A stretch of 64,000 nucleotides of DNA. Source: Cordylochernes scorpioides. Lineage: Eukaryota > Arthropoda > Arachnida > Pseudoscorpiones > Chernetidae. The notes beneath the pieces are model-generated. The model was not told the origin of the DNA, did not search any database, and worked only from the letters and a program-made list of their open reading frames with translations. The position numbers and the translations under genes were made by a program. Positions 1 through 64,000 of the stretch are shown piece after piece. The stretch is taken from NCBI GenBank assembly GCA_030710605.1, contig CP092874.1, forward strand, positions 26,310,026 through 26,374,025, written 5' to 3'. Every line of letters begins with the position of its first letter. The stretch's first letter is position 1.

Positions 1-115
1 AAAATAGTACAAATGTAATATTGTATTGGGATAAGGTGCATAAATTAAGAAAAAGGCTTCTCCTTATCGTGCAAACTGAAAGTTGCACGATAAGGAGATG
101 CCTTTTTCTTAATTT
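1..115 (+). repeat. HH-repeat terminal hairpin (solo end)
   Basis: Bases 50-112 form a near-perfect hairpin. AAAAAGGCTTCTCCTTATCG is followed about 35 bases on by its complement CGATAAGGAGATGCCTTTTT, with an 8-nt loop. The same termini bound the hammerhead element at 4.6-5.0 kb and 48.9-49.2 kb. The leader GGGATAAGGTGCATAAATTAAG also resembles those copies. This copy has lost the whole interior, including the ribozyme core. It ends at the left target-site repeat of the U6-R insertion. Confidence 0.7.
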
Positions 116-129
116 TTAAATATGTTATA

Positions 130-345
130 TAGCATCACGATTTTGAGGTGTCATCCTTGAGTATGGGGCCATGCTAATTTTCTCTGTATCGTTCCTATTG
201 TATTAGTTGTACCGCCGAACTGGTATCACAGGGACCATGCTAATCTTCTCTGTATCCTTCCTATTGTAGTAGTTGTACCGCCGAACCAGCGTAGTATCAT
301 ACTGGAATTAGGTCCTATGTGGACAGTGGTCTTTCCATTAATACA
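130..345 (-). mobile_element. U6 snRNA-derived retroposon, dimeric head, with target-site duplication
   Basis: Read on the minus strand, about 70 nt of leader is followed by two copies of a U6 5' domain and then a U6 3' domain. The 5' domain has the stem-loop TACC..TTCG..GGTA, then GATACAGAGAAGATTAGCAT with the ACAGAGA box and AGC triad. The 3' domain reads CAAGGATGACACCTCAAAAT followed by CGTGATGC. The insert lies between perfect 14-bp direct repeats TTAAATATGTTATA at 116-129 and 346-359, the mark of LINE-type retroposition. No snRNA promoter elements are evident. It is not a functional U6 gene because the 5' domain is duplicated and the sequence has diverged. Confidence 0.85.
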
Positions 346-494
346 TTAAATATGTTATAACACCTTGATAAAGGTTGGCGTTCAGCCGACTGAAATATTG
401 GTAAAATAAATGATATTTTGATCCAATATATGCCTTTTTATTTAAATATATATTTGTATAAATTCTATTGTTTATGTATATTTTATTGAAACTT

Positions 495-541
495 TTTTTG
501 TATCATTGTTGACAAGAGGTTAATAAAGTTTTCATTCAATT
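495..541 (+). repeat. LT2 LINE 3' tail
   Basis: The sequence TTGACAAGAGGTTAATAAAG followed by TTTTCATTCAATTC matches five other LT2 ends in this window (TTGACAAGATGTCAATAAAA type). These are 5'-truncated non-LTR retrotransposon 3' ends. No coding sequence remains. Confidence 0.55.
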
Positions 542-819
542 CACCAGTGGTGAACTTCTCCAGCGATTTCTCATGTAAAAGCTACCATACAGTTCTAATA
601 TTGTAATGGACTGCTATAAAATTTTGAATATCGAAGATATTTCAGTATTCCTGGATGAAGCGAACCAAATCTACGGATAGCTTCAAGAACATGATCCGCA
701 CATAGAGCATCCAGAGTGGTAAGACAACAAGATGTATCTCGCATTCCTTCATAACGCTATCATAAAAATAAGATGAAGATTGAAAGGGGAAGGAAGGTCT
801 GGTGATTTAAAATGCCGTG

Positions 820-990
820 TGAACATCCATGCCTCAGGGGGTCGAAACCCGATTTGTGTGAACCTTTTTTAAAAAAATAATAATAAATAGCAAACGCACT
901 AGTATGTGGATGTAACCAAACAGGTCTCTGGCACCTTCAGATTACAAACTATTTCTACACGTGTGTAGACACGTGGGGAACATATAGTTG
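820..990 (+). mobile_element. Diverged SINE-C copy
   Basis: A degraded B-box-like stretch (GGGTCGAAACCCGAT) is followed by a T-run, GTAACCAAACAGGTCTCTGG and CACGTGTGTAGACACGTGG. This is the order of segments seen in the better copies at 2.8 and 48.3 kb. Confidence 0.5.
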
Positions 991-1379
991 TTAACATATT
1001 ACATACATATAATAATATAATATACATATAACATATTACAGTTATTTTAAACGCAGGTACCATTGGATTGACATGTATTTAAATAAAAAAGATCGTTATA
1101 ACGCGCGCCTTGTACTTTATTTATCACAGAAGTATTCGATCACATGCTCTACTTCAGCTCTATGTAGTAAAATCATATAAAAGTTGCATAGTACATATAG
1201 ATCTGAAGAAAGACTTGTCCGAAACTTATTTTGTAAATAGAGAAGGAAAAAAGAGTGCATCTTTAATACTTTATTGAAATCTACCGTCAAAGCAAAATGA
1301 ATATTTGAATTGAAACTAATTTACACTTTTTTTTTCATAAAAAGCTACCTCCTACTGTTTTTGCTTCGATTAAAAGTAT

Positions 1380-1500
1380 ATATATTGGGAAAGCCTGGCT
1401 CATCAGGGGTGAACCCTCCTCCATTAAACGGGCACAACCGCTGGGAGAATTCACCAAGAATGAGCCAGGCCCTCCTAATAATTTTCCATCTCAATAAGGA
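1380..1500 (+). mobile_element. MITE-A fragment
   Basis: TTGGGAAAGCCTGGCTCATC and its partner GAGCCAGGCCCTCCTAAT face each other around GGTGAACCCTCC. This is the inner palindrome of MITE-A. The outer ends are lost. Confidence 0.6.
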
Positions 1501-1559
1501 TAGAGAGAAGCAAATTGCTTTATTTACACAAGAATACATCCATATTCTTATTTTCCATA

Positions 1560-1755
1560 GGATTATTTATCTGTATCATAATTTTTATCAATCTTTATCA
1601 TAATCTGTATATATTTACCATGTGTATATAATATTTCTCCATTTTTACCCCTTTGTATATTTCCCACTTTAATGGGTTTCTCCGTCTTGTAACCCCAAGG
1701 AGAATCCTCTGTAAGATCTGTGTGTCTTAATAAAGGTTTTTGTGTGTGTGTATTT
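1560..1755 (+). mobile_element. LT1 LINE 3' UTR fragment
   Basis: It runs from AATCTGTATATATTTACC through GGGTTTCTCCGTCTTGTAAC to GTCTTAATAAAGGTTTTTGT and a GT repeat. The same 3' UTR occurs on the minus strand at 39,373-39,540. A 5'-truncated LINE insertion is the simplest reading. Nothing coding remains. Confidence 0.7.
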
Positions 1756-1954
1756 ACACAAGAATAAAAATTTAAAAAAACGTTTCAATTATCATTGACA
1801 TATGACACTCTAATCCATTATATCAAATAGGAAAAGATAATCATTAAGTTTGTACCATGTATATGGGGGATAATTAAAAAAAAAAAGAACCCACACATCG
1901 AGAACTTGAAATATGATGACAACTAGTCTGAGAGATAGAATCCTGTTCAAATTC

Positions 1955-2125
1955 ACATTTATAGGTACCGCTTAGCAAGAGCAACCTAGTTCATGATAAT
2001 TGAAACAGTGAATAATATATGTGAAGGTTATTCACATATTAAACAAAATTTTAACGCGGGATTCAATCCCGGTTCATGACTGTCGGGAATGGAATCCCTT
2101 GAAGTAAGGTCATTCAGAGATAGAA
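1955..2125 (-). mobile_element. SINE-B copy
   Basis: On the minus strand the tRNA-like head ends in the B box CCGGGATTGAATCCCGC. A TGTGAATAACCTTCACATA hairpin follows, then GGTTGCTCTTGCTAAGCGGT. The first part of the A box is altered (around 2,090-2,110). Confidence 0.75.
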
Positions 2126-2199
2126 TCGAATAAGATAAAACCAACTTTTGTACATCGATATTCTTTCCTTTTCTTCTTTTATTCTGAGCGAGGATTCAA

Positions 2200-2292
2200 T
2201 TTCTTCCCTTGCTTCTTATTTCTTTTTAGATTCATTTCTAACAGGAGAATCATCTGTATAAGACGGAATGTCTTAATAAAGGCTTGTGTGTG
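2200..2292 (+). repeat. LT1 LINE 3' tail
   Basis: GGAGAATCATCTGTATAAGA then GTCTTAATAAAGGCTTGTGTGTG. It is the same tail type as at 1.7 and 23.2 kb. Only the last 90 or so bases are present. Confidence 0.6.
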
Positions 2293-2761
2293 AACAAGAT
2301 AAAACATCCTCGAATGAACAATCATCCCAATAAGAACCAATCCTTACCACAATATATAAATAAATAAATATATAAAAGGGGAGGAGGGGGGGGGGGAGTA
2401 AAAGGGAAAGAAAGCCTGTCACAATCCTATTGTACAATACCACAAGAAATGATAGATCAAACGTGAGGATGACGCAAAAAAAAAAAAATCATCACCACCC
2501 GAGTTTGAAGCAGGGGAAATAAAAGGATAGAATAACACCACCAAATGGGCCAATTTTGAGGTTGGGTAAGTAAGGTGGATAAGAAGGGTATCGGATCTAT
2601 AGGACGGCTGAGAATAACTCAGGCGGTTGGATACAGCTGATGGGTGGATGCAAGGTAAACACATCTAGAAAATTGGTTTCTACTCGTACAAAAACTATTT
2701 CCGTAAATACCCTCGCTGTGAGAGAATTCTTTTAAATTGCTAGTTTTATCTATAATCACAT

Positions 2762-3070
2762 GGGGTGGGTGGAAGGATGGTTTAAACCATTGATTTTAGA
2801 CCACTACGACCCGGGTTCGAATCCCGCATTAGACACTTTTTTTCTAATTAAAAAAAAATGCTCCAATAGCTCCCGATTCTTTCAAAATTCTAACAAACCC
2901 CACCAGCGAGTGCAAGTAACCAAACGAGGCTCTGGAACATTTGTAAGTGCAAAGTCGAACTGCTTTTCACATGTGTAGACATGTGTTGCCGTTACAGTAA
3001 AAGCAGTCACCAATTTCTACTCACCATGAATATCATGGCCTGTACCACGTGTAATAGGGATAAGCAAAAA
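2762..3070 (+). mobile_element. SINE-C copy, best preserved
   Basis: A tRNA-like head carries the B box GGGTTCGAATCCCGCATTAG. It is followed by CACTTTTTTTCTAATTAAA, then AGTGCAAGTAACCAAACGAG, the palindromic CACATGTGTAGACATGTG, and the end motif ATCATGGCCTGTACCACGTG. The anticodon region is too diverged to assign a parent tRNA. Confidence 0.7.
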
Positions 3071-3099
3071 ATATATATAATCATAAACTGTCCATTACA

Positions 3100-3175
3100 A
3101 TAGTATCGTGGGTCTGGTGTGGATTAAACCTGGTGAGAAGGTTTAACACTGATAAGTCAGGCTTTCCTAATTTAT
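3100..3175 (+). mobile_element. Possible MITE-A inner fragment
   Basis: GGTGAGAAGGTTTAACACTGATAAGTCAGGCTT-type order (3,138-3,170) resembles the GGTTCACCACTGATAAGCCAAG block of MITE-A in reduced form. Similarity is weak. Confidence 0.3.
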
Positions 3176-3792
3176 TTTTTCTCCTGTTTCAGCGAAGGTA
3201 GTAGGAAATTTTGAGTAATATAATCGCCTGGAGCCAATTCATAAAAAAGCGCGAAATCATAAGGCGAAATGTTTCTTTCATTGAAAGAGTAGTAGGAAAT
3301 TGATATTTTTTTAATCTTACGTAAAGATTCTTACAATAAAGAAACACGTTGTCACTTATCCGAGTTGAAAAAAAAAAAAAAGTAAGAAGTCACATGATAA
3401 TCTTTGGAAGTAAGAGAGTTTGATCTTTTTGCTCGCGAAAGATCTTGCAACAACTTCAAAATTAAACAAAAGAAATTATTCATCAAATATATCTATTATT
3501 TTCTCTCTTTGTTAAAAACAACAAAACAAAACAAAAAACGTAATTGCTAAACTATGTATTTGTATTTATTTCATTGGTTGGTTTGTAAATTTAAGTATTT
3601 TTTATTTATTTATTTATTTTTATTTATTTAACAGTTGGGAGAGACACGCCATATCCACAATTTGGATAATTGCGTGTATATCTTAAATTATATACAATTA
3701 ATATAATTGAACATTGGGAATCATGAAAATTAAACGTTCGATGTCAAATTTTGCATATAGTAATCAGAAATAGCAGCTTGAAATATGTACAG

Positions 3793-4060
3793 TCAACACT
3801 TTCGCCTTGAAATATACATCCTGCAGAATCTATTAAACTTAATGTATTGGTCTTTATTGCAAGCAACTTGTTTTGTATCAGTCAGGTAAAGTTGGTTTTC
3901 TTCCCTTAGATCAGAAGTTAATGGACAGTTTATCAGAAGGTGTTCAGGGGTTTGTTGTTCGTTTCCACAAGTGCAAGCAGGTGAACCAATTTTGCCAATT
4001 CTAAACAAATATGTGTTGAAGTCACCATGTCCAGTAAAAAATTGAACGTTATAGAAGTTG
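3793..4060 (-). pseudogene. Non-LTR retrotransposon ORF2 C-terminus
   Basis: The minus-strand reading contains FFTGHGDFNTYLFRIG followed by a zinc-knuckle-like block, ACTCGNEQQTPEHLLINCP, and stops at 3,793. TGHG-x-F-x-x-YL and C-x-C-G....T-x-x-HLL-x-x-C are typical of the post-RNase H tail in I, R1 and Jockey-type LINEs. About 90 codons survive. Upstream reverse transcriptase is absent, so this is a 5'-truncated dead copy. The exact clade cannot be fixed from this tail. Confidence 0.75.
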
Positions 4061-4621
4061 GGTTGAAAATAATTAGGAATTCTTGAAGTATGCTTTTAAT
4101 GTCCTTTTCTTCTTTAAACTTCTACTCAAACCGTATTCGATTGTTTATGTAAAATAGTTCTCTGAATTTAGTGCTGTTTCTTGACGTAAAGTATCCCTTG
4201 TGGGAATATCGCGTCTGATTTAATGATATTAATAATAATAATAAAAAATAAACTTTTTACACCCATAATCCAATAATTCTTGGGGAACTCTTACGCGCAT
4301 ATTTACCCAGTAGTTTCCCACGAGACCCCCGTTCTGGTAGATGGTGTAGACGTACTTATCACATCCATTTAGCGACATTCACGCGACAAGTGCAGCAATA
4401 AATGGCTTTCAAGAGCCTTCTGAACAGTTGCCAGACTCCCCTAGCCCCGTTCCCACTAAGGCTGTTGACAAACATTTAGATACGTTTTAAAACGAAGGCC
4501 AATTTAAAATGGACCACATGACAGTGAGAGCTTAGTTTTTTTATATATCGTTTTCAACTTGGTCGAAGGTCCTGAGGGCCAACTCAAGTACAGGAGAGAC
4601 TTCTCTCTAAAAAAAACTCTT

Positions 4622-5000
4622 TATAAAATGTGAAAAAGTAGTACAAATGTGATATTATACTGGGATAAGGTGCACAATATCACATTTGTACTTTTTTTTT
4701 CACATTGTGTCGCGGTCTCACGCAATTCTGACCTTAACATAACAGTTTCATGATTTTTCAGGATGCCTGAATGACCAGTTTTTTGGTCGTTGAGGTACAG
4801 CTTGCACCACGCTGATGAGGGCCAACAGCCCGAAACGCGCCCGTGGTTAGCTTTACTTGATTAATCAAGAATGGGTATTGTGGCAAATTCTGGAATGATT
4901 AAAAATCAACGAGAATAGTTGGTATTTATTCCGATAGATGGCGCAAGCCATTAGCAACTTTCATTTGCACGATAAGGAGATGCCTTTTTCATTCTTTATA
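4622..5000 (+). mobile_element. HH-repeat element (Penelope-like?) with hammerhead core
   Basis: The left part is an inverted repeat around GTACAAATGTGATATT (4,643-4,705). Then come a shared segment TTTTTTGGTCGTTGAGGTAC, the hammerhead at 4,806, an arm TTACTTGATTAATCAAGAAT, GATGGCGCAAGCCAT, and the terminal CACGATAAGGAGATGCCTTTTT type end. The copy at 48.9 kb has the same right side. No reverse transcriptase or GIY-YIG ORF is present. Assignment to Penelope-like elements rests on hammerheads being known in their terminal repeats. Confidence 0.6.
4806..4847 (+). ncRNA. Hammerhead ribozyme motif, copy 1
   Basis: Stem I is ACCACG (4806-4811) paired with CGTGGT (4842-4847), six perfect pairs. 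The core is CTGATGA (4812-4818). Stem II is GGGC/GCCC around CAACA, followed by GAAA (4832-4835). Stem III is the minimal ACGCGC, where other copies have ACGCGT or ATGCGT. The expected U16.1-H17 is CC here, so this copy is probably impaired at the cleavage site although the fold is intact. Confidence 0.75.
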
Positions 5001-5254
5001 AAATGTCCAGCTATCTCTCACAGCGCCATCTATTGAGTCCTAAGACACAAGCTAAAAATTATTCAGGTTTAACCATGGCTGTAATGGATCTCCCTAGATT
5101 ATTCTATATAATTCTATTCTCCTTTGCCATATATTCTCTTTAACAACAATTTTTTCTTCGTATCTAATCTTATATTCCCATAGTTTCCAGTGTTTTCCGC
5201 CTTTTTTTTTCCTGGAACTACTTTCTAGTCACCCCTATGCTAAAAGATACAATT

Positions 5255-5571
5255 CCTTCTTCTTTCTTATCTCCACACTGGGTGAAGTAGAATGCGTCTG
5301 TCTTTGTCATTAAGACTGGGAGCACTACTCAGTGGCAGGCCGACTTAGCTCCAAAATAAATGACCGCCTCTGACATGAGGAACAGACGCCATGTGCAGCC
5401 GCTCCTAACATGGAGTACAAAACGCTGCTCATCCTGTATCCCTGGATTAAGAGCCCTAACAGGGTACTATCAGCCGGGCCAAGCCGAGCCCAGGTTTTTT
5501 ACCGAGCTTGTTACTGCTCCCCCTCCTTTTTCATCCAGGCTTGGGATCGGCAAAGGCGGAGTTCCTTAAGT
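5255..5571 (+). mobile_element. LINE-like repeat fragment (RTE-like 3' region)
   Basis: A segment of about 310 bp runs from CTTTCTTATCTCCACACTGG to GCTTGGGATCGGCAAAGGCG and GAGTTCC. A second copy lies inverted at 56,455-56,765. The end TTTTTCATCCAGGCTTGGGA with GGCAAAGGCGGAGTT resembles RTE-type LINE 3' regions as I recall them. The ORF read across it is not supported as a gene. Confidence 0.5.
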
Positions 5572-6017
5572 CCATGAGTGTATTTAGAGAAAACATGTAT
5601 ATAAAATAGTTTGAAGATTTACACGCAAATATTTACGCAGCGTGTGTTTTGTAATAAATAAATCTAATGTGCATATACTTTTGTCATTTTTTAAATAAAA
5701 TATTTTTTTGTTGTTGTTGTTTCGAGCACACCGCGAAAGGACAAAAAAAAAAAACAAGCCTTTTTCGAAAACAATATTTGAACGCAACATATATCAGTAA
5801 AAAAATGTTAAATGAATATAATTACTAAGTAATTAAGCAGCAAAATACAGACTACATAATCAAAACAAGCAGCACAATACTTTTTTTTTTTTTTGCATTC
5901 TGATAGATTCAATTGACGAAATCGCTGAAAAGATTCATAACTGATGAAGTAGCTTTTCTAATAAATCTTCTTTTTGGTGGTCATAGAAATGACTTTTAAA
6001 TAGAACAAGATAGATAG
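5572..6017. other. Unannotated AT-rich stretch
   Basis: AT-rich sequence with homopolymer runs (T13 near 5,881) and no recognisable coding, RNA or repeat signature. Confidence 0.5.
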
Positions 6018-6212
6018 TTTTGTACAAATAAATTTACTGGCAATGTGTTTCTTTTAAATAATATCATCAAATATTATCTCTACAGACCTTACTGCAATGA
6101 TATATGTTATTGAATGAGAGGGCTTGGCTCATCAGTAGTGAACCCTCTCAGCGGTTTCGCCGAGATATTATTTAAAATAAACACATTGCCAGTAAATTTA
6201 TTTGTACAAAAT
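6018..6212. mobile_element. MITE-A variant with 47-bp inverted arms
   Basis: TGTACAAATAAATTTACTGG at 6,020 reappears as its complement ending at 6,210. The arms run about 47 bp with one or two differences. Between them lies the MITE-A block CTTACTGCAATGAT..GGCTTGGCTCATCAGTAGTG..AACCCTCTCAGCGGTTTCG. Confidence 0.65.
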
Positions 6213-6811
6213 TTTAAGGATAGATGGCAATTAACTTTATAAATATATAGTTTTAGCGTTTAAAAATGGTGATAAATTTGCATTTCACGGATAATAGGAG
6301 CAACGCTGCAATAACTACAGCATCTCGCGCAAAGTCTTTAGTTATCTTTGATTTCCATTATCAATACACATTCCCAAAAATTGTGCTCACTTTTTTAAAA
6401 CATAAAAAATTTCAAATACAAGTGTACTTAAGCCTACAAAAAAAAAATATTAAATGCATAATCGTCCTATATGTAAATAAAGTATGCAACTTGGCGTTCC
6501 AAAAGAACGTCAGAAATACTGAGAGAAAGTGGAAGAGTAGGTGAGTAAGGCAAAGGATGTGCGGTGTCCCACATTCTTGAGAGTTATTCAAGATCAGATG
6601 GCTGTAAGATGATCTACATTTCAAGATGGCGGTGAAGGCTGTGGCTTCCTTTTGTTTCACAACACTTTCCATTAAATCCTGGTGCCAACCAATCCTGGCT
6701 CCGGAGGACTATGGATAGAGATGAAAACTACCTATTTCTTCATATAGTCGTGATGTACTGAGAGCAGCTTCAACACCCTCTACCTCATCATGAATATTAC
6801 TGTTTTATTAA

Positions 6812-7160
6812 CACAAAGCAATAACGCGCCATCTATACATATAAAATGAAAGGATTTAAAATCGCGAATGTTTATTTTATACACAATTCTACTGTCCTAT
6901 AAGCTTATGTCCATAGTTTTCTTGAAAACCATTTCTGAGATTCCACTCTTCAGTGCTGCGTATATAAGCAGAATCGTCCAATACAGTATTAGAACTCTGA
7001 GAAGCGGTCTGGTAGATTAAATTGGCGAAACCACTGGGAGGGTTCACCACTGATAAGCCAAGCCCTCCCAATATATTTTTTCATCGCAGTAAGGACAGTA
7101 GAAGTTTGTATTGTGTATAAAAGAAACATTCGCGCTTTTAAATCCTTTCATTTTATTACT
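6812..7160. mobile_element. MITE-A copy, near complete
   Basis: Inverted ends AAAATGAAAGGATTTAAAAT and GCGCGAATGTTTC-type sequence extend about 55 bp. The interior has TCTACTGTCCTATAAGCTTA, CCAATACAGTATTAGAACTC, GAAGCGGTCTGGTAGATTAA and GGGAGGGTTCACCACTGATA. An outer AAAGCAATAACGCGCCATCT flank recurs beside other copies. No transposase is encoded, so it is a non-autonomous DNA element. Confidence 0.75.
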
Positions 7161-7599
7161 GTTTTATACTTACACGTATAGACAGGTACTTTTAATACCA
7201 GCGATCTTCCATCCACCATTATTAACATAGCCTTACATTATATTTACTATCCCTGGATCATATATACAAAAGAAATATTGCATTCATGAACTCCACGAAG
7301 TTTTGGGCGTGGCATATTACTAGAGAGAGAAGGGAGGAGGAGTCGATAGAGAGCTGAAGAAGGTGAAAAACTAAGCAGAAAACTTTGGGGGTCTCGATTT
7401 TGGAAGATTTGAAAAAAAAAATCACTTTTCCTCAAAATTCTGCTCTTCGTTTAATTCTTCAGTAGGTCAAGAAATCTTTGTATAACCAGGATACATCGTG
7501 CCATATACATGAGGCATTGTGAAACTGAAGCCAAATACCATAATGCGTAAGTTGCACAGATAGAAAGTATGCAAATCTCTAAGCAAAGACAATAGTCGG
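7161..7599. other. Unannotated stretch
   Basis: No supported feature. The purine-rich patch at 7,320-7,440 gives only a spurious minus-strand ORF. Confidence 0.4.
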
Positions 7600-7770
7600 T
7601 GAATGAGAGGGTAACACGCTCGATTCCCGACAGTCATGAACCGGGATTGAATCCCGCGTTAAAATTTGTTTAATATGTGAATAACCTTCACATATATATT
7701 ATTCACACTGTTTCAATTATCATGAACTAGGTTGCTCTTGCTGAGCGGTACCTATCAATGTGATTTTGAA
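7600..7770 (+). mobile_element. SINE-B copy
   Basis: It runs from GAGAGGGTAACACGCTCGAT, CCGACAGTCATGAACCGGGA and TTGAATCCCGCG through GTGAATAACCTTCACATA to GCTCTTGCTGAGCGGTACCT and GTGATTTTGAAC. The plus-strand order confirms that the tRNA-like head is 5' and the GCTCTTG..AGCGGT block is 3'. Confidence 0.75.
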
Positions 7771-8960
7771 CTAAGCAAAGATACAACATGAAAGACAAAC
7801 TGGTAAAGAGAAGATTTCGAAAAAAAAAAAAGAGTTAAAATAAGAATAAGGAAGGATCTCACGTATTTACCCAAAGTGAACGAAAAAGAAGGAGATGGGT
7901 AACGGAAAACTCCGTGCTACGTTAAAGAGTTGCAAGAGATAGGAGGGCCTTATCAATTATAAGAAAAGCTTGGTGAGTCAGATCTACATTCCTTAGATAG
8001 CGAAGGCTTAGGTTACCCATGTTATTTCCTACCTGTTACCACATCGATATGTTGGGGGATATCAGTACAGTTTCATATAGACAACACGTCCATCTATAAG
8101 ATAGTATGGATAGGATGAAAGGAAATATAGAAATACAAATGCGCTATAACGATAGCATTCGTGCTAATCGAGATCTCGGAGAAGTATTTATAAGGATATA
8201 AGGATTTATTATTATAAGGATATTATCGCAATATAGAGCAATGGCAATCAAATTTTTTTTCTCTACATAGAGAGGCAAAGTTTGAGGATAAATGCATCCG
8301 TTAAAGAAATAAAATAAGAAAGTTAAAGCTAGGACGCCGTGTCGACAAATAGGAAGGATGCGGATGGATGAGTCCGTAAAGTGAGCAAGCAAGGGCAATA
8401 CGCAAGCAAGAATTCTTAGAAATAGAATGTTCGCAATTCCTGAAGCCAAAGAGACGAACTAAGAGCTACATAAAGGCTAGGTTTTGTTGTCTAACGATTT
8501 CTTCAAGATATTTTTAGCGTGTCATGCTTATCTATACTTCCAGTTTTGGAGATTGCAGAGTTTTAGATAATGAGAGAGGTTGAATCATCAAGCATCCATA
8601 GTTAATCTACATGTGACAAGGCTCTGAGATAACAAGAAGCTTCACAAAAGCCTCAAGATAGCTGGCGCACAATTCAGGAAAAGGATCCGGGTGAATTCAT
8701 TCTAACAACAAGACCTTGTCGGGGACAAATTGTACATTAATGTATTTGTATCATTAATGTAAAACATATCTTTTATGAAGAAGCACAATAACTTTGATGT
8801 CAGAATGCAGCAATGTACAGCACAATATGGAAAATAAGAAATAATTCGGGTGAAGCCCTAACAACTCATCGTTTGAAGCAAAATCTCACCGGAGGGAGGA
8901 ACAACGTGGAAGAACCGCTACAACACCAATAGCCCCAATACACCATAAAGGTAATCCATA
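7771..8960. other. Long stretch without recognisable features
   Basis: Mixed AT-rich sequence with purine bias. I found no repeat family of this window and no protein signature. The 101-codon minus ORF at 8,144-8,449 has no recognisable domain. Confidence 0.4.
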
Positions 8961-8968
8961 TCTCGGGG

Positions 8969-9745
8969 GCGACAAGAATACAAGCCGGTGGTTGTGCCAA
9001 AGCATCAACAACGGCAATAATGACTCCTTGCACCAAGACCTTGTCAGAGAGAGAGAGGAAGAAAGTATAAAAAGCTAAGAAGCTCTACAATACTTAGAGC
9101 AACCGCAATATAAATGCTGAAGAGTCGACAAGAAGACAAGCCGGTTGTTGTGCCAAAGCATTAACAACGGCAATAATGACTTCTTGCACCAAGTCCTTGT
9201 CAGAGAGAGGAAGAAAGTATAAAAAGCCAAGAAGCTCTACAATACTTAAAGAAGACACAATACCAATGCTGAAGAGTCGACAAGAAGACAAGCCGGTTGT
9301 TGTGCCAAACAACGACAATAATGACTTCTTGCACCAAGACCTTGTCAGAGAGAGAGAGGAAGAAAGTATAAAAAGCCAAGAAGCTCTACAATACTTAGAG
9401 CAACCGCAATATAAATGCTGAAGAGTCGACAAGAATACAAGCCGGTGGTTGTGCCAAAGCATTAACAACGGCAATAATGACTTCTTGCACCAAGTCCTTG
9501 TCAGAGAGAGGAAGAAAGTATAAAAAGCCAAGAAGCTCTACAATACTTAAAGAAGACACAATACCAATGCTGAAGAGTCGACAAGAAGACAAGCCGGTTG
9601 TTGTGCCAAACAACGACAATAATGACTTCTTGCACCAAGACCTTGTCAGAGAGAGAGAGGAAGAAAGTATAAAAAGCCAAGAAGCTCTACAATACTTAGA
9701 GCAACCGCAATATAAATGCTGAATAGTCGACAAGAAGACAAGCCG
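8969..9745. repeat. Tandem satellite, about 150-bp unit in 301-bp higher-order repeat
   Basis: The landmark CGACAAGAAGACAAGCCGG or its GAATACAAG variant recurs at about 8,969, 9,127, 9,278, 9,428, 9,579 and 9,728. Alternate units differ (with or without AGCATTAACAACGG; AGAGCAACCG versus AAGAAGACAC), giving a 301-bp dimer repeated twice. Readings starting at 9,176 and 9,477 are identical over 81 codons, so the last duplication is recent. ORFs here are by-products of the repeat. Confidence 0.85.
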
Positions 9746-11526
9746 GTTGTTATGCCAAAGCATCCACAACGGCAATAATGATTTCTAGCAACAAGACCTT
9801 GTCAGAAGATATAAGAACCAATAAGTCCCACCAGAGAAGCAGCCATCCATCCACAACAGAAGCAGGACGACGTAGTTGTTGTCCTAGGACAGCCGGGATG
9901 TTTACGCCGCCATGTTTATGGCAGTCTCGAGGACCTATTTGTGATGCTACTCGCCTTTTAATGAGGCGCCTTCTTCTTTTTTTTTTTTTTTCTGCCGCGT
10001 AATTTGGTGCTACCGTAATTTCTTGTTGTGCGCTACCATTCTTTGCATCTAACCTTGGTGTCTGATTCCAGAGGTTTCTTGCACGTACCTGATGTCAGGG
10101 TTGTTTAAGGAGTCGTTGACTTAACTCTTGTTACTTAACGCCATGAAACACAAAACTTACTGTTGATCCCATGTTATTTCTTTATGGATGATATAATCCA
10201 CCTTTTCCTACCGCCCATTGTTGAAATAACCCAACAACCAAACCATTTATGGGTATTTAGAACAAAAATAAAATTGATATAAGAACCTCACTACGAATTT
10301 GTTAACACATTCCGCCAGTCTCTCTGAAACAAATAATCCCGTGGAGAGAGATTTCAAGATTGCTATTTAAAGAAATTAAAAAAATGGGTATATTAATAAA
10401 ACTAATATCCTTTTTTTTAACTTACATTTTTGGAGGTTGAGAGGGATATTAACCAAAAATAGGCTTAAAACCATTCCAAAGATCGAAAGTAGAATTAGCG
10501 TCGCGTCTTCTGGAGCACCCCCCCCCCCCCTTTTTTTTTTTATCTATGTAGAGACATCAAATTTGAAAATGTTTTTTACTGTTACTACTAAAAATAATAA
10601 TGAGTCAAATTTCACTCGGTTGCCTCCTAGTAGAATAAGATCAGTGTCATATATACGGACAATATCAATTCTATAAAGCCAAACCATAAGATATGTCGCA
10701 TTCTATTGAAGTATAACCAAAAAAAATGTATTTGTTGAAAAGTTCTCCAATAAAACGCTTTTTGAAAAAAAAAAAAAGCTCTTTAAACTATACCCATTCA
10801 GGTAAAAAATGCACTGGAACAACATAAAATTTAATTTTGAAAGATTGGATTTGATATGTTACATATTAGGGAATTAGGAATTAGGAAAAATGTTTTATTC
10901 TCCTCGATATATATATATATACGGGAGGCCAAACTCTGGCACAGATCTAGTGTTTGCATATTGTCACGTAAAATATATAATAGGTATATGCAAATTAAAA
11001 CATGTAGCATATTGTCATGTAGGAAATTAGGGAAGACAAACTTCAAGATGACACTGCAATTTATCTATCTAAGGCATGAGCAAATCAAATTTGATAAAAT
11101 ACTTTAGAGAGGGAATAAGGAAAGTTTACAGAGTAACAAAACATCAGTATTTTATTATAATCTTCTCATAAAATAATAAATATTTCGCTAATTTCAAATC
11201 CTTTATTGAAAATGAGCGACAGGTTTATTGAGGCATTCTGTGTTTAAGAAAGAATCGAATCGACACCGGGTTAACAATCTACTCAAAGAAACGAAGCATC
11301 AAAGAATGTGAAGCTGGGATATATATAAAGGTATTTGACCAGGGCGGGCGAGGTGATTGGTATGGATACCAGCGATCGGCCGACCTTCCAAGGTTGTGAT
11401 GGGCACCTGCCTGCCTGCGTTCCCCGCCTGGCTTAATTGCTGATCTTCTTGTGACGCCGGTCCCTGGCGCCTGCCTTGGTCTCCTCATTCCTTGGTTGGT
11501 TTCACTGGTAGGACTCTTCATACCTT
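9746..11526. other. Long stretch without recognisable features
   Basis: It contains homopolymer runs (T at 9,977; C10T11 at 10,519; A at 10,764) and a short AT microsatellite at 10,906. No RNA gene, transposon end or protein motif was recognised. Confidence 0.4.
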
Positions 11527-12062
11527 GGTTTTATTGCCTAAGATTCTTGTATATCCATATCTTGGTTTTACTGTGCAAGGTCTTTATCCATGCCTTGGTT
11601 TTACTGTGCAAGGTCCTTATCTCCTAATGCCTTGGTTTTACTGTGCAAGGTCCTTATCTCTTCATGTCTTAATTTTACTGTGCAAGGTCCTTATATTTTA
11701 ATGTCTTGGTTTTACTGTGCAATCTATTCATGCCTTGGTTTTACTGTGCAAGGTCCTTATCTCTTCATGCCTTGGTTTTACTGCACAAGGTCCTTATCTC
11801 TTAGTGCCTTGGTTTTACAGTGCAAGGTCCTTATCTCTTCATACCTTGTTTTTACTGTGCAAGGCCCTTATCTCTTCATGCCTTGGTTTTACTGCACAAG
11901 ATCCTTATCTCTTAATGCCTTGGTTTTACTGTGCAAGGTCCTTATTTCTTAATGCCTTGGTTTTACTGTGCAAGGTCCTTATCTCTTAATGCCTTGGTTT
12001 TACTGTGCAAGGTCCTTATTTCTTTATGCCTTGGTTTTACTGTGCAAGGTCATTGTATCTTC
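11527..12062 (+). repeat. 37-bp minisatellite
   Basis: About 14 copies of a unit like TGCCTTGGTTTTACTGTGCA + AGGTCCTTATCTCTTAA. Point variants and one short unit at 11,715 are visible. 37 is not a multiple of three, so overlapping ORFs appear in all frames. They have no coding meaning. Confidence 0.9.
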
Positions 12063-12689
12063 AAGTTTTACTCTCAGATCTTTGTTTCGTCACACTGTGT
12101 TCCTTGGTGTTACTGCCCGATCCTTGCCCCGATCCACTTATTAAAATGAAAGTCGACAACGAGAGTACAGAATTAGAGCTATTATAAATTACTAAAGAAT
12201 TTCGACGAAATACAATGAGAAGTCGCCGATAGAGAATTGTGGAAAGAGGGCGGCTCCTCCAAAAAGTTTTTGAAAACCTCAAAGCGGGATATTTCAGGGA
12301 GAACAAACGTACGGATCGGAGACACGAGATTAAAGTAAATATTGAAGCTAGGATAAATAAATGAGGATTTGGAGAGGAATGGAGAAGGTTAAATGGAAAA
12401 ATAACATTTGAAGAAGATGGGGTAAAAAGAACAAAAAATATGGAATAAGAAAGAGAAGTAATTGACACTAGAATGATAGATTGTAAGAAGGAACTACTTG
12501 CTACATGATGTTTTAGAAGGTGTAAACCTGGGAGATTAGAAAAAAAATGAGGGAGGGAAACACAAATGAGTAACCTAATCCGACAAATAGTTAGTCGTAT
12601 CACCAAATAAAAACATCTGGCTAATAGAACAGTACGTCGGACTTGCTTTGAGAACAGGATACTATAGAAGAACAGAGAAACTTCATTCT
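12063..12689. other. Unannotated spacer between minisatellites
   Basis: Purine-rich plus strand without a recognised element. A minus-strand ORF of 292 codons crosses it only because it starts inside the next minisatellite. Confidence 0.4.
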
Positions 12690-13100
12690 CTGGAGGTATA
12701 ATGAGTCCTCTGAATATCCCCTGAAGTCCCTTGAACATTTCCTGAAGTCCCCTGAAGTTCCCCGAACATTCCCTTAAGTTCCTCAAACATCCCCTGAAGA
12801 TTCCCTGAAGTTCCCCGAACATCCCCTGAACATCCTCTGAAGTCCCCCGAACATCCCCTGAAGTCCCCTGAACATCCCCTGAAGTCCCCTGAACATCCCC
12901 CGAACATCCCCTGAAGAATCCCTGAAGTCTCCCGAACATCCCCTAAACATCCCCTGAAGTCCCCCGAACTCCCCCAAACATCCCCTGAAGTCCTCTGAAC
13001 ATCCCCTGAAGATTCCCTGAAGTCTCCCGAACATCCCTGAACATCATCTGAAGTCCCCCGAACATCCCCTGAACATCCCCCAAACATCCCCTGAAGCTCA
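12690..13100. repeat. Short-unit minisatellite, about 10-21 bp
   Basis: Irregular iterations of CCCCTGAAGT and CCCCGAACAT, often as the 20-21-bp pair CATCCCCTGAAGTCCCCTGA. Minus-strand translation gives Gly/Ser/Asp/Phe-rich SGDFRG and MFGG repeats, as expected from the unit rather than from a protein gene. Confidence 0.85.
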
Positions 13101-14149
13101 ATAAAACCCGAGGTTGTCAGACAGTGCCCTAGACAGTGACTTCACAGTGACCCCTAGCTAAATGTAGCCTAGTACTGTGGCCACCCACCGCAGAGCTACC
13201 ACCATGTGGCTTACGTCAGGTATTGATGACGCGACTTGTTTACTCCTAGTCTACATTGATCTCTAGACCGGTGCATCCTCTTTGCCTGGATACAGTCTGT
13301 TGACCTCGATTTCTTCTCTGTCCTCCACACATTATCACTATATTCTTTCATGACTTAAAGTTCATCTTCTTAAACTTTTATTTGGTTATCATCCATTTTT
13401 CTTGGAACCACCACCAGTGTTACTACAGGTATCTGTGGGTGAATTATGGTCGGTGTGGAATGCTCTCGCGTTAATCATGTTGCGAGATTGTTTCCTACAC
13501 TGCCAGTTTTCTATCACAAACCCCGCAGCTTTACATCTTTCATCTAAATATTCTTTAAATACTGTCCCAGCAGAAAAAGCACTGCTCTCTCTATATTTCT
13601 GGAACTGAAGAGAAAAAAGGAGTGCTTTGTGGTATGTTGAGATAGGATAGAAAATCGCATCAAAGCTTATAATCACATAATATATTTGAAGACATGTAGA
13701 AAACAGCTCAACTTTGCAATCAATAAGGTACCAGAACCCTTTTTGATTAATTTGCACACACTGATTGGGTTGTACGTGAATGTTAGAATCTGATTGAAGT
13801 CGATTGAAGTAATTCATTATTCTTCAAAATGGGGTTCCAACTGGAGTCAAAAAAAGGGACATCGTAGCCCGCCAGACCCTATGTAGAGTGGGAAATGCAG
13901 GGAAAACAGGCGCGGGGAAGACAAACAGTCACCAGGTCGCAAGCAAACATCAGTGACACAGCTGCCCACAACCCTCCTATACCATTGTTCTCTAAATCTG
14001 ACTTTTTACCCTTCAAGGTCTTAGAGTTCTCCAAGTTCTTTGTTCCGTGATCTACAGCGATGGGTGGAGCAGCAATAATCAGCGGCCCACTCCGATCATA
14101 CTGCACCGCTGACACACCTCTATAAATATTACTTTTTTTTTAAAGGTCT
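13101..14149. other. Stretch without recognised gene
   Basis: Moderately balanced composition. It holds a minus-strand ORF of 142 codons (13,389-13,817) and a shorter plus ORF overlapping it. Neither shows a domain, signal peptide or splice-flanked look I can defend. Confidence 0.4.
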
Positions 14150-14475
14150 ATTTTATACCGAAAATGTAATTCTACTGTCCTAAAAGCTTATGTCTATAGT
14201 TTGCTTAAATACTACTTCTAAGATTCTACCCTTCAGTGTAGCATATAAAAGCAGAATGATCCAATACAGTATTAGAGCTCTAAAGAAGCGGTCTGATAGA
14301 TTAAATTGGCGAAACCGCTGGGAGGGTTCACCACTAATGAGCCAAGCCCTACCAATATTTTTCATCGCAGTAAGGACAGTAGAAGTTTGATTTATTTGTG
14401 AAAGGAAACATTCGCGTTTTAGTGTTTTCATTTGTGTTATATAGATGGCGCGTTATTGCTTTGTATTAAATCGTA
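14150..14475. mobile_element. MITE-A copy
   Basis: TAATTCTACTGTCCTAAAAG, CCAATACAGTATTAGAGCTC, GCGGTCTGATAGATTAAATT and GGGAGGGTTCACCACTAATG are followed by AGTAAGGACAGTAGAAGTTT and the outer ATAGATGGCGCGTTATTGCT. One outer arm is shortened. Confidence 0.75.
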
Positions 14476-15414
14476 ACAGAAAATGTAGTAATGCGAAAGC
14501 TCTTGTACGGTAAATAGGGTAAACTCCATGTAGGAAACTCAGCTTCTTTCGTATATTGAACGCACCGAAGTATCGAAAATTTGAACTGTTTGTACTCTGG
14601 TACCTGTTTACACATTTTGTCTGGTAAAATGCCGAGTTGCTGAGAGCTGCGAGACACGGGTAGAGAGGCGATGAAGGTGGTGATGTTAAGTAAAGGACAT
14701 TAGCATGGGGAAATCTATACTGTGGATTTTACCAGAACGAACTCTGGTGGGACACTGAACATGTCCCTTTCGACACCATCTATACAGACAATGAAAAATA
14801 TTTATTCACTTCTAGTCAACAGTTAGAAAAAATAATATAAACAAAATAATAAAATTATTTACATCAGACGAATAATCTCACTGAAGGTCGTTTGGTGCGA
14901 TATCACATTCCGCCCTGAAGTCGGACAGATCTCCCCGACTTATGCCATGTCAAGAAATTCCTTCAGAGTAGACCTCTGCTAGGCGACAGGAACTCAAGGA
15001 CGTTCTCCCCTCTTAGAGGGGGGGGGGGGGGATACGACAGCTATTTATCCAGAAAGAAAGAAAAACATCGACAACAAATAATTCAAATAATCCTAGAAAC
15101 AGGAAAGGAAGGAAAAGTCAGATATACGATAGAGAGGTTGTTGCTGCACGATGGAGATACATAAGGATGGGCTAATTGAGATGAACAACTCGTTCACACA
15201 GACAAATAACAACTTTAAGAATCCAGTAAAGAGAAGAGGGAGGTTAGCGGAAGAGAAGGTTTCTTGCGAGACTTGACAAGTGAAAGAGGTGTCTAGAAGC
15301 CTATTGATAAGGAGATTCCTGGACATATCTTTGTTATCGCTTAAATCCATTAATACGACGGGTGAAATTAAATTGAACCTAACCTAAATATCATAAAGAT
15401 AGAGGTTGCCTGGC
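14476..15414. other. Unannotated stretch
   Basis: Contains a G14 run at 15,018-15,031. No recognised gene or repeat family. Confidence 0.4.
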
Positions 15415-15423
15415 CTGAATTCA

Positions 15424-15527
15424 TAGTTCTTAAAGTTAAAGATACTTCGGCCAATGAATCATTTTTATTGTCTCTAAAAAAAGATTCACTGGGCCGAAGT
15501 ATCTTTAATTTTAAAAACTACCTAAAT
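15424..15527. repeat. Foldback inverted repeat
   Basis: AAAGTTAAAGATACTTCGGC returns as GCCGAAGTATCTTTAATTTT, with AATGAATC/GATTCACT extending the arms. The arms are about 30 bp and the loop about 25 nt. It may be a small MITE or the ends of one. Confidence 0.6.
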
Positions 15528-15884
15528 AAGCTATGAGAGAAAATATTTTTTTAAAATTCCATTTATTAATAAATAAAAAACAACATCAACTGAATAAAGG
15601 TCGCTAGACAACGACGTAAATGATTGAGTGTCCAAGAGAGTCATGTTCTACTCTGAAAGCTCAACACATTTCGTTCTGTGGACATCTTTCAGAGGCAGCT
15701 ACAGGAGAGCTTCCGAAATGCGAAAAAAAAAAATCTAAAAGAGGGAAAAAAGTTAAGAGGAAGAAAAGTGTTATAAAGCAGCGTTTCTTAACCCTCTTTT
15801 TTTTTTTTTTTTTCTTGCGAGAGTTCAGCTAACTCAATCCTACAGTACCTGAACCTCCCAGTCTGTATGGAGAATATGTAGAAA
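15528..15884. other. Unannotated stretch
   Basis: No supported feature. It includes a T19 run near 15,798. Confidence 0.4.
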
Positions 15885-16160
15885 CTAGCCGAATGACCCG
15901 GGCAACGCCCGTGTTTTACCCGATTGAATGTTTTGATTCAAATACTATTTGTTACAATTATAAATTGGCGCCTTAAATAAATGCATATATTAGTTAATAA
16001 CTATAGCCTATGTGCTTTATCTGTCTATGTACTGTTGGCTTCCGTAGGCGTCTCTTACTGGGAAAAAGAAAGAGAGGATTCCATTTAGTTATTAACTAAT
16101 ATATGCATTTATTTAAGGAGCGACCCGCTCCAACACAATATTTACAAAAACCAAAAAGGA
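15885..16160 (-). mobile_element. HEL (Helitron-like) copy 1, 5'-truncated
   Basis: On the minus strand it ends with the hairpin CGGGCGTTGCCCG, a few bases, then CTAG followed by T, the classic Helitron 3' end. Inside, CCTTAAATAAATGCATATAT at 15,973 is repeated in inverted orientation at 16,098, giving a 32-bp perfect palindrome. Similarity to the 25.2-kb copy stops near 16,160. Confidence 0.5.
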
Positions 16161-16274
16161 CCAGAATGGATGATTTTTGAGCCCCAATGGACACATAAAG
16201 CGGAATATATACAAAGCACTATGTACATTGTACTGTTGGAGGGGCCTGGGGATCATCGCCAGGAAGAGAATATG

Positions 16275-16465
16275 TTACAAATCGGTTCAAAATCACTTTA
16301 TTAGGTACCGCTCAACAAGAGCAACCTAGTTTATGATATTTGCAACAAAATGAATAATATGTGAAGGTTATTTACATATTAAACAAAATGTTAACGTGGG
16401 ATTTAATCCCAGTTCATGACTGTCGGGAATCGAGAATGTTACCCACTCGTTCATTGACTTCTTTT
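16275..16465 (-). mobile_element. SINE-B copy
   Basis: Reading minus: GAACGAGTGGGTAACATTCT, GATTCCCGACAGTCATGAAC, a B box with one change (TGGGATTAAATCCCACG), the TATGTAAATAACCTTCACAT hairpin, and GGTTGCTCTTGTTGAGCGGT. Confidence 0.75.
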
Positions 16466-16799
16466 TGATATGTTACAACAGGGGTTCATTTACAATTATA
16501 ATTTATATTGATGTCGTTGGGTCCTCAGGTCCTTGGGGATATTGTTCTTGAGAATTTGATTTTCAAGGTGGGTTTATTTTTCCTTTTTTTCCACTTTTCG
16601 TCATTCTGGCAAAATTGTTGGAATATGTTACAAAAAATTATAGGTGGTCTTTAAAGAATTGCGTGGCGTCTTATAATTTTTTTTTTTTTTTGTAATTTAT
16701 CAAAATCCGCAATCCTGAAATAATGAATATGTTGGTTTACACAGGAGAAAGAACACTTATAATACATGTATATGACAAATAAGTTTAACACAATTAATA

Positions 16800-17135
16800 T
16801 AAAACGAAAATTAAAATTATACCGCGAATGTTTCTTTTTTTAAAAATCGAAATTTATTTTCAAAGAGAAATAGCGACATTTCTAACTTTGAAGATGAGGT
16901 ATGGAAAGGTGAAACATGAAGAGTAATGGAGAACGGAAAAATAAAAAGTGTCCAGGGGCGGGAATCGAACCCACACCCTTCTGCTTACCGGGCAGGTGCC
17001 TTGTCCACTCGGCTACCCTGGACGTATTTTTCCGTTCATAACTTATATTTAAAGTAACATTTAAAATACAATATAACGCGGCTGATGATTGTAAAACGAA
17101 AATTAAAATTATACCGCGAATGTTTCTTTTTTTTA
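16800..17135 (-). mobile_element. SINE-A copy with complete tRNA-like head
   Basis: The tRNA-like head (16,950-17,023) is followed on the minus strand by TTTTTCCGTTCTCCATTACT, TTCATGTTTCACCTTTCC, GAAATGTCGCTATTTCTC and GAAACATTCGCGGTATAATT. A 40-nt block ending in GCGAATGTTTCTTTTTT occurs on both sides (16,801 and 17,093), so the element is either tandemly linked to a second partial copy or bounded by a long repeat. Its minus reading gives RVAEWTRHLPGKQKGVGSIP, which is only tRNA translated. Confidence 0.75.
16950..17023 (-). pseudogene. tRNA-Thr(GGT)-like SINE head
   Basis: A 74-nt cloverleaf. The acceptor stem is GTCCAGG/CCTGGAC, the A box TAGCCGAGTGGACAAGGC, the anticodon arm CTGC-CCGGTAA-GCAG (anticodon GGT), and the B box GGGTTCGATTCCCGC. 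Position 33 is C where tRNAs almost always have U. It is an SINE head, not a host tRNA gene. Confidence 0.75.
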
Positions 17136-17339
17136 AATTAATATAGTATGAATATATATCAAAGGTAAACCCGGCGGCGGGAGTTTCGACCCTCTTGCCT
17201 GACTCCCATACCAATCTCTTCAACCAATGAATATATGAATTAAAACTAAAAGAAAGAGTAGAAAAAAAAATAAAAATTAAATAATGTAGACATCAAATTT
17301 CTATTATCATACCTATATTGTAAGATTATAATAAATTAT

Positions 17340-17650
17340 ATAATATAATGCGGGCCGTGATTGTAAAACGACATTTGAAAACTATCCCGCATGTATTTCT
17401 TTTCAACGAAAAATCTTTTTTTTTTTTTTCAAGGAGAAACAACGACTATTTCTAACCATTGGGATGAAGTATGAAAGGGTGAATTGTGAAGAGTAATGAT
17501 AAACGGAAAAATAAAGTGTCCAGGAATGTGTCCCTCATCCTAAAGATTAGAAATAATCGTTGTTTCTTCTTGAAAAAAAAAATGATTTTTTTGTTGAAAA
17601 GAAACACATGCGGGATTACAATTACAATTATTTTATTTCCAAAGCGCTAT
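17340..17650. repeat. Two SINE-A tails head to head (inverted repeat)
   Basis: Minus-strand SINE-A sequence spans 17,340-17,525, from TGCGGGCCGTGATTGTAAAA up to GTGTCCAGGAATG, the start of a head. A plus-strand tail follows at 17,527-17,640 (CCTCATCCTAAAGATTAGAA to CACATGCGGGATTACAATTA). The pair could fold into a long hairpin. Confidence 0.65.
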
Positions 17651-17789
17651 ATCCCGCAAGAGATACTTGCGCCAAACAAGGAGAAAAGTTTATTTACATA
17701 AGTTATTTACATTATTCAACGCATGAAAACATTGAAGATCCAGATTTTGTAGAAAGTTTAGAATGTATTTACAAAATGTGAATTGAACT

Positions 17790-17925
17790 TTAAATATGAT
17801 TTTTTTTATCGGAAATCAAATCGTTAAGTTCACAAACAACTAGTTCATTCTTCATTCTATAATCTTGAAATGCTGGGCAATCGATCAGTAGATGTCTTGA
17901 GGTTTGTTCCTCAATACGGGATAGT
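17790..17925 (-). pseudogene. LINE ORF2 C-terminal fragment
   Basis: The minus reading is RIEEQTSRHLLIDCPAFQDY..ELVVCELNDL, then a stop at 17,790. The E-QT-x-x-HLL-x-x-CP motif matches the terminal CCHC-like finger of I/Jockey-type LINEs. It joins SINE-A sequence abruptly at about 17,925. Confidence 0.7.
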
Positions 17926-18424
17926 TTTCAAATGTCGTTTTACAATTATAATAAATTGTTATTTAACTTCTCTTAATCTTTATTAGGTAGCTGTCAATAT
18001 TTAACGCGGTTCAATGTCGGGGGGGCCCCAAGTTGAGAAATCAATGCGGAAGAGTTTCTATCAATAAGAACGATCGATGTCTGCAGACATCATCCCTCGG
18101 TACTTGCGTCTCCAGAAAGACCTTGTCGGTGACATCACGCCATACTTGTGTCTTCTTGACTCTTCTGATGCCGCGACAACCACTTAACTCAAGGAGAGAT
18201 TCATCCTTTTATCTAGCCGCCCTTTCTCGGGGAAAGCGGCAAATCCCCCAACTCTTACTTCTATCTACTCTGAATGTATCTGACACTTGGACAAATATTT
18301 GAGAGATTCCAGGTGAGATTTTATATTTAAATCTTAGGAAGGCTTGACACTATATCCTTTTAAAAAGTATCTAGCATATGTTATTCGAAGTAAAACCATT
18401 AAACACGAAAGTTTATTTTACCGA
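17926..18424. other. SINE-A scrap and unannotated sequence
   Basis: 17,925-17,955 is a further SINE-A end (TCAAATGTCGTTTTACAATT). The remainder, including the moderately GC-rich 18,010-18,300, has no recognised feature. Confidence 0.4.
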
Positions 18425-18660
18425 TAATACAAAATTTCTTCTGTCCTTACTGCGATGAATAAGTGGTGAACCCTCCCAGTGGTTGGGCCAATATAATCCA
18501 CCAGACCGTTTTTCAGAGCTCTAATACTGTATTGTACGATTCTGTTTATATATGCTACACTGAAGGGTGGAATCTTAGCTATGTTATTTTATATAGCTAT
18601 GGACATAAGATTTTAGGAGAGAGTAGAATTACATATAAAATATTTGCATCGAGCACAAGG
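18425..18660 (+). mobile_element. MITE-A copy
   Basis: TTCTGTCCTTACTGCGATGA, GTGGTGAACCCTCCCAGTGG, TCCACCAGACCG, GCTATGGACATAAGATTTTA and TTACATATAAAATATTTGCA then CGAGCACAAGGCTCTT. The last 60 bp are closely similar to the unit of the 49.6-51.5 kb satellite. Confidence 0.7.
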
Positions 18661-18694
18661 CTCTTCCACAAACAAGAAAGACAAGGCTGTTAGG

Positions 18695-18930
18695 CATGAT
18701 TACCATGGCCTGGTACTACATGTGTAGACATGTGGTGTACTTACAGTACAAGCTGTCACAACCTTCTACCCACCATGGTTATCATGGCCTGGTACTACAT
18801 GTGTAGACATGTGGTGTACTTACAGTACAAGCTGTCACAACCTTCTACCCACCATGTTATCATGGCCTGGTACTTGTACCACTACAATGTAGACATATGT
18901 TCTGTACTTACAGTACAACCATTACCACGC
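18695..18930 (+). repeat. Tandem SINE-C core segments
   Basis: The block TACATGTGTAGACATGTGGT..CTACCCACCATG is repeated about 2.6 times with a 93-bp period (18,718; 18,797; a degraded third at 18,885). Only the SINE-C body is amplified, without the tRNA head. Confidence 0.7.
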
Positions 18931-20029
18931 ACAAATCCCCAAACAATCAAAATATTCAAGAAAAAACTTCGCTGCCCAGCACAAAACCCACCAGAGAACA
19001 CACAAACCAGTAACAGGATTCCAAAGATGGAAAACATCGTTGACTAAGAGGACGTCATGAGACCACTTTCCGAAAGATTTTTCCACTTTAGACGTGGAGG
19101 GAGGGTCGAGTCACGCTGAGTCACCACCGTGTTGGCAAGTGCGGGCTAATCGTCCAGACACCTGGGAATGCTCGACACCCTCCGACGCAAACAACAGCAG
19201 CAGCTATACAGATGAAAGCTGCATGTGTCTTTTAATACACAGAATAATTATAATATGTTTTCTTAATACGTCTTAAATATCATCATTCTGTATTAAATTC
19301 TCCGAAAGAAAGGTTTGCTTTCCATAAACTTTCACAAAAATTCCCATTTGTTGTATAGATTTTATTTAAAATATCTCGATGGAAATAGAAAGCTATGAGA
19401 CTCAATTGTAAAGGTTAATTAGAAACACTCACATTACTAATAACAGCACTATAGCATCAGTTTATTTCTCCAGCGTGGACCATTCGCTATATACCAACTC
19501 TACACACTATACCACGTCTTACTTCAAACTATCTACAAAGGTTTATGATATAAGGTTATATATATGTTACATGGCTGATTAGCATATATAGGATTTCTGT
19601 ACAGATAAACATGTAATGGATAGAATCCTACTAACTGGAACAAGATTGGTAGCAGCTAGGTTTGTGTGGTTCAAGTTGGATACAATTAAAGTTTCCTTAC
19701 TTTTTATTCTGAGGCTAGGATTCAGCCTGTGTTTGATAACTCCATGAAAGAGAGGGTTGCTTTGAATGTTCTACAATTAAAAATGAAGTATTTTACAGTA
19801 ACTGGAGGATGCTTTATTTCTTAAATAAGAATCGAGAAAAGGATGTTTTCAATGGTTTCATCATTATCAGATTCACACAAAAAGCTGGATCAATCATATA
19901 GAGGTATACTCTCGTTTGTATTTTCACTGAATGCCATTTATTCTTTTTCTAAACAGCTTCTTTGGTGAAATTCTAAATTCGTGCTTCACTCCCATCAATA
20001 ATTGACAATATGACCCAGAATAAGTATAT
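18931..20029. other. Stretch without recognised features
   Basis: AT-rich and unassigned. No transposon end or coding motif was recognised. Confidence 0.4.
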
Positions 20030-20305
20030 TGCTACGGAGTTTTATGGTTTCCACAAGTCCATATCTCAGAAGAAGGCCAAGTGACACTCACTCCTCACTT
20101 TCTTACTGGTACTCTTTTTGTGTTGTTTTTCTTGCTTCCCTCTTTCTCTTTCTTGTTTTTTTTTCTTTTTTTGTTTTTTTTTTATTTTTCTTCTGTCTAT
20201 ATCGTTGTTTCCTTTGTCTCACTGCTTTGTTCTTATGCATACCTCTGGTGAATCCTATATAGGGTCAGTGACCCTAAATAAAGGCTTTTTGTTGTTGTTG
20301 TTGAA
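20030..20305 (+). repeat. LT1 LINE 3' UTR fragment
   Basis: Pyrimidine-rich sequence leads to GGTGAATCCTATATAGGGTC and AGTGACCCTAAATAAAGGCT, then TTTTG and four TTG repeats. GGGTCAGTGACCC is a small hairpin just before the tail. No ORF survives. Confidence 0.6.
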
Positions 20306-21594
20306 ATTCTAAATTCTTTCTCCCTCTTTTTTTTCACGCTCATATTTGCCGTATCTCTCAGAAAAATCTGTATATACGACTCTTGTTTAAAGTTTATATG
20401 TTAAGTTTGTAATTATTCTTATTTTTTTTAATTCATTGAAGCATTTTTTGGCAGACATATTCAATTTTTTTATCATCATTTTTATTATTGTTTTTTTTTC
20501 TTAGTTATTTATCAAATCATTTTGCAATTGTAGTTTCTTTTTTTGTTTTGTTGTGTTCCTTTTTAAGCAAATAAAATATATATAGAACTAAGGTGTAATA
20601 TTCAATTCAAGCATATGGAACCAACATCGATTCATTTTTTAAAACAAAGCAAAATCATAAGCTTATACAACTTTCACTTTTTCATACAACTCTAAAAGTC
20701 TTAATGAAGGTATTGATTGCTTTATTGTAAAATTGTTTCTATGTGAATATGGGGGGGAATAACATAGAAAACAACAGCAAGTGTATTATCCATAAAAAAT
20801 ATATATATAGAAGAGTAGGAGAAAATCGTCATAATAAAAGGAAGGGGGGGAATGAAGACTCAAGACACAAATCACCTAGCTAGATGGCGTTGAGAAGGCT
20901 GTCTACAAAATCTACCGCCGTAACCAAAAATAAACATAGGGGTAAAAAATCGAAGAATTCAAAAAAGGAAAGAGAAGGTGTATAATTATTCCTTGTGTAA
21001 CAACAAGATGGATGTTGATTTAATGGAAGAATGATATCTTAGATTATATCACCGGAGGGACACTCCTTAGATCAAGGTCACTCATTTCTCATTCATAGGA
21101 AAATCGTGGTCAAATATTAATTAAAATCCATTCATTGACTCGTTAATATCGCTCAAGTTTTACGGTCGAGGAGATTTTCTTAAAATACTCTTTATATGAG
21201 GGGAGGGGGGTGACAAATTTATTTTTCATAGGAAATCCATTCGGTCAAATATTTGATTAAAATTAAACTTTTAGGATTAAACCAAGTACATTCCAATATG
21301 GCACTTTTATAAAGAGCATATTAAGTATAATATAAATTCGGTAAACCTCTTATTCGCAGGGAAGAATCGTGGTCAAATTAAATTAAAATAAATCATTTTA
21401 AATATATCTATACACGTAAATAGCAGAGATTTAAGTGGACTTAAAGTAGACGTTTATAGGGTTGCTCACTACTTTGGAATTGGTTACAGGGATCTCAGAA
21501 TTGATCCTGTTGGAGAGAAAAATACAAAATTTATAAATTCAATGAAGATATACGCTACTTTCGAGATGACGATCTGTTTGATGCCAATAGGACT
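20306..21594. other. Long AT-rich stretch without recognised features
   Basis: Very AT-rich, with poly-T tracts, two G-runs (20,750 and 20,846), and no protein, RNA or transposon signature. Confidence 0.4.
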
Positions 21595-21812
21595 GTCTTT
21601 TAAAATAACAAATATTTTCTCACAATGAGTATCTTTTTATTGAAAAAAACGCTAGCTTTCAAACGTTTGTTTTTGTAAATATTTCTGTTGGGATAAAGTC
21701 GATATTTTAGTAAGCCCGTTGAAGAGCGATTAAAGCTTGAAAGCTAGCGTTTTTTAAATAAAAAAGATACTCATTGTGAGAATATATTTTGTAATTTTAA
21801 AACTTTTTTCAC
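21595..21812. repeat. Foldback element, about 70-bp arms
   Basis: TCTCACAATGAGTATCTTTT and AACGCTAGCTTTCAAACG are matched by CTTGAAAGCTAGCGTTTTTT and AAAGATACTCATTGTGAGAA. The loop is about 70 nt. It has no coding capacity and looks like a MITE. Confidence 0.65.
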
Positions 21813-21925
21813 AATTTTATCATGAATGTCTTTATTATAGCTAGTACAGGGGTAGGCAACCTGCGGCTTGTGAGTCACATCTGGCTCTTTGGATGTGAAA
21901 CTGCGTGAAACATTATTGATACGAA

Positions 21926-22211
21926 TACACCTATCCCCCGATTTACACGGTACTTGTTTTACACGTTTTCGCTTTTACACGGTTTTCCAAATAAGTTTTT
22001 TGTTTTTTGTTTTTATCGCACTATACTAAATGCTACTGTGATTGAACACATGAGCTGTGTACACATCTCACGAGGAATCCCGAGCTTATGTGCTGAATAC
22101 ATATTTTAACCTGTCAATGCATTTTATTTTTATTTCTGTGTACACCTATCCCCCAATTTACACGTTTTTTCTCAGGAACGTATCTACCGTGTAAATCGGG
22201 GGATAGGTGTA
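21926..22211 (+). mobile_element. MITE-C copy 1
   Basis: The ends are TACACCTATCCCCCGATTTA and TAAATCGGGGGATAGGTGTA. Subterminal ACACGGTACTTGTTTTACAC and CAGGAACGTATCTACCGTGT are shared with three other copies. About 286 bp with TA at both ends and no transposase. The end layout resembles pogo/Tigger-type non-autonomous elements; that class is inferred. Confidence 0.8.
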
Positions 22212-22664
22212 CTATGTTACATAAATAAAATTAATAAATACTATGCTACCATATTAAAGGTTATTACATGTAGGGGGGGATAGATGTAGAATACACATGT
22301 TTCCAATATTTGTTTGCGAGTTCCCTTTTTCTCAAAGTATTACTTCCATATCATAAAAAAAGAAAAAAACAATTTTGAAAAAAGGCCTTCGACATAAAAA
22401 AAAGACTTTCCCAACAATGGCAAATTAATTTTTTTTCCCCCTCCCAACAATGAACCTACCTAACAATTCCAACAATGGTTAATCACTCCATTATAACATA
22501 TATCACATAGATGTCATTATAATCCGCCATCCTTGACCCATAATAACAAACACCAAGCATGTGCTACAACTTTTACAAGTTGGCAAAAATATCATTTTTC
22601 TCTTTACGTTCTATTGTTTACCGTCGAAATTTTACAACATAGCTTTAAGTACAATATAATATAA
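22212..22664. other. Unannotated AT-rich stretch
   Basis: Contains several CCAACAATGG-like iterations (22,413-22,478) but no defined repeat family or gene. Confidence 0.4.
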
Positions 22665-22965
22665 TGCGGCTTATAATTGTAAAACGACATTTGAATCCCG
22701 CATATGTTTCTTTTCAACGAAAAATCTAAATTTATTTCAAGGAGAAATAACGATTATTTCTAACCTTTTGGATGAGGTATGAAAGGGTGAATTGTGAAGA
22801 GTAATGATAAACGGAAAAATAAAAGTGTCCAGGGATGGGAATCGAACCCACAGTGTTCCGCTTACCGGGCAGATGCCATGTCCACTAGGCTACCCTGGAC
22901 ATATTTTCCGGTCGTAAATATTATATAAAGTAATTTATAATACAATATAATGCGGCTTAAGATTG
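22665..22965 (-). mobile_element. SINE-A copy, complete
   Basis: Reading minus: AAGCCGCATTATATTGTATT, TTTACGACCGGAAAATATGT, the tRNA-like head (22,827-22,900), TTTTATTTTTCCGTTTATCA, CTCTTCACAATTCACCCTTT, ATTTCTCCTTGAAATAAATT, GTTGAAAAGAAACATATGCG, then again AAGCCGCATTATATTATATT. The repeated end motif may be a duplicated boundary. Confidence 0.8.
22827..22900 (-). pseudogene. tRNA-Thr(GGT)-like SINE head
   Basis: Acceptor GTCCAGG pairs with CCTGGAC. The A box is TAGCCTAGTGGACATGGC, the anticodon loop CCGGTAA (GGT, with C33) and the B box GGGTTCGATTCCCAT. The T-stem has G-T wobbles. It is the same head as at 16,950. Confidence 0.75.
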
Positions 22966-22984
22966 TAGAAGGAAAATTGCAATT

Positions 22985-23216
22985 CTGAAAATCTACCCCA
23001 CTTGTCCAAAATGTAGCTTGGCACCTGTAGCTCCAGAACACATTTATGGCTTGAATTAGATGACTGAATAGGATCTTTGGGAGAGGCTGCTACTTATCAT
23101 AAAACAGCTCGAAGAACATGGATTCATAGAATTTGTGTAATCTTTACACAAGGGGATAAGAAACAACAAACAACCCGGAGAATCTGTATAAGACGGGCTT
23201 TTTGTTGTTGTTCACC
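22985..23216 (+). pseudogene. LINE ORF C-terminus with LT1 tail
   Basis: The plus reading has CPKCSLAPVAPEHIYGLN, stops, then DLWERLLLIIKQLEEHGFIEFV, a stop, and a 3' UTR ending GGAGAATCTGTATAAGACGG and GCTTTTTGTTG. CPKC....PEHI matches the C-terminal finger of LINEs that end in this tail. This ties the LT1 tail family to a protein-coding LINE. In-frame stops make it dead. Confidence 0.7.
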
Positions 23217-23695
23217 TGAGACTGGGTATCGAGGAAGTGTGTAGCAACAAGGGAGTGTTTTGGAGAAACCACCACCTGCCCCACACCAAACAGGATGAGG
23301 GGGTGGGGAGAGAACATTGCGCACATCTGTGTTCCCCTCCCTCTCTCTCTGAAGAAACATTCTCCTCCAAGACATCAGCACTCCACCCACGTTGTATTAC
23401 ATGTTGGAGACATCTTGTTTGAGAGAGAGAATACAATCGAAAGCTTTGCTCTCTTTGTGTGCTCGAAACACCAGTATCGAGAAGAAACCAAAACACTCAT
23501 TATATCAAAAATGGCCACTTTACAAAATAATAATTTTACCCTAGGTAGGATGTCTAGGAGCCTGGCAGGGCTGATTTAATCGGACACGACCGAGTAATGC
23601 CTAAAAAGGGGCGGAGACTGACTTGAGCAAGCCCGATGTTGGAGCTCATTATATCACCTAAAATATTATAATGATTGGTATTCTTATTTTATACA
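23217..23695. other. Unannotated stretch
   Basis: Locally GC-richer sequence at 23,260-23,420 gives several overlapping short ORFs in different frames, none with a recognisable domain. Confidence 0.4.
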
Positions 23696-23936
23696 TACAC
23701 TCATATGGACAAAAATTAAGGAAGTGGAAAGTCTTTGATGTCGTCGGTCGTCTTTTTTTTTTTTTTGGAGGAAGAAGACAGAGGCAATTTTGTTCACACT
23801 TGGTTATCTCGTATGTCTTCAATAAAGTTCACTGTAATATCTTTCAGATTTATTGTCTGAATCCCGATATACATGATAAAAGGTACAACTTCCTTTTTTT
23901 ATTTTTTTTTTAAAGTTTTGTCCATGAGAGAGTGTA
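23696..23936 (+). mobile_element. MITE-B, single complete element
   Basis: It begins TACACTCATATGGACAAAAA and ends TTTTGTCCATGAGAGAGTGTA, with AAGGAAG/CTTCC continuing the inverted ends. The interior has GATGTCGTCGGTCGTC, a T-run, GTTCACACTTGGTTATCTCG, TCTTCAATAAAGTTCACTGT and CAGATTTATTGTCTGAATCC. It flanks with TA, as Tc1/mariner-type elements do. No transposase. It is the founder form for the arrays at 26, 28, 33 and 43 kb. Confidence 0.75.
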
Positions 23937-24009
23937 CAATATACTTGTATATTTATGCCTAACTGGCCTTATCCATATTGTTTGCGGAAAAGCATTTCTC
24001 GATACAAAT

Positions 24010-24295
24010 ATTTGAATGTAATTCCGCTGTCCTAAAAGCTTATGTCCATATAGCTTGCCTAAATACCATTTCTAAGATTCCACCATTCAGTGTAGCATAT
24101 AAAATCAGATTGATCCAATACAGTATTAAAGCTCCAAAGAAGCGGTCTGGTAGATTAAATTGGCGAAACCGCTAGGAGGGTTCACCATTGATTGGCCAAG
24201 CCCTCCCAATATTTTTTCATCGCAGTAAGGACTGTAGAAGTTTGATTTATTTGTGAAAAGAAACAATCGCGTCTTAATGTTTTCATTTATAATAT
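24010..24295. mobile_element. MITE-A copy
   Basis: TAATTCCGCTGTCCTAAAAG, CCATTCAGTGTAGCATATAA, GCGGTCTGGTAGATTAAATT, GGAGGGTTCACCATTGATTG and CAGTAAGGACTGTAGAAGTT, the same order as at 14.2 kb. Confidence 0.75.
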
Positions 24296-24379
24296 ACTTG
24301 TATGTTTGACAGTAGGAATTTATTAAATTTGTGAAAGAGGTAAAACGCGCGATAATTAAAGTTTGGATTAATGTGAATA

Positions 24380-24515
24380 TGGCTCTTGACATGCCGGGTA
24401 GTCGCTACAATACGTGCCCACAGCACTCAGTGACGGTGGTGGAAGACTTGTATAAATCATCCATTTCCGACAACCACTACCTCAGATCAAATCTCGCATC
24501 GGACACTTTTTTTCT
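24380..24515 (+). mobile_element. SINE-C head fragment
   Basis: A degraded B box, CAGATCAAATCTCGCATCGG, is followed by ACACTTTTTTTCTGAATC, equivalent to the GCATTAGACACTTTTTTTCT junction of the 2.8-kb copy. The SINE-C body is missing. Confidence 0.45.
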
Positions 24516-24889
24516 GAATCAGCTTCATTTTTTTTTTTATTTTACCCTGAAACGGCCTTCGTCAGTTCAAAGCGGGGGTTTCGCAAATATATATACCAAT
24601 ATGCAAATATATATATTCAAGAATATATATACCGAAATGTTATCAGTAAATTGGCGTTTTGGGTTGCTTTTTTTCGTCTTTAAAAGGCAGCCTTTTTTAT
24701 GAATTAAAAAAAAAAAGGTATACATTTTAACAAAAAAATATATTTTCGCACATAATCGCAAAAAAATATATAATAATACTAATTAAACAGTAAAAATTTA
24801 TATATATATTTTAAAAGAACAATGGACAATCTATCCAGGGAACCCCAGCAGTATTTACAGTCTCAGCTCGTGGTACTCTCCCAGTTTGT
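24516..24889. other. Unannotated AT-rich stretch
   Basis: Runs of A/T and TATATA. Iterated CAAATATATATA-type words at 24,574-24,640 form a loose local repeat. Confidence 0.4.
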
Positions 24890-24910
24890 ATCGCTTCTCG
24901 GCCTTTTGGC
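24890..24910 (+). pseudogene. U2 snRNA 5'-end fragment (21 nt)
   Basis: The 21 nt starting ATCGCTTCTCGG and ending CTTTTGGC equal the highly conserved first 21 nt of U2 snRNA. After GGC the sequence departs (AAACCACTCC instead of TAAGATCAAG). Only the 5' end is present, so it is not a gene. It may be the edge of a chimeric retrocopy, or the recognised end of a U2-targeting insertion. Confidence 0.55.
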
Positions 24911-25214
24911 AAACCACTCCGGGTCTGGAGGAGAGAAATGCCTGAACCTGAAGAAAGAAGATATAGATCTTCCCACAAGAAGACCTTTCGCCCGGATCCG
25001 GAGAACCAAAAGAAGAAAACTTTGTAAATTAATTTTTTTAACCATTCTTTTAATAATGCATTTGTATATATATATCGTGTTCTATTGACGTATCATTATA
25101 CCAGCTTTTCTCCTGTAGAGGGGAGTCCGTACCCGAAAGCTAGAGAACAATAAAAATGTTTTGAAAAGATACTTTTCCCTGGAGGAATGATTAATTTTAC
25201 TCAATATATTTATA

Positions 25215-25638
25215 CTAGCCGAATGACCCGGGCAACGCACGTGTTTTACCCGATTGAATGTTTTTATTCAAATACTATTTGTTACAATTATAAATTGGCG
25301 CCTTAAATAAATGCAAATATTAGTTAATAACTATAGCCTATGTGCTTTATCTGTCTATGTACTGTTGGCTTCCGTAGGCGTCTCTTACTGGGAAAAAGAA
25401 AGAGAGGATTTCATTTAGTTATTAAATAATATATGCATTTATTTAAGGAGCGACCCGCTCCAACACAATGGTTACAAAAACGAAAAAGCGAGTGGGGGGG
25501 GGCAAAGTCAAAAACAAAGTGTCTCGCGTAGTGGTGGCGTGATCGTAGCCAACCAATAGGAGAGCGCCATTCCAAAAAAAAAAGCAAACGGTGACAGAGA
25601 TGAAGACATGACGCATGACGCTCGTAACTGTATATAGA
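25215..25638 (-). mobile_element. HEL (Helitron-like) copy 2, full length
   Basis: On the minus strand it starts TCTATATACAGTTACGAGCG, like many Helitron 5' ends (TC followed by T/A-rich sequence). It ends with hairpin CGTGCGTTGCCCG, then CATTCGGCTAG followed by T. Internal shared blocks include GCGCCATTCCAAAAAA at 25,566 and CGCCTACGGAAGCCAACA on the minus strand. There is no Rep/helicase, so it is non-autonomous. Confidence 0.55.
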
Positions 25639-26055
25639 ATATTTTAGCATCTCCTATGTATTTCTTGAAGATTGTTCAAATCTTCCCAATTTGCAGAAAG
25701 AATTGTGTCAGCCATCATCATAAGTAAGATTTGAAAAAAAAAAAAAAGTTATTTTTATTTTGAAAAAAAAAAAAAGAAGTTATAAATGGAGACTGAGACC
25801 TTAAACGAAAGCTTAACACTTTAGTTATCTTTGAGATCGCCACGTGTGCAACAACTATAGAGTAATGATTACAATGGTGAGTTGTCCAGACCTGCCAGTC
25901 TGCCCCAGTGGCAGGTGGAGATGTGTTCGGGCAGATGTTCACCACCGACCACTTCCCCAAATCTTGAACTCCTCCCATCTAAGTATTCAGTTCAAGGTCG
26001 GGGAAGTGGTAGCAGTAGTCGTTGGGATTGTGCAACTGTTAGTACAACTACAGTA
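25639..26055. other. Unannotated stretch
   Basis: Two poly-A tracts at 25,735 and 25,766. 25,880-26,040 is GC-richer, with overlapping short ORFs in both frames and no recognised domain. Confidence 0.4.
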
Positions 26056-27630
26056 TACACTCGTGGGTACAAAACTTGAGGAAGTTTTATATTTTGATAT
26101 CGCCTGTCGTTTACTTTTTTTAAGGAGAGAGATAATTTTGTTCACACTTGATTACCTCGTGTCTTCAATAAAGGTCACTATAATATCTTTCAGAGTTATT
26201 TTCTGAATCCCACAATATACATGCTAAAAGGTACAACTTCCTTAAGTTCTGTCCTAGAGTGTATATTGATTATCTCGTGTGTCTTCAATAAAGGTCACTG
26301 TAATATCTTTCAGAGTTATTGTCTGAATCCCGATTTACATGCTAAAATGTACAACTTCCTTAAGTTCTGTCCTAGAGTGTATATTGATTATCTCGTGTGT
26401 CTTCAATAAAGGTCACTGTAATATATTTCAGAGTTATTGTCTGAATCCCGATATACATGCTAAAATGTACAACTTCCTTAAGTTCTGTCCTTGAGTGTAT
26501 ATTGGTTATCTCGTGTGTCTTCAATAAAGTTCACTGTAATATCTTTCAGAGTTATTGTCTGAATCCCGATATGCATGCTGAAAGGTATAACTTCCATAAG
26601 TTCTGTCCTTGAGTGTATATTGGTTATCTCGTGTGTCTTCAATAAAGTTCACTGTAATATCTTTCAGAGTTATTGTCCCGATATACATGCTGAAAGGTAT
26701 AACTTCCTTAAGTTCTGTCCTTGAGTGTATATTGGTTATCTCGTGTGTCTCCAATAAAGTTCACTGTAATATCTTTCAGAGTTATTGTCCCGATATACAT
26801 GCTGAAAGGTATAACTTCCTTAAGTTCTGTCCTTGAGTGTATATTGGTTATCTCGTGTGTCTTCAATAAAGTTCACTGTAATATCTTTCAGAGTTATTGT
26901 CTGAATCCCGATATACATGCTGAAAGGTATAACTTCCATAAGTTCTGTCCTTGAGTGTATATTGGTTATCTCGTGTGTCTTCAATAAAGTTCACTGTAAT
27001 ATCTTTCAGAGTTATTGTCCCGATATACATGCTGAAAGGTATAACTTCCTTAAGTTCTGTCCTTGAGTGTATATTGGTTATCTCGTGTGTCTCCAATAAA
27101 GTTCACTGTAATATCTTTCATAGTTATTGTCCCGATATACATGCTGAAAGGTATAACTTCCTTAAGTTCTGTCCTTGAGTGTATATTGGTTATCTCGTGT
27201 GTCTCCAATAAAGTTCACTGTAATATATTTCAGAGTTATTGTCCCGATATACATGCTGAAAGGTATAACTTCCTTAAGTTCTGTCCTTGAGTGTATATTG
27301 GTTATCTCGTGTGTCTCCAATAAAGTTCACTGTAATATATTTCAGAGTTATTGTCCCGATATACATGCTGAAAGGTATAACTTCCTTAAGTTCTGTCCTT
27401 GAGTGTATATTGGTTATCTCGTGTGTCTCCAATAAAGTTCACTGTAATATCTTTCAGAGTTATTGTCCCGATATACATGCTGAAAGGTATAACTTCCTTA
27501 AGTTCTGTCCTTGAGTGTATATTGGTTATCTCGTGTGTCTCCAATAAAGTTCACTGTAATATATTTCAGAGTTAGTGTCTGAATCCTGATATACAAGGTA
27601 CAACTTCCTTAAGTTTTGTCCATGAGTGTA
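26056..27630. repeat. MITE-B-derived tandem array (112/118-bp units)
   Basis: The array is bounded by MITE-B ends: TACACTCGTGGGTACAAAAC on the left and TTTTGTCCATGAGTGTA on the right. In between are about 12 units, each holding CTTCAATAAAGTTCACTGTA..CCCGATATACATGC..AACTTCCTTAAGTTCTGTCC..GAGTGTATATTGGTTATCTCG. Each unit therefore contains one internal terminal repeat. Units differ by GTCTGAATCCCG versus GTCCCG and by CTTCC versus CTCC. A 118+112+112 block is repeated at 26,521 and 26,863 (342-bp higher-order period). Repeated 75-codon ORFs are artefacts. Confidence 0.85.
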
Positions 27631-28373
27631 TGTATTTATACTTCCGCAGTTTGGTATTTATTGGGAGTTACAGCTTTTTTTTTTTTAATAGTTGATTTCG
27701 CCTGATAAGCATGGGTTTTTTTGAAATTCACAAGAGTGACTTTTAAAAAGTCTGTTAAAAAACGAATAGCTATTTGTATAGATTGAACCTAGTAGTTTCA
27801 AGCTGGGAAGCTAACGACGCCAAACCCAACTTGTAAAATAGACCGATGACAAATAACATACCTCTATTGACATCTCGCCAATACATGCGAAAGTGCACAA
27901 TCTGCGCTGTTAGTTGTATTTGCTATATACAGTAAATATGTAAATGTTCCTCCTCAGCCACCGCTGCAGAGTTTGATGGAAGATCACCAGCGGGTTTCCA
28001 GCGACATCACGTATTTCGCTATTTAGACCGATGCTGTGAACAGATACTACACATGTGACCAGGAAACGATAAGTTGAGAATGTGAAGAAACGGTTGAAAA
28101 AAAACAACTAAAAATCTAACAATGAGTGGCCAACAATTCTCTAACAAACCGAAATCAAAATGCGTTGCATCGAGCAACCAAAGCCAACAAAACAAAGAGA
28201 GAATGTGAAGAACTCCCACCCATGTGGCCAACACACCAAGCAGCAGCAGCAGCTAATAAACACGACATGTCGCCCGACACATGTGACGACACACTGTCCA
28301 AGGTCACACACAGCTCGGGTGGCGACGGCCCGGACTGGACTATGGACTATTTACACATCTCCCAACATACAAC
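27631..28373. other. Unannotated stretch
   Basis: No element recognised. Moderately complex sequence with two overlapping plus ORFs at 28,126-28,462 that run into MITE-B and lack domains. Confidence 0.4.
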
Positions 28374-28926
28374 TACACTCATGGACAGAACTTAAGGTAG
28401 TTGTATCTTTAAGCATATATATCGGGACAATAACTGAAAGATATTACAGTGACCTTTATTGAAGGCACACGAGATAACCAAGTGTAGAAACACTCATGGA
28501 CCAAACTTAAGGAAGTTTTACCTTTTACCATGTATATCGGGATTCAGACAATAACTCTGAAAGATATTACAGTGACCTTTATTGAAGACACATGAGATAA
28601 CCAAGTGTATAAACACTCATGGACCAAACTTAAGGAAGTTTTACCTTTTACCATGTATATCGGGATTCAGACAATAACTCTGAAAGATATTACAGTGACC
28701 TTTATTGAAGACACATGAGATAACCAAGTGTATAAACACTCATGGACAGAACTTAAGGAAGTTTTACCTTTTACCATGTATATCGGAACAATAATTCTGA
28801 AAGATATTACAGTGACCTTTATTGAAGACACACGAGATAACCAAGCGTGAACAAAATTGCCTCTGTATCCTTCAAAAAAGCAGGCATCAAAGACTTTCCA
28901 TTCCTTAAGCTTTGTTCATGAGTGTA
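28374..28926. repeat. MITE-B-derived array, about 4 units
   Basis: It starts TACACTCATGGACAGAACTT and ends TTTGTTCATGAGTGTA. Units of about 118-121 bp repeat CATGTATATCGGGATTCAGA, TCTGAAAGATATTACAGTGA and CCTTTATTGAAGACACATGA. It is opposite in orientation to the 26-kb array. The right end carries the GCATCAAAGACTTTCCATTC segment that marks the founder element's left end. Confidence 0.8.
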
Positions 28927-29669
28927 TATGCACACACACGCACACAAGTGTAATTTAGGGAAATACAGTTTAAAAATCTAATCTGTAAATAAACACGCAT
29001 CCATATGGTACTGCAAGGTGCGTAGGTACTGGAGCGAATCACAAATCTCTGCAGCAGGTCCACCATCACCAAAGAAAGGACCTGTAGGACGATGACAAAG
29101 GGCCACCTGACATCTGCTCCAGGTGACGCGTGCAAGAAGGAACCAGATGGCGTCTGCCAGGTGGTGGGGCACGTTCCTGCGCGCGCGTGCACCACTCTTT
29201 CTTCATCCCCCCCCCATCTATCTAACCCCAGACAAGAACGTTCCTGTTGCTAAGGGGGGGGGGCAAAGCAGCCACCGTTAAAACGGAAAGCGTCTTATTT
29301 TAATAAGAAAAGGTAGTGTTGAATGCGATAGCATAAACAGGTGAGCAACAAAAGGAAAAAGTTTCAATTTTTATGCAAATGTAAAAAAAAAGACACCTAT
29401 CATTAGATTATATCGTGAAATCTAGTCTCACCAAGATGGAGAGATGCATGTGTGTATGCAAATAATTTTATAATTTATATATACGAAAACTGAGGAAATA
29501 ACGAATAATATAGGAAAAACAAAGAATAAACTAAAAATAAACATGCGTAATAAAAAAAAATGAATACAGAGAGAAGTACTATGAAAAAAAAAAGTTATAT
29601 GATGTAAGGGGGTATTCAAAATTATAAGCTATTTATGCGCGTTTATGTTTCTGTTTTGAACATAAATAA
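28927..29669. other. Unannotated stretch
   Basis: 28,980-29,200 is GC-richer, with overlapping minus ORFs that lack domains. A C-run (29,206) and a G-run (29,256) flank it. The rest is AT-rich. Confidence 0.4.
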
Positions 29670-29745
29670 ACAATTACCCCTACTGACCTTACTGCAATGA
29701 TAAACTATTGGAAGGGTTTGTCAGTGGTAAGCCCTCTCACAACGG
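29670..29745 (+). mobile_element. MITE-A fragment
   Basis: CTACTGACCTTACTGCAATG, ATTGGAAGGGTTTGTCAGTG and GTAAGCCCTCTCACAACGGTT. This is only the inner half of MITE-A. Confidence 0.45.
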
Positions 29746-29949
29746 TTAATTACTCTCTCTATATATAAAGACGTGTATAACAAACATAAGAAGCAATGCA
29801 ATTATGTTTTACCATGAAGATCAACCAAGAAAGTAATCAGAAATGAGTTCCAACTTCCAAGGTCGTCCAAACATTATTCTCCTCAAAGAAAGCAAACATC
29901 GAGAGAGAGAGATGAGGAACGTCTGAAGAAAGGAGAAAATCTACAAGTC

Positions 29950-30335
29950 AAGATGAGAGTAGTTGGAAGCTGTCAGGACCAGCAGCTTATTTCCCTAGTC
30001 AGCCAAGCGGCATACTCCCCGGACAATGCTCCATCTTTCTCATCTTCTTTTGTCTTCATACTATCAGAAACCTGGATCCCCGAGTTCAAAACCCGCTTTA
30101 AAATATATATATTTTTAAATAATATAATTATAATAATCATTTATATATTTCTCAAGGGGATTCCCCGAGATTTTCTCTTACAAACCTCCCATAGGTGAGA
30201 ATTCAAGTAACCAGTGTGTGGCACGGGAAACGTTATAGTACAAAGTTGACCTACCCACTCTACATATGGAGAAAAATATGTTGTGCAATTGCAGTAAAGG
30301 CAATCGCTGTAGCCTTCCTACCCATCACACACACA
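29950..30335 (+). mobile_element. Diverged SINE-C copy
   Basis: A tRNA-like B box GAGTTCAAAACCCGC at 30,081, then AATTCAAGTAACCAGTGTGT at 30,201, TTGTGCAATTGCAGTAAAGG and CAATCGCTGTAGCCTTCCTACCCATC. The order matches SINE-C with about 100 bp inserted after the head. Confidence 0.5.
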
Positions 30336-30524
30336 AAAAAAAAGAATAAATAAATAAGTAAAAATAAGAAAATTCGTATTTGAACTTAACCAATCGACTC
30401 GGTCTTGAAAAAATATCTCTGGACACTTGAACGGTGGGGAAGACTCCCCGGCTGAAAATTTAAATTTGTAAATATTAATTCTTCTTTAAATTATTATATA
30501 AAAAGCCAAAATAGCCTAGCTGTG

Positions 30525-30665
30525 AAAGCTTTACACTTTAGAACCTGATGTCCCTGGTTCGAACACTCTTTTCGCTATATTTTTGTTTTCTCTAATTATC
30601 TTTGTGATCTCTACCTCATTTTGTAAATATTGACTGAGTTGTCAATAATTTTGTTTTTAATTGTA
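30525..30665 (+). mobile_element. tRNA-like sequence followed by LT2 tail
   Basis: ATAGCCTAGCTGTGAAAGC resembles an A box and TCCCTGGTTCGAACACTC a B box, 30-40 nt apart, so this may be another SINE head. 30,632-30,662 then reads TTGACTGAGTTGTCAATAAT, an LT2-like end. Confidence 0.35.
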
Positions 30666-30763
30666 AAATTGTCTCTGAATTCTATTTAGATAGCAAACTT
30701 CACCTTTGTTTCATGGTTGTGTTTAACACCGGTTGTTCTACATTCGCTTCCCACATATCATCA

Positions 30764-30835
30764 ACAACAACAACAAAAGCCTTTATTGAGGACCTCTCGT
30801 CCTATAAAGGATTCGCCAGTTTACAGAGTAATTGA
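30764..30835 (-). repeat. LT1 LINE 3' tail
   Basis: The minus reading is GGCGAATCCTTTATAGGACG, AGAGGTCCTCAATAAAGGCT, then TTTGTTG repeats. The small hairpin before AATAAA matches the 20.3-kb copy. Confidence 0.6.
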
Positions 30836-30904
30836 AGAGAAGAGAACTAAGAATACAGAGATATATGTAGTAGGTATAGTATAGTATTTTCTACACTGTG
30901 ACTA

Positions 30905-31250
30905 TATACAACAGCAACAACAAACCTTTTACTGGAATCAAAGTCCCATACAGGATTCGTCATTCTAATCCTGACATAGATTATTTACATATAATTATTT
31001 ACATCAATTAGATTATGTATATAGCTTCCTCTTCTCTTCAGCAGTCTTCCAAAATTCGCTTCCCACATATCACTGGTGCAATAATAAAACAACCTATTAT
31101 TATTGTCCATCCTCTCCAATTGTACCCATGATGGAAGTGTTGCGGAATTCCCGGAAGAGACTTTACGGTATGGTGACAACCTAGCTACTTGTTGGACGTT
31201 CAGCCAATTTACCTCAGTACAAAGTACCAGCTCCATATCAAGTCGCTGCC
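30905..31250 (-). mobile_element. LT1-type LINE 3' region with ORF remnant
   Basis: The minus strand ends GACGAATCCTGTATGGGACT, TTGATTCCAGTAAAAGGTTT, then GTTGTTG. Upstream an open minus reading of about 88 codons (stop at 30,985) ends GSYIHNLIDVNNYM. The C-terminal finger pattern is not evident, so the coding assignment is inferred from the tail. Confidence 0.45.
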
Positions 31251-31805
31251 GGTTCAAAATCACTTTATTAGGTACCGCTCAACAAGAGCAGCCTAGTTTA
31301 TGATAATTGAAACAATGAATGTGAAGGTTATTCACATATATTAAACAAAATGTTAACGTGGGATTCAATCCCGGTTCATGACTGTCGGGAATCGAGGGTG
31401 TTATCCATTTGTCCACCGACTTTTTATCAAAATTCTGGTTCAAAATCACTTTATCAGGTACCGCTCAACAAGAGCAACCTAGTTTATGATAATTGAAACA
31501 GGGAATAATATATGGAGTTTATTCACATATTAAACAAAATGTTAACGTGGGATTCAATCCCGGTTTATGACTGTCGGGAATCGAGGGTGTTACCCACTTG
31601 TCCACCGACTTTTTATCAAAATTCTGGTTCAAAATCACTTTATTAGGTACCGCTCAACAAGAGCAACCTAGTTTATGATAATTGAAACAGTGGATAATAT
31701 TATGAAGGTTATTCACATATTAAACAAAATGTTAACGCGGGATACAATCCCGATTCATGATTGTCGGGAATCGAGGGTGTTACCCACTCGTCCACCGACT
31801 TTTAT
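31251..31805 (-). repeat. Head-to-tail trimer of SINE-B
   Basis: Three copies start (plus strand) with GGTTCAAAATCACTTTAT at 31,251, 31,437 and 31,626, period 186-189 bp. Each holds GGTACCGCTCAACAAGAGCA, the TGTGAAGGTTATTCACATA hairpin, GGGATTCAATCCCGG and GACTGTCGGGAATCGAGGGT, ending GTCCACCGACTTTTTATC. On the minus strand the head is GTCGGTGGACGAGTGGGTAA. It is Leu/Ser-like in its A box. Confidence 0.85.
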
Positions 31806-32649
31806 TTTTATTATCAAGTCGAATGGTTGCACTGTCCCTATATAATTTTTACAAAGCAATAAGTAGGAACTTAGATTTAGCGTTTTATCCTCCAATACAT
31901 TATGGTGATTGATCATTGTCGGGATATTTCAAGCTGGCAATGAGAGAGGAGAATCTGACTGGTGTCTCAATAAAGACTTGTTTGTGTATTGGATGTTGTA
32001 TCTAGCCAAGGTTGCTAACCAAGTCTATTTACATATTCATCCTGGTTGTTACTTAAATATCCATGTACATTTGTACTTCAGAGATAACCACACCATATCT
32101 AAATAAGTAAATATTATGCTCTACGTCTAGAAAACATGGCAATCAGCAGCGCTCAAGTTGGCAACGGAAGAATCCAGGAATTCCTGCTGGAGCGTACCAA
32201 GATGTCGCCCAACATTCCCCGGAAAATATTTACCACAAACAACAATTATATTTAAAATATCACAGAACGTGCTTCCCATATTGACACACTTTCGAAAAAG
32301 TTTTTTTTTTTTCAAGTTAGGCAAACATTATAATTAATGATCCTATAAAGCGTGATTAACACAAAACACCTACAGAAATAACACAATGCAAATCGTGTTT
32401 GAAAAAAATTAATTTGAAACCTTTTTTTTTCTCTCACTTACATAATAAATTATGTGTTTTGATTGTAAGAGGAAGGGGGCGGATATGAAGAATAAACTCC
32501 TCAACAGAAGATGACATTTACTAAAAAGATCAGTTATATGGGGGAAATGATAGATCAGATGTAATCAGATGGTCGAAGGAAATCTGATCCTTGTACAAAC
32601 CATCAACAACCTTCAGTTTTGCTATTAACATTTTTTTAAATCGGACATA
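31806..32649. other. Stretch with one LT1-like scrap
   Basis: GAGAATCTGACTGGTGTCTC followed by AATAAAGACTTGTTTGTG at 31,950-31,990 looks like a worn LT1 end. The rest is unassigned. Confidence 0.35.
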
Positions 32650-32850
32650 TATATAAAATTTAAACTTGTCTATAGCGTCCCCTCTTGGGACTCACCAAAA
32701 TAAGGTGCTATAGAGAGGGAGTGCTATAGACAGGTCACTTTTAATGTAAATCGCATCGTACTACGTATTTAAAATCGGGCACTATAGAGAGGGAGGCGCT
32801 ATTTAGAGGGGGCGCTATAGACAGGTCTAACTGTATATATATATGTCATA
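32650..32850. mobile_element. Small MITE with CTATAGCG repeats
   Basis: The left end AACTTGTCTATAGCGTCCCC faces the right end GGGGGCGCTATAGACAGGTC. GTGCTATAGAGAGGGAG and GGGCACTATAGAGAGGGAGG recur inside. The ends are inverted and the interior iterated, with no ORF. The end style is similar to MITE-C. Confidence 0.55.
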
Positions 32851-33059
32851 ATTTGTATAGTTAATTCCAAGAGATATAATTTATTTTCGTCAAAATGAGT
32901 ATGTAAATATGTAACGCTTGTGTTAAAATGTAAATATGTAAATTCATCCATGTATAAAAGCTGGACAAAAAATAAAGGTGGCAGACATCGCGGGTGCGCT
33001 GTTCGCTAGGCATAACGGCTGCGCCTCTTCATTTAGCTACGACATATATATATATTCTC

Positions 33060-33315
33060 CCTAGTACACGTGGGGTAAAATCCATGATAATCATGGTGGG
33101 TAGTAAGTAGTTGGTGGCTGCTTTTACTGTAAAGGCAACATGTAGAAAAGGAGTTCGACTTTTGCACTTACAAATGTGCCAGATTCCCGTTTGGTTACTT
33201 GCACTCACTGATGGGGTTGGACTTTTGCAAGAATAGGGGTACATTGGAGTAAGTGTCCGATACGGGTCGTGGCTGTAGGAAATGGAGGGTTTATACGGTT
33301 CGTTCACTGACCCCA
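33060..33315 (-). mobile_element. SINE-C copy
   Basis: The minus strand runs from GGGTCAGTGAACGAACCG through TTCCTACAGCCACGACCCGT, ATCGGACACTTACTCC, GTGAGTGCAAGTAACCAAAC and TTTACAGTAAAAGCAGCCAC to TTATCATGGATTTTACCCC and CACGTGTACTAGGG. It keeps all SINE-C segments with an altered CATGTAGAAAAG core. Confidence 0.65.
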
Positions 33316-33420
33316 CCAATCAGACATCTATACATTTTTTCATGACGTACCGATTCACTTTAAGAAGGAAGCGGAAAGAACACTAAGATTACACCGCCTT
33401 ATACCTAACATGGATGTGTA

Positions 33421-34213
33421 TACACTCATGGACAAAACTTAAGGAAGTTGTACCTTTTAGCATATATATCGGGATTCAGACAATAACTCTGAAAGATATT
33501 AGAGTGATCTTTATTGAAGACATACGAGATAAACAATATACATTCATGGACAAAACTTAAGTAAGTTGTACCTTTTAGCATGTATATCAGGATTCAGATA
33601 ATAACTCTGAAAGATATTACAGTGACCTTTATTGAAGACATACGAGATAAACAATATACATTCATGAACAAAACTTAAGGAAGTTGTATTTTTTAGCATG
33701 TATATCGGGATTCAGATAATAACTCTGAAAGATATTACAGTGACCTTTATTGAAGACACACGAGATAACCAAGTGTATATACACTCATGGACAAAACTTA
33801 AGGAAGTTGTACCTTTTAGCATGTATATCTGGATTCAAACAATAACTCTGAAAGATATTACAGTGACCTTTATTGAAGACATACGAGATAAACAATATAC
33901 ATTCATGAACAAAACTTAAGGAAGTTGTATTTTTTAGCATGTATATCGGGATTCAGATAATAACTCTGAAAGATATTACAGTGACCTTTATTGAAGACAC
34001 ACGAGATAACCAAGTGTATATACACTCATGGACAAAACTTAAGGAAGTTGTACCTTTTAGCATGTATATCTGGATTCAAACAATAACTCTGAAAGATATT
34101 ACAGTGACCTTTGTTGAAGACACACGAGATAACCAAGTGTGAACAACCTCTTTCTCCTTTAAAATATATAAATAAAATAGATGACCGGCGACATCAAAGA
34201 CTTCCACGAGTGT
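33421..34213. repeat. MITE-B-derived array, about 6 units
   Basis: Starting TACACTCATGGACAAAACTT, units of about 118-121 bp carry GGAAGTTGTACCTTTTAGCA, TATATCGGGATTCAGACAAT and GAAGACATACGAGATAAACA or CACACGAGATAACCAAG. An alternating pattern gives a roughly 240-bp dimer repeated at 33,700 and 33,940. It ends with GACCGGCGACATCAAAGACT and TCCACGAGTGTTA, the far end of the founder element. Confidence 0.8.
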
Positions 34214-34692
34214 TAGGTAGAGCAGAGTGCGGAAGACCTGGAAGGAATGACATCCATCAAGAGCTTAGCTGGACGACAACGCGGAAGCTTGACAGATATG
34301 GTGGGATTATTGGAGGTCTTACTTCCCCAGATAGCTGTGATTGCTTGACTCCACCGCCATCTCTAACTGCGCTGTCGCTTAGCTATGACGCTCAGTTATC
34401 CACGTAGTAGTGTATTGTGACAGTGTAGTAAGATCCTCCGTATAGGATTCTTGTCTAACAATTATACAATTAATATAAACAACCGGGACTATGATGCCTT
34501 GTTAATGCAAAAGCCGGACTGCTTCCAAATGTATAAATTCATTGTATAAGAAAGTATTTTGAAAATAGAGCAATCCATAAATAAATCTTTAATTAAAAGA
34601 CATATATTGGATTAAAAAATTGGATTGATAAAGTAAAATAAATGATTTTTTTAAATCCAATATTAGCTTTTTAATTAAAAAAAAAAAGAAAG
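34214..34692. other. Unannotated stretch
   Basis: No element recognised. It includes an inverted pair around AAATCCAATATTAG and TATATTGGATT (34,600-34,670) that may be a small foldback. Confidence 0.4.
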
Positions 34693-34981
34693 TACACTTA
34701 TCCCCCGATTTACACGGTACTTGTTTTACACGTTTTCGCTTTTACACGGTTTTCCAAATAAGTTTTTTTGTTGTTGTTTGTTTTTATCGCACTATACTAA
34801 ATGCTACTGTGATTGAACACATGCGCTGTGTACACATCTCACGAGGAATCCCGAGCATATGTGCTGACTACATATTTTAACCTGTCAATGCATTTTATTT
34901 TTATTTCTGTGTATACCTATCCCCCGATTTACACGTTTTTCTCAGGAACGTATCTACCGTGTAAATCGGGGGATAGGTGTA
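34693..34981 (+). mobile_element. MITE-C copy 2
   Basis: TACACTTATCCCCCGATTTA to TAAATCGGGGGATAGGTGTA, about 289 bp, closely similar to the copy at 21.9 kb, including CACACATGCGCTGTG-region sequence and CCTGTCAATGCATTTTATTT. Confidence 0.8.
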
Positions 34982-35054
34982 TGTGTTTGTCTCTAAAGCA
35001 TGGCTTAAACAACAACAACAACAAAATATATGTATCTACATACAGGAAATGAAA

Positions 35055-35275
35055 GAGCATTAAAGCCTGCATGTTTCTTTTACAAATATAACAAACTTCT
35101 ACTGTCCTTACTGCGATGAAAAAATATATATTGGGAGGGCTTGGCTTATTAGTGGTGAACTCTCCCAGAGGTTTCGCCAATTTAATCAACCAGACCGCTT
35201 CTAAGAGTATATTCGTGCTTATATACTTTAATTTCATATATATAGATGGCATTTATTGCTTTCTATTTATTTATA
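35055..35275 (+). mobile_element. MITE-A copy, one arm
   Basis: AAACTTCTACTGTCCTTACT, GCGATGAAAAAATATATATT, GGGAGGGCTTGGCTTATTAG and GTTTCGCCAATTTAATCAAC, then ATATATAGATGGCATTTATTGC. The second terminal arm is missing. Confidence 0.7.
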
Positions 35276-35306
35276 TCTCCTTTAGATTTAGATAAACAAC
35301 TGTCCC

Positions 35307-35319
35307 TTGTTTGGTGTAG
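35307..35319. repeat. Left 13-bp target-site duplication of the U6 array
   Basis: TTGTTTGGTGTAG. Identical to 37,258-37,270. It abuts the complement of the U6 3' end (AACGCTTCACG). Confidence 0.85.
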
Positions 35320-37257
35320 AACGCTTCACGATTTTGAGTGTCATCCTTGCATAGGGACCATGCTAATCTTCTCTGTATCCTTCCTATTGTAGTAGTTGTA
35401 CCGTGGTATCACAGGGGCCGTGCTGATCTCCTCTGTATCCTTCCTATTGTAGTAGTTGTACCGTGGTATCACAGGGGTCATGCTAATCTTCTTTGTATCC
35501 TTCCTATTGTAGTAGTTGTACCGCCGAACTGGTATCACAGGGACCATGCTAATCTTCTTTGTATCCTTCCTATTGTAGTAGTTGTACCACCGAACTGATA
35601 TCACAGGGACCATGCTAATCTTCTCTGTATCCTTCCTATTGTAGTAGTTGTACCGCCGAACTGGTATAACAGGGGCCATGCTAATCTTCTCTGTATCCTT
35701 CCTATTGTAGTAGTTGTACCGCCGAACTGGTATCACAGGGGCCATGCTAATCTTCTCTGTATCCTTCCTATTGTAGTAGTTGTACCGCCGAACTGGTATC
35801 ACAGGGACCATGCTAATCTTCTCTGTATCCTTCCTATTGTAGTAGTTGTACCGCCGAACTGGTATTACAGGGACCATGCTAATCTTCTCTGTATCCTTCC
35901 TATTGTAGTAGTTGTACCGCCGAACTGGTATAACAGGGGCCATGCTAATCTTCTCTGTATCCTTCCTATTGTAGTAGTTGTACCGCCGAACTGGTATCAC
36001 AGGGGCCATGCTAATCTTCTCTGTATCCTTCCTATTGTAGTAGTTGTACCGCCGAACTGGTATCACAGGAGCCATGCTAATCTTCTCTGTATCCTTCCTA
36101 TTGTAGTAGTTGTACCGCCGAACTGGTATCACAGGGGCCATGCTAATCTTCTCTGTATCCTTCCTATTGTAGTAGTTGTACCGCCGAACTGGTATCACAG
36201 GGACCATGCTAATCTTCTCTGTATCCTTCCTATTGTAGTAGTTGTACCGCCGAACTGGTATCACAGGGGCCATGCTAATCTTCTCTGTATCCTTCCTATT
36301 GTAGTAGTTGTACCGCCGAACTGGTATCACAGGGCCCATGCTTATCTTCTCTGTATCCTTCCTATTGTAGTAGTTGTACCGCCGAACTGATATCACAGGG
36401 GACATGCTAATCTTCTCTGTATCCTTCCTATTGTAGTAGTTGTACCACCGAACTGGTATCACAGGGACCATGCTAATCTTCTCTGTAACCTTCCTATTGT
36501 AGTAGTTGTACCGCCGAACTGGTATCACAGGGGCCATGCTAATCTTCTCTGTATCCTTCCTATTGTAGTAGTTGTACCGCCGAACTGTTATCACAGGGAC
36601 CATGCTAATCTTCTCTGTATCCTTCCTATTGTAGTAGTTGTACCGCCGAACTGATATCACAGGGGACATGCTAATCTTCTCTGTATCCTTCCTATTGTAG
36701 TAGTTGTACCGCCGAACTGGTATTACAGGGACCATGCTAATCTTCTCTGTATCCTTCCTATTGTAGTAGTTGTACCGCCGAACTGGTATAACAGGGGCCA
36801 TGCTAATCTTCTCTGTATCCTTCCTATTGTAGTAGTTGTACCGCCGAACTGTTATCACAGGGACCATGCTAATCTTCTCTGTATCCTTCCTATTGTAGTA
36901 GTTGTACCGTGGTATCACAGGGGCCATGCTAATCTTCTCTGTAACCTTCCTATTGTAGTAGTTGTACCGCCGAACTGGTATCACAGGGGCCATGCTAATC
37001 TTCTCTGTATCCTTCCTATTGTAGTAGTTGTACCGCCGAACTGTTATCACAGGGACCATGCTAATCTTCTCTGTATCGTTCCTATTGTAGTAGTTGTACC
37101 GCCGAACTGGTATCACAGGGGCCATGCTAATCTTCTCTGTATCCTTCCTATTGTAGTAGTTGTACCGCCGAACTGTTATCACAGGGACCATGCTAATCTT
37201 CTCTGTATCCTTCCTATTGTAGTAGTTGTACCGTGGAATAAGGGTGTACAAGTAGCG
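35320..37257 (-). mobile_element. U6 snRNA-derived tandem array, 29 units
   Basis: On the minus strand about 29 units of 59-66 bp each contain GGTACAACTACTACAATAGG, AAGGATACAGAGAAGATTAG and CATGGYCCCTGTGATACC, that is U6 positions of roughly 1-60 with the ACAGAGA box and AGC triad. The last unit continues into a U6 3' domain (GCAAGGATGACACTCAAAAT, CGTGAAGCGTT). Perfect 13-bp direct repeats flank the whole block. A 66-bp unit is 22 codons, which explains a 636-codon minus ORF. Units lacking CCGAACT (60 or 59 bp) occur at both edges. It is a retroposed U6 derivative that later expanded, not a cluster of U6 genes. Confidence 0.9.
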
Positions 37258-37270
37258 TTGTTTGGTGTAG
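37258..37270. repeat. Right 13-bp target-site duplication of the U6 array
   Basis: TTGTTTGGTGTAG, a perfect match to 35,307-35,319. The intervening insert is about 1.94 kb. Confidence 0.85.
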
Positions 37271-37299
37271 GTAATGAGGGGGCTTCAAGACTTTGGTCA

Positions 37300-37508
37300 T
37301 TTATTGTGCGTAAAACGCATGCTGATTTCTCTTTCATATTTTAAGATATGCGTAGCTTTCTCTACAGCGACAAAAAAAAAACTAGGCCATTTAAAAATAA
37401 TCTTTTTTTTTTTTTATGGCTTAGTTTTGTTTTGTCGCTGTAGAGAAAGCTACGCATATCTTAAAATATGAAAGAGAAATCAGCATGCGTTTTACGTACA
37501 ATAAATAA
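37300..37508. repeat. Near-perfect foldback, about 75-bp arms
   Basis: GTGCGTAAAACGCATGCTGA through GCTTTCTCTACAGCGACAAA returns as TTTGTCGCTGTAGAGAAAGC through CAGCATGCGTTTTACGTACA. Only one or two differences are visible, so it is young or under conversion. The loop is about 60 nt and rich in A/T. No ORF. Confidence 0.75.
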
Positions 37509-38718
37509 GGCGTGCCTTATAGTTAAATCAGACTTTGGTCATTGTCCACATCGTTATCAATATAGCAATAGGGAGTCTACATTATAAGAAAGGGTGGTCT
37601 GTTCGATGTATGTATACCGAGTCACAACAAATAAAGATATAGGATTCCAATGTTGAGAATCAAAGAAATAGGCCAAGGTGGCGGCGAGGTATTAGAGAAC
37701 GGAGAAGAATGGAACCAATCCATAACAAACTAATTTAGCAGAGAAGATGAGCGTAGACACACCAAATATTCAAAGTCCACCCTCTTGAATAACATTAATC
37801 TGAAAGAAGATGCAGCTCAAGAATAAAGAAACTACGACAAGAACCACGCGCGGTAGTTACCAGGTCAAAACAGATTAAATCTACGATAAAACAAGACAGG
37901 TAGCTGATAACAAACAAACCTCGGAGTACGTCCTCAAACCAAAGAGACGTAACGACACCAAGAAGGCCAGCCAAAGAGACAAACTTAGAGGCAACAGATC
38001 CCAAACCACGGATTACACCAAAGCTTACAACAAACAACTCAGGGGACCAAACCCAAAGCCTATTGTAGGGAAGTCTAATGAAATAAACAAGAGCAAAGCC
38101 AGCCTCTAATAACGGGGCAAGACCGTCCAAACAAAGGAGTCTACACCCGCCCTCACACGCCCCCCTACAAAACTGCCATTTCTTTTTTCTAAAAGAGCGG
38201 CTTTCTTTTTTAATTATCCCTCTTTGGCATAAAGCACCGGGCTGTCTCTCCGCCTTCTTTCCCGGCAGGTTCCATCAAAGGGTCACAGTCAAGGTGGGAG
38301 AGCGAATGATAGAGAGAGAGAGGAGGGGTTTTTTAAGGGAAGAAGAAGAAGGTTAAAGAATGTAAGATAATTAGGCTTTCTCTCTCCCACCTGTAAGTAA
38401 GAGGGATACGGGCACGAAGAAATGACGTTTTTATCATCTTGTGTTTTAGAATGTGGGGAAAAGAAGGAGAGGAAGGAGGAAAGTTTCAAATGATTGATAA
38501 GCCTCACGAAATATTCGGTCATATTGGCCGAATGAACCATTGTAGAATAACTTGGACTGACTCCACCTCCAAAGAAACATTGCCTCGAGGAGACAATTAA
38601 ACCACTTTTTATTAATAACTAACCAAATATACAAACACACAAGAGAGGGGGGTAAACAAAATAAAATCATAAGTATTTATAATGTTGACATTTGTGTCTA
38701 TAGAATGTCGATGAGGTC
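37509..38718. other. Stretch without recognised repeat; one hydrophobic ORF
   Basis: It holds a 111-codon minus ORF (37,795-38,130) with hydrophobic runs such as LFVISYLSCFIVDLICF. I cannot assign it to a family. The G/T bias of the minus strand may generate it by chance. Confidence 0.3.
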
Positions 38719-38728
38719 CTACCAACGA

Positions 38729-38895
38729 GAGGGTTCTACCAACCCACTGGCGATTCTCCACCAAACTCTGCAGCGCTGGCAGAGGCGCCATATTCATTGT
38801 ACATAGTGTATATAATCCATATTATCTTTTTTAAATAGTACAGACTGTGTACTTTGTATGTATTGACAAGATGTCAATAAAATTATTTTAATTGT
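38729..38895 (+). mobile_element. LT2 LINE 3' insertion with target-site duplication
   Basis: It ends GACAAGATGTCAATAAAATT and ATTTTAATTGT. CTACCAACGA is repeated at 38,719-38,728 and 38,896-38,905, a 10-bp target-site duplication. The body (TCTCCACCAAACTCTGCAGC, GCCATATTCATTGTACATAG) is nearly identical at 54,020-54,172. Confidence 0.75.
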
Positions 38896-38905
38896 CTACC
38901 AACGA

Positions 38906-39372
38906 CAAACTATTTCTCCATGCAATGAGGGAAGCCCTCATTAAAATTACCTCAAAATTACAAATTCAAGAGAAAAACTTTATTATTCTGGCTTTCGCAT
39001 TATTGGCTTTTGCTTTATGGAGAGACCTGAAGTATCTATGTTTTTAAGACGGTTTTTCACATGAATGAGAGAGATTTGAGATTTTAAAATAGTTTATTGG
39101 CATCATACACAAGTCAATGGTGTTATTATAAAATAATCATAAAAAAGGGGATATGAATAAAAGATAAAATAAAAGAGTAAAATATATACAGTTAGGTAAA
39201 GTCCAGGAGACTCCCTCAACGACAAAGAGTCTTCCTCCAGACAGTAAGGGGGTTTTCAGGGGGGGTTCTGAACAAGAGAGAGAGAGAGATTCCACTGTTT
39301 ATATATTAAACATTTTAAGAATCAACTTTATAATAAAATCTTATATAAATGAGGAATATATATATAGAAATA
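38906..39372. other. Unannotated AT-rich stretch
   Basis: Contains a GA repeat at 39,271-39,290. No recognised element. Confidence 0.4.
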
Positions 39373-39540
39373 CACACACACACACAAGCCTTTATTAAGA
39401 CACACAGGTCTTACAGAGGATTCTCCTTGGGGTTACAAGACGGAGAAAAACCTATGAAAGTGGGAAATAAAAAATGGAGAAAGATTATATACATATGGTA
39501 AATATATACAGATTATAAGGGGGAAAAAAATAATAAGAAG
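39373..39540 (-). mobile_element. LT1 LINE 3' UTR fragment
   Basis: The minus strand matches the 1.6-kb copy: ATTTCCCACTTTCATAGGTT, CTCCGTCTTGTAACCCCAAG, GAGAATCCTCTGTAAGACCT, GTCTTAATAAAGGCTTGTGTG. Confidence 0.7.
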
Positions 39541-40237
39541 AAGAAAGAAAGAAAAAAAAATTGGAAATATGGATGGGAGAAGTGGAGAGCGAAAATAGGA
39601 AAGAGAACAGGTATTTACATATGGAACAAGTCAATTCAAGCTCTTCTGCTCACACAGCACAGGTGGGCCATGTATATATATATATAAATAAATTCGAGAT
39701 AAAAAGGCAACTAACTACCCCCTTTTAAATAAGTATTTTTAAACTGGATGAGAGAGAGAGAGAGAGAAATCAGCACAACGAAGAATTGGATAAAGGCGAG
39801 AGAAAATTAAGGGAGGAGTAGGGGCATTGAAGAGAGAGCAAGTTGGAATCGCAAGTAAGAGGGTCAAACAACGGAACGGTGAAAACGGTTTTAAAAAGTG
39901 AAGGAAGTATTAAAAAGTAAGAGAAAGAAGAACATCAGCAGCAGCAACAATGGAGCGGTGAATTTAGTGGAAGAATACATTTGGTTTTTGAGAAAAGAAA
40001 GAAAGAGAAGGGTGCGTAGGTTGGGGCAGAATCCCCCGGACGTGCAAGTTAAGACGTACGTTCTACAGGAAGAAGAAGGTAGACAGGAAGGGAATGGAGC
40101 GTAGGTTGATGAGATTGAGTAGCGATGCAAATTAAGAAAATCTCTTCTCTGGAGGGGCGGAAGGGCGTTGGGCTGACGTGGCCCAGATTGGGGAGAAGGG
40201 GGATCCATCAGGATGGGTGATACAGACGCAATCTCAT
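39541..40237. other. Purine-rich stretch before minisatellite
   Basis: Strong A/G bias on the plus strand, with a GA microsatellite at 39,749-39,767. ORFs on both strands reflect composition. Confidence 0.4.
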
Positions 40238-40925
40238 CAACCCGCCACAAACCTCCTTGTTTTATCTCGGACCCTGCTTCCAACCCGCCACAAACCTCCT
40301 TGTTTTATCTCGGACCCTGCTTCCAACCCGCCACAAACCTCCTTGTTTTATCTCGGACCCTGCTTCCAATCCGCCACAAACCTCCTTGTTTTATCTCGGA
40401 CCCTGCTTCCAACCCGCCACAAACCTCCTTGTTTTATCTCGGACCCTGCTTCCAACCCGCCACAAACCTCCTTGTTTTATCTCGGACCCTGCTTCCAACC
40501 CGCCACAAACCTCCTTGTTTTATCTCGGACCCTGCTTCCAACCCGCCACAAACCTCCTTGTTTTATCTCGAACCCTGCTTCCAACCCGCCACAAACCTCC
40601 TTGTTTTATCTCGGACCCTGCTTCCAACCCGCCACAAACCTCCTTGTTTTATCTCGGACCCTGCTTCCAACCCGCCACAAACCTCCTTGTTTTATCTCTG
40701 ACCCTGCTTACAACCCGCCACAAACCTCCTTGTTTTATCTCGGACCCTGCTTCCAACCCGCCACAAACCTCCTTGTTTTATCTCGGACCCTGCTTCCAAC
40801 CCGCCACAAACCTCCTTGTTTTATCTCTGACCCTGCTTACAACCCGCCACAAACCTCCTTGTTTTATCTCGGACCCTGCTTCCAACCCGCCACAAACCTC
40901 CTTGTTTTATCTCGGACCCTGCCAG
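40238..40925 (+). repeat. 43-bp minisatellite, about 16 copies
   Basis: The unit is CCAACCCGCCACAAACCTCC + TTGTTTTATCTCGGACCCTGCTT. Copies are almost identical, with a few variants (CTCTGACCCTGCTTACAAC at 40,697 and 40,826; TCGAACCC at 40,568). 43 is not divisible by 3, so all three frames stay open and give ORFs of 162-260 codons with the same peptides in rotation. Confidence 0.95.
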
Positions 40926-41184
40926 GTTCCAATTCACAGATACCAAACTTGCTGCTGTAACGTTCCAATATTCTATATCTCTACATATCTAGTAAGTCAC
41001 CAGCCCTACTGCTGGAAATCGGCGTCGGTACATTAGGTTCACGCTTACGTTCTAACAACTGTAGGCTGTCGTCTCAGAATGGGTAGAAAGCCAAGGGACT
41101 GACAACATCTGAGAAATCAAGTTTATTGTGGAAAGTTAAAAGGAGACAATCCTCCATTCAAATCTAGCTGACATTATGATTTCT
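40926..41184. other. Unannotated stretch
   Basis: No supported feature. Confidence 0.4.
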
Positions 41185-41485
41185 AAATTCGAAACTATTT
41201 TAAAGGCGTAAGATTATTTTTAAAATTAAACAATTTCTACTGCCCTTACTGCAATGGAAAAATTAATGGGAGGGCCTGGCTCATCAGTGGTGAACCCTCC
41301 CAGCGGTTTCGCCAGTTTAATCTACCATACCGCTGTTATATTGCATTTTTGTAACTTCCATTTATAGTGATACTGTTGCTAGACTCTAGGCCCTCCCATT
41401 AATTTTTCCATTGCAGTAAGGGCAGTAGAAATTGTTTAATTTCAAAAAGAATCTTACGCCTTTAAAATAGTTTCGAATTTTGATA
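41185..41485. mobile_element. MITE-A relative with long inverted arms
   Basis: AAATTCGAAACTATTTTAAA and GCGTAAGATTATTTTT, AATTTCTACTGCCCTTACTG and CAATGGAAAAATTAATGGGA are matched in inverted order on the right. The arms are about 85 bp, almost perfect. The interior keeps GGTGAACCCTCCCAGCGGTT and TTTAATCTACCATACCG. An outer GATGGCGCGCTAGTGC flank follows. Confidence 0.8.
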
Positions 41486-42704
41486 ACAGATGGCGCGCTA
41501 GTGCATCATATTATTATGATTTCTCTAACTCGGCTTGCAAGAACATGGATCAAGCATCAGGATAGGTTTGCCTAGCTAGGACGGTGGTACAATACCGACT
41601 GGGAATCGATCCTAGGTATCACAACCGCGTCAGGCCATTTACGCCAACACTGGCCATCCAAATTCTCTAGAATGACGTTATTACGACCTCAGGTATTTCC
41701 ACGGGATAACTGAGGCGAATACAAAGTTGAACTTCACCGATACAAAGTAAGAGACGTAGTAGTTCTTAAATATCAGAAATAAGAGTAGGAAAAAAGAATG
41801 GTAAGATAAAGGCTAAAATTTCAAAGTCAAATTCATGTAAGTAGTAAGAATAAAACTTTGATAAGTTTTTTATGAGTTAGGAATAAAAGGTATAACAAAA
41901 TAACTTTCATAATGATCGTTGAATGGTCCACGGAGCGTTTCACAGAGAGGCTCAACATGTGACACGGCAAGCTAAACAATGAAGATAGCGGGAGGTAATC
42001 AGGGCCCGCGTAACTCCCAGAGTTCGTGTAAATCGAGGTACAGATTAGCAAACGATCAAGTCACCTATTACATCAGTGATTATTCATATTTTTTTTCCTT
42101 CTATTCGATAGATATCTTCATAATGACTTCATCAACATTTTATACAAGGTACTATCAAAAAGTAACCGAAATTTTTAAAAATAAAGAGCTAATATCAAAT
42201 ATTAAAAAAAAAAGATTTATTTTAGAAAATAAATCCTAAACAACAAAAATAAGACTGGCAACACTGATAATAGCGCATGCGTAAATCTCATTGTAAGAAG
42301 ATCGCATTGCATTTTGTAATGTTGGCTTTTGAACAAAGAGCTAGCATAAAAATTTGATTTAAATTAAATAAATCATTTACTAAGACATTAAAATTGTTGA
42401 AAGAAGCGTATGGGGGGATGAAACAATATCAAAAAGTCAAGTACACACACACATTTCTGGTACAATAGATTTAAAGATGGCCGTCAGAGTATCCAGGATG
42501 ATCCAAGGTTTCCTCAACTTGGAGAACGGAGCATAACATCCAGCAGGTTAGTGATTTATGCTGATAGAAAAATAACTATTGAAACGAAAGCGGAAAAAGT
42601 TAGAATTTCACATGTTAACTGCCAAAGCACATTGTTCATGAACATTTAAACATGAAAAAACTTTGTAGTTACTTTGTTCCACAACATCTAACCATAAAAT
42701 ATAA
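41486..42704. other. Long stretch without recognised features
   Basis: AT-rich in 42,050-42,700. Short ORFs only, none with a domain. Confidence 0.4.
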
Positions 42705-42895
42705 TATAATGCGGTTAGTGATTGTAAAACGACATTTGAAAACTATCTCGCATGTGTTTCTTTTCAACGAAAATTCAAAATTTATTTCAAGGAGAAATAA
42801 CGATTATTTCTAACCTTTGGGATGAGGTTTTGAATTTTCGTTGAAAAGTAACACATGCGAGATAGTTTTCAAATGTCATTTTACAACATCTAACC
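42705..42895. repeat. SINE-A tail as inverted repeat
   Basis: ATAATGCGGTTAGTGATTGT, AAAACGACATTTGAAAACTA and TCGCATGTGTTTCTTTTCAA appear on the left and in reverse on the right (GTTGAAAAGTAACACATGCG, AGATAGTTTTCAAATGTCAT). The centre has AGAAATAACGATTATTTCTA. It is a second example of paired SINE-A tails. Confidence 0.65.
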
Positions 42896-43362
42896 ATGTT
42901 GTATGTTGAGCATGTGGTAAAACATTCAATACACATTGAAGGACATATTGAAGACATCAGAAAAAAAAACACACACACAAGATGACGTACTACATCAGTG
43001 GACCAAGTGAATATAGAAAACAAGACGTCCTACCACTAGACAAGAGCTATGGATTGATCATCTTGTGGAGATACGTCAATCATAAGACAGTTTCATACAT
43101 CAAATAACCTTTAACCTTCGTATCTCTGCCAAAACAAAGTTGGTAGATTCGAACAACTGAGAAGTAAGACGCAGATTGAAACGCTGCCAAAAGCCTTTTT
43201 TCTAATGTCCGGCAGGTAATAATTAAAATTGCTGCAGCAGATGGAATACTGACGTGTCAGCAGACAAGTGGCAGACTCCACACCTATATCCTAACACGTT
43301 TACTAATTGAGAGAGAGCGATTGTAAATGTCTATAAACACATGCTAGGTCCTCGACACTGTA
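42896..43362. other. Unannotated stretch
   Basis: No recognised element. Confidence 0.4.
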
Positions 43363-44165
43363 TACACTCATGGACAAAACTTAAACAAGTTGTACCTTTC
43401 AGCATGTATATCGGGATTCAGACAATAACTCTGAAAGATATTACAGTGACCTTTATTGAAAACTTACAAACAAAACTTAAGGAAGTTGTACCTTTTACCA
43501 TATATATCGGGATTCAGACAATACCTCTGAAAGATATTACAGTGACCTTTATTGAAGACTTACAAACTAAACTTAAGGAAGTTGTACCTTTTACCATGTA
43601 TATCGGGATTGAGACAATAACTCTGAAAGATATTACAGTGACCTTTATTGAAGACTTACAAACTAAACTTAAGGAAGTTGTACCTTTTACCATGTATATC
43701 GGGATTGAGACAATAACTCTGAAAGATATTACAGTGACCTTTATTGAAGACTTACAAACTAAACTTAAGGAAGTTGTACCTTTTACCATGTATATCGGGA
43801 TTGAGACAATAACTCTGAAAGATATTACAGTGACCTTTATTGAAGACTTACAAACTAAACTTAAGGAAGTTGTACCTTTCAGCATGTATATCGGGATTCA
43901 GACAATACCTCTGAAAGATATTACAGTGACCTTTATTGAAGACATACAAACAAAACTTAAGGAAGTTTTAACATGTATATCGGGATTCAGACAATAACTC
44001 TGAAAGATATTACAGTCACCTTTATTGAAGACTTACAAACAAAACTTAAGGAAGTTGTACCTTTTAGCATGTATATCGGGATTCAGACAATAATTCTGAA
44101 AGATATTGCAGTGGCTTTTATTGAAGATAACACGAGAAAACCAAGTGTGAACAAAATTGCCTCTG
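43363..44165 (+). repeat. MITE-B-derived array with 96-bp units
   Basis: It starts TACACTCATGGACAAAACTT. About 7 units follow of TTACAAACTAAACTTAAGGA, GTTGTACCTTTTACCATG, TATATCGGGATTGAGACAAT and GATATTACAGTGACCTTTAT. The unit has lost the CACGAGATAACC segment found elsewhere. At 96 bp it is in-frame, giving a 218-codon ORF on plus and 123 codons on minus, neither a gene. The right edge is CGAGAAAACCAAGTGTGAAC. Confidence 0.85.
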
Positions 44166-44499
44166 TCTCCTTACATATTAAAAAAGGTTTAGCTAAAAGT
44201 TGCGAAACAAAAATGACCTGATGATGAGCTAACCCTTGAAAAAACTTGCCATTTTAACTTAATAAAGAAACTAATTGTAATTATCTTGATATTGGTTTAT
44301 GGTGTATATACTAATTGCTATGCATGTACGACTGTGGGTGTTTAGTTGGTGCTTTGGTTACTATATAAGCAGCACCCAATCTTACTTAAAACATCAAAAT
44401 TGGCCGATCCCATGTATGGTCGCTAATCGGATGTTTTGCCAGCAGCACGGATAACTTAGAACTTCCCTGTAAAGAACAACACCTAATTGCAGAGCCAAA
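44166..44499. other. Unannotated stretch
   Basis: No supported feature. Confidence 0.4.
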
Positions 44500-44765
44500 G
44501 TGTCTTTTAGGGAGAGGTGCTTTCTTACCGGAGAGTTACTAAATTGTAAAAATGGTAATTTTTCAAATGAAAACTGTACTTTAGAGAGAGGTGTCCTCTT
44601 ACCGGAGAGTTGCTAAATTGTAAAATGGTAATTTTTCAAATGAAAACTGTACTTTAGGGAGAGGTGTCCTCTTACCGGGGAGTTGCTAAATTGTAAAAAT
44701 GGTAATTTTACAAATGAAAACTGTCCTTTGTAGAGAAGTGTCCGCTACTAAAGGGAGGTTCTACT
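44500..44765 (+). repeat. 84-bp tandem repeat, 3 copies, in a MITE-like unit
   Basis: GGGAGAGGTGCTTTCTTACC/GGAGAGGTGTCCTCTTACCG, GGAGAGTTGCTAAATTGTAA and TTTTTCAAATGAAAACTGTA repeat at about 44,512, 44,591 and 44,659. A worn fourth and GGGAGGTTCTACTGTA end the block. Confidence 0.75.
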
Positions 44766-45597
44766 GTATTACGAATAGACTACCAATGGCCTAGCTAAGG
44801 TACCGCTAGACGTTATTTTGGTGGAAGTTTGGCAGTAATGAAAGCTGTGTCGGTCAGTCACGAAGGACCCTGAGGGGATCTTGCACAAGCTACTGGCTAA
44901 TTGAGCTGGCATTGACCGGATGAAAGTGCTGGAAAAAGGGGGCCAACGACCCCAACTTTCCAATGCAACCTCGCTCATTGTTTAGCCGAGATATTGCGGC
45001 GGCAAATTGGTGAATTTGATACCGACCTAATAATCTCTTGGCGTGTGACCTAGGTTCTAATCTGACCATCCCCTGCACAGAGAGAGATACATATTACGTA
45101 AATCCATGGAATATCGACTTGACAAGTCGAGCCTACAGTTCAATATACACAAACAAAGGTTAAAAACCATGTTGTTATCTTTCAGACATGCATTTGTAAT
45201 ATATTGCAGTACTCCATAGAATGTGTAATCTTTCAATAAACTTTGGAGGGAAAGAAGATCTTGATGGTAATAACAACGCGGCTGACTTAAACGCCACCAT
45301 GCATTGTTTACTTCTTTGATAGGGTCTTGTTACGTTTGTTTTCTTTTTGCTCAGGAGTGGGAACCTGAGGTGTGGACTTTGGAGAATAGGCCTTAAGAGA
45401 GGGCCACAAATAACTAAATTAATTGGTTTTTTAAGTGTTGAAGATCAAGCAGATATATAAATATTATTGGTTTCTAAAGTAGGAGGTATCGCCCCGGAGT
45501 GGGCAATGAAGCCTTCTAGGGGACATGGATTGGAGTGTAGTAGTGGGTTCTGAAGCACCCGGGGGTGTTCAGACAGTCTCTAAGGGTTGGCCTATCT
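44766..45597. other. Stretch with a weak tRNA-like patch
   Basis: TTTAGCCGAGATATTGCGGC (44,979) and GACCTAGGTTCTAATCTGAC (45,049) resemble A and B boxes about 50 nt apart, possibly another SINE head. Nothing else was recognised. Confidence 0.3.
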
Positions 45598-45966
45598 TAC
45601 ACTCATGGACAAATTTTAAGGAAGTTTTATATTTTAATGTCGCCGGTCGTCTACTTATTATTTTTTTTTTTTTTTAAAGACAGAGACAATTTTGTTTATA
45701 CTTGGTTATCTCGTATGTCTTCAATAAAGGTCACTGTAATATCTTTCAGAGTTATTGTCCCGATATACATGCTGTAAGGTACATGTTATAACCTCGATGG
45801 CATGTAGGAAAGACAAGCTGATGGCACAAGATGATAGTTCTTTATTTAGTCTGACTTTTATACACATGATGATGCTGATAAATAAATAACAAGTGTCAAT
45901 GACAACAATACCTTGTTGTCAAAACACAATAGTATAACTTCCTTAAGTTTTGTCACCATGAGTGTA
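45598..45966 (+). mobile_element. MITE-B with internal insertion
   Basis: It begins TACACTCATGGACAAATTTT and ends CCTTAAGTTTTGTCACCATG, AGTGTA. GATGTCGCC-like, GTTATCTCGTATGTCTTCAA and CCCGATATACATGC match the founder at 23.7 kb. About 140 bp (45,785-45,925) of unrelated sequence interrupts the TAAGGTA-TAACTTCC region. Confidence 0.7.
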
Positions 45967-46399
45967 TGGGATTCTGGGGGGAACCTATGTCCATAGACAG
46001 TACGGTAGGTGAAAGGAAGGTTGGGAGGAGGAGGTGTCAAGGACCACAGCAGCAATTGTATAATGAGACTGCAGGGGGTAAATTAAACCTGGGCAGCCTT
46101 GGACGTCCCGTTACATACGACCTGAGACATGTCGCCCTCAACATTCAACAATACGCATACGTATTATAGGACGAAGGACATGTCAGAGTAGTGGTTTCAA
46201 TAAATGTAGTTGACGTTCTGGGTATATCACACACACATGTTCCATTTACACATTCATCAAACATATTCCCAACATGAACTCCCCAAATGGCAGGGATCTG
46301 TCTAGATTCAAGGCGGCTTTAAGCTCCTGATCCGGACGTGCCCTCGGAGAGGGCTACGTCGATTGTATATATCTCTCTTCATTCCTACCATTATTATTA
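45967..46399. other. Unannotated stretch
   Basis: No supported feature. Confidence 0.4.
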
Positions 46400-46460
46400 C
46401 CTTATAACTCCCTTTGAATGTAAAGATTGACGAGATGTCAATAAAGTTGTTTAATTGTTA
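46400..46460 (+). repeat. LT2 LINE 3' tail
   Basis: AAGATTGACGAGATGTCAAT then AAAGTTGTTTAATTGTTAATTG. It meets the LT1 LINE below tail to tail. Confidence 0.55.
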
Positions 46461-46461
46461 A

Positions 46462-46553
46462 TTGTCACACACACACACACACAAAAGCCTTTATTAGAGA
46501 CTTGCCCCATACAGATTCTCCCAATGGGTAAAGTAATAATCATCTTGTGTTAT
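46462..46553 (-). mobile_element. LT1 3' UTR of LINE fragment
   Basis: The minus strand reads ACTTTACCCATTGGGAGAAT, CTGTATGGGGCAAGTCTCTA, ATAAAGGCTTTTGTGTGTG. It directly follows the ORF remnant at 46,554. Confidence 0.65.
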
Positions 46554-46900
46554 TTACATAGAAATTGAACTGGCTTTACTCTTCGTCTCAAAGTCATTCA
46601 CTTGTTGACTGGTCCTTACATAATGATAATCTAAAAAAATATTATAATAAACTATTGCATTAGATTTGTTTGCTGATATTTTTGAAAGCAATACGTAGGG
46701 TGAAATGTTGGTACATTTAATTTGTTGATATAGGGCCTTCCTCTCTGTATCAAGGGCTGTACAATTAAGCAGGTAATAGGGGAGTTCTTCAGTAATTTCC
46801 TTATCACAAAGTGTACATATTAAGTTTTTGGCCTCAAACGTCAGAACGTGGTTTTTACATTCTGGGTATATCAGAAACGGGTGTTCAATCAGATAAACTG
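46554..46900 (-). pseudogene. LINE ORF2 C-terminal fragment, open
   Basis: An uninterrupted minus reading of about 110 codons includes WSVYLIEHPFLIYPECKNH, LICTLCDKEITEELPYYLLN, CTALDTERKALYQQIKCT, and stops at 46,554. C-x-x-C ... x-LL-x-C is the LINE terminal finger, with the usual His replaced by Tyr (PYYLLNC). The LT1 3' UTR follows directly, linking this tail to its protein. 5'-truncated. Confidence 0.65.
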
Positions 46901-46905
46901 ACCAA

Positions 46906-47080
46906 ATTCACACAAATTTCAAAGTACGGACACAACGCTAGCTTAAGATTGGCGACGATTTCATGAAAGGATTTTTTAGATGCTAAATATGGGTTATATT
47001 TGGAGTGCACAAAATAAACATGTTGGGCAAATATGCTTCAAATCGTGATACTGGATATTAAATACAATATTGTAACAAAG
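46906..47080. other. Unannotated
   Basis: No supported feature. Confidence 0.3.
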
Positions 47081-47365
47081 TACACCTATCCCCCGATTTA
47101 CACGGTAGATACGTTCCTGAGAAAAACGTGTAAATCGGGGGATAGGTGTACACAGAAATAAAAATAAAATGCATTGACAGGTTAAAATATGTAGTCAGCA
47201 CATAAGCTCGGGATTCCTCGTGAGATGTGTACACAGCGCATGTGTTCAATCACAGTAGCATTTAGTATAGTGCGATAAAAACAGAAGAAAAAAAAATTAT
47301 TTGGAAAACCGTGTAAAAGCGAAAACGTGTAAAACAAGTACCGTGTAAATCGGGGGATAGGTGTA
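47081..47365 (-). mobile_element. MITE-C copy 3
   Basis: Inverted relative to copies 1 and 2: TACACCTATCCCCCGATTTA at 47,081, then CGTGTAAATCGGGGGATAGG internally at 47,128 and AAATCGGGGGATAGGTGTA at 47,365. A conserved 60-codon reading is shared with copy 2 only because the DNA is shared. Confidence 0.8.
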
Positions 47366-47799
47366 TTTATTATTTTATTTACAGAGTATCAATTTCAATT
47401 TTTATATTTAGCTACTCTTTAAACTTCCCTCATTGCTTATCTTTTGTTTACCATTCATAGTTTTGTTCTTGCCTGAAATAAATTGCTTTCTCATCCTGAA
47501 GTTTGTCTTCCCTAATTTTCCACGTGGCAATATGGAACCTATCAATTTTAGAATAACATCGATATTTTGCGACAAAAAATGATGCCAAGTTCTCCACCAT
47601 GTTGCCGTTGATAATTCAAGGCCAAACTTTATATAGGTCACAAAGTTATTTTCTCAAGAATGTTTAAACAATAAATAGTTTTAAGATTATTAATCCATCA
47701 TCTACCGGTATTTCGTACAGGTTGGGCTGACCGGAGGACCCGCTCATCGCCTGGGAAAGAAGGCTCACTCGCCGGGGCACATCCCCCGCATGATCATCT
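47366..47799. other. Unannotated stretch
   Basis: No supported feature. Reading AGACAAACTTCAGGATGAGA on minus resembles a phrase at 11,033 (GGAAGACAAACTTCAAGATG), suggesting a low-copy shared repeat. Confidence 0.35.
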
Positions 47800-47872
47800 A
47801 TATTTTAGTTTTATTTCCATTTTTAATGTAAATTATTGACAAGAAGTCAATAAAATTTGTTTCAATTGTCAA
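47800..47872 (+). repeat. LT2 LINE 3' tail
   Basis: TTTTAGTTTTATTTCCATTT, TTGACAAGAAGTCAATAAAA, TTTGTTTCAATTGTC. Confidence 0.55.
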
Positions 47873-47954
47873 ATAGTTTTAAGATTTTAAAATTACCCTG
47901 TATCTATCCACACCTGATGTTCATTCCCAACAGACAAAAAAAAAAATCTCCTGA

Positions 47955-48030
47955 TTGGTCAACGGAAAGTTGTTTATGGCTTACGCCATCTATCGGATTT
48001 ATTATATCAAATCATTGATTATTTTTCAAT
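47955..48030 (-). repeat. HH-repeat arm fragment
   Basis: On minus: CCGATAGATGGCGTAAGCCA followed by TAAACAACTTTCC, equivalent to the GATGGCGCAAGCCATCAGCA arm of the 48.9-kb element. No hammerhead core. Confidence 0.45.
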
Positions 48031-48229
48031 TTAGAATTCCAGAATGCACTGACCAAATAACTCTTCATGATAAATCAAGAGAAGTCCACTATGTACCATT
48101 CAACGAGAGGTACAGGTTGTATCTTAACGACCAAAAAAAGAAGCTGGACCTAAAAGCTTCCTGAAAAAATCAAGGAATGGATATATAAAAGGTTAAAACT
48201 ATAGAATTAATAAAAGTTTGTTTTCGACA

Positions 48230-48475
48230 GACACAACCCGGGATCGAATGCCACATTGGACACCTTTTTTTCTAATAAAAAAATGTTGCAATGGCCCGCC
48301 ATTCTTTCAAAAATCTAATCCCACCAGCGAGTGCAAGTAACCAAACGGGGCTTTAACACACTAACCGCTTTTCACATGTGTAGACATGTGGTGCACTTAC
48401 AGTAAAAGCAATCGCTAACTTCTACCCATCATGATTATCATGGCCTGTACCTCGTATATTAGGGATAACAATTTT
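48230..48475 (+). mobile_element. SINE-C copy
   Basis: ACCCGGGATCGAATGCCACA, TTGGACACCTTTTTTTCTAA, CAGCGAGTGCAAGTAACCAA, TTTTCACATGTGTAGACATG, TGGTGCACTTACAGTAAAAG, CATGATTATCATGGCCTGTA. The 5' half of the tRNA head is lost. Confidence 0.7.
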
Positions 48476-48871
48476 TTTAAAAAATCAATAAAAAGTACAA
48501 ATATACATACATATATAGGCAATGAAGTATCTATCCCAGCGATGATATAAATACGGTGTGAGTGGCCAGCGGGTGTCCTTCGGTCCCCGACAGAGCGGAA
48601 TTTGCATACGGCAGGAGGCGAATATTAATGGCGCCGGGAAGGTGTTACTGAGTAGCACCTCCCGGAACCGGCCGTTTATTTCCTGTCCCTCCGTGGTATT
48701 GTCTGGGGTGAGCCTTGACAGGTTTGATATGGTTCGTGGAGATTTACACAACTCCCTAAAATCTCTTTTTACATAGAGAGAAGGCTCGACCAAGACAGAC
48801 GTTTTAGTTTCGAATTGCTTCTGGGTCGTTTCGCGCGTCAGTATGTGAAACTAAGAACTTAGGTATATCAA
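48476..48871. other. Unannotated stretch
   Basis: GC-richer at 48,560-48,740, with ORFs on both strands that lack a known domain. Confidence 0.35.
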
Positions 48872-49230
48872 AGGGAAATTGTACAGGGATCAGGTGGATA
48901 AATTAAGAAAAAAAAAGGCATTTCCTGATCGTGCAATGGCTTGCGCCATCTGTTGGAAAAAATATCAACTAATCGTTGATTTTTTAATTATTCCTTAATT
49001 ATAGCCAAACACCTATTTTTGATTGATAATGAATTAATTAAACATCACGCTGACGAGGGGACCAACAGCCCGAAACGCATACGTGGTTAGCTTTACTTGA
49101 TTAATCAAGAATAGGTATTTGGGCAAATCAGGAATAATTAAAAAAATCATTAACGATTAGTTAATTTTTATTCCGACAAATGGCGCAAGCCATCAGCAAC
49201 TTTTAGTTACACGATCAAGAGATGCTTAAA
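48872..49230 (+). mobile_element. HH-repeat element, near complete
   Basis: Left end AAAAAGGCATTTCCTGATCG, CAATGGCTTGCGCCATCTGT, AATTATTCCTTAATTATAGC, CACCTATTTTTGATTGATAA, then the hammerhead. The right side mirrors it: AATCAAGAATAGGTATTTGG, AATCAGGAATAATT, AATGGCGCAAGCCATCAGCA and CACGATCAAGAGATGC. The ribozyme therefore sits in the loop of a roughly 150-bp inverted repeat. No ORF. Penelope-like affiliation is inferred from the hammerhead and needs a linked reverse transcriptase to confirm. Confidence 0.65.
49044..49087 (+). ncRNA. Hammerhead ribozyme motif, copy 2
   Basis: Stem I ATCACG/CGTGGT (one T-G wobble), core CTGACGA (position 7 is free in hammerheads), a stem II of three G-C pairs in GGGGACCAACAGCCC, GAAA at 49,072-49,075, minimal stem III CGCA, and UA as the cleavage dinucleotide at 49,080-49,081. 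All invariant core bases are present. This is the best candidate for activity in the window. Confidence 0.8.
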
Positions 49231-49644
49231 GTATATCAGTTCAAAATTTATGAAAAAATCTTCAGAATTTGTCAGAGAGACGTTTAGCTGGTAAAATGTA
49301 TAGCTAAGTTAATTCTATAACCAAAATATAAGATAGATGTGGGGGGGAGAAATCCGACCACACCTCCCTGCGGTCCCTCCTGGACCCTTGGAATATTCGA
49401 CCAAATTCTGGTTCGTTTCCAAGGTGACTAACGTGGCAACGACACCCATTTTCCAATGAAGAGCAAAGATAGTGGATATTGCTGCTGCTGTGATGGAGAT
49501 GCATGGAGACATCTGAGACTCTTCTTTGGACACGACAACAACAACAATATAAGATAGATGTTTGGCCGGGAGGAAATAAAATTTTTATAAAGATCAATTC
49601 TCCTAAAACCGTAGTCTTTAGATGGGCGTTCTTAATTTGCCAAA
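49231..49644. other. Unannotated stretch
   Basis: No supported feature. Confidence 0.4.
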
Positions 49645-51525
49645 GTGTTGCGCTACAGAGCTAAGTCTTAAAGATTTCTATGAAAACTATGGACATAAGC
49701 TTTTAAGATAGTAGAATTACATATAAATATTTGCATCGAGCAAGGCTCTTATACCATATTGTTGCTCATTTCAAAAGGTGGAAATCTTATTAACGAAGCG
49801 TTGCACCACAGAGCTAAGTCTTAAAGATTTCTATAAAAATATGGACATAAGCTTTTAGGATGGTAGAATTACATATAAATATTTGCATCGAGCAATGGAT
49901 GCTCTTATACCTTACTGTTGCCCATTTCAAAAGGTGGAAATCTTACTAACGAAGCGTTGCTCCACATACCTATAAGTCTTAAAGATTGCTATGAAAACTA
50001 TAGACATAAGCTTTTAGGATAGTAGAATTACATATAAATATTTGCATCGAGCAATGAATGCTCTTATACCTTACTGTTGCCCATTTCAAAAGGTGGAAAT
50101 CTTACTAACGAAGCGTTACACCACAGACCTATAAGTCTTAAAGATTGCTATGGAAACCTAGATTTAAGCTTTTAGGATAGTAGAATTACATATAAATATT
50201 TGCATCGAGCAATGCTCTTATACCTACTGTTGCCCATTTCAAAAGGTGGAAATCTTATTAATGAAGCGTTGCTCCACAGACCTATAAGTCTTAAAGATTG
50301 CTATGGATACTATGAACTTAAGCTTTTGGGATAGTAGAATTACATATAAATATTTGCATCGAGCAATGCTCTTATACCTACTGTTGCCCATTTCAAAAGG
50401 TGGAAATCTTATTAATGAAGCGTTGCTCCACAGACCTATAAGTCTTAAAGATTGCTATGGATACTATGAACTTAAGCTTTTGGGATAGTAGAATTACATA
50501 TAAATATTTGCATCGAGCAATGAATGCTCTTATATCTACTGTTGCCCATTTCAACAGGTGGAAATCTTATTAATGAAGCGTTGCTCCACAGACCTATAAG
50601 TCTTAAAGATTGCTATGGATACTATGAACTTAAGCTTTTAGGATAGTAGAATTACATATAAATATTTGCATCGAGCAATCAATGCTCTTATACCTTACTG
50701 TTGCCCATTTCAAAAGGTGGAAATCTTATTAATGAAGCGTTGTGCCACAGACCTAAGTCTTAAAGATTGCTATGAAAACTATGGACATAAGCTTTTAGGA
50801 TAGTAGAATTACATATAAATATTTGCATCGAGCAATGAATGCTCTTATACCCTACTGTTGCCCATTTCAAAAGGTGGAAATCTTATTAATGAAGCGTTGT
50901 GCCACAGACCTAAGTCTTAAAGATTGCTATGGATACTATGAACTTAAGCTTTTAGGATAGTAGAATTACATATAAATATTTGCATCGAGCAATGAATGCT
51001 CTTATACCTTACTGTTGCCCATTTCAAAAGGTGGAAATCTTATTAATGAAGCGTTGTGCCATAGACCCAAGTCTTAAAGATTGCTATGGAAACCTAGATT
51101 TAAGCTTTTAGGATAGTAGAATTACATATAAATATTTTCATCGAGCAATGAATGCTCTTATACCTACTATTGCCCATTTCAAAAGGTGGAAATCTTATTA
51201 ATGAAGCGTTGTGCCATAGACCCAAGTCTTAAAGATTGCTATGGAAACCTAGATTTAAGCTTTTAGGATAGTAGAATTACATATAAATATTTTCATCGAG
51301 CAATGAATGCTCTTATACCTACTATTGCCCATTTCAAAAGGTGGAAATCTTATTAATGAAGCGTTGCGCCACAGACCTAAGTCTTAAAGATTGCTATGGA
51401 AACTATGGACATAAGCTTTTAGGATAGTAGAATTACATATAATATTTGCATCGAGCAATGAATGCTCTTATACCTTACTGTTGCCCATTTCAAAAGGTGG
51501 AAATCTTATTAATGAAGTTTTGTCT
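49645..51525 (+). repeat. 155-bp satellite, 12 copies, related to MITE-A
   Basis: Units contain CAGACCTATAAGTCTTAAAG, GCTATGGACATAAGCTTTTA, GGATAGTAGAATTACATATA, TATTTGCATCGAGCAATG, CTGTTGCCCATTTCAAAAGG and TGGAAATCTTATTAATGAAG. TGCATCGAGCA-type landmarks recur 12 times at 150-160-bp spacing. The segment CTATGGACATAAGCTTTTAG + GA-AGTAGAATTACATATAAA is shared with MITE-A (18.6 kb). Variants such as GGAAACCTAGATTTAAGC occur in non-adjacent units, evidence of higher-order mixing. Confidence 0.9.
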
Positions 51526-51529
51526 CTTT

Positions 51530-51575
51530 TGAAAAAGGATGACACTGTGTCACCGAAACGTCAAGGTTTTTGTTT
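51530..51575 (+). other. Hairpin with GAAACGTC at satellite edge
   Basis: GGATGACACTGTGTCACCGAAACGTC-type sequence (51,537-51,562). TGACAC pairs with GTGTCA, and CGAAACGTC follows. It resembles half of a hammerhead core, but the CUGANGA box is incomplete (GGATGA). Confidence 0.3.
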
Positions 51576-51698
51576 AAGGGTTGATGAGTCTACAATGACT
51601 CATGACTTAGGCTGAAATTTGACAGAATCTCTTATAAAAGACCTCTTTCTAGGAGAGACCGTATTAAACCATGTTTTTTTTAGCGGTTGCTCATGGGA

Positions 51699-52190
51699 GA
51701 TTCTACCGTATTTCCATACTGACAACTAACAAAACTTTCGAGTTTAAATGACGAGTTTCCCATCCGTGTAATGGAAAAAATGATCACAGTAACCTTAATT
51801 TTAAGGGAATGGAAAAAAGATTGATTCTACCGTATTTCCATACTGGCAACTAACAAAACTTTCGAGTTTTAATGACGAGTTTTCCATCCGTGTAATGGGA
51901 AAATTATCACAGTAACCTTAATTTTAAGGGAATGGAAAAAAGATTGATTCTACCGTATTTCCATACTGCCAACTAACAAAACTTTGAGTTTTAATGACGA
52001 GTTTTCCATCCGTGTAATGGAAAAATTATCACAGTAACCTTAATTTTAAGGGAATGGAAAAAAGATTGATTCTACCGTATTTCCATACTGCCAACTAACA
52101 AAACTTTCGAGTTTTAATGACGAGTTTTCCATCCGTGTAATGGAAAAATTATCACAGTAACCTTCATTTTTAAGGGAAAGGAAAAAAGTG
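51699..52190 (+). repeat. 123-bp tandem repeat, 4 copies
   Basis: Starts at 51,699, 51,823, 51,946 and 52,068. The unit has GATTCTACCGTATTTCCATA, CTAACAAAACTTTCGAGTTT, CATCCGTGTAATGGAAAAAT and CAGTAACCTTAATTTTAAGG. Confidence 0.9.
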
Positions 52191-52788
52191 TATCAAAACT
52201 ACGCGATGGCTTTTATAGAGTTCTAATAGGCGAAGAGAAAGAAAACCGTGCCAAATAAATGAAAGCTATTGAGGAATGTGACCGAGAGAGAGAGAAAATT
52301 TGACGAACAATAATGTGACACAAAAAGCTCCGAGGGATCCATCAAAACAAAGAATAGAAGAGCCAATTAAAAGATTAGGTCGAAACGCCCCTGAAAATAT
52401 CAAGTCCTTCCTTTCGACCAGATTTTTGACCTAATTCTTTTAACCCGGTGTAGAATTCTCGATTGTGGTACAACTCCTGTGTGTTGAAGTCTTTTTTCCT
52501 TTAAAAAATATTGATAAAAATGTGTTCGCCGTTTATGCTATTTAGAAGCTTGGAATCTCTGAAAATGCCCACACGTAAACACCAATTTTGAAAAATTTGG
52601 ATAGCCATTCTCTGTGAAAAGAGACTGAACGGTATTATTATCCAAATCTTGACTATTTTTAAAGCTTAATTAAAACTTTACTGTTCTTTGTATTATTTCG
52701 AATTCCATTTATTATGAAAACGCTAAAAAATAGTCAAAAGAGGAGATGAACTGATTCTTAGCGAAAGTTAGACTCACAACAAAATTTT
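52191..52788. other. Unannotated stretch
   Basis: No supported feature. Confidence 0.4.
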
Positions 52789-53005
52789 CTAGTGGACATG
52801 GTATCTGCCCGGTAAGCGGAACACTGTGGGTTCGTTTCCCATCCCTGGACACTTTTATTTTTCCGTTTATCATTACTCTTCACAATTCATCCTTTCATGC
52901 CTTATCCCTAAGGTTGGAAATGGTCGTTATTTCTCCTTAAAACAAGTTTCGAATTTTCGTTCAAAAGAAACACATGCGGGATATTTTCAAATGTTGTTCT
53001 ACAAA
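52789..53005 (+). mobile_element. SINE-A copy, 5'-truncated head
   Basis: CTAGTGGACATGGTATCTGC, CCGGTAAGCGGAACACTGTG and GGTTCGTTTCCCATCCCTGG, then ACACTTTTATTTTTCCGTTT and AAGAAACACATGCGGGATAT. This plus-strand copy confirms the SINE-A orientation. The first 12 nt of the tRNA head are missing. Confidence 0.75.
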
Positions 53006-53049
53006 ATATTTTTCTAATTAACCAGAAAAGTGCATATTATAGTTAGAAT

Positions 53050-53165
53050 GATTTTACTGCTTTTCAAATGTATAGACATGTGGTGCACTTAGAGTAAAAG
53101 AAGTCGCCTACTTCTATCCACCATGATTATCATGGCCTGTACCACGTGTACTAGGAATAAGCAAA
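53050..53165 (+). mobile_element. SINE-C body fragment
   Basis: GCTTTTCAAATGTATAGACA, TGTGGTGCACTTAGAGTAAA, CCATGATTATCATGGCCTGT and ACCACGTGTACTAGG. No head. Confidence 0.65.
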
Positions 53166-54019
53166 AAAAGAAGAAAGATTTTAAGCTCAATAACTGCAGA
53201 ATTCGAAAGAGTTACATACAAATTCTAAACGCGTGAGATTATATATATTCACAAGTATTCAACATCCACGAATTTATGCATATCATTTTTTTCTCAAAAA
53301 GAGCAGAAAAAGAAGATACCGAACGGAATTTATTGAAGAATTATATCCCAATCTTAACTAAAAGTACTAGAAATCTTAACTACTTGTAGTTTTTAAACTT
53401 TAGTTAATGTTTTCATTAAAACAACAAAAGTTATTTTATTCGTGTTAAGAAATCAAAGGCTGAAATTTCAACATGAAAGCAGCTAAAAGAATTTGAATCC
53501 CCAATAGCGGAGACTAACAATGAGACAAAACTCTGGACAATCTGTTGCCGTGTACTTATATACCTCAAGTCGTTTTATGTCCGTATCTTCAGAAAGCAGG
53601 AAGCGAGACCTCCTTGTCAAGTCAGCGATATTTTAATTAAAGCTAAGAAGACAAAGAGTGTAAACAATCACTCAAGTGGGAAAATGAAAACTATTGGATT
53701 GGTGGTCTTGTCTGTAATATAATATAATATGTTTAAATATATTTGACCATCGACCAAAATTGTTGTTTTTTATAAATATGTAATATACATCTAAATTTAC
53801 ATTATTAGTATGTTGTACTTTGTTCACTTAAGATAAATAAAATAAGTCTTTTATATAAAAAATATATCTTTCATCAATAATAAGTATAAACACAACATAT
53901 TACATTGTCAACGGTTAAATATTTCAAAGTTATTCCCGTTTCCCAGTAATTGTAAGAACCCCGACTCTATCCAAGATCTTCGTAGATCGCGAAATACGTG
54001 GTGTCGCTGGAGTCCCAAT
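53166..54019. other. AT-rich stretch without recognised features
   Basis: Very AT-rich, with no transposon end, RNA or coding motif. Confidence 0.4.
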
Positions 54020-54172
54020 GGTGATTCTCCACCAAACTCTGCAGCGCTGGCAGAGGCGCCATATTCATTGTACATAGTGTATATAATCCATATTATGTTT
54101 TTTAAATAGTGCAGACTGTGTACTTTGTATGTATTGTCAAGATGTCAATAAAATTATTTTAATTGTCAATTG
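54020..54172 (+). mobile_element. LT2 LINE 3' insertion
   Basis: Nearly identical to 38,749-38,895: TCTCCACCAAACTCTGCAGC, CATTGTACATAGTGTATATA, GTCAAGATGTCAATAAAATT. No clear target-site duplication. Confidence 0.7.
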
Positions 54173-54195
54173 TCTATCCAATATGTACAATATGG

Positions 54196-54300
54196 ATATA
54201 GCATGTATATTTCGGGACATTAACTCTGAAAGATATTACAGTGATCTTTATTGAAGATAACACGAGATAACCAAGTGTGAACAACCTCTGTCTTCTCCTT

Positions 54301-54331
<31 letters not shown>

Positions 54332-54382
54332 ACGGCAATATCACAAAATACGACACTTCTTCAAGTTTTGTCTACGAGTGTA
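54196..54382. mobile_element. MITE-B fragment
   Basis: TAGCATGTATATTTCGGGAC, TCTGAAAGATATTACAGTGA, CGAGATAACCAAGTGTGAAC, a CA repeat (54,302-54,325), AGACGGCAATATC, and the end CAAGTTTTGTCTACGAGTGTA. One terminal repeat is missing. Confidence 0.65.
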
Positions 54383-54724
54383 TGTACTAAAGTAAACGAC
54401 AGCCTTGACATTTTGTCCGTTAGATGGCGTTACGTACAAACACCACCACCACACTCCGGAACTACGAGTTAACGTAGACCGGAAACGTCAGTTTGTGTAT
54501 GCCGCCGTGTTATGGATGACATTCGTCGTCTCAATCTTACACGTCACCTTCGTGACACACGGGCATGTTTAACTGGGCCGCCCTGCTATACATCTCTCTT
54601 TGTACGTACGTATCGTGTAAGGCGACAAACCTGATTGAAACCTTGCGAAAAAACTGAATAAAATATTGGTTAAAATAATATAAAAAATCCATCTCTCTCT
54701 CTCTCTCTCCTAATTGTGTGTAAA

Positions 54725-54916
54725 TTGGACGCTTTTGATGACTTGCGCCAACTATCGGAAAGTGGTTGATTATTCTTGATAGTTGTGTATATATAGGTGT
54801 GATAATACGCGTAGAATGAAAGGGGAAAATGAAGAAAAAAACTCAATGAATTAAAATTACCTATTATAAAAAAGCTAACCACGTACGCATTTCGGGCTGT
54901 TGGCCCTGACTAGAAA
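54725..54916 (-). mobile_element. HH-repeat fragment
   Basis: It holds a worn hammerhead on the minus strand, and at 54,737 ATGACTTGCGCCAACTATCG matches the arm CTTGCGCCATCTGT. Both pieces belong to the HH-repeat family. Confidence 0.55.
54878..54914 (-). ncRNA. Degraded hammerhead motif, copy 3
   Basis: The minus strand has AGGGCCAACAGCCCGAAATG, CGTACGTGGTTAGC. Stem II and GAAA are intact, the stem III word is ATGCGT and the UA cleavage site is present. The CTGATGA box reads CTAGTCA, and the 5' strand of stem I is lost. It should be inactive. Confidence 0.6.
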
Positions 54917-55014
54917 TGTTTTTTTTTTTTTTTTGTGAGATATTAATTTCTCTTTCTGCGGACTAGTGGTGGAAAGATGCTCCAAGTATATCAATACGCT
55001 ATCTTAGGTCAGTT

Positions 55015-55080
55015 AAGTTAATTAATTAAATTAAGTTAGGTTTGGTTAGGTTAAGTTATTTTAGGTTAGGTTGGTTTAGA
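55015..55080 (+). repeat. TTAGGTT-like short repeat
   Basis: AGTTAGGTTTGGTTAGGTTA and TTTTAGGTTAGGTTGGTTTA. Such GGTTAGGTTA iterations are common in arthropod genomes. It is too degraded to call telomeric. Confidence 0.5.
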
Positions 55081-55569
55081 AATGGAACTATTTTTGTTTA
55101 CCGCGAGTAGGCCTAGCATGGAATAATGTAATCTCCGATTGTTCGCTGAAATGAGCTTCTCTAACTATTTTTTTTTTCTTTCAGTTTTGGGATAACACTA
55201 GCGACAAGTTGTTTAGTTTCTTACTTCTTGATGACGTGTTGTTGAAACCTTGAATGTTTCTTGTGTACATACAAATGGTCGTTTGAAAGAGGACGACTCA
55301 TCTTTAACCACAATAGATTCAAAAACTTGCGCCACACACACACACCTGTTTACAGTCTTTCAGAAATCTAGCAAAATCGAGTCAGTGCCAGCCACACAAC
55401 ACCAGATTCAGTAAATTCGGATAACCCACCAGGAGATTATGGTTTCTGGTCCGTTCAGGTCGGCTTTAATTCACGAGATTTACAAAGAATTCGTTAAAAT
55501 TTGCTTGACGGGTAAAGTGTCTTTCCTCTTCTTCTTTCTTATCTCTACTCAATCATATTAAGGTATCAA
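55081..55569. other. Unannotated stretch
   Basis: No supported feature. Confidence 0.4.
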
Positions 55570-55760
55570 GCATGTAGGGCTTGTTGATGGTGTCTATTGG
55601 GGATGAATAGAGCTCATTAAAGGATGTAGTCAATAATGTGGTTTGGGGTTGTTACAGGTTGACACTTAGTACATAGTGGGCAAACCTTACAACCATTCTG
55701 TCATTGTCCATAGATGACCAGACTTAAGTCTGGACATCAAGGGCTTCCCTTGGGAGGACA
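55570..55760 (-). pseudogene. LINE ORF C-terminal finger remnant
   Basis: The minus reading has NGCKVCPLCTKCQPVTTPNH and IIDYIL, with a stop or frameshift just upstream. C-x-x-C....TPNHII-x-x-I resembles a LINE terminal finger in which the last Cys is Tyr. It is distinct from the 3.8-, 22.99- and 46.6-kb types. Confidence 0.6.
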
Positions 55761-56454
55761 GAATTGGTGATTGTCCTTCCTACAAGTGTCTTCCCTTTTT
55801 TATGATCGATTTGCTTCAGGTTACATTTCTTATAGAGTTTATAATGACTTATTCTTTTTGTGATCAAGGTCATAATTAATGGTTATTTCTTGGCTCTCAC
55901 AATTGTAACATGGTGTTCGAGCAATACAAACTTTTAAGCGATACATCAAGTGGAAGGTTAGCTACTGCACAAGAGATCTTGTCCTTCCAATTGGTCGCAG
56001 TGTTGTCTGTCTGCCCGCCTCCTTTACTTTCTCAACGGATTCAACCGCAGCGACATTTGGGCAAACATGGATTCCTTTGTGCTCGCTCGCCCATAACTCT
56101 GCCATTCTCTTTGCCAGCAGGGCTTTGTTCCGGTCACTTCGACCTTAACTCCCTCGGGAGATACTGGTTTGGTAATCTTGTTCTTCTCTCTGCTCGTCTT
56201 CTTCTTGGAATCTTTGGAGGGCTTCTACCAGCTATAGTAAGTCTGCACCAGCCACTTTTTCCCCTCATGGATTGTTAGCTTGTAGGAATTTGTAAAATTG
56301 TGAATAATTCGAAATTAGAGTTGTTTTTAGTTTTTTTTTCTCGAGTTTATACAATTTGGTGTTGGACAGGTTCCACCAATCAAACCTGTTACTTGAGATG
56401 TACGTTAAATTTCATAAAGTTTATTATTAGTATTCGTTTCGTTTAGAATACATA
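55761..56454. other. Stretch with one unassigned ORF
   Basis: A plus ORF of 122 codons at 55,910-56,278 has hydrophobic C-terminal runs (LLSARLLLGIFGGLLPAIV) but no recognisable family. Its neighbours are retroelement debris on both sides. Confidence 0.3.
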
Positions 56455-56765
56455 TAACTCCGCCTTTGCCGGTCCCAAGCCCGGATAAAAAAGGAGGAGG
56501 GGGAGCAGTAACAAGCTCACTAAAAAACCTGGGCTCAGCTGGCCCGGCTGATAGTACCCTGTAAGGGCTCCTAATCTAGGGATACAGGATGTGCAGCGTT
56601 TGTACTCCATGTTAGGAGCGGCTGCACATGGCGACTGTTCCTCATGTCAGAGGCGGCCATTTATTTTGGAGCTAAGTCGGCCTGCCACTGAGTAGTGCTC
56701 CCAGTCTTAATGACAATAGCAGACGCATTCTACTTCACCCAGTGTGGAGATAAGAAAGAAGAAGA
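56455..56765 (-). mobile_element. LINE-like repeat fragment (RTE-like 3' region)
   Basis: An inverted second copy of 5,255-5,571: GCCTTTGCCGGTCCCAAGCC, GGGGAGCAGTAACAAGCTCA, TTAGGAGCGGCTGCACATGG, GAGCTAAGTCGGCCTGCCAC. Confidence 0.55.
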
Positions 56766-57184
56766 AAAATAATAAACATTCCCACTTTTGAAAAAAAAAA
56801 ACACGATATCTCCTCTCCCGTTAAATAGACTCAATACTCTGCTCTATCATCTATTGATCTTGAATAAAAAGGGGTATAAACTTATATGTAAGAAGTGTCG
56901 TTAAACGAAAGTCGAAACTCTGTGTGTGTGTGTGGGACATAAATAAACATCAAGTGATGACAGGGTAATTGTAGGTTGGGATCGGTCTGATTTGTTGACG
57001 TGAGCTGCCACCACCGCCCGTAGTCAAGAATACATGTCCCGAGTTGTAGCGTATTATATAGTCCACACTGAATCTGACTGAGTATCACCGCTGTCGATAC
57101 CCCATATATCTTTTTCTCTAACATGAACAGCGTATTTACGTAAATTTGGCCATAAATACACATGTCTTCGATTTCTCAGAAAGC
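56766..57184. other. Unannotated stretch
   Basis: No supported feature. Confidence 0.4.
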
Positions 57185-57370
57185 CTATTGGACTAAAATT
57201 TTTGGTCGTTGAGATATACAGCCCTCACTACGTTGACGATGGCCAACAACCCGAAATGCGTTCGTAATTGGCCTGGCTTTTCTTGATTTATTAAGAAAAT
57301 CGGTTAGCCAAATATCATGGAACAAATTAAATCAACGTTTAGTTTATTTTTGTTCAACTATAGAGCGCTC
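57185..57370 (+). mobile_element. HH-repeat fragment
   Basis: TTTTTGGTCGTTGAGATATA (as at 4,780), then the hammerhead-like core, CTTGATTTATTAAGAAAATC, GGTTAGCCAAATATCATGGA, ATCAACGTTTAGTTTATTTT. Terminal ends are lost. Confidence 0.55.
57227..57268 (+). ncRNA. Degraded hammerhead motif, copy 4
   Basis: Stem I ACTACG/CGTAAT (one mismatch). The core is TTGACGA (first C changed to T). Stem II is GG/CC within TGGCCAACAACCC, then GAAA at 57,253-57,256. Stem III is ATGCGT, and the cleavage dinucleotide is UU. Loss of C3 should abolish activity. Confidence 0.6.
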
Positions 57371-57409
57371 TGCTATCTAAAATGGTCATACGAACGGTCA
57401 GGATCTGAT

Positions 57410-57429
57410 CCCCCCCCCCCCCCCCCCCC
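57410..57429 (+). repeat. Homopolymer C20
   Basis: Twenty consecutive C. Its length may be a sequencing or assembly approximation. Confidence 0.9.
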
Positions 57430-58029
57430 ATATACAGTATACCTTACTTCTAAATTATTTATTCTGCCTAGATATTTACTCGCACACTAATTTCCATCAT
57501 CTTTTCTACCCTACAAGATGGGGGGTATTTAAGACAAGTGATCATGCACTGGGGTGTCACATAGTGTCGTTAAACCCAATCACTAAGATTAATCACCATC
57601 AAATGTACACTATATATGATCAGAATGAACAATGATGCTAACGAACCGGTGGATTAATACAGCGAAATTGCCAGGAAGGTTATCACTGAGATCAAGCCAT
57701 AAGTCCCATTCTCAAATATGTTGTTACATCTTCAGTTTACTAAATGTAGGGTATCATTGTCCTATATTGGTTTAAAAGTAATAGCGTTGAAAAAAAATCC
57801 ATTTTTCAATTCCAAATTCCAGTCTCAACATACATTGGGGTAAATTAAATTTATAAATTCAATTACCGACTAACTTGAACTCTTCGAGTAAAAATAGCAA
57901 AATATAGCCTCCTCTTCAATCGTCATTATATTTTCAATTACCATCTATTGATAAAATTTGTAACACATTAATTGAGGTAAATAATAGTCGCTACGGAACT
58001 CTCTTAATTCCACACCTGTCTTTTCAGTG
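57430..58029. other. Unannotated AT-rich stretch
   Basis: No supported feature. Confidence 0.4.
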
Positions 58030-58330
58030 ATACCTTGACATATGCACGGTGTGGCCACTGGACATGTGTCGCACCTGGAGGCTGTTGTTGGATTCTGTGC
58101 TGCCTGGAGTATAGGAACTCTAACTGTGCTTCCTTCCTGCGGTGAATTTGTATAAGACAAATGGTCTTAATAAATATGTATGTGTGTTTTGGCGTCTATT
58201 TATACGTTAAACCTGACATATGCACAGTGTGGCCACTGGACATGTGTCGGACCTGGAGGCTGTTGTTGGGTTCTGTGCTGCCTGGAGTATAGGAGCTCTA
58301 TCTATGCTTCCTTCCTGCAGATAACCGGTG
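58030..58330 (+). mobile_element. Tandemly duplicated LINE 3' segment
   Basis: GACATATGCACGGTGTGGCC, CTGGAGGCTGTTGTTGGATT and AACTGTGCTTCCTTCCTGC occur at 58,037 and again about 178 bp on at 58,215. The first copy continues into GTGAATTTGTATAAGACAAA and GGTCTTAATAAATATGTATG (LT1 tail). The second stops just before the tail. Confidence 0.65.
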
Positions 58331-58891
58331 ATCTTGTTAAGTTGTGTGTGTTAAAAAAAAAAAAAACTCTTAACGGCTCTAGAACATCTTCCTACTGGAA
58401 AATACAAAGATGGTCAAAAGTAGAGATAGGATTTATGATTTTTATCTCCCCATCCATGGGTTTAGAAAGAGCTTTCGTTATGTTGTCTTGCACCATCGAG
58501 CTGCTGTTTGTTTCTTCTTGCGGTGGTTGAAGAATTCGTCGCGGCTCTTTTCCATTGTGGAGGACAGCAGAACTTGCCTCATCGCCAACCTGTTCTTCTT
58601 TGTTCACGGCGATGAACAACTAAAGAAACACTATTGAGAAGAGAGCTATAAAGCCGAATGCGCAATATGCAAATATGCATACAATGTATATTTACCTTTT
58701 TATGTAAATCGAAGGCATTTATGAAAAGTGTGTTAGCAAATCTGTAATATAAAAACCTTTGTTTTGACTGTTAGGTAATGTTCTTATGGTTTGCTCTGAA
58801 TGGCTTGCTCTTCGAAAGCGATATGATGCGAACATTTCCCTGTCATATAACGGTACCGTAGGATGCGCTGGAATTAGATAAAGAATGTAAG
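58331..58891. other. Unannotated stretch
   Basis: Overlapping short ORFs on both strands at 58,392-58,640, none with a domain. Confidence 0.4.
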
Positions 58892-58988
58892 GAAATACAC
58901 TCATGGACATCACTTAAGGAAGTTGTACTTTTTACCATGTATATCGGGATTCAGACAATAACTCTGAATGATATTACAGTGACCTGAG
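58892..58988 (+). mobile_element. MITE-B end fragment
   Basis: TACACTCATGGACATCACTT, AGGAAGTTGTACTTTTTACC, GGGATTCAGACAATAACTCT, GATATTACAGTGACC. A single terminus. Confidence 0.7.
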
Positions 58989-59477
58989 ATAAGCTGTGAA
59001 ATTTGTACACCATACCATTTTAAAAAATGCGCTTATACTAATAAAAGTTGGTCTGGAAAAAAAATGAAATGGAAGTGAAGAAAATAGGATTTCACAAAGG
59101 GACAAGTAGCAAAGTAGCAAGATCTAACCAGAATGACATTATATGTAACATTTCGATTTAAAAAGTATTGATCCCATAATCAAACTTGAGTTTTAAAAGA
59201 TAAAACTTCGCCTGACCATCACATTTGTTTTTTCTTTAAAGAAAGGATTTTTTGTCAGATATAAGATGTTGCTTTCGAATCACAGATTACCTATTTGGAA
59301 TCATTTGATATTAACGATGCAAAGAAATGTCATTTCTAAGCTTCACCAATATATTCTAGCTGAATCGAACTGTAGCGTGGTACGAAGCAAAACTACCAGA
59401 CAATCCAGGTAACTACCAGAACACGTTAACCAAGAAATCTCTACAAAACATTCTGTTGGGAGCTTGAATCCTAAAAT
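58989..59477. other. Unannotated stretch
   Basis: No supported feature. Confidence 0.4.
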
Positions 59478-59560
59478 TGTTGGCTTCCGTAGGCGTTTCT
59501 TATTGGCAAAAAGAAAGAGAGGATTCCATAAAATAATTTGAAAGCATTTATTAATAAAAA
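59478..59560 (-). mobile_element. HEL internal fragment
   Basis: TGTTGGCTTCCGTAGGCGTT, GCAAAAAGAAAGAGAGGATT and AGCATTTATT match the interior of HEL copies 1-3. No termini. Confidence 0.45.
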
Positions 59561-59934
59561 AAGTACTAATAACAACAACAAAAGGCGGCACACACACATC
59601 TATCAGAGAGCATCGTCGTCATCCGGATATTCCTTCTACTGGGGAGCTCGGCTTCTATATTCTGTGTATTATATTCTGTTTATCTGCGGCTCTCTGGTCG
59701 GGGTGGTGCCTACGCAATGTTAGTTCGGACTTCCGTCTAGCTCCTTTTGTCTGGTCTTAGATGTTGACGATATCTGGCGGACTGTACACCAGACCTGACT
59801 ACTGAGATTTCTCTAGGTGTGATGTAGCAACAAGCTGTTTGAATAAAATAAAGACCAAACAGCCTCACTGGTTTTAGATAACTGACTTAACTTTATTATC
59901 ACTTTCACTCCTTTTATATACATATACACCTATC
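59561..59934. other. Unannotated stretch
   Basis: No supported feature. Confidence 0.4.
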
Positions 59935-60184
59935 CCCCGATTTACACGGTAGATACGTTCATGAGAAAAACGTGTAAATCGAGGTGTATATTAATTAAAC
60001 TGTCAAATCTGAATAGGTGTTCGCCACCTCATGAATCAGAGCCTCCCAATATTCTTTTCAACATAGGTAGTATAGAGTAGAATATCGCATTTTAGTATAG
60101 TGCGATAAAAACAACAACAAAAAAAACTTATTTGGAAAACCGTGTAAAATCGAAAACGTGTAAAACAAGTACCGTGTAAATCGG
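59935..60184 (-). mobile_element. MITE-C copy 4, degraded
   Basis: TACACCTATCCCCCGATTTA, CGGTAGATACGTTCATGAGA, then unrelated sequence in the middle. It resumes at CGCATTTTAGTATAGTGCGA, AACCGTGTAAAATCGAAAAC, CAAGTACCGTGTAAATCGG. Confidence 0.65.
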
Positions 60185-60749
60185 TAATATAAAAATTTAC
60201 ATAAATTAAAAGAAAAAATAAAAATTTACATAATTATAGTACACAATGCAACCTGGCAAGTTATTTTACATAGCTAGGCGTAAATACACTCAGTAATCGT
60301 TATAAACCACTAACGTTAGATCCAAAACACCTACCTCTAGAACAGACCAGCTACATCTTTCAATTAAAAATACGTACTGCATGAACGTTAAAAAAGAAGG
60401 GGAAAAAAAAGAGCCAGCTAATTATAGGTACCATCTTGTTTGGGGACAACATTCCAGTATGGTGCACACAAAAAGTGTTCACTACCCGCTGATACTAATC
60501 TATCACCCTTTCCTTCTATATTTCAGAACCTGGAGTTTTTGTGACTTAATTGAGGAGTTATTGGAGTTAAGAATATTTAGAAGGCCCGCCCTGCTTCACT
60601 CCTTTTTTGGAACTTTTTTTTACTTACTTTCTCCGTTTACATGTAATTTCGTTTTTTTAACATCAAATTGCGTCGACTTTTTTGTTGTTGTTGTACGCAA
60701 TTTTTAAAGATCAAGTTTATTCTAATTTATTTTTCGTAGTGGGGGAAAA
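60185..60749. other. Unannotated AT-rich stretch
   Basis: A plus ORF of 108 codons at 60,381-60,707 has low-complexity ends and no domain. Confidence 0.35.
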
Positions 60750-61370
60750 GAATTTTAAAAATTTTGGGAAGGATCAAAATCTAGACTGTCAAGTGGTGTT
60801 CCATGGATAGCCCAACTAACGACAACAGTTCTTTTTATCCATGAACTACATGTAAAAACTGTGTTTGTAATCTTCATACTTTATATTTAGAAAGTAGATT
60901 TTGTCCTTGTAAATTGCCTGGGTTTGTTAGGTTTTGTTAAATGTGGAAAGAACGGGACAGAGAGTGAGTTGGGCATTCAAATATATATTGGGACAATTCA
61001 CAGTTTTTTTTTTTTTACGCGATACACAATATGAACATGGGACAATATGACACAAGTCATGGAGTGTGGAGAGAAGTCTTTTAAAACTTTTGAGAATTTC
61101 AAAATCTAGACTGTCAAGTAGGTGTTCCCTGGATAGCCCAACTAACGACATCAGCTCTTTTTACCTATCAAGGAGACTTACAGACTACATTTTGACATTA
61201 CAACTGTGTTTGTAATTTCCATACTTTATATGTAGAAATTAGATTTTGTCCTTGTACATTGCCTGGGTTTGTTAGGCTTTGTTAATGAGGAAAGAACAGA
61301 AGAGTGAGTTGGGCATTCAAACATATATTGGGACAATTCACAGCTTTTTGTTTACACGATACACAAGACG
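60750..61370 (+). repeat. About 300-bp direct tandem duplication
   Basis: CTAGACTGTCAAGTGGTGTT and GATAGCCCAACTAACGACAA at 60,781 recur at 61,106 (325 bp on), as do ATTTTGTCCTTGTAAATTGC and GTGAGTTGGGCATTCAAATA. The copies differ by small indels and about 10% substitutions by eye. Confidence 0.8.
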
Positions 61371-61664
61371 TCACTGTGTGTATCTTTAGAATCGATGTAA
61401 AAATTATCAGTTTCCCCCCTGTTTATCACCGTAACCACCAGTAACAAAAAATTTAAAAAAAATTCCAAACTTCTCTCCGAGCCGTTAACCAATGAGAACT
61501 TTGTCCACTTATACTACACCATTTCTACAGTTGGTCAGAAAAACTGAGAATATATCGTTAGAAAAAGTAAAAGTGAGATTACTAGAAGACATACAGTAGT
61601 TGTTATATCTCTCCGCCAAGACTATATATAACAACAGGATTATCAGTTGTAATTTATAATACAA
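61371..61664. other. Unannotated stretch
   Basis: No supported feature. Confidence 0.4.
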
Positions 61665-61984
61665 CTAGCCGAATGACCCGGGCAACGCCCGTGTTTTACC
61701 CGATTGAATGTTTTGATTCAAATACTATTTGTTACAATTATAAATTGGCGCCTTAATTAATTGCATATGTTAGTTAATAACTATAGCCTATGTGCTTTAT
61801 CTGTCTATGTAATGTTGGCTTCCGTAGGCGTCTCTTAGTTACATAAATAGCGAGTGGGGGGGGCAAAGGTGGCGTGACCGTAGCCAACCAATAGGAGGGC
61901 GCCATTCCAAAAAAAAAAGCAAACGGTGACAGAGAGAGATGACTGATTAGGAGATGAGGAAAGACGCTCGTAACTGTATATAGA
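61665..61984 (-). mobile_element. HEL (Helitron-like) copy 3, internally deleted
   Basis: Minus-strand start TCTATATACAGTTACGAGCG and end hairpin CGGGCGTTGCCCG with CTAG then T, as in copy 2. About 100 bp in the middle (the right palindrome arm) are missing near 61,843. SINE-A sequence begins immediately beyond the element's 5' end. Confidence 0.55.
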
Positions 61985-62170
61985 ATATAATGCGGTTTAT
62001 GATTGTAGAACGACAATTGAAAATTATCCAGCATGTGTTTCTTTTGAACGAAAAATCGAAATTTATTTTAAGGAGAAATAACGATTATTTCTAACCTTAA
62101 GGATGAAGTATGAAAGGATGAATTGTGAAGAGTAATGATAAACAGAAAAATAAAAGTGTCCAGGGATGGG
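61985..62170 (-). mobile_element. SINE-A tail fragment
   Basis: Minus: GTCCCTGGACACTTTTATTTT-type junction (62,156-62,170), CTCTTCACAATTCATCCTTT, CTCCTTAAAATAAATTTCGA, AAAGAAACACATGCTGGATA, CATAAACCGCATTATATTCT. The tRNA head is cut at CCCCATCCC. Confidence 0.7.
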
Positions 62171-62254
62171 GTGCAATATATGAAGGGCTGATAAAAATTA
62201 TGGTAATATAAATGTTATATGATATGTGTGTCATAATATACATATTGTATACCG

Positions 62255-62365
62255 TAAATGAAAACATTAAGATGCGAATGTTTCTTTCAAACATTAATCA
62301 AACTTCTACTGTCCTTACTGCGATGAAAAAATATATATTGGAAGGGCTTGGCTCATCAGGCTTCA
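62255..62365 (+). mobile_element. MITE-A fragment
   Basis: AAACATTAAGATGCGAATGT, AACTTCTACTGTCCTTACTG, CGATGAAAAAATATATATTG, GAAGGGCTTGGCTCATCAGG. One arm only. Confidence 0.6.
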
Positions 62366-63402
62366 TTTACGGTATATAACTGGCGTGTTATTGCCTTATA
62401 TACATATTGTAGGCTGCTATAGCCTCGCTGTCCCTCCAGGATTGCCTGGTACAACACGGGGCCGGACATCTTCAGCAAGTACATTGGGGTCAAGCACGAA
62501 CAAAGGTGTTAAAAGTGGGCGAGAGAGAAAGGGGTTTTACAAATTAAGAAAGGAGTTATCGTGGAGATGGCCAACACAAAGAAGGTGAGAAAGTGATGGG
62601 AGATAAGTCGGTAGAAATTACGTAGCTGAGATAAGCTCGAGTAATTGTCTAGGGAGCTTTCTTTGAAACACAACTTGACGAAACAAAAGGTGCAACAATC
62701 CATCAAACACATGTCAACAATGTTGTCCTAGTTAGTAATGATATACTATCATACTATCTTTACTAGAGAATACAATATACTAGAATATAGAGTTACTAGC
62801 CTTGTCCCAGTTAGCAGTGGACTACTATAGCTTCACTAGGATACTAGAACACCTGTTTAGATATCCTAGCTACTGGATGGTACTTAGCCGTTGTACACTT
62901 AGCCACTTATAATCGCGACCAGGAAGGCCACTGAGTGTTGTTATTTCATCCCTTGTCTAGGTGAATTTTGCTAACGTGTGCAGAAGACTAGATAACATGG
63001 GGGATTCTGTGCAGATTGAAATGAGATCAAGGCAGTAATATATTAGTACGCTGTTACCGCTGCTGTTATATCAAGGATGGTCAAATGAGCACAAAAGATC
63101 GGTAAGGATCTCTGTTCGCGACTCCTCTTTGTTACCTTCGTGGATTATAGAATACAAGAAAGTAACAGACAGGGAAGTTCATCCAACCACGTCCTCAACA
63201 AGGGAGGTCCATCTGTCCCATGGCCACAGGTGGTGGACAGTTTTAGCCCCTATAGGACGTCGTCATAACAATATGTCAACTTCTCTACTCTTGATCAATG
63301 TCCTGTTTCTCCAGTAGTCTCTCTATCTTGAGCTATTTCCTTTATTTCTTCGCCGTTTCCCATCCAGTGTCCATGGAACTTAATTCTTTTGCTTCCTCTT
63401 AA
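62366..63402. other. Stretch without recognised features
   Basis: 62,740-62,880 has many TACTAG words (ATACTAGAATATAG and similar), a loose local pattern. Otherwise unassigned. Confidence 0.35.
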
Positions 63403-63475
63403 CCCAAAATAGCTAATTTAGAAGAGCGTTAGACTGAAGATCTAAAGGTCTCTGGTTTAATCCCGGGTTTCGGCA
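63403..63475 (+). pseudogene. tRNA-Phe(GAA)-like copy 1
   Basis: 73 nt. The anticodon arm TTAGA-CTGAAGA-TCTAA is perfect (anticodon GAA). The A box is damaged (TAGCTAATTTAGAAGAGC) and the B box altered (GGTTTAATCCC). The acceptor has mismatches at 1:72 and 4:69. Confidence 0.7.
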
Positions 63476-63486
63476 TCTTTTTTAAA

Positions 63487-63559
63487 CCCCAAATAGCTCA
63501 GTTGAGAGAGCGTTAAACTGAAGATCTAAAGGTTCCTAGTTTGATCTCGGGTTTCGGCA
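63487..63559 (+). pseudogene. tRNA-Phe(GAA)-like copy 2
   Basis: The A box TAGCTCAGTTGAGAGAGC is good. The anticodon loop CTGAAGA keeps GAA, but the anticodon stem has one A:C mismatch. The B box is GTTTGATCTC. Acceptor mismatches as in the other copies. Confidence 0.7.
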
Positions 63560-63569
63560 TCTTTCTTAA

Positions 63570-63642
63570 CCCCAAAGAGCTCAGTTGGGAGAGCGTTAAA
63601 CTGGAGGTCTAAAGGTCCCTGGTTTGATCCCGGGTTTCGGCA
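63570..63642 (+). pseudogene. tRNA-Phe-derived copy 3, anticodon changed to GGA
   Basis: The loop is CTGGAGG, so the anticodon position reads GGA (Ser codons) instead of GAA. The body is otherwise Phe-like (GAGCTCAGTTGGGAGAGC; GGTTTGATCCCGGG). Acceptor mismatches and an A:C in the anticodon stem argue against function. Confidence 0.7.
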
Positions 63643-63654
63643 TCTTTTTTAAAA

Positions 63655-63727
63655 CCCCAAATAACTCAGTTGGGAGAGCGTTAAACTGAAGATCTAAAGG
63701 TCCCCGGTTTGATCCCGGGTTTCGGCA
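63655..63727 (+). pseudogene. tRNA-Phe(GAA)-like copy 4
   Basis: A box TAACTCAGTTGGGAGAGC (G to A), anticodon GAA, T arm CCCCGGTTTGATCCCGGGT close to consensus. It has the shared acceptor mismatches. Confidence 0.7.
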
Positions 63728-63738
63728 TATTTTTTAAA

Positions 63739-63810
63739 CCCCAAATAGCTCAGTTGAGAGAGCATTAGACTGAAGATCTAAAAAGGTCCCTGGTTCGATC
63801 CCGGGTTCTA
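63739..63810 (+). pseudogene. tRNA-Phe(GAA)-like copy 5, 3' end lost
   Basis: Best internal promoter pair: TAGCTCAGTTGAGAGAGC and GGTTCGATCCC. The anticodon stem TTAGA/TCTAA is perfect with GAA. Two extra A follow in the variable region, and the 3' acceptor strand TTTCGGCA is replaced by TTCTACTTCC, so it cannot close the acceptor stem. Confidence 0.7.
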
Positions 63811-64000
63811 CTTCCCCTTATCCAAGATCAATTCACCATACCCTCCTCCAGAGATGTCTTCATCCATCCACCTATTCCCTTACTAAGGAAGTAGTGGCAG
63901 AGTTAGACAGCTCGGAGGGAAAATCTCCGCTGGGACGACGTATCAGTTTGATAAGGTACTTATCACTAGCAGCAGCAGCAACACGTCTCCTTATCCCGGA
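63811..64000. other. Window end, unannotated
   Basis: No supported feature. Confidence 0.3.

Follow-up and report, generated by a model that had tools for sequence, protein, structure and literature searches.

The window analyzed here comprises 64 kb of the genome assembly of Cordylochernes scorpioides (C12:26310026-26374025; the assembly holds 2.62 Gb in 24 contigs) and carries a tandem array on its minus strand (37249 to 35320), in which 29 copies of the 5' domain of U6 snRNA follow one another head to tail and the final copy continues into a single U6 3' domain (Table 1). An earlier inspection of this DNA, here called the sequence-only reading, had described about 29 such copies running into one 3' domain. 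The unit number was determined by anchor counting, which confirmed 29 units and resolved the 28 unit-to-unit spacings into 25 of 66 bp and three of 60 bp; the TRF output for the array gave a period of 66, 28.8 copies, and 95% matches. Comparison with the Rfam U6 covariance model, which the sequence-only reading had proposed as a check, was likewise in its favor. RF00026, with a gathering score of 44 bits, matched the terminal unit together with the 3' domain (35310-35412) from end to end with 75.3 bits and an E-value of 2.8e-17. Another 23 RF00026 matches with 44.4-51.4 bits were obtained inside the array, whereby 21 of them correspond to model positions 1-63 or 1-65 of one unit and two cover two units. 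The ACAGAGA motif and the AGC triad had both been assigned to the array, and this also holds: ACAGAGA is unaltered in 26 of the 29 units and reads ACAAAGA in two, and the AGC triad is intact in all 29. The motif GTTCG is present in the 66-base unit.

The block is enclosed by the perfect 13-bp direct repeat that had been reported for it, with two exact copies lying 1938 bp apart; apart from these two copies, at 35307 and 37258, the sequence TTGTTTGGTGTAG is absent from the 64-kb window. The U6 5' end of the first unit shows 6 mismatches in 25 positions to a full-length U6 copy (L011). Since this 5' end is still recognizable and a U6 3' domain is present, the element contains both U6 termini. 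There is neither a U-tail nor a poly(A) at its 3' end (35320-35350). The element does not have the make-up of a functional U6 gene, as its 3' end GCGTT runs straight into the direct repeat; inspection of its 5' flank by eye revealed no TATA at the expected place. Three variants are each common to two to four units of this array and were encountered in none of the other arrays sampled; in addition, a two-unit motif appears again 13 units away. A coding function of the array was considered on account of a minus-strand frame that is open for 647 codons. This frame is explained by the period, because 66 bp equal 22 codons and the unit is without a stop. A Pfam search with three open frames, two from the window and one from a further array (L031), yielded a single match, which was under its cut-off.

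Table 1. Parts of the two U6-derived elements in the window, in window positions.
Feature	Positions	Strand	Remark
5' copy of the 13-bp direct repeat (target-site duplication), CTACACCAAACAA on the minus strand	37258..37270	-	
Eight extra nucleotides, CGCTACTT, between the upstream direct repeat and the recognizable U6 5' end at 37249	37250..37257	-	
29 tandem U6 5' domain copies, the first with a recognizable U6 5' end	35351..37249	-	
Single U6 3' domain, GCAAGGATGACAC...GTGAAGCGTT, abutting the direct repeat	35320..35350	-	
3' copy of the 13-bp direct repeat	35307..35319	-	
5' copy of the WIN2 14-bp direct repeat	346..359	-	
Extra 5' sequence of WIN2	297..345	-	
WIN2 body: two units with the family junction and a U6 3' domain	130..296	-	Rfam U6 70.7 bits at 119-226
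3' copy of the WIN2 14-bp direct repeat, TATAACATATTTAA	116..129	-	

A second element in the same window, WIN2 (116-359), lies outside the finding of the sequence-only reading. It is a two-unit relative of the array with the same junction between its units, a U6 3' domain, and a direct repeat of 14 bp. Its extra 5' sequence was considered as a possible part of the family and rejected, because a 27-base stretch from it has three other matches (≤2 mismatches) within 70 kb, so that there are four matches in all, every one on C12. This extension was found twice more at a distance of 66 kb (C12:26241388-26244121 and C12:26308177-26310356) in the same facing arrangement, which probably reflects a local segmental duplication. 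A palindromic stretch around TTGCACGATAAGGAG (window 40-110) directly adjoins WIN2.

Several other repeats occur in the window. At 63401-63807 (plus strand) there are five tandem tRNA-like units with a period of 84 and T-runs between them, which are of Phe type by the anticodon as read; the flanks of this array, CTTCCTCTTAACC and CTTCCCCTTATCC, resemble a degraded direct repeat, and it is possibly the same multimer process that acted here on a tRNA. Just upstream of the U6 array, at 37299-37506, a near-perfect MITE-like palindrome with 82-bp arms (98%) is bracketed by TGACCAAAGTCT, and related copies of it are located on C22 and C5. Four arrays of one related repeat (GTCTTCAATAAAGGTCACTGTAATATCTTTCAGAGTTATTGTC...) with periods of about 96-123 occupy 26159-27631, 28375-28845, 33419-34136, and 43374-44127, some of them on opposite strands. 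Interstitial repeats of TTAGG, which is described as the insect telomere motif (PMC7754599), are present at 55031-55079.

Genome-wide occurrence of the unit and its junction

The sequence-only reading had suggested that the genome be searched for other multimers. The unit junction, in which about nt 68 of U6 is joined to nt 1, was found in 21,688 copies in the assembly at ≤3 mismatches, and the reversed junction string, searched as a control in the same assembly, gave no match. Other multimers thus do exist, and this count rules out a single local satellite. Pattern searches at ≤3 mismatches, the counts of which are lower bounds for large families and come from partly overlapping patterns, yielded 244 array starts with a derived unit body (see below), 70 array starts with a U6-like body (7 of them exact), 222 array ends with a U6 3' domain (147 with an overlapping pattern), and 146 one-unit forms. 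Array starts, array ends, and one-unit forms are spread over many contigs. Some pattern matches are internal units, array ends, or members of tandem groups. Among the 100 derived-body starts listed, 11 begin with TACTTG and are probably internal units, and the two sets of starts overlap in at least one place (C13:55601076). Among the 100 one-unit places listed, some are array ends (C4:26111750) and several belong to tandem groups (C1:7578449-7578977, C6:97158600-97159160, C14:58470825-58471539, C3:165419170-165419371, and C7:18535970-18536202); the one-unit match at C1:170086295 is the last copy of a U6 trimer. Altogether, the U6 5' domain is iterated from 1 to about 74 times in the family and, as in SINE-derived satellites, many loci carry a scattered retroposon of which one part is tandemly repeated and the last unit extends to the end of the element.

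Twelve arrays with 364 units were analyzed in detail. The same junction is present in all 12, and the consensus of 11 of them has the derived body, which is distinguished from host U6 by four substitutions in one stretch (ACATATACTAAAATTGG in the host, ACAACTACTACAATAGG in the usual array unit); the junction differs as well. The remaining array, L001 (7 units), has the U6 body in most units and in its consensus, whereby both kinds of unit are mixed and all carry the derived junction. From the shared junction and the shared body it follows that the inserted templates already had the junction. The view that one U6 transcript was inserted at the window locus and was then made into a satellite there, as put forward in the sequence-only reading, is not supported by these data. 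Of 296 junctions read in the 12 arrays, 186 are GTGATACCAG and 62 are GTGATACCTG, with GTGATACTTG (10) and GTGGTACTTG (2) as rarer forms. The rarer forms resemble CCCCTGYG joined directly to the U6 start GTAC..TTG, which may hint at how the junction originated.

The mean pairwise distance amounts to 0.032-0.116 for units of one array and to 0.044-0.125 for units of different arrays. In several arrays, the units resemble those of other arrays as closely as they do one another, which counts against the family reading given below. The nearest unit belongs to the same array for 58 of the 74 units of L062 and 65 of the 73 units of L064, and for 1 of the 13 units of L070; it belongs to another array for 9 of 13 units in L070, 8 of 17 in L069, and 6 of 11 in L031. 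For the units of the window array it was located in the own array in 11 cases and in another array in one case, with 17 ties. In five arrays (L063, L064, L067, L069, and L070) the U6 3' domain is missing from the array end seen. A shared flanking element was considered as a carrier of the arrays and discarded, because by eye the flanks of the sampled arrays differ, except for segmental duplicates. In L031 (C1:1003946), one end unit has the opposite orientation to all others, which is the arrangement expected from twin priming; this array directly follows an open frame of 111 aa, which had no Pfam match at E 0.1.

Candidates for the true U6 genes of the host are L003-L006, L012, and L014, for which a TATA about 30 bp upstream and a terminal T-run were seen by eye; they form a group on C20 near 27.7 Mb and are also located on C3 and C6. 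The U6 copy search scored 48 of 365,745 first-look candidates and is therefore no census. Multimers of full-length U6 are present, too. L073 (C1:170086051) is a U6 trimer and L074 (C12:5292507) a dimer, the first copy of which is without its first few bases; in both, T-runs separate the copies and the last copy ends with GCGTTC at CT-rich DNA. It is probable from these two loci that jumps from one U6 RNA to the next occur in this genome. An exact search for end-to-end junctions of full U6 copies gave 5 matches at 3 loci. Because such junctions are rare, it is not proven that the family junction arose by a jump to nt 68. At C5:105991914, U6 copies are joined head to tail through T-runs in the same manner as in L073 and L074. 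Beside the 66-bp arrays there is a second kind of array, in which full-length U6-derived copies form tandem groups with a spacing of about 99-242 bp (C1:7578449-7578977, C2:24654092-24654343, C14:58470825-58471539, and C6:97158600-97159160). The first of these groups comprises five full-length copies at 113-bp spacing.

Direct repeats and changes of unit number

Direct repeats were analyzed in 22 elements with a U6 3' domain, consisting of 20 arrays and two one-unit forms (L076 and L079). Here, the last 45 bases of the 5' side, reaching at most 12 bases into the element, were compared with the first 30 bases past the U6 3' core, and 462 pairs in which the 5' and 3' flanks of different elements were swapped served as a control. 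Not included in the count were L063, L064, L067, L069, and L070 (array end without U6 3' domain), L031 (inverted end), L072 (a single neighbor of WIN2), L077 (5' end not fetched), and L073, L074, and L075 (full-length U6 copies). An exact direct repeat of at least 8 bp was detected in 13 of the 22 elements compared to 9 of the 462 swapped pairs, whereby ten of the flank pairs had been picked because both ends matched the search patterns, which favors intact elements. At a length of at least 9 bp the numbers are 9 of 22 and 3 of 462, and with one mismatch allowed and at least 11 bp they are 12 of 22 and 6 of 462. Thus, the retroposition footprint that had been claimed for the window array is supported across the family.

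No exact 8-bp repeat was present in the searched span of nine of the 22 elements (WIN2, L001, L068, L071, L079, C1:66.354, C2:63.2, C2:155.2, and C14:87.1). Two of these nine have a repeat with a single mismatch, namely L079 (14 bp) and C1:66.354 (11 bp), and the 14-bp repeat of WIN2 falls outside the searched span. L068 reaches only 9 bp with one mismatch, a length that is attained by 51 of the 462 control pairs. For L001, L071, C2:63.2, C2:155.2, and C14:87.1 there is no convincing direct repeat, either exact or with one mismatch. The one-unit form L076 has an exact repeat of 13 bp. Overall, direct repeats bracket elements of 2 (WIN2), 8 (L078), 21 (L061), 29 (window array), and 74 units (L062), and these target-site duplications are variable in sequence, as in retroposons mobilized by LINEs. 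The 3' ends of the sampled elements, inspected by eye, mostly stop at GTGAAGC, GTTC, or GTTCC, and none of them shows the poly(A) of L1-type processed pseudogenes. In several elements, as also judged by eye, TCC or TCT forms the start of the direct repeat, which overlaps with the end of U6; this suggests that a short pairing with the nicked target served for priming.

When the joined flanks of the window array were used as an empty-site query, no uninterrupted copy was found. Instead, a sister of the window insertion is present on the same contig at a distance of 110 kb, with its array at C12:26456332-26457475. Its upstream flank, direct repeat included, is 96% identical over 1143 bp, its downstream flank, from the direct repeat onwards, is 87% identical over 114 bp, and a U6 3' domain lies beside the downstream flank match at C12:26456350. 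By arithmetic on the flank matches, the direct repeats are 1938 bp apart in the window, whereas the sister has 1144 bp between them and is shorter by 794 bp or 12.03 units. We read the two loci as duplicates of one insertion, in which about 12 units were added or removed after the duplication. In a second sister pair, L069 and L070, the flanks are 97-98% identical and the unit numbers are 17 and 13; the first two and the last four units pair one to one and the middle ones do not. The sequence-only reading had left two routes side by side, expansion at the site after insertion and insertion of an already repeated template. Neither holds to the exclusion of the other: the shared junction shows that junction-bearing templates were inserted, and the sister pairs show that the unit number changes in place.

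Origin of the arrays and comparison with known systems

A complete element has the following plan: a target-site duplication, the U6 5' end, n copies of the 66-nt U6 5' domain (about nt 1 to 68), one U6 3' domain, and the second target-site duplication. It is likely, with a probability of roughly 0.8, that the window element belongs to a large and widely scattered family of non-autonomous retroposons that derive from U6 snRNA and are of LINE type without poly(A). In such a scheme, a LINE reverse transcriptase supplied in trans would copy a U6-like transcript that already bears the junction. Reverse transcription would start inside the U6 3' end, around GUUCC, often with the aid of a microhomology of a few bases (TCC/TCT) at the nicked target site. 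The first junction could go back to a reverse transcriptase that had copied one U6 RNA up to its 5' end and then continued near nt 68 of a second one, or to an equivalent duplication, at the DNA level, of roughly nt 1-68 within a source gene; because the 66-bp junction is inherited by the family, this first event cannot be read from the present copies. Unequal exchange or slippage would then lengthen or shorten the arrays in place. U6 is transcribed by Pol III from an external promoter, and a moved U6 copy has no promoter of its own. Therefore, a small number of active source loci or a new promoter would be needed for one derived unit to spread.

The main competitor of this scenario is a multimeric source RNA that was inserted whole, so that most of the variation in unit number would predate insertion and in-place change would be minor. 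We regard it as a tentative alternative and, on balance, as unlikely. It would account for the elements of 2, 8, 21, 29, and 74 units that end in direct repeats, and it agrees with the finding that TTTT, the Pol III stop, is absent from the sense strand of 11 arrays of 0.5-4.9 kb. The unit inherits this absence from U6 and needs two changes for a TTTT, and for this reason we do not claim selection against Pol III stops. However, unit numbers differ within both sister pairs, by 4 in one and by about 12 in the other, and with external U6 promoters the copies would be expected to be silent, with the possible exception of a few active source loci. A different proposal does without shared templates: ordinary single U6 retropseudogenes would have arisen independently, and each would have expanded into a satellite at its own site. 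In-place change of unit number is real, one-unit forms exist, and some variants are private to one sampled array and common to several of its units, all of which would fit. Independent expansion should yield many junctions, though, and the same odd junction in 12 of 12 arrays together with the same four body substitutions in 11 of 12, which also recur in the two-unit element, largely refutes it and makes it very unlikely.

A plain DNA satellite, born in a U6 pseudogene, might also have spread through segmental duplication or some other DNA-based route, and the direct repeats would then be a coincidence. Segmental duplication does spread some arrays (L069/L070, the window array and its sister), and tandem groups of full-length copies exist, such as that at C1:7578449-7578977. 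Against this stand the differing direct repeats at unrelated sites, each located at the U6 ends and more frequent than in the swapped-pair control, and we consider such an origin highly improbable. Scarcely credible is a retrozyme-like route, in which a reverse transcriptase would copy a circular 66-nt RNA round and round and the product would be inserted as a multimer. Metazoan retrozymes are described as short tandem repeats with a proposed spread via circular RNA (PMC7761336), but no ribozyme family reached the Rfam gathering score anywhere in the window, and a circle leaves unexplained why the arrays end in a U6 5' end on one side and a single U6 3' domain on the other. The retroposon family with junction-bearing templates and subsequent change in place is our preferred reading.

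Among known elements, SINEUs are snRNA-derived SINEs with U1 or U2 heads, which resemble the present family as small-RNA-derived retroposons and differ from it in these heads. SVA elements are poly(A) composites with a VNTR core; here the likeness is a retroposon with a variable tandem-repeat core and the difference is the poly(A) composite structure. Template jumping of non-LTR reverse transcriptases was reportedly shown by Bibillo and Eickbush in 2004 on R2. In this process, one enzyme copies several RNAs serially into one insertion, and the U6 trimer and dimer look alike in this respect; double template jumps are described for tripartite chimeras from a fungus and mammals (PMC2104539). In contrast, nt 1 follows about nt 68 in the 66-nt family, whose junction is inherited and not remade at each locus. 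Metazoan retrozymes, as non-LTR elements (PMC7761336), are similar in that short tandem repeats are moved by retrotransposition, but they differ with regard to the U6 ends and the ribozyme search mentioned above.

In its anatomy, the family is nearest to the squamate SINE-derived satellites (sSat), and these together with U6 retropseudogenes are the closest known kind overall. As described for squamates, sSat consists of tandem copies of a part of a SINE, the end unit of which continues to the SINE terminus (PMC10702118; Vassetzky, Kosushkin, Ryskov 2023). Both systems comprise partial tandem copies of a small retroposon with a terminal unit that extends to the end of the parent, at many loci; in both, the unit number differs by locus and homogenization climbs with array length. 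The parent is a tRNA-related SINE in sSat (PMC10702118) and U6 snRNA in the window family. Compared to the sSat described there, the U6 family additionally has both U6 termini and direct repeats around many arrays, and its sister copies show unit gain or loss directly. U6 retropseudogenes and chimeras are reported from mammals, birds, and a lizard, whereby the U6/LINE chimeras are attributed to template switching onto U6 and internal initiation is stated never to have been seen for U6/L1 chimeras (PMC4476161). Such processed pseudogenes and chimeras presumably share with the window family the LINE reverse transcription of U6 RNA with target-site duplications (PMC4476161). They differ from it, as far as that source describes them, in that the window family has a derived unit and internal iteration, and neither poly(A) nor an attached LINE was seen at the sampled ends. 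A literature search by title or abstract opening, with subscription journals mostly outside its coverage, found no U6-derived satellite and no U6 retroposon with tandem units.

A further idea, which we consider doubtful, is that a polymeric U6-like RNA is itself mobile, whereby source arrays would be transcribed whole and the RNA would be reverse-transcribed, inserted as polymers, and then resized in place. If this were true, there would be RNAs with tens of ACAGAGA/AGC catalytic-core domains, which might bind U6 partners, and a class of retroposons whose length is set by iterating a domain of a spliceosomal RNA. As a practical warning, a U6 model applied to the C. scorpioides genome would match array units by the thousand. 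The wider meaning of the family is that one genome links spliceosomal RNA, retroposon, and satellite, and that likely intermediate steps are preserved in it, from host U6 genes and full-length U6 multimers through one-unit forms and short arrays to long arrays. It can thus be asked by which steps a dispersed repeat turns into a satellite, and what share reverse transcriptase and what share DNA exchange have in this process, for which the sister insertions with shared flanks constitute a natural experiment.
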